From contig JAHBMJ010000647.1 in the NCBI GenBank assembly GCA_018398765.1, positions 1 to 43,354 of the forward strand: a stretch of 43,354 nucleotides of DNA, written 5' to 3'. Shown piece after piece: positions 1-43,354 of the stretch. This stretch comes from Chromera velia. Lineage: Eukaryota > Sar > Chromeraceae. Position numbers and translations under genes: made by a program. The stretch's first letter is position 1; the number at the start of each line of letters is the position of its first letter. A model generated the notes under the pieces. That model searched no databases and was not told the origin of the DNA. It saw nothing but the letters and a program-made list of their open reading frames with translations.

Positions 1-2
1 GA

Positions 3-866
3 CAGGTCTGGTATGCCACCTTTAAGGCAAAGGCAGATGCGGGAAACCTAAATGTGAATGAGAAGAAACTGTTGCTGGTAGGTCACTTTGAAGATCCTGA
101 CCTTATCCTGTGGTGGAATGAAAACTCCACTTCCACCATAACTTCAGACGAGGTTGACACCTTGTTCCTGGAAGCGCATGGAAGCACCGGTGTGACACAG
201 GCGCACGCCGTCTACGGCATGGCTGACGTGCGGCTGAACCTCGGAGATGACTATGACAAATTCGTTGAACGCTTCGTTGACGTCTACATCCAGGCAAATC
301 CAAACAGAAGAAGAAACGACAGAATCAGTTCCTTTATCAACGCGCTTTATCCCGAGCTGAGAGAAGAGCTGGAGATAGAATAGATCTACACCGATTGGGA
401 TCAATTGAAGAGGAGAGTCGGGTACCTTTATGCTAAGCAACAGAAGAAAGCAAGGGCTCGAATTGCGGGGCTGCAACAGAGAGACGAGAGAGACGAACTG
501 GCCGAGTTGCGGAAACGGCTCGATCAGCAAGCTGCTCAGATCGCGGCTCTGAGAGGCCGCGGCCGTGGCCGTGGGGGATTCACTGACCGGGGGCGCGGTC
601 GCGGTAGGAGTGGCTTCGGCTATTACCCCGTCTACCCGTCTCCCATGCATGGAGGCCATGCATTCGGCGCGTACGGTCGAGGTGGCTTTAATAGCCACTT
701 CAGAGGGGGACACGGAGGCATGAGAGGAAGAGGAGGCCACTACCAACAGTATGGAGGCAACAACGGTTTCAACAACGGTCCCCCCCGTTGCTACACTTGC
801 AACCAGCCTGGCCACAAGGCCTCCAATTGTCCTATGCAGGGAAACGACCCGGGTAGATTGGCGTAG
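3..866 (+). pseudogene. gag (capsid/nucleocapsid), 5'-partial with one internal stop
   Basis: The frame is open from base 3, so the true start is outside the window. It encodes a retrotransposon capsid-like helical segment, then an Arg/Gly-rich stretch (about 555-765) and a CCHC zinc knuckle (C-x2-C-x4-H-x4-C, CYTCNQPGHKASNC, about 790-831), the nucleic-acid-binding nucleocapsid signature. A TAG at 381-383 breaks the frame; the codons on both sides are in the same frame and read as ordinary gag, so this is a point nonsense change rather than a gene boundary. The gag stop is TAG 864-866. The following protease lies in the -1 frame, as expected for gag-pol frameshifting. Confidence 0.82.
839..845 (+). 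promoter_or_regulatory. Candidate -1 ribosomal frameshift site GGGAAAC
   Basis: The heptamer G GGA AAC sits in the gag zero frame in the X XXY YYZ phase required for -1 slippage, about 20 bases before the gag stop. The pol frame is exactly -1 relative to gag. In this copy the -1 frame meets a TAG at 854-856 before opening at 857, so slippage would not produce a gag-pol fusion here unless that TAG is a later mutation. No downstream pseudoknot was worked out. Confidence 0.4.
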
Positions 867-2059
867 AGGTTCCCCAGTCCACCCAGCAGTTTGCGAAGCC
901 TCGTCCTCTCCCGATTCCCCCGTGTGTGCGTGTAGAAAAGAAACATGTAGACTGTGAGCGAGAGGACGACAATGAGAAAGGAAGAGTCCCGAAGTCACAG
1001 GTTTCTCAGTCGCCTGTGTCCTTTCCTTCTCCGGTAAAGCATGCAAACAGACAGATCGACTCTGAACAAGCGAACTCAAAGAAAATAGAGGCAGAGATTG
1101 CAGCAGTAAAGGTCGGCCCCAGGCCTTTCGTGATAATGTTGCTGTTTGGTAAGCCTGTGTCTGTTCTTATTGACACAGGGGCGGAAACTTCGTTCATTGA
1201 TGTGAATACGACTTTGTATGCTGATGCAGATGTCGACAAGCCCACGGTGGGTCTGTCCGCAGTGGAACAGACGGGCGTGTTGGTGGTGGGGGAGATTACA
1301 GCCAAGTTTTCTCACCCTTCCCTGCCGAAAAAAGTATTCCCACACCGCCTGACCGTCACAGAAGATTCGGGGTACGAAGCAGTCTTGGAGCAGGACTTTT
1401 TGAAGCTGTTGGACCCAGTAGTATAGTACCACTACCGTGAAGACCGTCTGGACGTTGCGGACCTCCCCTCCTTCGAGGTCTGGTATGAGGATAGAAGGAA
1501 ACCGATGCGTGTCTCCGCCTTCACATACACGAAAGTCCCCAAAAGAGCGAGGGCTCTTGTGCGTGTGCAGGTTGAGGGGACGGAAGGGGAGAAGACGGTC
1601 ATTTTAAAAAGGAATTACCCGAGGGGGTTTCCGGGACTTGCCATCCCAGACCAAGTAGTAGACGTCAAAGCTGGAGTCGCCACAGTAGAAGTCATGAACA
1701 TCGCCACCAACCTCATCCACTTAGGACCGAATTCACTCCTGACTTTTGCAGAGCTGTTCTCTCGTATGTCGTCCGTCGCCGCAGTCACCACCAATGCTCC
1801 CGCCTCTGCCTACACACAGCAACCGCCGATTCCCAAGAAAGAAGACTCGCCTGTCCCTGCCCCTCCCTCGCAGAAGCTTCCGCCTGTGGATCTCTCTCAC
1901 CTGTTATGCGAATTGAGGGAGAGATACGAGAGGGTCCTTCAAGAATATTTCAATCTCTGGTCTCGCTCTCGTTTCGATATTGGAGAGCTAAGAGTGGATG
2001 GAAAGCCTTTCGAGGTGACCATTCCTACTGGAGATTCCCCTCCCATTCGCTGGAACTAA
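857..2059 (+). pseudogene. pol N-terminus: aspartic protease and start of RT
   Basis: The retropepsin active site is VLIDTGAETSF (about 1165-1197), with the D-T-G-A core intact; the enzyme would process gag-pol. A TAG at 1424-1426 interrupts the frame, which continues to 2059. The segment after 1505 is the linker that precedes reverse transcriptase in gypsy elements, and it ends in PTGDSPPIRW, the conserved 'TGD..PIR' entry into the RT domain. The sequence then jumps within about 40 bases to RNase H, so the fingers and palm with the YxDD site are missing. Dead by both nonsense change and deletion. Confidence 0.8.
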
Positions 2060-2523
2060 GACAGAATCCCGTACCACCAGAGAGACGCATGTGAAGTGTC
2101 TGTGGGAGGCGTGCTCACGCAGATGCAGAGGGGAAGGGAAGTGGTAATTGCGTATGTCAGTAGGGGTTGAGTGCGGCAGAGAAAAATTACAGCCCCACCG
2201 AGAGGGAGGCCTTGGGGGCTGTCTACTGCTGCAAGCAGTGGAGGCATTACCTGTTTGGGGGGGCAGCGTATGTGATCACGGATCATAAACCGAATTTAGC
2301 GATGTCCGACCGCAAAGTAGCGAACAAAAGGGTACACAACTGGGCGTTAGAGTTGCAGGAATACGGGTTGATGTTCGTTCATAAGGCGGGGAAGGAACAT
2401 GTGGACGCAGACGCCGTTTCCCGACAGCCACAGCCTCCCCCGTCTCTTCCCGCCTCCGTAGACAGCGGGGTCCCTTTGTGCCGTCACTGCAATCAGCCTG
2501 CTGATGGTAGCAAGGAGATCTGA
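2060..2523 (+). pseudogene. gypsy RNase H domain, frameshifted
   Basis: Recognisable RNase H blocks are GGVLTQM (about 2107-2127), VIAYVSR (about 2146-2166), YSPTEREALGAVYCCKQWRH (2188-2247), YVITDHKPN and VDADAVSRQ (about 2401-2430). A single-base loss near 2163-2168 splits the domain: the reading after it resumes in another frame at codon 2167. The start of the domain abuts the deleted RT. A TGA at 2521-2523 separates it from the integrase, which continues in the same frame; Trp or Arg codons would be one transition away. The enzyme would remove RNA from the RNA:DNA hybrid. Confidence 0.8.
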
Positions 2524-2529
2524 TCTGGC

Positions 2530-3840
2530 ATGGCTGCCGCCCTGGCAGGTGTGCAGGCAGGTGTGTCCCCTTTGCAGGTTGAGAGGGGCTTTCTGGACCG
2601 TGTGAGGGAGGAGTTACCGAGAGACCCCTTGTTGAAAGATCATTTCAAATACTTTGCAGAGGGGGTGTTGCCTCGGGAAGCAAAGAAGGCGAAGCAAATT
2701 CTGTTGGAGGAAAGTGCGTTTGAAGAGAGAGGAGGTTTGTTGTACAGGTACGAAGGAAGGGGGACAGAAAGGAAAGAACAGTTGGTGGTGCCTGAGACGT
2801 GCAGAAAGACGGTTATGGTGATGAATCACGATCACCAGTTAGGGGGGCACCCAGGGGTAAATCGGCTGACAGAGAAGACTCTCCTACACTTCTGGTGGCC
2901 AGGTTTGAGAGCAGACGCGCGAGGGAGTGGGTCGCTTCCTGCCGAGAATGCAAAGAGAGGCTCAAGCCGAAAGCAAAGAGAGCACCCCAGACTGTGCCCG
3001 TGCTTCCCCGTCCTTGCCAATGGCACACACTTGGCATTGATGTGTCAGGGCCCTTTCCGACAAGCAGGAGGGGAAACAGATTTGTGCTCGTTGTGACAGA
3101 CCATTTTGGAAAGGATGTGGAGACGTTTGCCCGCCCTGAGCTGCCCGCTCATGTCGTAGCACAGATTCTGGTCGATGAGATTTTCTACAAGCATGGTCCC
3201 TTTGAGGTTCTCCTCTCAGATAGGGGAACGAATTTCCTGGCAGAAATCGTGAGTGAGGTGTTAAAGATTTTGAGAGTGAGGAGGAAGGTAACAGCAGGGT
3301 ACCACCCTCAGTGCGCAGGACTGACAGAAAGATACAATCAGACGTGGGAGCAAGGGGTTGGAAAGCAGTTGAGAGCAGAGAACGAGCTTGATTGGGATCT
3401 GTATTTGCAGCCCTTCAATTTCTCATACCGGATGACCCCGCATTCCGAGACTGGATTGACCCCATTCCAGTTGACCCATGGGTATGAGCCGACCCATATG
3501 CTGCGAGTAGAGCCCGTCTCGTCAGAGACCCGTTCCCCTCCAGTGGCTTACAACGACTACTACAGCGTGATCCGTCAGAACAGGTTGGAGTTGATTGAGA
3601 CGGCACGAGCGAGGATGGAGAAATCGAGGCAAGAGAGAGAGTGGAAGAACCTGCCCCCTTGGAAGAGCAAATTTAGAGTGGGGGATCAGGTGTTGGTGCA
3701 AAAGCCTGTCAATCCGCTCACAGGCAGAGTGGATGGAGGAAAGTTTACAGAAAAGTGAGAAGGGATTTATCTGGTTGTTTCCTTTCCGGATGGGCGGCCC
3801 CACAATGCTGTTGTCAGGCAGTTGGGGGGAGGAAAGAGCA
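2530..3840 (+). pseudogene. gypsy integrase, frameshifted
   Basis: The HHCC zinc-binding N-terminus is present (H...H around 2824-2850, then CRECK), followed by the catalytic core with D in GIDVSGPF, D in LLSDRGTNF and E in GLTERYNQ. The second D and the E are separated by 35 residues, the canonical DD35E spacing. A frameshift near 2915 separates the zinc finger from the core. At 3756-3758 a TGA stands where the GPY/F-type module normally has a Trp, and the frame then continues as a GPY-like segment up to about 3840 (another frameshift in the G-run at 3823-3830). Confidence 0.87.
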
Positions 3841-4249
3841 TGACGATCTGGAGTTATGGAGGATGGCAAAGGAAGTGAGAGAGGAGATGAAGGGGAGAAG
3901 GAGAGAGGAGAGAGAAATAGAGGAAGAGAGAGAGAAAAGCAAGAGAGCGGCGTCAGAGTCCGCATCGAATGTGATTGACGAGCTTGGCCTTGGAGAAGAG
4001 TGGCCGAGAGATAAGAAACTAGAGAGAGGGGAAGCGCTTCCCGAGTCGATGCAGGAAGAGAAGAGAAGAAAGAGAGTGAGGGCAGTTGAGGTGAAGTCGA
4101 GCAGAGAGAAGGACGGAAAGACGCATTACAGAGTTGTCTACAATGATGGTTCGTTTTTGTGGCTACCAGAGGACGAAGTGGGAGAGCCTGAGTTGGTGAA
4201 TGAATTCGAAAGGAATAAAGAAAGGATTTTGCGTAGACGTGAAGACTGA
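3841..4249 (+). pseudogene. Charged linker and chromodomain-like C-terminus of gypsy pol
   Basis: A long Glu/Arg/Lys-rich segment (3880-4080, probably helical) leads to a C-terminal module with V-x-V, THYRVVYNDGS, WLPEDEV and ELVNEFE, in the order of hydrophobic strands, aromatic residue and terminal helix of a chromodomain. In chromoviruses this module follows integrase and directs insertion to particular chromatin. The aromatic cage is not convincingly complete. The coding end is the TGA at 4247-4249. It is out of frame with the integrase core because of the frameshift near 3830. Confidence 0.65.
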
Positions 4250-4455
4250 CTGTCCGATCCTTCATTCATGTATTCGAACGTTTTCTTTTCTTTTTTCCAC
4301 GCCCTTCCCGCCCGATCTTTTCACGCATGTTGGCAGTGATCTGCAGCTCGTTGCTTGGTTTCTTTGGCTGCTGGGAGCGCCGGTGCAGACCAGAGTCATT
4401 GAGAGAAGTGAAGCAATAAATTGTGCGGGACGCACAATCTTGTGCGGGGTGTGGT

Positions 4456-4715
4456 TGTTACGGACCTTTGGACCTAGGCTCGATTTGGTCCTTAGAGTAA
4501 TATAGAGAATTAATAGCATTAAATACATACTGTAATATAAAGGCATGCACGTCTGTATCTCAGCCTTTGCAATACAGATTGATTGAGCCTGTTAGAAGGA
4601 CCGAGTCTTTCCTGATCGATAGGGAAGGCTCTTGTGTGTCTGACAGATTCTCTGTATGTAGAACTTGTGGGTGAGTTGATTCCTAAGTTCTAGAGAGCTT
4701 AAACTAGAACAGTAC
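4456..4715 (+). repeat. Candidate 3' LTR of the gypsy element
   Basis: The segment begins TGTTACGG right after a G-rich stretch (GTGCGGGGTGTGG) that could serve as the polypurine tract, contains a TATA-like AATATAAA near 4530, and ends close to GAACAGTACA. The TG...CA ends and position just after the chromodomain fit an LTR. The partner LTR is outside the window, so neither boundary can be proven. Confidence 0.35.
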
Positions 4716-4863
4716 ACAAAGTTTGCCAAAAATGAGTTTGAAATTCTAGATGGTTCGTGAGATCGAAAAACCTATTGTCGGGAAACTTAAAACTGTATGG
4801 TCGGCATTGGTCGCTCTTGTGGATGTGTGGGCCGCGGCTGTGCGCCGCCGCCGGGTCGTAGGC

Positions 4864-5165
4864 TGCATGCATGGGCGCGCCACGTATGAAGCCTGCATGC
4901 ATGCATGATAAGAAAACCGTATGCATGCATGCATGATCGATCTGTATCGCGCCCTCGGAGGGCAGTTCGGCTTTTTGTTGAGCGTCAAAAGGCCCCAGAA
5001 TTAAAAAAAAAACATTCCCACGAAAGTATATGGAGACGCCGGCCGGCCCGCGGCCCGAAATGGGAAAACGCGTGCATGGTCCGAGAAAAGCGAGGCACTC
5101 ATCCACAGGCAGCGTGTCACAAAAGTATGCATTTATTTCCATGCAAGCCGCATGCATGCATGCAT
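4864..5165. promoter_or_regulatory. TGCATGCA cluster upstream of the EF-hand gene
   Basis: Runs of the self-complementary octamer TGCATGCA lie at 4864-4871, 4894-4906, 4922-4934 and 5153-5165. They sit 200-500 bp before the ATG at 5377. In Plasmodium and Toxoplasma this octamer is a known binding motif of ApiAP2 transcription factors and a promoter element. The flanking sequence is locally GC-rich within AT-rich DNA. Confidence 0.55.
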
Positions 5166-5376
5166 ATTTGGATCTGTCTTTTGCTATATGCTTAGCTATA
5201 TAGATCTGTCCGTACGTTCGTTCATGAAACAGGCAAACCTTGAGGGAAAGTCCAGCTTGTGACGACGTTGTTTTCTACTTGGCTTTCACCCCAGCTTTCT
5301 GATCGCTGCAAACGTCGAAGAAAGAACAGAAGAGAAGGGAAGGAAGGAAGGTTCTGGTTCTTCGCACGAACGCACA

Positions 5377-8300
5377 ATGGGGGAGAAGCCTCCACCCTCG
5401 AGGCAGGCTCTCCTCTTGGAGGAGCTCTACTCTCTTCGGAATGAGAAGAAGCAACTTCTTGACTGTATGCTGCTCAAAGAGGAGGTGGACGAGTTCAGGC
5501 AGAAGGTCGGTCAGCTAGACATTCTCAGACTGGCTCCGTCTTCGTCTACATGCACCAACGGTCAATGTACGTATTGTGCGAATGGGTCGCGTCATGTTCC
5601 TCCCTAAGACCTATTTTATCACCTTCTCAGTCCCTCGACCCTGATTGCTTCCTCCCTGTGCAGCTCCAAAGATGCTTTGAGACGCCCCTCGCGGTCTGGC
5701 AGCACACAGACAAGAACCGAGATGGGTCGGTCTATGTATATGTTCAAAGGGCCGGCTGTGTAGACAAACATTTACATTAGCATGAACAAACGGGGAAGTC
5801 GAATCGGGGACCCCTTCTGTTTGTTTGAGATCTGCTGCTTTTCTTCTAATTGTGGGCCCTCAAAGCAATAGGCACTCGCCGCCTTCTCATAACTATCTGG
5901 CTGCATCCTGCACCAAACCCTTCGTTCCTTCCTGTCTGTCTGTTCTTCACTTGCACTCCTCCTCACCTCACGCACACTGACTGCATGCATGGTGGTGCAG
6001 GTGGGTCTCTCGGTGGGAGTTTCAGATTCTGGTCAGGAGCGACTTGGGGATTCCTGAGAAGGCGCTGTCTCGGAGGGCAGTGCACGAACTCTTTCGGATC
6101 TTCGACCTGCACGGAGAGGGAATGCTCAGCAGAGAGGTAGGTACATGGGCGCATAGCGAGCATATAAGAGTGGTCTTTCGGTACATGACATCAGAAGGAC
6201 TTCACCCCGTTCTTGCGCGGGATTATCGCACAGCACAGAGTCATAGCGGGCTCAAGCGGTTCAAATATTGTGATGCATGCAGAAAGTCATATATATAGTG
6301 AACAGTTATTCGGTTGCCTCACCCCCCTCAGGAAAACATTAAAAGAGATTGGACGAATGTGTGGCGCTGCGTTGGGACACGAAAGGAACGGGTGTGCAAA
6401 CAGAAGGATTCGTTCCTGCCTTCTGTTCCTGCAGGACCAGTGTAAGGGCAGCAGATTGTGTGTGTGTATCAATACATACTGCCACACTTTGACAGATGCG
6501 TATGTGCAAGAAATGTAGTCACAGTGGTGCTTGAATGGTTTCTGCAGGATTTCTTTCGCCTTTGCGGTCTATTCAAACAACCCTTTGAGCCGCAAAGGTT
6601 TTGGTCGGACGCAGCTCGGCACAGAAGGAGGGAAGGGGACAGAGAGAGGGGTAGGGGGGGTTCCTGCTCGCCATCTCCTGGAGGTGCTGCGTCGTCTTCC
6701 CTGTCCCCTCAGAGACCCGCCACTGGCTGGGCTGCTGCAGAGGGGGTGGATGGGGGGAGCACGGTTGAATTGATGAGACAGAGGGCATCCTCCAGGGCAG
6801 ACCAGACACTTTCACAAATGCAAACGGAAAACCTGAGGAGACTAAAGGTCAGTCAGTCAGCGTACGCGCCCCTTTGTATGTACATTTCCTTGTGGGGGGA
6901 ATTCATGCGCCACCTCACTTTTGTCTTTGATTCTCTTTCTCGTTCACTCGTGCATCAGCTCGTTTGCAGATTCATTCATTGTTCAAATACTTGCCCGAGG
7001 CCTGATCCATTGAGGGGAAGAAAAATGAAGGAGGTATATCCAATGCGAGGAAAGGTCGGACGAGAGGACGAATAACCGACTGACGTGCTGAGATGCAGAG
7101 TGATTCTCTGCCAGAAGCGCAGACGGTCGTTCTGCCTGTTTGCTTCTTTCTCTGCCTTTCTGTCTGGGAAACAACAAAGCAGCAGAAATTCCCTTGATCC
7201 ATCCTTTCGGCTGACTTCCTCAGCCGTTGATGGGCTTCTTCAATCTTCTCTTATTGGAGGGCTACTCATCTCAAAGAGGAGGAATGCAACTCCAAGTGAA
7301 TTGCCACTGCGTTGGTTGTGTATCCTTCCTGAAAGACTCACTCAGGAGAAGTACTTGCCTGCCTGCTGTGTTTTTCTTTCTGTTCCATGCAGAACGCACA
7401 GGAAGCTCTGGCGTCTCGTCTGGGTTCTCTGTTGGAGACGGCACTGGAAGAGCAGAAGGAGAGGGCAAGGAAGATGGCTGCAGCAGCGGCGCCAGAGGGA
7501 AGTCCAGATCAAGGAGAGGCAATCGATGCCGAAGTGGAAAGGTGAGGAGAGAGGCTCTTCCTGCGATGCAGCTCAGTCATTTACGGTATCTGAGGGTGTT
7601 CATATGCATGCATGTTGCTCTACTGCACGTACACCCCGCAAAACTGTCTGCCTCTCTGTTGGTCTCTTCGAGTCCCTATCCGTCCCCCTGCTGGTCTTCT
7701 TCTCCTCCTCTTCCCTTCTTCCCTTCTTCCGAGGGATCCTTTTTGAGGTGATTGCTTGGTCGAGTCCTCGCGTTCGCATTGGGGGCCGTCTTCTCTTTTC
7801 TTCCCGAGTTCCAAATTGAAGCCACTAGTGATGTATGAAGAGCAGTTGGAATCCACAGCTTTCATTTTTCATCATCATTATTTTGTAGTTTTCACCCTTT
7901 CTCCCTTCTTCCTACCTCTCTTCCTTTCTTTCTGCAGGCTCTTCAGGCTTCTCGTCGAGAAACAACGGCTGAGGCATGCCGGGGCCCGGAAAGACAAAAA
8001 GAGGGCGGCTGCGCTTTTGCGGACAATGTCAGTAATGCAGCCTGTCTTGTCAATTATTGTGTGTGAATGAGTGACATGTTGAATACCTGCCTGCCTGCCT
8101 GCCTGTTCATGCCTGCCGATACATCGTGCGTGTGTCTCGACAACTTGCTGGCTGATTCCATGCAGAGTCCTTTTCTTTTCTTTTCTTTTCGTCGTCCCAG
8201 CTAGGCCGCATGTGGGCTTCTCACTGCGATCAGAATTTCCTTTCACTTCACGCCCACTCCATCTATGTCTTTTCCTTCAAGGTTGTTTTCTCTTGTCCTC

Positions 8301-8932
8301 CCCCCCTGTCCGCAATCAATGAATGCAGAAAGCAAGACAAACGCAAACAGTCCACAGAGACGAAGACCTCAGGAGGAGGGCAGCCCAAAAAAGTACCGCA
8401 GCAACAACCACAAGTGGTGTACCAACAGCAGAAAGGGCCCCTGCCCATCTCGGCTCTCAACCCGATGCAGCAGCAGCGACATCCCTCCAATCAGTCGGCA
8501 CAACAACTTTCCGGGGCCTTCTCCAATGCAAGCAACATCCCCAACCCAAATGCACTGCCCCACAACCCGAACCCCGCACAGTTCCTCATCCCCCCTACAG
8601 GAGCACATGGAGTCCCACCCTTCCCCCCCGGGGCCCAAGGCCTCGGCAGGTCCTCTAGTGCCCCCAACTCTGCAAGGGGGAGAGGGCCCACCCCGTCAGC
8701 ATTCATTCCACAAGCCGGGGCCCCTCAACGACTCCCCCGCGGTCGACCCTTCAGTACTCAGAACAGTCCCATGCCCGCGGGAGGAATGGAGTCGGGTTTC
8801 AGCGCCGTCGGCAGCCCTCCCCGTATGCACCACCCAGGCGGCGCCACCATCCATGCAGGACCAGGCGGGGGTCCATTTCCGGGCCCAGGGTACAGAGGGG
8901 CACGGAATATGTCGGCTCCTATGGCCCTGTAG
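5377..8932 (+). CDS. EF-hand and coiled-coil protein with disordered proline-rich tail, seven exons
   Basis: Suggested exons: 5377-5505, 5664-5725, 6001-6136, 6548-6847, 7393-7541, 7938-8027 and 8329-8932; phases match across every junction and give about 489 residues ending in TAG. Exons 2-3 assemble a calcium-binding EF-hand loop (DKNRDG then WVSRWE, residues about 59-70), and a second, weaker loop starts FDLHGEGMLSRE (Asp instead of Glu at position 12). Residues 1-43 and exons 4-6 are charged and helical, probably coiled coil; the last exon is Gln/Pro/Gly-rich and disordered. I expect a calcium-responsive scaffold but do not recognise a family. The exon 1 donor is the weakest call: a stronger-looking GTACGT at 5567 does not keep the frame. 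Confidence 0.7.
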
Positions 8933-9630
8933 CTATACCGCGAGAGGAAATCGATAACATTGAAACTAGGACACATCGATAATCTTAGCCTTTGAAGGGA
9001 GGGTCAGGGCGATGATCGACGCCCAGGCCCGGGGAGGGACGTTCATCTGAAGGTCCGGCCGATCGATTCTCGTGCATACACACGAAGGACCACCCACACC
9101 AGCAAGCATGCGTGCATTCTGTATGCAGAGAATCGGTGATACATGCATGTGTACCCAGAAGCAGAGACGCTTCCCGGTCGCTTCATGCCAGTGATGCTGG
9201 AAGCCATGCGGGCTGAAATGTATGGCGTCCCCTGGTCAGCAGTCCTAACTTTGAATTAAGTGATACCAGTTGATTCTCAAGCGTTTGACCACAAGCAGGC
9301 GGTGTGCAGATGATGGTTTGGCAATGATGGGCAGTCAAACTCGTATGAGAACGACAACACTCTTTACTACGCGTTTATAGGTATGTTGGTATCATACTAA
9401 GTATTAGTAGCCGGCTTTGTGCAATTATAATAGTTCTGTTATTAATGTATTTTCTAATGTTTTTATATTTTTTTCTATATTACATTAAATTAAATTTTAT
9501 AACATATTTAGTAACATAGTTTAAAATTAGAAAGTGTACTAAACATCACAAAAAAAAATGTTAGTGAATGTGTTAACGTTACTAATGTTTAGACTAATGT
9601 ACCAATCAAAAATATACACCAATCCTGTAG

Positions 9631-9711
9631 TGTTACACAAAGTTAAATGTGTAACAATTATACCTCTAACTCCCCAGGCCCCCCCTTGTTACACATAAAA
9701 GTGTGTAACAA
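9631..9711. repeat. Two TTACACA/TGTGTAA hairpins
   Basis: TGTTACACA...TGTGTAACA spans 9631-9656 and TTGTTACACA...TGTGTAACAA spans 9686-9711, with loops of 6-8 bases. The two are related to each other and to the AAAGTGTGTAAT core of the downstream tandem repeat. Confidence 0.6.
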
Positions 9712-9909
9712 TTAGTGTGCAACAATTCTAGATAAATCTACCGTTTCTGTCATGGCACTCCCCTACTCCCGTCTTTGCTTTTTTTACTAGTACCTCTACT
9801 TCAAGTGCTCAAAAGTTCTCCCTGCCACGTTGCTGACAACACCATGGCTCCAAAAGCAGCACCCTCAAACTGTCTTGAAGAAGAAGAAGAAGAAAAGGAT
9901 GAAATGTTG

Positions 9910-10056
9910 AATTAATACATACTAAAGTGTGTAATAATGCATCCCTAAAAGTGATAGTCTGAATTAATGCACACTAAAGTGTGTACTTAATGCATTCCTA
10001 AAAGTGATAGTTTGAATTATTGCATATTAAAGTGTGTACTAATTCATTCATCAAAA
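9910..10056 (+). repeat. Tandem repeat, unit about 53 bp, nearly three copies
   Basis: Copies begin near 9910, 9961 and 10014, each starting GAATTAATGCACACTAAAG or a variant and containing AAAGTGTGTA followed by CTAAAAGTGATAG in the first two. The third copy is shorter and more diverged. Confidence 0.7.
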
Positions 10057-10213
10057 TTCTATTAAAATATATAATAAAATTAACAATGTATAACAAAACA
10101 TTTTGAAAAAAATGATTGTGTAACCCTACAAGATTCGTGTAATCAAGAAAAACAAACTTGATTTCAATGTGTTTGTTCCTATCAATAGGCTATGAGAAGT
10201 GGTAATGGCTCTA

Positions 10214-12420
10214 TGATGATTGAAAGTTAAACTTAAATCCTAGCGAGTCGGATGCCAAATCCCAAACCAGTAACAACCTAGAGCACACCGCATGCTGGGG
10301 GCAAATGAAGTGCTTTTTGCCCCCCTTTCTGCATAGGAGACCGGCGCTTTTCTACAAAAAACTCGTTCTCATAATTGGTAAGGAGTTAAAAGCTGAAAAT
10401 TTGTGTAAAAAGACGTTGTAACGATAGAAAAAGAACTACAGAACAGATTTTTTATATCATTTCTAGAAAGATAGGCTGCCATACAAATTTTGTAAGTTTC
10501 ATACCGTTTTTTTTACTATTCAAAACCGTTAAAAAATGGCCTGAAAATCAAAAAATTGTATGACAGCCTATGTTTCTAGAAATGATATAAAAAATCTGTT
10601 TCATAGTTCTTTTTCTATTGTTACAACATCTTCTTATACAAAGTTTCAGGTTTTAAATCCTTACTAATTATGAGAACGAGTTTTTTGCGGAAATGCCCCG
10701 CTTTAGGGGGGCAAAAAGCATCCTACTCGCCCCCGGCATACGACATTCATGAGGAGGGGGGTGGGGTGAGGAAGCTTGCATGCCAATTGGATCGATTCCT
10801 AGATTGATTCGCCTCAACTTGCTTAATCAACAGAATAAACCTTTTTGACACACTTGGCTAGCGCTTTAAAACCGCTTCAAGTTAAGTTTTAGGCACGGTT
10901 ATGCACAACAGTAACACCATTTCCTTCATTTTCTTCTCATTATCTGAATTAAGTGCCCCTCCCTATTGTACCCGCAATGCGCTGTGCGATCTGTATTCTT
11001 ATATCAATTTGCGTTCTTTTTTTTGCAATTTTGTACAGATTTTTTAGCCTGCTTTGCTCCCTTTCTGAGTCTTTACATTCCGTTAGGGCATGATTGAACG
11101 TCATCTTTGATTATACGTGCCTAGGATCACATGCAAGGGGAACATTATCAAACATTTATTGCACAGCTGTTCCGGTTGTCAGTAGGTTCTAATACCGTTC
11201 AATCTATTTATATCCCCCTTATGAAAGCCTTAAGAAGTGTACAGAAGCCTGCAGAGGATTGCAAAAGACTGTTTGGCAGAGGTTCAACACTACGTTTAAC
11301 AGTGCACTCTATCATTTTACTTCTTAAATATCATTTCCTTTCATTCAGAAGGTGTATGACCAAACGCTGTCTAGCTGGTCGGATTTTCAGATTAGAAAAG
11401 TCTTAGAGAGAGATTTGTAATTAAGGCGGGGAAAAATTCTATTTCTGTCTCTAACGTTTTTAGTTTTTTCTTTTAACCACGCAGTCAGACAGCTAAACAC
11501 CCTCCATGATCTTTTTTAATTGCTACTCTTTTCCTTCTGCTTTTGCCTTTCCTTTTATACTTGTTCCCTTGAGCCACCGTGTTTGGCAATGGGGGCTACA
11601 AAAGGAAGCAATCTAATGGAACAGCCTGCCGTTTTACTATCTGAACGAAGAGTTCACATGAGCCAGCTAAGCACTCATTCCACACTGCCCGGAGTAAAGC
11701 ACAGTCAATCGATTTGATGCATTAGACCGCATTGGACGAAGCCCCCATTAATCAACTTATCAAGTAGAGAACTGAATGGTTCAAGAGAGAGAGATAGAAA
11801 GAGAGAGAAGAGAAGGGGAAACAAAAGAGTGATGAGAGAGACCAAAACAACATCGAAGAAAATATAACTGTAATACATTGAGGCAAACAACATCTGTCTT
11901 TCTCAGTAGAATCATTTCTAGTCCATATAGTATGACTGGCAGCTAGAGGGCTTTGAACAAAGTAATTTTAGAGAAAGGAGAAATAAAATCAAGAGAAGAA
12001 CTAGAGAGTGCTAAACATAGCCCCCAATACCTTTTTTGCCGCCTGAATGTGGGCTTCGACTATCTTGCTAAGGTCCCTATCCCAAATTAATTTAAAACCC
12101 AGTTGCTCACATACTTATATTCAAATTACTTAGCGCTTCCACTAGTCTGCCTTCATATAAAGAAAAGGGATCCGGGGCACAAGGTCAGGATGGGGAGAGA
12201 AGAGACGCATGACTTTTTTCTTTTTTAAATTCACCTTCAAACTATGTTCTTTATAAGGAGAGGCGTTTCTGAAAGTCTGAAGCACTGTAAGCAAAGTTAA
12301 GGTCGTCAGCGTGTCCAATTATACTTTCGATCTATAGAATCACTTTAGTAACTTTTCAAAGTTTGGCTCAGTATATATATTCAAAAGGCCTCTTTATGAA
12401 ACTCTATGTTCAAAATCGGT
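10214..12420 (-). mobile_element. LINE (non-LTR retrotransposon), 5'-truncated and decayed
   Basis: Read on the minus strand it shows an RT palm motif GHADDLNF (codons for HADD at 12302-12313), then the thumb-like segments WDRDLSK and AHIQAAKKVLGAM (about 12020-12090), a C-terminal Cys-rich region and a tail with TCATCAT ending near 10214. Its 3' 1.4 kb matches the plus-strand copy at 27126-28009 over long stretches, for example GCTAGCGCTTTAAAA at 10857-10871 versus its complement at 27805-27819. Many stops and frameshifts interrupt it. The upper limit (about 12420) is where protein similarity fades. A MITE is inserted within its 3' region. Confidence 0.78.
10294..10735. mobile_element. Foldback MITE with about 190-bp inverted arms
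   Basis: Left arm 10294 to about 10486 and right arm about 10546 to 10735 are inverted copies: ACTCGTTCTCATAATT at 10361-10376 matches AATTATGAGAACGAGT at 10666-10681, and ATATCATTTCTAGAAA at 10454-10469 matches its complement near 10573-10588. The ends are C/G-rich (GGGGGC ... GCCCCC). It is flanked by GCAT on both sides (10290-10293, 10736-10739), a possible 4-bp target duplication. It has no coding capacity. Sequence on either side continues as LINE, matching the uninterrupted copy at 27890-27990, so it inserted into the LINE. Confidence 0.82.
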
Positions 12421-14396
12421 TATATAACATCTGAAAACTTGGAATATACAAACTTTGCATGATCATTCATGCTAAATTCGGCCAGTAGAACAGATGTACG
12501 CGATATGTGCGCACGTGTCCGCCATATATATAACATCTACTGCATGATTGATAAACCTTGGTCTAGGCCTTCACCAGCTCCAGTATATTACTCAGTCTGT
12601 ATTTTTGTGCATGTGATGTTCAAGTATACTGCTGCCTGGTCCGGTGGGTCCGCTGTTTGAGTGAACAGCCGATAAGTCATTCACCTATACTAGCCTATAT
12701 AAAATGGGTGTCGTTCTGTAAAAACAACACTGTTACGACAGTTTTATAGATATAATACTGATTATGATATTAAAGTTATACAAACTGTGACTTAAACTAT
12801 CTAGCAACTATATAGTTAAAAGATCGATATCCTATAAAAAAGTTAATAGAAAGTACAAAACACTGTATATGTAGAGAAATAAGTAATTTAATGTGAGTAA
12901 TCACCTACAAATTGAATCACCAGCTTTTAAGATTTAATAATGATTTGATATATTTCTAGATATGTATTCTTAGTAGATGCATTCTTCTTGGTAGACATAT
13001 ATTCTATTATATATTTTTGTCTCACCCTAGGAGGCAGAGAGGAAGAAAGAGAGAAGGGTGGTCAGGAAAGGGAAGGTGACCGTCACGGGGGCGTTCTAAT
13101 GCCCTCTCTGCATCTGAACCTTGCAAGTGAGTAGGGATACCGAGTATATCAATGGAAAGCATGCAAAGACAGCCCGATTCCCCAGCCCACCCTGAAGAGG
13201 AAGAAAGAAAGAGAAGTGAGAGGCAGTATGGTGTTAGGGTGTAAAGTGAAAAAGATTTTAGACCGAGTTATTTGCGGAAGAGGGCACCGCTATCAGGTGA
13301 AATAGGTTGGATAGAAGACCCTCACCTGGGAGTCAGCAGCTTTGATGAAGAAGCATGCCTCTCCAGAGATTGAAACTTTTGATTTGAAGTATTGATTAAG
13401 GCAGTATAGCATGCTAAGTAGCATGGCATCCTAGAAAATAATAACTTTTCCCTGTCTAACGTTAGAAATATCCAGCTAGGTCTGGATACGGATGACGATG
13501 GCGCATCATAGTCATAGTCCTGGGTCTGATCGCTATAAGTTTGCATAAGGCCTTTACTATGTATTGAATTTTAAACCGGTGTTAATTGTTCTTTTTGAAA
13601 TACAGACAAAAGATTTGTAAGATCAAATTCACAGGTGGGGCTGACTCCACCAGGAATATCATCAATCATTGAATCAAACAGCCAATCAATCATTTTTACT
13701 CATCTCGCGCAATATTACAAGTTGACCTCAAAAACTGATACTCAGTTGAGCGGTGTTTAATTGAGCAGTCCTTTTATATATATGAGCCATTGACTTGCTG
13801 CTGCTCAAGTGACTCAAGTCATATGTCAGAAAGTGGATGCCAGCTAGGGATGCCAGATAGACTGAGACAGGCTGCTGTGAGACAGTATGAGTAGCTGTAA
13901 TAGTGGTGGGAGCCACTTCTTTTTATTGATGACAATTTCACAGTATACACACCCATCTAGATTACAACCAAAAAATTAGAGGCAATACAAGTGTATGCAG
14001 GATGCAGGAGAGAGGACGATAATAAGTACCAGAACCATACAGAAACAGCCAAGCCTTCCAAATAGGTAGCACGGCAGTAACGTCACGTACAAAAACAGAC
14101 CAGGTAAGTACATGCAAAGATCCATGGAGGCATGATACAAAAATTGGACTTCACGATCAAATGGAAGCATGTAAAAAATGGATTCACGCGCATCGCTACC
14201 ATCGCATCGAGTTCAAAAATAGGGAAACTGTTTTTGATGAAAGGTATACACGCATAAGCGCAGTTGCGGACCCATAAATCGCTTCCCAATCACGTACCTC
14301 CATTTATAGTTGCATGAAAGCCATGAAAAAGAAAGATGCATGCGCTATCATACACTACGGCATAAAGTAGATGCTCCAGGAGTGTAGTCGCAATCG
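12421..14396. other. AT-rich intergenic DNA with one GC-rich exon-like island
   Basis: No gene can be supported. Most of it is AT-rich. At 13031-13099 a GC/purine-rich island follows CTCACCCTAG and reads 22 codons to a TAA, like an orphan last exon. A purine-rich patch follows at 13190-13240. The copia target site ATGCC is at 14397-14401. Confidence 0.5.
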
Positions 14397-14401
14397 ATGC
14401 C

Positions 14402-14618
14402 AGTTAGTTAATTTCGCTTTCCTAAGCAGTCTCTCTTAGAGTCTTTACGGGGCCACTAGAAATTGGCAGTTATTTTCGGCAGTGTGATTATTCTTTTTCT
14501 GGTGGTTTCGATCAATAGATTGCATTACATAATATGAAGAGACTCTTGTCATTCCTTTTCCGTAGTCAACTATACGTATGGTTCTAAAGCTCACTAGAAC
14601 CTAGCGTCTAGAAGAATT
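14402..14618 (+). repeat. 5' LTR of copia element
   Basis: It starts AGTTAGTTAATTTCGC and ends CTAGAAGAATT. The boundary is fixed by comparison with the 3' LTR and by the ATGCC duplication immediately before it. It would carry the promoter for the element RNA. Confidence 0.93.
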
Positions 14619-14762
14619 GTGGTCAACTAGCCGTAAGTGCCACTGTCACTTTTCTGAGATATTTTCTGAAGTCTTTTGAGAATGTCTGCTGAAATCAAAT
14701 TTGTCCCGATCACGAGTTCTTGTCCTTCTCAGATCTTTCGTTACGCTTCGGCAAAAGACTGA

Positions 14763-15848
14763 GTGAAGGCAATAAAGAAATGGGTCAAAGATCTTGCAAG
14801 TCTTACTTTCCTTTCTACCATCCATTCTACTCTCCAATTCGCTGCGCATGGAGATGACCTTCTGATCGAGCGTCTCAAAGAAATAGAAAAATCTGCTAAT
14901 CCTCTGCCAGTTCTGATAGTAGAGGAACCGGCAGACAAGAAGAAAAAGGCCGAAGATATCAAAAAGCTGAAAGAGGAGATCGATGTGAAAATCATCTCTT
15001 CTCTCCTCTCCAAATATGGCCTCAGAGATGCAGAGCTCAAGCTCTCAGTCAGATGGGGGGTGATGTTTTTCTCCCTCCTTGCCGGAAAGGGCTTCTCCCT
15101 CTTTAATCTCCTAAACCTTTTCAGCTGCCTCACCAGGGAGACAGAAAACTTATCTATCACCTTTAATGATGAACTCATGGTCGACTTTTTCCTTGAAGGA
15201 ACAGACACCCAGACAAGAAACTGGCTGTCAACGGAGACGACTAAGGAGGGGAGCAGAAATATGAAAGTGACAAAAGATTGGAAAACCCTCCGTGTCTTCT
15301 TTCTTGAGTGGCTTAAAAAACAGCTCCCCGGCAACCTGAAAAGAAAGACCGATCCCCGTCTTACCTTCAAGAATTACTTGAAGTGGGTGGAGCAGTTGAA
15401 AGGAAAGATGGAAAGTTTCCTTTTTACTGTCTCTTCTTCACCCGCACAGAAGAAGGGAAACAGCAAGGGGAGTAGGGGTGGTGGGGTAGACCCAGCAACA
15501 ATGATTGGGTTGGATGAGAACACGGAGACGGCTCGGTCTACCAAACCAAGTAAGAACGTGATGAGATCCGCACGTCGCAAAGTGCGCTGTCTCATGCAGA
15601 CGTACCAAAATATGACATAGGGAAACAAACAGTCTGCCTCCAGGGGTCCGCCCTCCACCGGGCAACCCTGGTCGAGACAGAACAACCACCACAACCAGTA
15701 GAAGCAGCAGCAGCAGCAGCAGACAGGTCATGGAGGACAGGGACAGTCCTTTAGGGCCAAACTAGCTGCGCTCCTCTCTGAATTTGACGGTAAGCACGAT
15801 GAAGGCCAAGGACAGACAGCACCCCCAACCGCAGAATCTATCGAGTCG
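14763..15848 (+). pseudogene. copia gag region with two internal TAG codons
   Basis: A long helical, Lys/Glu-rich product without sequence hallmarks beyond the aromatic GTDTQTRNWL and WKTLRVFFLEWLKKQLPG segments, typical of capsid helices. The frame continues past TAG 15618-15620 and TAG 15699-15701 straight into the protease part. The second TAG is flanked by Gln codons (a CAG run follows at 15705-15722), so it is most simply a former CAG. No clean zinc knuckle is visible. The first ATG in frame after the LTR was not pinned down; 14763 is where the open frame becomes continuous. Confidence 0.65.
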
Positions 15849-16634
15849 GTGGACTTGAGCAAGTACAATCATAATGAGCTTAGCCTGATGGCTGACGAGC
15901 TCAACAAACGAATTGTGGAGGCAGTAGGGTACTTTGATGTCACTCAACATCGCGAGTCGGTGCAGGCTGCGCGCATGTGCCGTGCCGTGCCGGCCAGCGA
16001 TGATGACGAGCCCCCCAGTGACGCCAATGACGATGCCGTCTCCTTCATCTCGTGTGACGATCTAGACAATCGCGCATCTTTCTGCTCGCTCGATGACTTT
16101 GAGTGGGAAGAAGAGCGATCAGCAATAATCAGGGAGGTGGGGGAGAAGGCGTTTACTGTGCAGGTGGGGAAACAAGTGGTTGCATCGGGGGAGACGGTTG
16201 CAGAACTTGACTCCCAGTGCACGTTCTCGATTTTCTCCAGATCGAAAGTGCGCGTCATCAACAAATGGCCCTGCGTATTTCGGTACGTAGAGGTCTTCGG
16301 ATACAGGTCCGAGGCAGTCACCACCTCCAGGGGTTTGTGTTGTCTCCAGTATCTATCTCCAGGGGGGGAGGGGACTGTTTCCGTGGTGCAGATTGGGAAC
16401 ATCACGGACAGTCCGGAAGCTGACCTCCTGATCCATGCGGGGGTGGTCGATCGGTTTGATAGGACTGCGGTTGTGAGGAGCGCAGGTGGAAAGTTTATGC
16501 GCGTGGGTCTGCAACGAGAATTTGATCTACAAGGGGTGTACCCTTTCCGAGCAGCGACGGTGGTGAAGGCCCTTTCGGTCAGCCAGGTGGCAGGGGGGGT
16601 CCCTGTATGCGATGTGCTTGCAAATAAGCAGTGA
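15849..16634 (+). pseudogene. copia protease region
   Basis: An acidic linker (about 15990-16110) precedes a beta-rich segment with VASGETVAELDSQCTFSIFS (about 16186-16245). Its placement between gag and integrase and the hydrophobic-D-S pattern fit the retropepsin active site, but Gln follows D-S where Gly is expected. It then reads as alternating strands to TGA 16632-16634. As written it would not be an active protease. The frame is shared with gag upstream and integrase downstream. Confidence 0.6.
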
Positions 16635-18108
16635 GCTATGCATGCACCCTCTGTCTGTATGCTCTTTTCTGTGTTGATCAGATTTAGTTCCCATGCTTGC
16701 ATTGAGTGTTTTCTGTATGTGTATGAATAGGAGTTTGATTCTGCTTGGGTTGGTTCCCTACAGAATCCTCCCGCACACGGGGATTCACTGAACACCACCC
16801 TAGACAACGACTCCCTCTCCTCTTTTAAAGGCAAATAGGGGATAGCCATATATTCCTCGATTTCTCGTCTTTTTGTTTCAAACCCTCTTCCTCCTTCTGT
16901 TCTTTTTCGTGTGCTGCATCAACATATTCATTTTGGTCATGTTTCTCTTCCTCGTTTGAGTGCAAGCTTGAAGGAGCAAAAGGCTCTCTACCAGCACGTT
17001 TTGTCAATTCCTCGTGTATAGCTTGAGTCTGCTTTGAAATGGTGTCCATCCTACTGTCTAGTAAACGGAACTCATCACTCTGCACCTTGTTCTGAGTTTC
17101 GTGGTCTTCTTTCCTGGTTGGATGAAGTGTGCGCTGATGTTTTCGAAGTCAGCCAGATTGATTCTGATTTGGGAAAGAAGATTTCTCTTTTGGGTTTTTG
17201 GTATGTGTTCGTGATGAGAGATGCAAAGGCAGGGGTAGTGTTGACACGTACAATAAAGAAAAGAACCGTTACGGACACCGGTCCTCTCTCTGCTGTGTAT
17301 GAATGGATTGATAAGTACGAGCTTATGAAATGATTTGTGTCAGACAACACAGATCAGTTGTGTGAAAGTAAAGTGAAAGCAATGTTAGGAGGAAGGGGGA
17401 TGCATGTTCGCCCCCGACCTCCTGACTCATCAATGGGGCCTGCAGAGCGATGGGTAAGAACGGCACGTGCTGGTCTGAGATCGATGATCTATACATGGAA
17501 GTTGCCTCTCGAATTTTTTCCGTGTATGCTACGGGCCGTTGAGTGTTGAATTTCATACAATCGCACCGCGCCTGCTGAGACTGGCCGCTCTCCTTTGCGT
17601 TCTGCTTTGGGTGTCCGGCCTGACACCTCAACCATGCCTGGAGACCCTGTTGTGTTTGTGCCTCCCTTTCACAAGAAAGTTCAGAATTCGCTTCGTCCCC
17701 CAGGAAAGGTAGGCATCTTCTTCTCTATTGTCTCTCCATCCGAGTGGCAGTTAGTGGAATAGGATGCTCTTTGGGGTGATTGGTCGAGGGTCGTGCACGT
17801 TTATCCGATGAAGCATAGTGTGAAGGCTTGCTCTCCTAGTGTCCTTCTCTCTTTGGGTTTGGTTGATCACATAGGGGAGTGGCTTTTGCCTGAACGCCGG
17901 CCTCGGTCAGAAGTCGGGGGGGGGGATGAGAAGAAAGTTGACTGGGTCGGCGGGGGGCATAGGCCGGAAGAGAAAGAAACCGAAAGCAAAAACCTTCTTT
18001 CTTCCTCTTCTTCCTCTTCTTCTGCATCCTCCTCTTCTTCTTCTGCCCCGTCTTCTTTCCCTGAAGTCTTGTACGGAGAACCAGTCGAATTGGATGATCT
18101 GCCAGAAG
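16635..18108 (+). pseudogene. copia integrase with six internal stops
   Basis: In the same frame as gag and protease. An HHCC-like zinc site (HQHIHFGHVSLPRL, then CPSYC) starts near 16905; the core shows D in the VFEVSQID region, FVSDNTDQ (second D, about 17340) and GPAERWVRTA (E, about 33 residues later), then ISYNRTA. Stops: TAG 16728, TAG 16836, TAG 17019, TGA 17331, TGA 17547, TAG 17760 (first bases). At 17331 and 17547 a Trp would fit the surrounding motif. A Ser-rich linker (about 17995-18060) leads to RT. No frameshift until about 18110. Confidence 0.75.
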
Positions 18109-19318
18109 AGAAGGCAAACCAGTCAGTCTGTAGATTTTGCTTTCATGAAAGCCATAGAACGTTTCGATGCACTCAGCAAAAGAAAGAAAAGAATGAAGAT
18201 CCTGAGCTTTCTTTTCCATTTCCGATACAGAGAAACTGTCAGGTAAGAATCAGATCCCTGTTTCTCCATCGGATCCTGCAGTCCAGGGGGGGAAGTTTGA
18301 TGAAGCAATGGAAAGAGAGCTGAACAAACTTGAAAAGTTTTTGGTCCTCAAAGAGACAGACGGAGAAAAAGACGACGTGTCCGCTTCCTTATCTTCTCCT
18401 GTGATTAACATTTCTTCTCTCACGTCTGCTGTTTGTTCCATCTTTCTTTTGTGTCGTTGGGTGTTCACTTGGAAGTTGAAGGACGGGAAAAGAATCCCAA
18501 AAGCTCGTCTTATCTGCATGGGGCATTCAGGAAGGGATCATCGCAATTGTGACACATATTCAGGCACACTTTGATCTTTTGTCTGGTAAAGAATTGGGCA
18601 ATGGCAATCACGGATGTTACGTGTGCCTTTCTTCAGACGCCAATTGTCGGTTCTGCTGCCTCTTCTGTGCATGTGAAGCTGCCTTCATTGTTTCTAAAGG
18701 GGAAGCGGTGGTCTTTCGTTGCAGGGGGGGTGTATGGCTTGAGAAAGGCATTGTACGGACTGAAAGATGCTCCGCACATCTTCATGCAATGGCTGAAGAA
18801 AGTGCTTTTCCGTCTCTTTTCTTTTTTTGAGTGCATGTGTTGAGTTCATTTTGATCCAAACTTGTTCTCCCATTTCTTCTCCCATCCGTTCGTCAGATGA
18901 AAAGTCATGGGCTGACATTGAGCAGGCAGACATCACCGCAGCATGTCAGATGCATGTTGATGATTTGTTTTTACTTGCACTTGATCTATTGGATTTGTTG
19001 AAGCTGTTTAGGAAGAATGTGGAGTATGAAGATCCAGAGCTGATTGGAGCAGAGAAGAAGAAAGTGGTTGGTCTTGAGATGGCACATAACAGACAGAAGG
19101 GAGAAATAACTCAAGGACAAATGAGTTATGTCAGCATAGAGTCTCTTCCCGAGCTGAAGAGAAGCTGTAAGCTCGAGAAAGTAGACTTCGAGAAGCCAGA
19201 AGAGAAAGAAGTAGATATGAGACTAGAAAGAATTTTCTGCTCATTGTTAGGGATGCTGGGATGGCTGTGCAAAACCCGTTTTGATCTTTCTTTTGCTTTT
19301 TCACAGTTGTCTTGCTAG
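18109..19318 (+). pseudogene. copia reverse transcriptase, several frameshifts
   Basis: Recognisable RT blocks in order: RWVFTWKLKDGKRIPKARLI (about 18457-18516), AITDVTCAFLQTP (about 18601-18640), GLRKALYGLKDAPHIFMQWL (about 18736-18795) and the catalytic palm MHVDDLFLLA (about 18950-18980), then LGWLCKTRFDLSFAFSQL. The active site reads HVDD where copia elements usually have YVDD. The blocks lie in at least three frames, with breaks near 18120, 18246, 18570 and 18830. The enzyme would copy the element RNA into DNA. Confidence 0.85.
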
Positions 19319-19363
19319 TCTTCTTATCCCTCTCCCTGTCTTCTTTACACCCTTTCAACCGTT

Positions 19364-19897
19364 TTGTTTTTGGCTGTTGAAAAGGAACGCAAGCTTGTGT
19401 TTCTTGCTGTTTGTCTGCCTGAACTGCGTTTGTTCGTCGATACTGCTTATTGTGATCAACTGTGCGAAGCGAGAAGTGGGTATGTTTTTCAGCTTGCCAA
19501 TGCAGACTGGCCGTTGACGTGTCGAGCAAATTTGACAGACTGGGCAAGCCACAGAGAGAAGAGACTCATGCGTTCCACCGCTGGAGCAGAACTGTTTGCT
19601 CTCTGTCAGGGTGTATTGAGAATGCCTTTGCTTTTAAGGATTGCTTGTATGCTTTTTGGAAAGGTGAAGGTGCGTGTTCTGACAGACAGTGCAGTGCTGG
19701 TTGAGCAGCTCAAAAATAGAGTCTGCAAGAAAGAGCCAACCTTGCAGGGTCGTTTGCTTTTTATGTTATAAGAGTTGGAGGCAGTGGGGGCTTCCTTTGA
19801 GTACGTTGATGGAGCTGTGAGTCAGATGGCGGATTGCTTTACAAAATGGAAGGATCCTGATATGGTGTGGCCGAAACCAATGAATGCCGCTTATTGA
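19364..19897 (+). pseudogene. copia RNase H
   Basis: Blocks LFVDTAYCDQL, SGYVFQLANADWPL, MRSTAGAELFALCQG, RVLTDSAVLVEQL and YVDGAVSQMADCFTKW match the copia RNase H order, including the acidic residues D, E and D of the active site. A TAA at 19769-19771 breaks the frame near the end; a Gln codon CAA would differ by one transition. The terminal TGA at 19895-19897 is followed closely by the polypurine tract. Confidence 0.78.
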
Positions 19898-19908
19898 GTA
19901 TGCGCGTC

Positions 19909-19916
19909 AAGGGGGG
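19909..19916 (+). other. Polypurine tract AAGGGGGG
   Basis: It lies directly before the 3' LTR at the position where plus-strand DNA synthesis is primed in LTR retrotransposons. Confidence 0.8.
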
Positions 19917-20133
19917 AGTTAGTTAATTTTGCTTTCCCGGGCAGTCTCTCTTAGAGTCTTTACGGGGCCACTAGAAATTGACAGTTATTTTCAGCAGTGT
20001 GATTATTCTTTTTTTGGCGGTTTCGATCAATAGATTGCATTGCATAATATGAAGAGACTCTTGTCATTCCTTTTCCGTAGTCAACTATACGTATGGTTCT
20101 AAAGCTCACTAAAACCTAGCGTCTAGAAGAATT
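19917..20133 (+). repeat. 3' LTR of copia element
   Basis: Same length as the 5' LTR (217 bp) and 95 percent identical. It is followed by ATGCC at 20134-20138, the target duplication. All ten differences from the 5' LTR are C/T or A/G changes. Confidence 0.93.
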
Positions 20134-20138
20134 ATGCC

Positions 20139-22220
20139 TCAGGCAGTCAAATAGTGGGCAATGCACAGAATCAAATGGACACACTGCGAAGCTTGGACAG
20201 AAACAAAAATAACAGCGGTAGCGATTTCAGAGATGCAGACAGCACCAGAGTGGGAGTGATATACCACCTGTGGAAAAATTATTTCACCCTTCTTCCTAGT
20301 CCTAACTCTTAAACTAACCATGATATGAAGCTGATATTTTAAAAAAATCTTATAACAACTGCAAACTATTTTTTCATGATACACAGATAGTTTTGAGGTG
20401 ATTCAAGAATAAAATATCAAAGATTATATTTTTAAAAAAAAAAAAAAAAAGAATTTCAAAACTCAAATATTTTTTTATAGTTTTTTGCCTTTACAGTCTA
20501 GTAACTCTATAAAATTTAAAAATTGTCTTTCCTGCATATCTTCTGACGTGTTGGCGTTTCGAGCTGGGTGAGTATAGGCCGCATTCCGGTGTGGCTGCAT
20601 CGAATGCTATGAGCGCACGTTCTAGACTGCTGGCCTTAAGTGGTGGGGCAGCGTTTGGGCAGTTTGGGGGCTGGAAGCCGTATTTTTGTAACTTGCTTAT
20701 ATAGGGAGCGTTACTTCTCGCTACAGGGCCTCTAACTCTGTGCTTAACACAGGAACCTCCTGTAATAATTGCCTGTTTACATATGCGGATTACCCTGCCT
20801 ATATATAGTGGTCCTTTAGTGAAACTAGTAGAAACTAGTAGTAAAAAAGAGGATGCTCCCATTAGACAGGGAGTTGTGGTGACTGGTATGCAATGATTGA
20901 GCGTCAGAAAAAGAGGAAAAGGAAAATTGGGGAGCTGGGTGATTAAAGAAAGGTCTTTTCTCATGTTTCCCGATTCCCCCTTATCAGAGGGGTGTGTGTT
21001 GTGCTACGTGCTTCATAGTCTTTCCTTAGAGGCTCGAGAGGGTGTGTGTGAAAGCAAACGACAGTCCTATTCCTGGTTAGATTCATGGAGGGTGAATTTC
21101 GGTTTCGGCCTTTCCATTCGTCCCTTCGCCCCGAGTCAGAGAAAGGAGCAACACACGCACATGGCGGTCCGTCCATACGGGGTGGCGGGGCACCTGCGAT
21201 AGAGGTATGCATGTTGTGAGTTCTATGGTATGGCCTGCATGCACTTTGGTATAAGAAATACACCCGAGGCACTCACCATGGTGGTGTGTGCTCCGGGTCT
21301 TCATATTGGATTTAATTAGGCCGACGGTACGGTTATACCATCAGAGGCTTCAGAATTAATTCAGGTCAAATTAAATTTCAGACAGTCAGACAGACGTGCA
21401 CGGCTGTTTCCGTCTATCTGAATGAGAGACTTGACCTAGAGATTGACAGAGCTTCATGTGTAGGAACTGTACTGTGTCTTATGTGTCTTTGTGGTTCTCT
21501 TCTGCTCTGAGTATTGCACGAGGCCACCAGCAGGAGCTTTCTGTGGACTGTGGGGGTTCATAGACTTTCTGTCTGGTGAATAGACTGATCAGATAAATAT
21601 TTCCGTCCATCTGTATTGGTCTAGACGAGTACGTTCGGTCAACGTATTCGCTGTGGTCCTTTAGTAGGAGAAGGCCAGGAATCCGGGAGTATAGCAGTTT
21701 AGGGAGTCCTCTAGAGAGGCTAGAGGATCAGCACGTGAGGGCCCATAGAATTCCACTGGAGGAATCTCGAGAGAGGTGGGACTCTACTTTTCACTGGAAT
21801 GTATAAAAAAAATAATTCCCGGTTAGAAGACTTAGTAAGTCTTACTAGGGTTTGTGCTCAAAATTAAACGAAAAAAGGGTTTGTGCATGAACCTCGATCA
21901 AAAAGTTTCTTTTGTGGTCTCGCGGGCGCTGGGGGGCTAGGCTGGGGGGGGGTTCATGCAGCCGCTCAGAGGCGTGCGCCCATGCAGTGCATGCATGGGA
22001 GACCCTGCGAGCCGCGTAGATGCTTCGATCCGGCGCTTTAATTGGCCGCCATGTCAACAATTGTGCACGCCGGGAGACCTTTCCCTCACTACCCGAGGTC
22101 AGAAGCAACTGTTTGGACTCGTCCTGGAGCCCTTGAGTTCTGCTTTCACAGTCGCAGAGTCACTTGAGAACTTTACTTTGCCATTGTAGATCCCATGCAT
22201 TCGCTCAGTCTGTTGAAAAG
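20139..22220. other. Intergenic region, no gene supported
   Basis: About 2 kb between the copia element and the RAP gene. It is AT-rich to about 20520 with a poly(A) run near 20432-20450, then of mixed composition. Open frames on either strand lack recognisable domains. The part after 21950 is promoter-like and includes the TGCATGCA site. Confidence 0.55.
21988..21995. promoter_or_regulatory. TGCATGCA site upstream of the RAP gene
   Basis: Single octamer about 230 bp before the ATG at 22221, within GC-rich DNA after an AT-rich stretch. It is the same ApiAP2-type motif found before the other host genes. Confidence 0.45.
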
Positions 22221-24066
22221 ATGAAAAGGCACAAGAACTGGAGTCGGCCAACCTTGGTGCTCTCTGTATTGCCCAGAGTGAAGCGCTTTGGGACAGTATC
22301 CGTGCGTCCGAAGCCCTCAAGGACAAAAGTTACTCCTTTGATAGAGTATCAGAGAAATCCAGTCAGTGTACCCACAATGGAACGACATGTCCTCAGTGCT
22401 GCCGTCTACTCCACAGGAGGAGACGGCTGGGATGACCCGATTCTTTGGAACGCCTACTCACGGAGGGCAAAAGATCTTCTGCCCAAGTTCACACCCAAGG
22501 ACATACAGAGAATTGTGCGTGGATTCTCTCAAGTCAAAAAACGGGATGTTGACCTCCTGGAGGCGATCAGCAAACGCCTTCTGTCAGAGAAACGAACCTT
22601 CTTTGCCAAATGTGACGCTCACAACCTCTTTGCCTATGCCGCCTCCTACGCCTCCCTTGCCGTCTACGACCCACCACTCTTCGAGACTTTGGCCCGGGCT
22701 GCTCAGAGATTGGGTCTTGGGAAGTTCAACACCTCAACTCTGACGCTCTTCCTGAATTCCTTTGCGAAATCAGGAATGCCGTCTCCAGATCTGCTGAAAG
22801 CCGTCTCCGAAGAATGCCGTCTCCACAGGGGAGACGGCAGTTCTTTTACCTCACGGGAGCTCTCCCTTCTCGCCAATGCGCTTGCGAGGCTTCAGTACAG
22901 AGACGATGCGTTCCTTCTCTGGATCGCTGCGGCCTTCCTTCGTAAGGCCCCTCAGTCCAATTTGAGGGAGATGGCCGTTCTCTGTAACGCCTTTGCGAAA
23001 TTCAACGCAGATCTGATGCCCAGAGACCTCGTAGAAGCCATAGCAGCAGCAGCACCTCTCCGCATGGTGCAAGGAGACCCCCACTCTATCTCTCTGCTTT
23101 GTAATGCCCTTTCCAAAAGGACTCTAGACGCCCCCCCTCCTTCTGTCTTTCGCGCTGCGACTCCTCAGATATCCCGGACGCTCTCCTCCTTCGGACCAAC
23201 GGATCTTGCTTTGATCGCATCTGCCTTCAACCACGTCACGATTCCAGAGAAGTCTGCATTGCTTGACTTGGCCTCTCTGGAGATCCCTCGTGTGATCTCG
23301 GCACCTGAGTGCACTCCTGAGCATCTCAGCTCGTTTTGCAACTCTATGGCCCGACACACGAATGGGAAAATCTCCAAAAAGAACTTGGAGGTTTTTGATG
23401 CCCTCGCTGCCGAAATCGTCCGAAGACTCAAATTATCCGAAAACAACGAAATCGGAGTCGGGGGATCCCAAAGTTTCTCTCAGCGTCTCCTCTTCCCCCC
23501 CGAGTCCCTGGCCCTGATTGCCAACGCATTCGCTCGGCAGGGCCTCCCCCAGGGCCCCTCTCTCCTGGAGGCGATGAGGAAGGCACTCATCAGTTGGGCC
23601 TCTGACAGACGGGGTGGGGTCACAGGGAAGAGCGGGGAAGGGGGGGAGCCTCTGGGGGGGTCTCTGAGGGAGGCGGAGATCGCGCTCGTACTGAATGCAC
23701 TCTCACGGTCCGTCTGTGTGGAGACTTGTGAATTTTGTTTCCTCTCTTCCGTCTCTTGTGTGTCCGTTGACTCTCTATCTGAAATGTGCTTGTGTGGGGG
23801 TGTATTGAGTATGTGTGAATTTTTCCGCGTCCGTGTCCGTGTCCGTGCCCCTGTGTGTGTGTGTGCGTGTGTGTGTATGTGTGTGTTTGTGTATGTGTGT
23901 GTATGTATCTGTGTGCGTGAATCTGTGTGTGTGTATCTTTGTGTGAGTGTATGCGTGTACGGGTGCGTATATATATATATATANNNNNNNNNNNNNNNNN
24001 NNNNNNNNNNNNNNNNNNNNNNNNNNNNNNNNNNNNNNNNNNNNNNNNNNNNNNNNNNNNNNNNNN

Positions 24067-24101
<35 letters not shown>

Positions 24102-26595
24102 TGTAAAGAGGATCTCTGAGTGCACACTTCCGACTCGCTTCCTTTCTTGTGGGAATGCGAAAGGTGAAAGGGAATTGTACCTTCATTGCTGCTGCTCTTT
24201 CTTCGTGCAGATTTCGGATGAGAGATGTTCCGCTTCTATGTGCCCTCGCCCCCCGTCTCCTTTTTGTCTTCGAGCAGTCACCACAGAGGAAAGGGGAGCT
24301 CTCTCCGACTTCCAGATCAGCAGAGAAAAAAGGGATGAGTGAGACGGCACAAGTGTCTGCTGAGAGGGAAAAGAGGGAGGACGGATCTAGGCAGTGTGTG
24401 GAAGGGGAGAATGGGTGTGCGACAGATCATGACCAGCAAAAGGAAAAAGAGAAAGAGAGTCACCCATCTTCAGGTACTGTGTCTTGGTATCCCATGACGT
24501 CCTCTCCAGTTTCACATCACGATTCTCTCCAGCCTCTGACGATTGTCTCCCTTCTGCTCTCTCTCTCAAAGCTTGACTGTCTCTCTGAGGCAGAGTCCAA
24601 GAAGGGGGTCGCAAGGGTATGGGAAGGTTCGTTTGTATCCCTCCTCGATCGACGTCAAGGAGGAGACCTCCCTGCCTCTTCCTCATCTGCATCGAGTGAC
24701 ACCAGCAGTCTCCACTGTTTGTGGCATTTGTTGGTCTCTCGAGTGGAGGCAGAGGACTTCGTTGACAGCCTGACCTCTCAGGAAGTCTCCAACTGCCTTT
24801 TTGCGTCAGTCAGCAACTCACTCAGCCAGTCAACTGCAAATCCATTCACGGTCCTGCAGAGCGCCAAAGAAGTTGCCCTTTTCTTAAAGGCCTATGAGAT
24901 GTCTGAGGGAAGCAGACGCGTTGTCTACCGCGGTTTGCCGAACTTTTTCCAGCCCTGCCTGCCTTACCATGCACTCAGTCCTGAGAAGAAATCTGCCTCT
25001 CCCCTCCTTCTTCTTTCTCCATGCGGTTCTCTCAGCCTTTTGGCGGTCTTTTGTTTTTGTTTTCCTGTCTTAATTCATCGAGCAACTCCGCCCTTTTTTA
25101 ATCCCAACGGAAACTTTCTCTCCTTCACGTGTCCTTCCTCTCTGTAATTCCCCCCCTGCCTTTCGTGGGCTCTCAGGGGGGCGCTTGCGGAGTTCCGAGG
25201 GTTCTCTCCTGACCTCGGTGCGCGATTGCTTCGTAGAGCGCGGCAGACCATGACAGTGAGGCCGCCCGCTTCTCAACTTTCTGAAGGGGAAGGGGCACAG
25301 CCTCAGTCTTCGTCCTCTCGCTCTTCCTCTCTTTCCTCATCTTTGGTCTCCGAATCCGAGAGCGCTCTTCAGAGGAGCTTCTCACTGCAGGAGGGGGGAG
25401 AGAGGCCGCAAGAGGCAGAGAGAACAGCTCTGGCGCAATTGCTTGCTGCAAGAGAGGCGTTGAGTCTTTGGGGGGGTTCAAAATTCAAAAAAGAAAAATG
25501 GAAAGTGGGTTTTGAAGGCGAAGAGGATGAGGACTGGATCACAAAAGCGGTTGCTTCACCGTCAATAGATGGAGAGGGAGAAGGGGACGAGGAGACGGTA
25601 AGTATACGAAGCTCTGCAGCGAGACTCTTGGCGGCAATTGACGGGGGACGGGCGAACACACACGGAACCTCAGGTGGGCCGCTTGAGGGAGAAATGTACA
25701 GAAAGGCAGATACATCTTCTCTTTTTCAGCATTGTTGGCTATCTATGTTTTCTGCCTTGGTAAGACTTTTCTTTCGGATTTCTCACTCCTTCTGAAGAGC
25801 CAGAACACCTGTTTTCATGCCTATCTTCTGCAGCACATCTGGTCTTCTCTCGTTCTGTTATGTTCGCTTGTGTACTTCTTTGAAACTTATTTGGTCCAGA
25901 GATGCTCAGAGAAAAGTGTAAGGACTTGCACACGCCTGGTTGTCCTTCTTGCTTCTCTTTTTTGTGCAGGCTTCCACAGAGAGGTGGTGAACGCTCTGCA
26001 CTGGGGAGGCATCTCGGAGTTCAGCACAGAAGTGCGTCTGGCTGCCTTGCTCTGTGTTTGAATGCCTCTCAGACTCTCTTGCACAAAGACAAGTTTCTCT
26101 TGTGGTTTCGTTTGCTATCTTTTCTTTTCTGTTCTGACCCGGGAGGGAAAAGGATTAACCCACAACTTTCTTTCTAGAAGTGTGCATGCATGCATGTATC
26201 TCTGAACTGAAAAAAATAATTTACACCTCTTTCAGGTTCCCTTTCTCAAAGGAGCGTACAGTGTTGACATCTGTCTCCCGACTGAGAGAGGGTTGGTCGC
26301 TCTCGAAGTCAACGGCCCCTCTCACTACTTCCTCCGCACCAGGCGGTTGGTCGGCGTCTCCAGACTGAAGATGAGGCTGATGCGGACCTCGGGGGCCTTT
26401 CCGGGAGGGGTCCTGGAGGTGCCTTACTGGGAGTGGAGCGCTCTGGTGGGTTGGGTCGCAGGGGCTTGTAAGGAGGCATCGAGGTGGGGTGGGAACTAGA
26501 AATTGGGTCCATGCTTTGAGGTATCGATATCAGGTCTTTCCTTGCCCATCCGGCTGTGTGCTGGGTGTTTCTTCTGAAAATGGCGCCTTGTTTTT

Positions 26596-26647
<52 letters not shown>

Positions 26648-26876
26648 TGTGTGTGCGTACCGACATTTGCAGACGGGGAACGGGGAGGAGAGGCTGTCTT
26701 CCCAATTCGATTTTTTGATGGAGAAAATCCAGACTGGGTCCAAGGTGGAAAGTGCCAGTGGCAGTGGCCAGAAGACTTTTGAACATTTACGTCGCTCACG
26801 TTCCTTTCAGGTGGCCGGCACAATGCTGAACCCGTCAGGCGGGGCCGGGTCGTCTTTCGCATCTGCTGTGGGATAG
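22221..26876 (+). CDS. RAP-domain protein with helical repeats, probably organellar RNA-binding
   Basis: The first exon (22221-23707) starts with a basic, Glu/Asp-poor leader (MKRHKNWSRP...), suggesting organelle import, then repeated helical pairs of the FASTK/OPR style such as LSLLANALARLQYRDD, MAVLCNAFAKFN, ISLLCNALSKR and LALIANAFARQGL. Later exons: 24211 to about 24960, about 25180-25597, about 25834-25915, 25970-26029, 26236-26445 and 26673-26876 (TAG). Exon 26236-26445 is the RAP domain: YSVDICLP, ALEVNGPSHYF and VLEVPYWEWSAL, an endonuclease-like fold. RAP proteins of apicomplexans act on mitochondrial or plastid RNA, including rRNA fragments. A low-complexity acidic/Ser-rich insert lies at 25290-25600. 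Junctions between 24900 and 25970 are uncertain. Confidence 0.85.
23818..24100. repeat. TG/TA microsatellite with 83-N assembly gap in a RAP-gene intron
   Basis: (TG)n with interruptions, then (AT)n up to 23983, N from 23984 to 24066, then (TG)n to about 24100. The whole block lies inside the intron 23708-24210, so the gap should not remove coding sequence. Confidence 0.95.
26596..26655. repeat. (CT)n(GT)n microsatellite in the last RAP-gene intron
   Basis: CT repeats to about 26630 switch to GT repeats to 26655, about 17 bp before the 3' splice site at 26671-26672, so the CT part may extend the polypyrimidine tract. Confidence 0.9.
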
Positions 26877-27125
26877 TTGACTTGGATTGCAAAAGACGAA
26901 TTCAAAGAAAGATTTTTTTTGACATCCTCAGGGTCTTAAGATACTTATACACTGTGGAAGTAGTTTACAAGCTTGATTTAATTTATTTATGAAAGTTTTT
27001 CTTTGTTTGTTTTTAACATTCAAAAACCTGTCAAACGTTCAATTCTGGTGTTTAGTCCGGTTTGTACTACCTAATCCATATTTTTTGATTTGTTTTTCAT
27101 TTTTTGAATATAAAAGAACGTACGT
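26877..27125. other. Downstream region of RAP gene
   Basis: AT-rich after the stop codon, without open frames of note. It ends where similarity to the LINE family begins. Confidence 0.5.
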
Positions 27126-28009
27126 TCGATTAGATTAATTGCTCTTTTTTGTGGCCACCATTGAAAAGCACGGCTGGGGACAAGTTTAAAAGGAAAGGCA
27201 AGGGTAGAAGAAAAAGGGCGGCGAGAAAGATCGTAGAGGGTGTCTGGCTATCCAACTGGTTAAAAGAGGAAACTAGAAACGTTAGAGATAGAGACGGAAT
27301 TTTCCCCTGCCTTACAAATCTATCTCCTTTCCAATCAGGAAATCCAACTAGACAGCGTTTGGCCATGCACCTTCTAAGTGAAAGGAAATGGCGTCCGAGA
27401 AGTGAGATGATCGATAGAGTGCAGTGTTAAACCTCTTTCAAAGAGTCTATTGCAGTCCTTCGCAGGCTTCCATATGCTTTTCAGCCCCTCCCCCGGGAAA
27501 TTCAGAGCTCTCACAGGGGGGGATATGGATAAAACCTAACCGGAACGGCTGTGCGATAAGTGTTTGTCCCCCTCGTATATGATCAAAGATGAGGTTCATG
27601 TCCTAACGGAATGTAAAGACACAGAAAGGGAACGAAACAGGCTAAACGTACTCTACAAAATTGCAATACAGAAAGCGCTCATTAACATAAGAATACAGAT
27701 CGCACAACGCGTTACAGGTGCAACTGGAAGGGGCACTTCTGATAATGAGAAAAAATTGAAGGAAATGGTGTTGCTGTTGTGCACAATCCTGCCTAGAAGC
27801 ACGGTTTTAAAGCGCTAGCTGAGTGTCTCAGGAAGGCTCATTATGTCAATCATGCAAGCTGAGGCGAATCGATCCGATTGGCTTCCTTATCCCCCCCCCC
27901 CATGAATGTGTACTCTGGGTTGTCCTCAAAGCCTTGCTAGTGGCGTGGGATTTGACGTTGCTAAATTTAGGATTTAACCCTCAATCATCATCATCATCAT
28001 CATTATCAC
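27126..28009 (+). mobile_element. LINE 3' fragment, same family as the copy at 10214-12420
   Basis: 5'-truncated copy. Its C-terminal coding part has a zinc-binding motif C-x2-C...H-x4-C (LCDKCLSPS, then EVHVLTEC, 27549-27614), typical of the end of non-LTR retrotransposon proteins, followed by ERERNRLN. It stops at 27816-27818, has a C-rich 3' untranslated segment and ends in a (TCA)n tail at about 27984-28004. Upstream, 27149-27430 reads as a basic domain in another frame. Long matches to the minus-strand copy prove the family; neither copy is active. Confidence 0.78.
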
Positions 28010-29609
28010 GTGTTAATAATATTATGCGGATTCAATCGGATCAATACCTAGATCGACACTGCATTTTTATAACCAACTTTAAAATAACAGAGAGTTTTAG
28101 ACACTCTTATAGTCCCAACTTCACTGGCTGGTTGATTATAAAGTTAATTTTGAAAGAGCGTTTTTAATTTATATAAAAATTATGAAATCAATCCATCAAT
28201 CGATCACAGTTTATCTAGCAGTTTATAATGAGTAACTTGAAATTCATCAACAAATTGATTAAGAGTAGCTTTCTAGGTACGTAGCTTTATATATCTAGTT
28301 TTATATCTCAGGCTGACATCTAGTTTTATAGCCTTTAAATCAATCAGCGTTTAATTACAAGATATAGTACACAGAGAAAATAATATATACAGTTTTTTTA
28401 TTGCTTGACTGGTTGTGTTTGAACAACAATCTAGACAACAATAGAGCCAGCCTACTAAGAGCTGGGAGAGTTTTATTCCAATTTTTATTTTCAAAAGAAT
28501 TTTGAATCTTTGATATAAATATGAATGCTAGCTCCTCGATCCACCCCCGGGCCAGCTTCTATGATTTTCCATCATATTTCACATGCGTTACCAATGAGTA
28601 TCTAGGTTAGTATTTGTATTTCCATACAGCTAAGATTTGCCGGCTCATTCACTCCGTTTTTAAAATCTGGGTTAACAAAATTCTTGTTTGACTTTGTACG
28701 TTTGTATTCTACTTTGTATTCAAACCATAGCACTCAAATTATTCAATGCAAGCTAGAATGCCGTGCAGCGTCACTCAAGCGTCCGATCACTTAACGTGCG
28801 GCTACGTGCCTTAAGCATGAAAGTACACGCAAACCTAGACGAACGTATCAGAAACATGCGCACAATACAACAGCTTTATACATCTGCAGAGCTGAAATTT
28901 TGCCTGAAAATCCAACGTACGGGGATTCTCAGAGAAGGACCGTATTTCAAGGAAGGCAAAATGTTATGGAAAGAAACAGGATCGATCTTTGCCCGCCCTT
29001 TTCTTCTCGTCTCACCCGGCCCTTTTCTTCTCGTATCCAATTCGTCCTGCTGGCAACAGATGGAACTATTTTCGTTTTTCTTTTTTTTTCTTCTCCAGAC
29101 TTTGCCAATCATCCATTCCTCCAGCAGGGGTCATCCACAACTGCGACTTGAATGACACGGAGATTGAAGACTGACAAACGCTTTTCTACAATCAATCCAG
29201 AGAAAAGAAAGTTGACGCATAGACAAAAAGCATCAATCTATCTACTCACGCAACGCTCATGCACGGTCAAGACATGCAGATCGAATCTACGAAATGGATA
29301 CACTACACTACCAAAGCTTGTTCATGCTGCTTGGTCTACTGTCCGCCCAGGATGATCGCTCTTGCTGTGCATCTACACATAGTCTTCCCGCCTCTCACCT
29401 CTCACAAAGCCCCCCCCCGTACCGTCCTTATCCCCTTTTCGTGACTTCAAGGACCTCAGCACTTTCAGAATATCAGACCCACCAAGCTGGTTCAGCAACA
29501 ACGGCTTGATTCCGTCTGTCAGCTGCCTCACTGCTTGAACCATCGCCCCGTCAATATCCCTCTTGTCCACTCCCGTCTCCGCGGCCCAGTCCTCCCTCGC
29601 TTGTGCGAT
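28010..29609. other. AT-rich intergenic region
   Basis: No gene supported to about 29370. Short open frames at 28763-29155 show no domain. A duplicated 16-bp pyrimidine motif GCCCTTTTCTTCTCGT occurs near 28995-29035. Part 29373-29609 stays open in the frame of the upstream minus-strand gene, beyond its stop. Confidence 0.5.
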
Positions 29610-31970
29610 CTAGAAGCATGCGAAAGCGTGGTCTTCTCTGTCCTGATCTTCGCACCTTCTGCTGCAGTAGACAACGAGACGGCACCTCTCACAAGGGAAC
29701 AACGATGTGGGACTGCAGGACTTTGTGCCATTCGTCTGATCGCATCGACGACAGGTTGAAGGCACTTCAACGTCGGCAAAGGGATCAGGAAGAAGAGTCT
29801 GTGCCGCTCTGCACATGACCAAATTGACCACCTCCCTCATGCAATTGTCACGCAATCCCGCTTGTGAGATTAGTTCTTGGCCACAAACCATTTCCTCCTC
29901 CGACACTGCCTTGAAGACCTTCTTCCAGTCGACAGCCTCTGGGTCAACCGAACTCACTCCACCTGCATGGACGTCTGTTCGGGCCCTTCGGATTTCACGT
30001 ACTGCGTGCTGGAGATACCGTTTGGCCTTTTTCTTTTCGTCTTCAGAGAGAACGTCGAATCCTGATCTGTTGGCACCTGGAAGGAAAAGGGGAATGCCGC
30101 CATGGTCAGCCAGAGTGCGAAACGCATACACCAACTTCCCCGCTAAGCCCGACCTGCTGCTTCCTTCTTCTCCGAACTTCTTTCTGAGCACTCTCCCCAG
30201 CCCCATGAGGATGTTTTCGATGAAGAAACCCCGAAGCGGTTTCCCCTGTGTCGCGTTCCACACTTTCACCAGTTGGATCACCTGCACACATTTGGCAGCG
30301 TTGAACGATGGAAACAAAATGCCGACTCTTTTCAACAAGACCAGAGGGAGGCCACAAGAACCACAAATTCATCCTCCTTTCGTGTACACGGACAAACGTT
30401 GGCAGTCATGTGTGCAGACAAACCACAACGATGCCAAGCAGTGACCACCTGGAAAGCATACTGCATGGCAAGACGTGTACAGACAGACAGACAGACAGAC
30501 AGACGGACGGGTGAGCATGGAAAGAGAAAGGCAGAAAAAGTGAGAGAAAATCAATCAGACCAATTGAGCGACCATTAGACGATGCCTGACAAGAAAGCAG
30601 GCAGAGAAGCAGGCAGATACGTAGACATTCACACGCACGGCTCGATCAATCACAAGGAGACAGTAAGACAGAAAAAAAGAAAGCAGACCACTCAAGACGA
30701 CAAAGACAGACAGACAGACCTCTTTGAGGTTGTTGCCCGGAAAGTTGGTGTTCGCTTTTTCGAGTGCTGCCATGGTTTGGGTTGCCCCTGTCAATTTCCA
30801 CACCCCCTCATGGAGGATCTCAAACTCTTCTAGGTACCCCGTGGCTTGCGAAAAGGGTTCCGCATGGGCACGTGTACTCGCAGCCTTGTCGGGAATGCGC
30901 GCAGGAACAAAGTCAAAGTCAACTTGCAGTGCTCGGCATGAGATGCCGATGGAGCATTTCTTCTTTTCTACTTCGATACGGGAATTTGGGAATTCCTCTG
31001 CAAACGCCTTCTCGAGTCCTGAACGGCGTAAGGCTTTCTTGAGGACGTCTTGCATCAAGTCGAGAACATCAGAAGCTTCTCGGGGCAGTGGGTGCAAGAC
31101 GAAGATCATGTCAACGTCGGATTTGTCTTCGGCCGTGACAATCCCCGTCTTCCTCCAAAAACTGCCAGTGTGATGGTTGTCGACTGTCATTCGACTAAAG
31201 TCAAGATCTGCACTCATCCATTCTGACAAGATACGGAAAGTCTGCCAGGCGAAGTGATAGTCCAGAGTCGAAAGGGTCGCCTGTGAGTGCAGATTCTGGA
31301 GGTAGGCGGATCCTGAGAGGCTCTCTTCAGGGATGAAAGGAGGAACCCCTCGCAATTTCTTTAGCCACTCTTGGTTACTGTACCACAAAATGTCGAATCG
31401 ACCCCACTCAGTGCCTCTCAAGAAGTCTAGATGCTCCAGGGTGAATTTCCTTTCGTGAAGATCCCTGACTCGAGTGAGAACAGCATCCAACAAGTGAGTG
31501 CGTCGGTGACTCCAGTACCAGAGCAAGACCATCTCCCGGAGCTTCGTTTCAGGATACTTCTGTTGCAGAGTGACGACCTCTATTGGCAGTTTGCATCTGA
31601 TGGGGGTAGGCTCAATCGCATCCATGAGCAGATACCACGGGGGTGAATAGCGGGCTCCTTCCATCTGCTGGGCCTTGTACCGCTGAATCTTCTGGGGTGT
31701 TTTCGTATGGTCGTATCGTTCCTCGTAGTAACCGATTTTGAACAACAGTTGTTTCTCCATCAAAGACACCGCCGTAGTCACTTCCTCCTCCGTTGGCGTG
31801 CATTCAACGTGCTCCCCCAAGTCCATCACGCCGTCTTCAGGCTCTGACACATGGAAGTCCCTCTCACACCACGGACATTGCAGTGAGAGAGACCCTGCAG
31901 TGATCGACTTGGTGGACAGGAAAGCGTTGTTGCAACACACCTTCGGACAGACGACCGAAAAAACTTCCAT
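29610..31970 (-). CDS. OAS/cGAS-like nucleotidyltransferase with C-terminal MYND zinc finger
   Basis: Two exons, 31970-30720 (417 codons) and 30281-29610, joined in phase 0, give 640 residues ending in TAG. N-terminus: Cys8, Cys12, Cys13, Cys32, Cys35, a possible zinc ribbon. Residues 268-291 carry the nucleotidyltransferase signature GS (269-270) with SDVDMIF (Asp285, Asp287); the third acidic residue is Asp353 (or 351) in VDFDFVPA, which parallels the OAS 'VEFDVLPA' motif. VIQLVKVWN (418-426) starts the OAS C-terminal helical domain. A complete MYND finger follows: Cys594, 597, 614, 617, 623, 627, His635, Cys639. OAS/cGAS/CD-NTase enzymes make oligonucleotide second messengers from ATP/GTP; MYND fingers bind proline-rich partners. 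The product is unknown. ATG 31970 is the first in-frame ATG. A poly(A)-polymerase-like role is the alternative. Confidence 0.82.
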
Positions 31971-32467
31971 CCTGACACTCACAGCAAAACCCAGGCCTAC
32001 CTATATATCCTCTCAAGATAGGAAGAGTTGCAAGCTGTTTACCGTCATGCAAGACCGTGATATATTTTGGGAGTGGTGTCATCATCACAACTGCCAGAGG
32101 CACAGTACAATCGAAGCTACAGCCAGAATCCCCGTTCCAAAACTGTCACATGCATGGCGCTGAGTGAGCTAGTGCATGCATGCATGCATGGCGTTGCGCG
32201 GCGGCCGGCCATGCATGCATGCACGCGGGCCCGCGCGGCGCGCGCGGGGGCTGCGGCGGCGCGAGTCAATTTGGCCCATATGCATGCAGGCGCCGGCCGT
32301 CTCGTCGATCACCCTCGATCATGCACTCTCGTGTTCGATCTCTGTGCCGAGTCTGTGATGTTGAATCAGCAGTGATCAGCAGTGCCTGTGACAATGAATT
32401 TTTGTCACTCAGCCGGTTCAGAAACTTGTTGGTAGGGATCAGATCTGAAGACTTCCCGCAGTGCTGC
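31971..32467. promoter_or_regulatory. Divergent promoter with TGCATGCA blocks
   Basis: Only 497 bp separate the ATG of the minus-strand nucleotidyltransferase from the first ATG of the plus-strand hydrolase. TGCATGCA runs lie at 32173-32190, 32212-32223 and 32281-32288, around a very GC-rich core (32192-32268). The first two runs can pair as a hairpin arm set (TGCATGCATGGC and GCCATGCATGCA). A shared, bidirectional promoter is the simplest reading. Confidence 0.6.
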
Positions 32468-33354
32468 ATGTTGCGTTCCGCATTGCTGTTCTGTTTCTTC
32501 CTCTCCTTCTCTGGGGAGCTGTGTGCGGGTGTGGGTGCATCAGGACCCAAAGAGAGACGGCAAAAAATCGGGGGGTTTCTTTCTCTTACCATGACATCCC
32601 CACCCGACTGGAGCTTCACGGACCCACAGGGACGGTTTGCAATTACCTCGACCAAGGGGTTTCGGCTGCCTGCAATTCTGCAGCAGAAAATTCCGCCCTG
32701 CCGCGACGTCGTCATCCTCTGCCACGGATATCTCGCAAGTCAGCGAATGAATTCTTTTGCATTGCCTTTATTTTTCTACCACATTGGACCCTTTCATTTT
32801 CTGTCTCTGAAACAAAGCGTTCCCAAGTGCTGCTTTCCGCTTTTATTTGGTAAGCACATTTCCATCTCTAATGCGCTCTTCAGCCGTGGTCCTTCTCATT
32901 GTGTCTCCTTTCGTCGCCCTGCCTCTCCCGATATTTCATCTGGAACCTCCTTAAGCACTCTCCCCTCCGCTCATGACAGTTGCCGAGAGCCTCTCTCTGT
33001 CATACACACCAGAGACTCTCTCGGTATCGTTTCGGTCTGCTTGCACCTGTCTGTCTCTGCCCTTTCTCTCCTTCCTGCCTGCCTGCCTGCCTGCCTACCT
33101 TCCGTCCTTCCTTCCTTCCTTCCTTCCTTCCTTCCTTTCTTCCTTCCTTCCTTCCTTGCTTCCTTCCTTTCTTCCTTCCTTCCTTGCTTGCTTGCTTCCT
33201 TCCTTCCTTCCTTCCTTTCTTCCTTCCTTGCTTCCTTCCTTCCTTTCTTTCTTTCTTTCGTTTGTCCTTCTTTGTCTTTCTTTGTCTTGCTTTCTTTCTT
33301 TTCTTCCTTTCGTCCTTTCGTCCTTTCTTCCTTTCTTTCTTTCTTCCTTCCTTC

Positions 33355-33417
<63 letters not shown>

Positions 33418-33597
33418 TTCTTTCTTTCTTTCGTTCGTTTCTTTCTTTCGTTCGTTTCTTTCTTTCGTTCGTTTCTTTCTTTCGTTCGTTTCTTTCTTCC
33501 TTCCTTCCTTCCTTCCTTTTCTCCTTCTCTTTCTCTTTCTCCCTCTCCCTCTCTCTCTCCCTCTCCCTCCCTCTCTCTCTCCCTCTCTCCCTCTCTC

Positions 33598-33640
<43 letters not shown>

Positions 33641-35202
33641 TTCTGTTTCAGTACGTCTCTGCATCCCCCCAGTTGTCTGTCTGTCTCTACTCAGTGGCAC
33701 TTCTTCGTTTGTTTGGCTTCGCATCGTGTGCTTCGCTTCCCCCCGTTGAAACACGCGAATCACACTATGTGCAGATAAGGACTATGGGTTGATGCCGGTC
33801 CTCGCTGAGCAGCTCCCCTACAACACCGTGAGGTTCGACTTCCATGGCTGTGGGGAGGCTGAGGGTCTGGAGGCTTGGTCCTATGGAGGATACGTGGTGG
33901 GTCAGGGAATGGAGATATTGGCAAAAGTGAAAGTAAAGAGTACACTGCAGAGGCTTCTTCGTGAAATCATCAAAGTACCATACTGCATCTGCACAGAACT
34001 AATGGCGCAGGGGGTCGAGGTGTCGGATGGTGGGGAGTCTCCAAGGCACTACAGACCATCTCGAGCTTGTTGATTTGGGGGGTTGGTGTGTGAACCTGTT
34101 TGGGCTGTTTCTCAATCTTTCACCCATCCATCCATCAATCCATCCATCCGTCCGTCCGTCCGTCCGTCCGTCTCTTTATCTGACATACTGTCTCCTTTCC
34201 TCCACTTCACACACGCGCACGCAACTATCTTTTTTCACGCTTTCCCCTCAACCCTTCGCATTCTCTCGCGTGGCCCTGCACTGACTCGATCTATTTGCGC
34301 ACTCACACTTTGACCAGCTCACTGATCGCTTTTGGAATGTCACTTTCGAGGTTCCTCTTGGTTTTCTTTTTCTTCTATTTCTTTCGTTTATTTGTCCCCA
34401 GCGTCGTTGTTGGTGCGTCTCTATCGGGCCTTGGTCATGACATGCTTCCCGTCGTCGCTATCCTTCCTTTCTTTTCCTTTCCTTTCCTTTCCTGTCTTCT
34501 CCGAGAAGCCTGTGCCCAGCTCTCGCTTCCTTCTCTCCTTCCCTCCGTTCCCCTTTCGCTCTCTGACGTCGCTCCTTTGAATGGTTTTTTTGTCTGAGGT
34601 TCTCTTTCCCCCATCATTTTCCTTTTCCCTTTCCCTTCTGTGTGCAGGACGAGGTGGACGACGACCTCCGAGCGATGGTTCTGTTCCTTCGATCCAGGGG
34701 CCTCAACGTTCGCGCGATTGCGGGACACTCGAGGGGGGGGAACAACGTTCTCATCTACGCCTTCAGATTTGACGACGTCCCGGAAATCATCAACATCGCG
34801 GGGAGGTTCGACATGTCGGAGGGGGTGATTGAAAGATTTGGTGACAAGATGAAACTCCTCGGACCTGAGGGACCTGGATTTTTTGAGTTTGAGGGGGGAG
34901 GTGCGACCAGGAAGATTACTCAGAAGTGCATCGATGCGAGATTGTGTATCGACATGTCCAAAGTGAAAGACCTCAAGGGGACGCAACGCGTTCTGACGAT
35001 TCATGGAACAGGGGACATGACCATTCCAGTCAAAGCAGCAGAAAAGCTTCGCGAGCTCATTCCGACAGAGAAACACTCGGTTCAGTTGATTGAGGGAGCC
35101 TCGCACTCGTTCACAGACAATCCCAAACACGCGAACGAGGTTGTTGAGGCAGCCAGAAAGTTTCTTGAAGAGGGGGACCTCGCAGTGCGCTCCCCGTCCT
35201 AG
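32468..35202 (+). CDS. Alpha/beta hydrolase, three exons
   Basis: Exons 32468-32738, 33775-33896 and 34648-35202 give about 315 residues, TAG stop. The first residues (MLRSALLFCFFLSFSGELCA) look like a signal peptide; an alternative start is ATG 32591 (residue 42), giving a cytosolic form. CHGYLA (85-90) is the oxyanion-loop HG motif, GHSRGG (157-162) the nucleophile elbow with Ser159; Asp254 in HGTGDMTIPV and His284 in GASHSF complete the triad. The exon 1/2 join across codon 91 restores a typical HGYLANKDYG run. Nearest families are the serine-aminopeptidase/acylglycerol-lipase type; the substrate is unknown, probably an ester. The exon 2 end could be 33893 or 33896. Confidence 0.85.
33061..33651 (+). 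repeat. Very long polypyrimidine microsatellite in hydrolase intron 1
   Basis: Successive blocks of (CCTG)n, (CCTT)n, (CTTT)n with CGTT variants, and (CT)n run for about 590 bp with few purines on the plus strand. It lies within the intron 32739-33774 and ends about 120 bp before its 3' splice site. Confidence 0.95.
34123..34171 (+). repeat. (CCAT)n(CCGT)n microsatellite in hydrolase intron 2
   Basis: ATCCATCC units turn into CCGTCCGT units. It is intronic (33897-34647) and without coding effect. Confidence 0.9.
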
Positions 35203-37274
35203 ACTGCGTCCGATTCAGATCTCTTTGACAATTCGGGTAAACGTTTCAACGATCTAGGAGCTTTTGAGCCGTCGAACTCTATCGATCAGCTTTCCCTACA
35301 TCACCACATGCCTAGCAAACTCTTTGATCCACCCATAGTTTGCCTACGCATTCATATTGTGGTGCTTTTTGTCTGTTTCTCTTCTAGCTATGCAACTCAA
35401 AGAGGATCGCGCCGTTTCTCATGGAGACGATCGTGTCTACTTTAAGTACGAGTGCATGCAGATCAATCAATTGCCCAGCCATACGCACCGCCGGCGTTAT
35501 GGCCACTCGCGGCCAGCGGCATAACGTGGGCGAGCTGCTCGACTCTCACTGCGTGCGACATCGTCAATTAACATACTATGACGCAACAATGCCCTGCTTT
35601 CACACCAACTCACTCCCCCCTTTCGTCGAAACAAAGACTCTATCAAAGTGAAGACGAATTCAACAGAGTCAGTCAGACTGAACTGTTTTCTTTCCTTTCT
35701 TTCTTTGTAACCATAAGCCAGCTAGCTACATCTATGAGTCGGTTTGTATAGATATAGTTGACTATTTCAACTATAGCTATATATCTATAGTTTATAGTTA
35801 TAATAGTCATTATTTGCTATAATTAAAGTTTAAAATAGTAAACTATTTCAACTATTTTTCATGCTGACAAAAATAGTTCACAATAATAACTATAACAAGT
35901 CATAATAGTCGACTATACGAACTATTTCAACTATTCTGACAGTTCATTCATACAACTCAGTCCTCATCCGAATCGAGACCAAAGAGGTCTTCAGGTTTCT
36001 CTTAGTCCTTCTTCAGGGCATCGCACAGACAGGACAACCTCTCCACTTTGCGCCGTCGTATTCATCTGTGTACTGCGAAGATTCGCAAAATGTGAGGCAA
36101 AAAAGGGTTAGTCTCTAGTTCCCCCCCCCTTTGTCATGGCTCCTTCCTTCTTTCAATGCAGACTCTTACCTCAAATCGACGTTTTGGGGGTTGCCCGCTG
36201 TGTGCTCCCTCCTTACATCAGTGTGTGAATTCGGCGTATTCCATTAGAAGTAAAAGTTAGCTTGTTTGTGCATTACACTGCGTATTGTCCGAGTCACATG
36301 CCTGCAGAGTCTGTAATTACCTAGGTAATCACTCCCTGACATATTAACATACTATAACTCTTTCACCTCACTCACGTCAAACAATTTCCAACATATACAC
36401 CACAAACCTATTAAACCTTATCTTTAAAAGTTGTTCATACTTTCATGCAGGTAAGAAACAATAAATAGAATCATTCTAAGTGCTTTAAAGACTTAGTTTT
36501 TTATATAAAATTTAGTGTGATATATAGAAAATTAAAAGTCACTTTCTAGTAGAAAAGTTTTAATTGTCAGTATAATCAGTTTTATTAGTACATCTGCCAG
36601 CTCCCCTGCTTCATCTCACTATGCACAGGCGCTCAATCCCTTCCTCTCTAGCCAAAACGGCCATCACTATCGATCCTCGAATTATGTTTAAACGGGCGTC
36701 TTTCTCTCTTATAGACGTTAGAGGTGGTAAACGATGTCTTTGGTATAAAGAGGTCGGCAATACTGGCCAGACTTCTTATATGCATATTGTTCGTCCTCCA
36801 TCTCCTCAATCTCCTCGATGGATAAAGGCCTTGTCTTCACAGGCCCGCCCTTGCAGCTTAAGATTGAGCAGCGGTTCTTTACCTGCACAGGAAACAGAAC
36901 CATCCAGAAGTCTGTAAAAAGAACTTGATGAGTTTATAGACGAGGACTAGAGACTATTGGACCCGCATGAAAGAACACCTACTTTTAAAAAATGTGTGCG
37001 TGGATCGTTGTCGCGTACATATTTATAAAGAAAGGCATGAAAACCACAGATTCTGAAGCACAACGACGCGCGATGCATCTCTACTGGGCGCGCTTCCCGG
37101 AAAAGATTCGAGACGGGTAGCAAAGGTGGTATTCACACAAACGGGCAGAACCTGATTGGCTAGCTGAGCAGCGCGTCAAGGCGCGCGCCACCTATTATAC
37201 GCTAGAAAAGCAAAATGAGTGTTGTCAGGCGGTGCCAGCTTGAGACCACAAAGGCCTCTCTGGTTATTTCTCTG
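35203..37274. other. Intergenic region, no gene firmly supported
   Basis: AT-rich at 35690-35950 and 36340-36600. On the minus strand, TTCGCAG (36083-36077) and a GTAAGA donor near 36167 would define a roughly 90-bp intron between short open stretches containing WRGCPVCAMP, and a further exon-like piece lies at 36718-36890 after TTTCCTGTGCAG. These could be exons of an unrecognised minus-strand gene, but no continuous model can be built. Confidence 0.4.
35754..35934. repeat. ACTATTTCAACTAT repeated at 80-bp intervals
   Basis: Exact copies at 35761-35774, 35842-35855 and 35921-35934, spaced 81 and 79 bp. The first is part of a palindrome, ATAGTTGA (35754-35761) with TCAACTAT (35767-35774). 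The intervening DNA is rich in ATAGT/ACTAT but not otherwise conserved. Confidence 0.75.
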
Positions 37275-39728
37275 CTAAGGTCGTATCTGGCCTCTGCCAA
37301 TTCTTTTGAGTGTTTGTTGTAGCTTTATTTTTGAGATATTGAGGTTTTGCTGACGAATAAACACCTCCAAGTCACTGTTGCTAACGATGTCTGTCTCAAT
37401 CCCTGTAATTCGAAAACACCGCTTACAGATGGTTTCGGGATCTCGTTCACTGTCAACCACAGGATCTTCACTCCTGGGAGGCAATACTAAAGCGGAGGTC
37501 TGGTAATGACGGAAAATCAGGTGGTAGCAGGCGTGGATCCACTTGGCAGTTGCACACTTCTCCTTGATATCAGGGTCTGCTTATTTGTACCTGGATAGAT
37601 AACTGTCTGTGTGACCATACTCTAATCGCTGCTGCTCAAACCAGGCGGCTGACTTGAACTTATTTAGGCTTTCAAAAGAAAACATTGTCTCGTAGGCATT
37701 GACAGGCTTAATCGGAGGGTAGTCGTTACAGAACATCAGCAGACGGGCGTCAATCCAAAATTCTCGGGCGTTGTTATACAGACGTTGTGCGCATAACACA
37801 TCTCCACCGGAAGTAAAACGTTTGATCAGATTACTATTAATCTTAACCGCTTTATTGGAGGTGTCCATTTGAATTTCCTGGGTAAGTGCTAAGCGGGCAA
37901 ACTCAGCGTCTAGCATCCATCCACCTTCTTTGGCGGGATCTGTATGGAACGAGGCCATCAATAAATTTTTCGAAAGAGGATTGATGACATACTTTCCAAA
38001 GGTATTCTGTAAAAGAGCGCTGGTGACGCCTTTCCCTGAATTTCGCTCTCTCATACATCTGCCCCAATGCTTATCTTCGACATGGCCTCCGATTGCCCTG
38101 GTAAGAAAGCGGAGAAACAGATCGGTCTGTTCTTCAAATGCAGTTTCAAAAACCTGAATGCGCATTTCTTCAATGGCTTCCTCGTTCAGTGTGGAATCGT
38201 ACTCATACTCAAGAACGATTGTGGTATCAATGCTATTGCCAATCTGTGACCATGGGATGAAGGTTTGGCTGAAAAGGTCATACACACCGTTTTTGAAGCA
38301 GACCTTGCCCTTGGAGCTGCGATGAAGACGATCGTACAGCATGTTGTTTTGGTTATTAGCCTGTCGGGCATAACACTTCAGTGCTTCAATAATATTTTTT
38401 GCGGTAGAGACATTTTAGAAGAAGGATGCCGTTTTTTCTGCAGAGAGGGGCTTTCGAATATTTGTCTGAAGACAGATACCCAAAAGGGCATTGTCGACCT
38501 GCATAGGGTAAGATTCCCACCGATGACCCTCTCGGAAAAAAAATTCTCTGCGACAGTATTTCAGCTGGTCATCTAAGATGGTTCGAGGGAGAGATCCCGC
38601 TTCTGCATCAGAAGAAGCTAAGAACAACGGAGGAGTAACCGTTTTATGATCGTAAAATGACCGTCCGGCAGCTTGGCAAGGAAAAAGAAGACGAGCCGTT
38701 TCGGTAGCTGCCATTTCAGCAATCGTTTTAGTGTATAACTGCAAATTGTTTTCGTGTGCCCACATGCGGAGAGACGCTTTCGTTAAACGCTGTTTATTAC
38801 CCGCCCGAAAGAGAAATGAATTGAACTTGATGTCGCACTCATGCAGATTATATTTTGTTGGGTACTTTTCAGAAAATGTGTGGAAGAGCTGACGACCAGC
38901 TTCTCCCAATTCATTCTTAATTGCGTGCCCGATATCGATCCACTGCTGATAGTTTTGTACCCACTCATCCGAAAGGCAATGATACAGCTGTTCGATCTCC
39001 CCAGCAATGTTATCCATCTGTTGAGAACATAAAAAGGGTTCTGCAGCGGGGATGCTTTGGGCTTCTTCTATTGGATGCAGACATGGTGCGACTTTGAGTT
39101 TTGCTTTGGCCTTTCTGCTACCAGAAGCGCTGATAGTATTAATCAAAAATGACGGAACTTCTCGAAAAAGGCCACCACTCAATATGGCTTTGGCTTGCTC
39201 AAAAGATATCTGCATAGCTCCAGGAACAAACATACAGTAAAAGATGTTAGGTTGCCCACTGATATGGACAACTGTCGGTGGGGCAATCGCTAGTCCTCCA
39301 TCATATCGTGTATCCACCTTTTTGTACGTTGATAATGTCCCGTTTCTTGTTTGAACTCGTTCATCATATTGGAAATATATGTGAAACCCTCTTTGCGTGT
39401 GAACTGTAAGGTGTTCTTTCAACTCAGGGTGTTCTCTGACTGTTTTTTCGTATTCGTCTCAATTATCAAAGTCAAAAACAGACAAATTACTCTTCTTTCC
39501 AGTAATGAGCACGATAGCTTCATGTTTTTCCAGATCAATGTACGTATCCATATTTTTGCGCGTAATCTCGGACCATTTTGGGGGTAGGTAAAATGTTTTT
39601 CTCTTCTCTTGTCCAGTTTTAGGATCCAGCGGGATTTGGACGTGACTGAAGGTAAAAAATATGAAGCCAGCTTCCTTGTACAGCCAAGCATAGGCTGCAA
39701 GCTGTTGCCGATCATTTTTGACGTTCAT
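37275..39728 (-). pseudogene. Virus-type primase/SF3 helicase (D5-like) with internal stops
   Basis: One minus-strand frame, about 818 codons from ATG 39728, with no frameshift. N-terminal archaeo-eukaryotic primase features: VFDFDN (about 39462-39479), HTQRGFHIYF and VDTRYDGGLAIAPP. Then a primase C-terminal-like WIDIGHAIKN region. The SF3 helicase part has a Walker A-like RNSGKGVTSALL (about 38005-38043), Walker B-like LALTQEI and sensor MFCNDYPP; a winged-helix-like tail follows. Stops at 39461-39459 (TGA), 38417-38415 (TAA), 37583-37581 (TAA); the frame ends at TAG 37277-37275. This fusion is known from NCLDVs, virophages and polinton-like viruses, where it drives genome replication. No capsid or other viral gene is recognised nearby. 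Most likely an endogenised, decaying copy; readthrough expression is not excluded. Confidence 0.8.
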
Positions 39729-42468
39729 TTTCTTTTTTTCCTCTTGTGATATATGTCGAAAAGAATGGCCACAGAATTTTTTTAAAAAAAAAAATAATCG
39801 TGGAGCAATCGAGCGCTGAAGTATGTATCTGCAGAAGATGTGCATAAACTTTTTAAGATGATTCGATAACCACCTTCCATGTAGACTGACTAGATATATC
39901 TTAATATTTGTCGTTAAGCAGCTCGGCACTCTCCTGGGGGGATGGTATGTCGATGTAAATCGAAGAAGTCCAAATAAACTGCAAGAAATGAAATATCAGA
40001 AAGTCATGCAGGGTTACTAACTATCTTTGCCGTAAAGAGACCTTTACTAAACTTCCCTGGTTATGTACAGCATGCAAGAACCGGGATGGCTAGCAGTCTT
40101 GGATATGAAGCGTCAGAGAGCCGGAAACGAAGTGTATAGGTTATTGTTACAAGCTCACCTACCTATATTCTTCTACTCATCCGTGGAACAAGCTTCCGCG
40201 CTGCGCATGATGTCGCACAGGCTGCAAAAAGGTAGAAAAGAGTCCGAAAGACTGCTTTCTAGCTTTACCGACCTGAGTTCGTTGCGCCGATGCAGCGCGA
40301 TGCAGCTCGTAGGTACGGTGTACCAGGCCCCCGAAGGCGCACAGCTTCAGCACTATGCAGTCCCAAATCTTTGAATTTTACGTCCGCCTGCACATTGGAA
40401 AGCAGACAGAAATAAATTCGAAAACAGCTGCAAAAAGCAGTCGGGAAGATAAGACTTGGCGTGAAGCCGGAGATGTTCTGAACAGACGTATACGTGCTGA
40501 ATTCAGACTGACTTCTGCTTCAGCACCGTAAAAACCACAGCGAAGCGACGGCAAAAAGCATCATGCGCCAAAACTTCACCAGATCGGCTGCGTACAGGGA
40601 TGCTCTGCACGCAAAGGAGGTATACATATGGAATCAGAGAGTGCTCCGTGACTAGGAGTACTCAGGTCGAGTGATGAACGCGCCACAGCCTGTTTAGGGG
40701 TTGATGGCATCAAGCCCATGCATGGCTTATCCGAACCAGACTGTATGTGGGCTAAGGAGCAAGCTCCGTAACAGAAGACAGTGGCCGTCGAGAAAAAAAG
40801 CGAGTTTGAGAGCGGAAAGCCAACTGACCATGAGGTGGGTTTGCAGAGAGATGGTCTCGACAACAGTTGTTCGCGATGAACAATGATGGCTGGCCTTTCT
40901 GACCAACACATCGATGGAACGGAATGAAAATTCGTGTTCATGACCGGGGGAGCAGAGCGCTGAAGTGGGGCCGAAGTGGCTGCGACTGACTAAAGGATTA
41001 TGTTTGTGTGGACGGTAGAAGAGAGCCTTATGCAGGCATAGGGGTATAATTGGAGTATGCGCAACAGTAGCTAGCTGGGCATTGCGCTGTGTTGCTTGCC
41101 GATCGAACAATTCTTTTTCAGCTCAAGAGGAGCACAGCCTACCACGCGACTAGCCGGATGTTCAATGCTGTCCCAATGGGTGCTCTTATCGATGCACGCT
41201 TCCCTACGCACAGTCCCCACGTGTGCGATAAACAGGGAGAAGCAGCCTCTTTAGGGGGGGAGGTGCCAGCGTGTCATCACGAGCGATTGAACGGACCCGT
41301 CTCCGTAGGCCTGGACGATCGGCGCGGGCGATTCCTTCGGTGCGCGCGGCAGCGCCGCGACCCCAACAAAATCGCATGTACATGGCAGATCGTGGCAGTC
41401 CCATGTTCTTTAGATGGACGTACGCGGGCAACATCGGGCAACACGCCGATTCGCTGACTTAAAGAGGGCCGCAACTCTGTATGCAGGCTGCAGAATTTCT
41501 TGTCCCCAGAATCGCCGTGGTGTCTCTCGACGACTCTACATCGCGTCCAGCAGCTAGTGGGACGCTGGGAAGCGAGACTAGATCCGTTGTTTTCCCTTAC
41601 TGCGGCTGGGTGTTGTCCGTCGCGCTTGTGCTTCGAACTGGACTGGGGTTGATGGGGGCAAGGAGGCATTTCCTGCCCCGAGTGGAGGCTTCTCGCTGGG
41701 TAGCGACTCAGGGAGCAGCAAAAACTCGGGGGAGCGCGAGAATATGTAGTGGGGGGGAGGAAGAAGTCGGGGGGGCAGGTTTGGAGTGGAAGCTGAAGGC
41801 GTCAGTCTTGTCCCGTCTCTGCTTGAACGTGGACGTCTGCAACCAACACATTGGGTCGAGGCCTGCTCCGAGGTTTCATGAGGAGGGCAGCCACGAGTTG
41901 ACGGGTGAGGATGTTGATCAGGGGGCGGACTCTGGAAGAAGAGCGCAGGTGGTCTTGGATGAGCAGGAACTGCCTGACTGGCGAGATGTTGACGAGACGG
42001 GTCCGTTGTGAAGCCTGCCTGTTGTGTTCCCAGCCCTAGTCCCAGCCTTGCGTGCTCCTCGATTCCTGTTCTCACTCGCCCAAGCTGCTTTTCCCCTGCC
42101 CGTTCTTCTGTCCTGGACCTCAAGCTCAAAGACCTCCCTACTCTTTGCAGTTCTTTCTGCTCCCTGCTACCCCTTCTGCCCGTTGGGCCGCCTTTCGCCT
42201 CCCCCTTTCGATTTGTCTGCTCCTTTCTGGCCGTCCTCACCCTCCCTGGTCCTTCCACAGCTCTTGCCTTGAGCAATTCTGAATCCCTTTGGTTCGTATT
42301 CTTCTTTCCGATCGATCTACAAGCACCTCTACGTGTGGTGCCCTGTTCTTCTGCCCTTCCTTCGCTCCATTCCCCTCCCCTTCTGCGCTTATCTCCCGTG
42401 GTTCCTTCTTCCCCCCTGTGGTTCGGCCCTCATCCCCCTCCCGTCTTTGCTTGCGTAATCGGTCCAAC
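39729..42468. other. Unassigned region
   Basis: No recognised gene. Open stretches at 40063-40374 and 41481-42011 on the plus strand and several minus-strand frames lack known motifs. The composition changes from AT-rich (to about 40020) to balanced, then pyrimidine-rich on the plus strand from 42010. The stretch beyond the primase ATG stays open to 39929 but reads as low-complexity. Confidence 0.45.
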
Positions 42469-42990
42469 CATGCCCTTCGTTCTCCCCTGCCCTTCTGTCC
42501 TCACCTCTTGCCCCCTGTTTGCCCCCTGTTTCTCTTCCAGCCATGCCCTTCGTTCCCACCGGGCGTCCTGTCCTCACCTCTTGCTCTTTCAGCCCTGCCC
42601 GTCGTTCCCCTCTGCCGTTCTGTCCTCACTCCTTGCCCCCTGTCTCTCTCCCAGCCCTGCCCTTCGTTCCCCCCTGCTTTTCTGTCCTCACATCTTGCCC
42701 TCTGCATCTCTGCCCTTCGTTGCCCCCTGCCGTTCTGTCCTCACCTCTTGCCCCCTGTTTCTTTTCCAGCCATGCCCTTCGTTCCCACCGGCCGTCCTGT
42801 CCTCACCTCTTGCTCTTCCAGCCCTGCCCTTCGTTCCCCTCTGCCGTTCTGTTGCCCTCTGTTTCTCTTCCAGCCCTGCCCTTCGCTCCCCCTGCCGTTC
42901 TGTCCTTGCCTCTTGCTCTTCGAACCCTGACCTTCGTTTCCCTCTGCCGTACTGTCCTCACCTCTTGCCCCCCCTTCGTAGTTCCGTCCT
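42469..42990 (+). repeat. Pyrimidine-rich minisatellite with higher-order duplication
   Basis: About eight units of roughly 50-66 bp, each with CATGCCCTTCGTTC or CCTGCCCTTCGTTC, TTCTGTCCTCACCTCTTGC and often TTTCTCTTCCAG. A larger segment recurs at a distance of about 229 bp (42541 and 42770, both starting CCATGCCCTTCGTTCCCACC). Long open frames on both strands here are by-products of the composition. Confidence 0.85.
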
Positions 42991-43107
42991 GTCCTTACCT
43001 CTTGGGATCTTTGTAGCTGATCACTACCTTCCCCCCTTTTTCTTGTGTCCCTCGAGCTGGGTCTTTCTCCAAAGGCCAAGTCATTTCTTCCCCTCACCTT
43101 CCTGCAG

Positions 43108-43314
43108 GTGCCTGGGGGGATCTCGGGGGGACCTTTGTCCTGCACAACCTGGGATACCTGTCTGCAGCCCAACGAGAAGTGGTGGGTCACGCGTGTCCGG
43201 CCTGTCGACGCGTTTCCTCCGTTGATGGACTGACGTCTTTCTCCCTCTGCGTGCAGCCTCTCCAGACTCCCATCGCCCCACTGGAAGTCGACTGGGACGC
43301 TTCTCCTTCTGCAG
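43108..43314 (+). CDS. Possible exons of a gene running off the right edge
   Basis: A 3' splice site CTTCCTGCAG is followed by 43108-43181, reading FVLHNLGYLSAAQREV in one frame, with a donor GTGGGT at 43182. A second acceptor GCGTGCAG opens 43257-43314, which ends in a strong donor GTACGT at 43315. The intron between would be about 75 bp. I do not recognise the product, the upstream exons are not identified, and the remaining 40 bases are intronic in this model. Confidence 0.35.
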
Positions 43315-43354
43315 GTACGTTCCCGAGGGATGGGTTGGTCGCTTCTCTTGTTTT

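Follow-up and report, generated by a model that had tools for sequence, protein, structure and literature searches.

How did an alga come by a nucleotidyltransferase that ends in a MYND zinc finger, and to which branch of the cGAS/DncV/OAS superfamily does this enzyme belong? The question is raised by a minus-strand gene of Chromera velia (31970-29610), located in what we call the window, the whole stretch of 43,354 nucleotides that was analysed (contig JAHBMJ010000647.1). Enzymes of the CD-NTase family depend on metal ions to link nucleoside triphosphates into oligonucleotides, which are cyclic or short and linear. The initial annotation described the gene as an OAS/cGAS-like nucleotidyltransferase. 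The attribution to the cGAS/DncV/OAS superfamily stands and the narrower OAS/cGAS label is not supported, since neither OAS1_C nor Mab-21 is listed for the protein. We consider it likely that the locus is one nuclear gene for a CD-NTase of bacterial (CBASS/SMODS) type, horizontally acquired, to which a MYND finger and a Cys-rich segment were added.

Gene structure

The gene has a single intron and its spliced product comprises 640 residues. Exon 1 (30720..31970, minus strand, as for all features of the gene) is an ATG-started open frame of 417 codons giving residues 1-417; exon 2 (29613..30281) is an open frame of 223 codons giving residues 418-640 and is closed by a stop codon at 29610-29612. 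The intron of 438 nt (30282..30719; GTCTGT...TGTGCAG) has GT-AG borders, is T-rich (39%) and carries two in-frame TGA codons. A stop-free run of 481 codons encloses exon 1; 40 simulated windows of 43 kb gave no run beyond 379. Codon positions differ in GC in exon 1, and the codon-position bias of the intron lies below that of the exons. The RNA fold of the intron is nothing out of the ordinary (z 1.39).

Family profiles speak for the union of the two exons. With a profile of 49 bacterial CD-NTase sequences, built without the Chromera velia protein, exon 1 alone scores 33.9 bits, exon 2 alone 26.6 and the spliced protein 76.1; shuffling the core 200 times yields 1.7 bits at best. The intron-retained translation obtains 61.1 bits, with the match split in two pieces. 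The PADLOC Cyclase family PDLC00803 gives 25.1 bits for the exon 1 frame (481 aa), 12.2 for exon 2 and 41.6 after splicing, and the NCBIfam family CBASS_cyclase_b gives 14.3 bits for the same 481-residue frame, none for exon 2 and 30.9 after splicing. The first 100 residues of exon 2 match positions 167-257 of the 285-position cyclase profile PDLC00823 (E 1.7e-4). Since joining the exons lifts the profile score to this extent, homology demonstrates that both belong to a single predicted gene. The 640-residue model and the 30281/30720 junction of the initial annotation are confirmed by the two open frames with their GT-AG intron and by the rise of the cyclase scores once the exons are joined.

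The CD-NTase core

The core, split by the intron, covers approximately residues 223-540 (29913..31304). It is delimited by profile matches (residues 223-513 with PDLC00803, 224-520 with the 49-sequence profile) and by a conserved Trp 536, the latter two suggesting that it reaches the C-terminal helical half. The GS, DxD and third acid motifs of the superfamily are all kept. Alignment with bacterial CD-NTases places the GS motif from G269-S270 to T275 (31146..31166). The first two catalytic acids lie in D285-V-D287 (31110..31118), the third is D353 (30912..30914) within VDFDFVPA (residues 350-357), and the helical half starts with K423-x-W425-N426 (30255..30266). The acids and the Lys-x-Trp-Asn motif are invariant in alignment A2, for which 31 of 120 listed proteins were retained. 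GS, DVD and VDFDFVPA had been recognised beforehand and are found in the spliced protein. The proposal that VIQLVKVWN marks the start of an OAS-type helical domain has to be abandoned: this motif is not diagnostic of OAS because LIKMIKGWN of a bacterial cyclase aligns as well, and OAS1_C is absent from the Pfam listing.

Across 39 bacterial rows, 35 columns reach a conservation of 90% or more. The protein keeps 23 of these, including all three catalytic acids, GS, K423, W425 and N426; the 12 others are not kept, and a conserved Pro at 396 is replaced by Ala. With the threshold at 75% of 49 rows, 10 of 12 columns are kept and W536 stands near the core end. Identities to the bacterial rows are just 15-26%, so that single alignment columns may be misaligned. 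The domain order of the predicted protein and the retention of its catalytic residues are established.

Family assignment

For the spliced protein, Pfam lists the MYND and SMODS families only (E up to 10 was asked, and the HMMER filters drop most matches above E ~0.1 even then). SMODS (PF18144) scores 19.4 bits, under its curated cut-off of 26.5; OAS1_C (PF10421), Mab-21 (PF03281), PAP and NTP_transf_2 (PF01909) are absent from this listing. At E up to 1, all 16 PADLOC families listed are cyclases (best 41.6 bits), and both NCBIfam families listed are CBASS cyclases, with scores far under their cut-offs of 200. The initial annotation had named OAS, Mab-21/cGAS, CD-NTase and PAP as the profiles to compare. 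CD-NTase is borne out, through SMODS and the cyclases; OAS1_C, Mab-21 and PAP are not.

Sequence searches with the core point in the same direction. In plasmids, tblastn retrieved 66 records at E up to 10, the nearest having 22-29% identity, and the best among the 20 best of these records is a Nostoc gene annotated as a CBASS oligonucleotide cyclase (E 1e-3). A BLASTP alignment with this cyclase runs through the splice junction for 185 positions at 25% identity (E 6e-11 as a single comparison). In the four plasmid records examined (H1, H2, H3 and H13), an S-4TM or SLATT gene adjoins the cyclase, with a small gene between the two in H3. A profile including the Chromera velia protein reaches, in the PDB, bacterial CD-NTases at E 2.5e-60, OAS2 at 2.4e-15 and OAS1 at 2e-9.

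Close relatives did not appear in the other collections. Among 5.8 billion proteins, in a search that reaches only relatives with exact shared words, residues 230-545 gave no match at E up to 0.01 among 7328 word-sharing candidates and a 292-residue core none at E up to 10 among 1490. There was no match by tblastn in phages and none in viral contigs searched with exon 1 and with exon 2, and genome contigs searched with the core yielded no relative. Searched by sequence in the PDB, exon 1 and the core each returned three chance-like matches, for example CFAP276. By profile, the core is of the bacterial CBASS/SMODS type and very divergent.

Position within the family

The panel used for placement consists of 49 proteins (181 thinned to 46 at 62% identity, with three restored). 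Five of the 55 loci L027-L081, taken from PADLOC families, have no open frame across most of the match (L034, L036, L038, L059 and L075), and eight of the ten loci of a second set were used (L019 and L021 left out). The P rows of this panel come from a search with profile A1, which contained the Chromera velia protein.

The branch of the protein is very long, at ~2.6 changes per column. A 52-row tree gives support of 84/32 at its position, and in a second tree, from which two long rows (L049 and L050) were removed, it falls in no supported set. Six of ten bacterial groups were tested for placement and none is rejected at 0.05 (AU p 0.053 to 0.38). Of the profiles of ten sub-groups, four score 29.0 to 31.2 bits and the others 22.7, 19.6, 16.5, 11.3, 10.8 and -1.2, this last value being that of group J (two rows), whose profile leaves the protein unrecognised against a best shuffle of 1.9 bits.

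Other CD-NTases of the genome

The genome searched amounts to 177.8 Mb in 4040 contigs. OAS1_C recognises two other loci, with 39.0 and 33.9 bits (L010, L011, L082 and L083; G000:C3577:64113-64460 and G000:C3426:44014-44340). The seven PDB chains listed for L011 all belong to the OAS family; phmmer with the core of the NTase-MYND protein gives no OAS chain at E up to 10. The 49-sequence bacterial profile gives the two OAS-type loci 8.0 and 7.2 bits, above all 200 shuffles and far below the 76.1 of the NTase-MYND protein.

The OAS-type genes keep GN.GKGT, and Ser replaces the first catalytic acid in each of them (SAE in L010, STD in L011). An acidic residue is found at the second site (Asp for L011, Glu for L010), and neither gene has one at the third. 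These residues were read by eye in the visible exons of incomplete gene models, for L011 also by profile alignment. It appears, then, that each gene has lost two or more of its three catalytic acids, and both would probably encode pseudo-OAS proteins.

The profile PDLC00822 finds one match in the genome, the NTase-MYND gene itself (E 3.4e-7), and searches with each exon reveal no second copy at E up to 0.01; all these searches treat exons singly and fall short of full coverage. A SMODS search gave no match, which says nothing about absence, as even the NTase-MYND gene was missed. Searches of the genome for Mab-21, STING and SAVED were without match, but their controls were equally silent.

The MYND finger and the N-terminal region

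The MYND finger (residues 594-639; 29616..29753) closes the chain and shares the 223-codon open frame of exon 2. In the spliced protein, PF01753 passes its curated cut-off of 22.7 bits with a score of 24.7, and the genome search gives 28.4 bits at the same coordinates. Its ligands, read from the sequence, are Cys 594, 597, 614, 617, 623, 627 and 639 with His 635, so that the eight-ligand signature reported earlier is upheld. MYND fingers prefer proline-rich partners. Of 232 MYND candidates in the genome, 150 were scored and 149 of them matched, so that the MYND stretches number at least 149; the finger of the NTase gene is the weakest among the MYND matches listed. With so many stretches, the gain of a MYND finger is not rare in this genome and the fusion becomes less surprising.

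At the other end of the protein, the five-Cys cluster noticed in the initial annotation is present (Cys 8, 12, 13, 32 and 35; 31866..31949) and could be a zinc ribbon, without family match. Residues 36-222 (31305..31865) have no Pfam listing and no PDB match. For the N-terminal 222 residues as a whole, no Pfam family is listed and no PDB sequence matches to E 10.

Surroundings of the gene

An alpha/beta hydrolase-like gene (32594-35202, plus strand; Pfam matches weak, below cut-off) stands head to head with the NTase-MYND gene. A pyrimidine tandem tract occupies 33069-33644, with (TCCT)n in ~111 copies followed by TC-type repeats. On the minus strand, the frame at 37581-39458 matches Prim-Pol (25.0 bits) and PriCT_2 (51.8 bits) and adjoins a frame with phage-primase matches; searched in viral contigs, the PriCT_2 frame gave no match. 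This region is possibly a virus- or mobile-element-derived piece. At 2796-3758 and 14763-16634 (plus strand), the integrase core rve scores 25.8 bits, under its cut-off of 32.6, with gag-like frames recognised by eye and without Pfam match; these are probably LTR retrotransposon remains. The window has no Rfam match at gathering score and no tRNA.

Proposed function and alternatives

In the scenario that we favour, the alga would have acquired a CD-NTase from bacteria, an ancient horizontal transfer being the most likely route, and the cyclase would then have been given its C-terminal MYND finger and its N-terminal Cys-rich segment. By analogy with the family, D285, D287 and D353 would bind metal ions, and the enzyme, switched on by some activating signal, would build a second messenger from nucleoside triphosphates, either a cyclic oligonucleotide or a short linear one. 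Through its MYND finger, the enzyme may dock on a proline-rich partner, which would place or regulate it, and the N-terminal segment may sense or regulate. Second-messenger synthesis is strongly predicted from the family of the CD-NTase-MYND protein, and an immune or defence role is possible by analogy only.

Alternatively, the protein could be a relative by fold only, having lost synthesis and serving as a MYND-docked scaffold or as a binder of RNA or nucleotides. Its extreme divergence and the loss of Pro 396 and other conserved columns would fit, as would the apparent loss of acids in the two OAS-type genes beside it in the genome, which indicates that inactive relatives probably arise there. 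The retention of the three acids, of GS and of the Lys-x-Trp-Asn motif makes this rather unlikely. A divergent eukaryotic member of the OAS superfamily, making 2'-5' oligoadenylates, is quite improbable as well. OAS homologs occur in 8 of 12 eukaryotic supergroups according to the main text of PMC10732462, and the profile including the Chromera velia protein does reach OAS2 and OAS1 in the PDB, far below the bacterial CD-NTases. Yet OAS1_C is matched by two further genes of the genome and is not listed for this protein, the core retrieves no OAS chain where L011 retrieves seven, and it is the OAS-type genes that score poorly on the bacterial profile.

The two remaining alternatives concern the locus itself. 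The exons are joined on homology and GT-AG sites only, and NTase and MYND exons could thus be two genes, or the MYND could be spliced off. This is very improbable, because exon 2 begins in the middle of the CD-NTase, as its PDLC00823 match indicates, the junction is worth ~15 bits and the MYND finger sits in the same 223-codon open frame. Least probable of the four is bacterial or viral DNA misplaced in the assembly. The bacterial-type core and the Prim-Pol/PriCT_2 primase frame ~6 kb away could suggest such an origin, but a GT-AG intron lies within the core, the MYND domain has its many counterparts in the genome, no relative is found in genome or viral contigs, and the nearest bacterial matches are distant.

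The horizontally acquired bacterial-type cyclase is the reading that we retain. More tentatively, a relative of apicomplexans may have made a separate eukaryotic acquisition of a CBASS-type cyclase, lying outside OAS/cGLR and perhaps outside eSMODS as well. The gene would then be the sole CD-NTase of its genome with all three catalytic acids, the MYND finger and the Cys-rich N-terminal region would replace the operon partner, and the whole would form a new eukaryotic nucleotide-signalling module. If so, a new lineage and a new domain order would join the few bacteria-derived eukaryotic CD-NTases, with an example of a cyclase rewired without its operon. A gene with no detected second copy would also make nucleotide signalling testable in a probable free-living apicomplexan relative, along with a swap in which the bacterial-type cyclase keeps its acids and the genome's OAS-type genes appear to have given up some of theirs. 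The interest of this one sequence from one genome resides in a eukaryotic cyclase of bacterial type with active-site residues kept and a new architecture.

Comparison with known systems

With the bacterial CBASS CD-NTases (SMODS; CBASS_cyclase_a/b), the protein has in common a core from residue ~223 to Trp 536, the GS, DxD and third D motifs, the W..T and K.WN motifs, and a profile match across the junction. Unlike them, it has an intron in its gene, 220 extra N-terminal residues and a C-terminal MYND finger, and it remains under the Pfam and NCBIfam cut-offs. As for the operon that characterises CBASS, no effector gene adjoins, the divergent neighbour being alpha/beta hydrolase-like, in a family scan of the window that covered ten open frames besides the NTase-MYND gene.

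The OAS superfamily shares the superfamily and the catalytic motif, and OAS1_C is not listed for the Chromera velia protein; cGLR/cGAS (Mab-21) belong to the same superfamily, and Mab-21 is not listed either. A zinc-binding element also exists in cGAS. What the protein shares with MYND-finger adaptor proteins is an eight-ligand MYND at the chain end. Searches of the open-access literature brought up no MYND-finger adaptor joined to a CD-NTase and no description of an OAS or nucleotidyltransferase of Chromera velia, in agreement with the initial statement that no family with this order was known. Within that literature and the searches run, the CD-NTase and MYND order is found nowhere else. The terms MYND, zinc, SMODS and OAS are absent from the accessible text of a choanoflagellate cGLR-STING preprint (PMC12424679).

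The closest counterparts are the eSMODS, eukaryotic CD-NTases named for SMODS as their top-scoring domain. As described in the main text of Culbertson and Levin 2023 (PMC10732462), they occur in Amoebozoa, choanoflagellates, Ancyromonadida and one sponge, all carry PF01909 and they group with bacterial clade D. That main text contains none of 'alveolat', 'chromer', 'MYND' or 'zinc'; it also mentions eukaryotic sequences, left without a name, that are dispersed over the bacterial clades, and the Chromera velia gene may thus already be in its data. Like eSMODS as described there, the protein is eukaryotic and has SMODS, not OAS1_C or Mab-21, as its sole listed CD-NTase Pfam domain, although SMODS stays under its cut-off and MYND scores higher. 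Unlike them, it has no PF01909 listed. This likeness is drawn from published descriptions. The most suitable description of the gene is that of a eukaryotic CD-NTase resembling eSMODS, with a putative bacterial ancestry.
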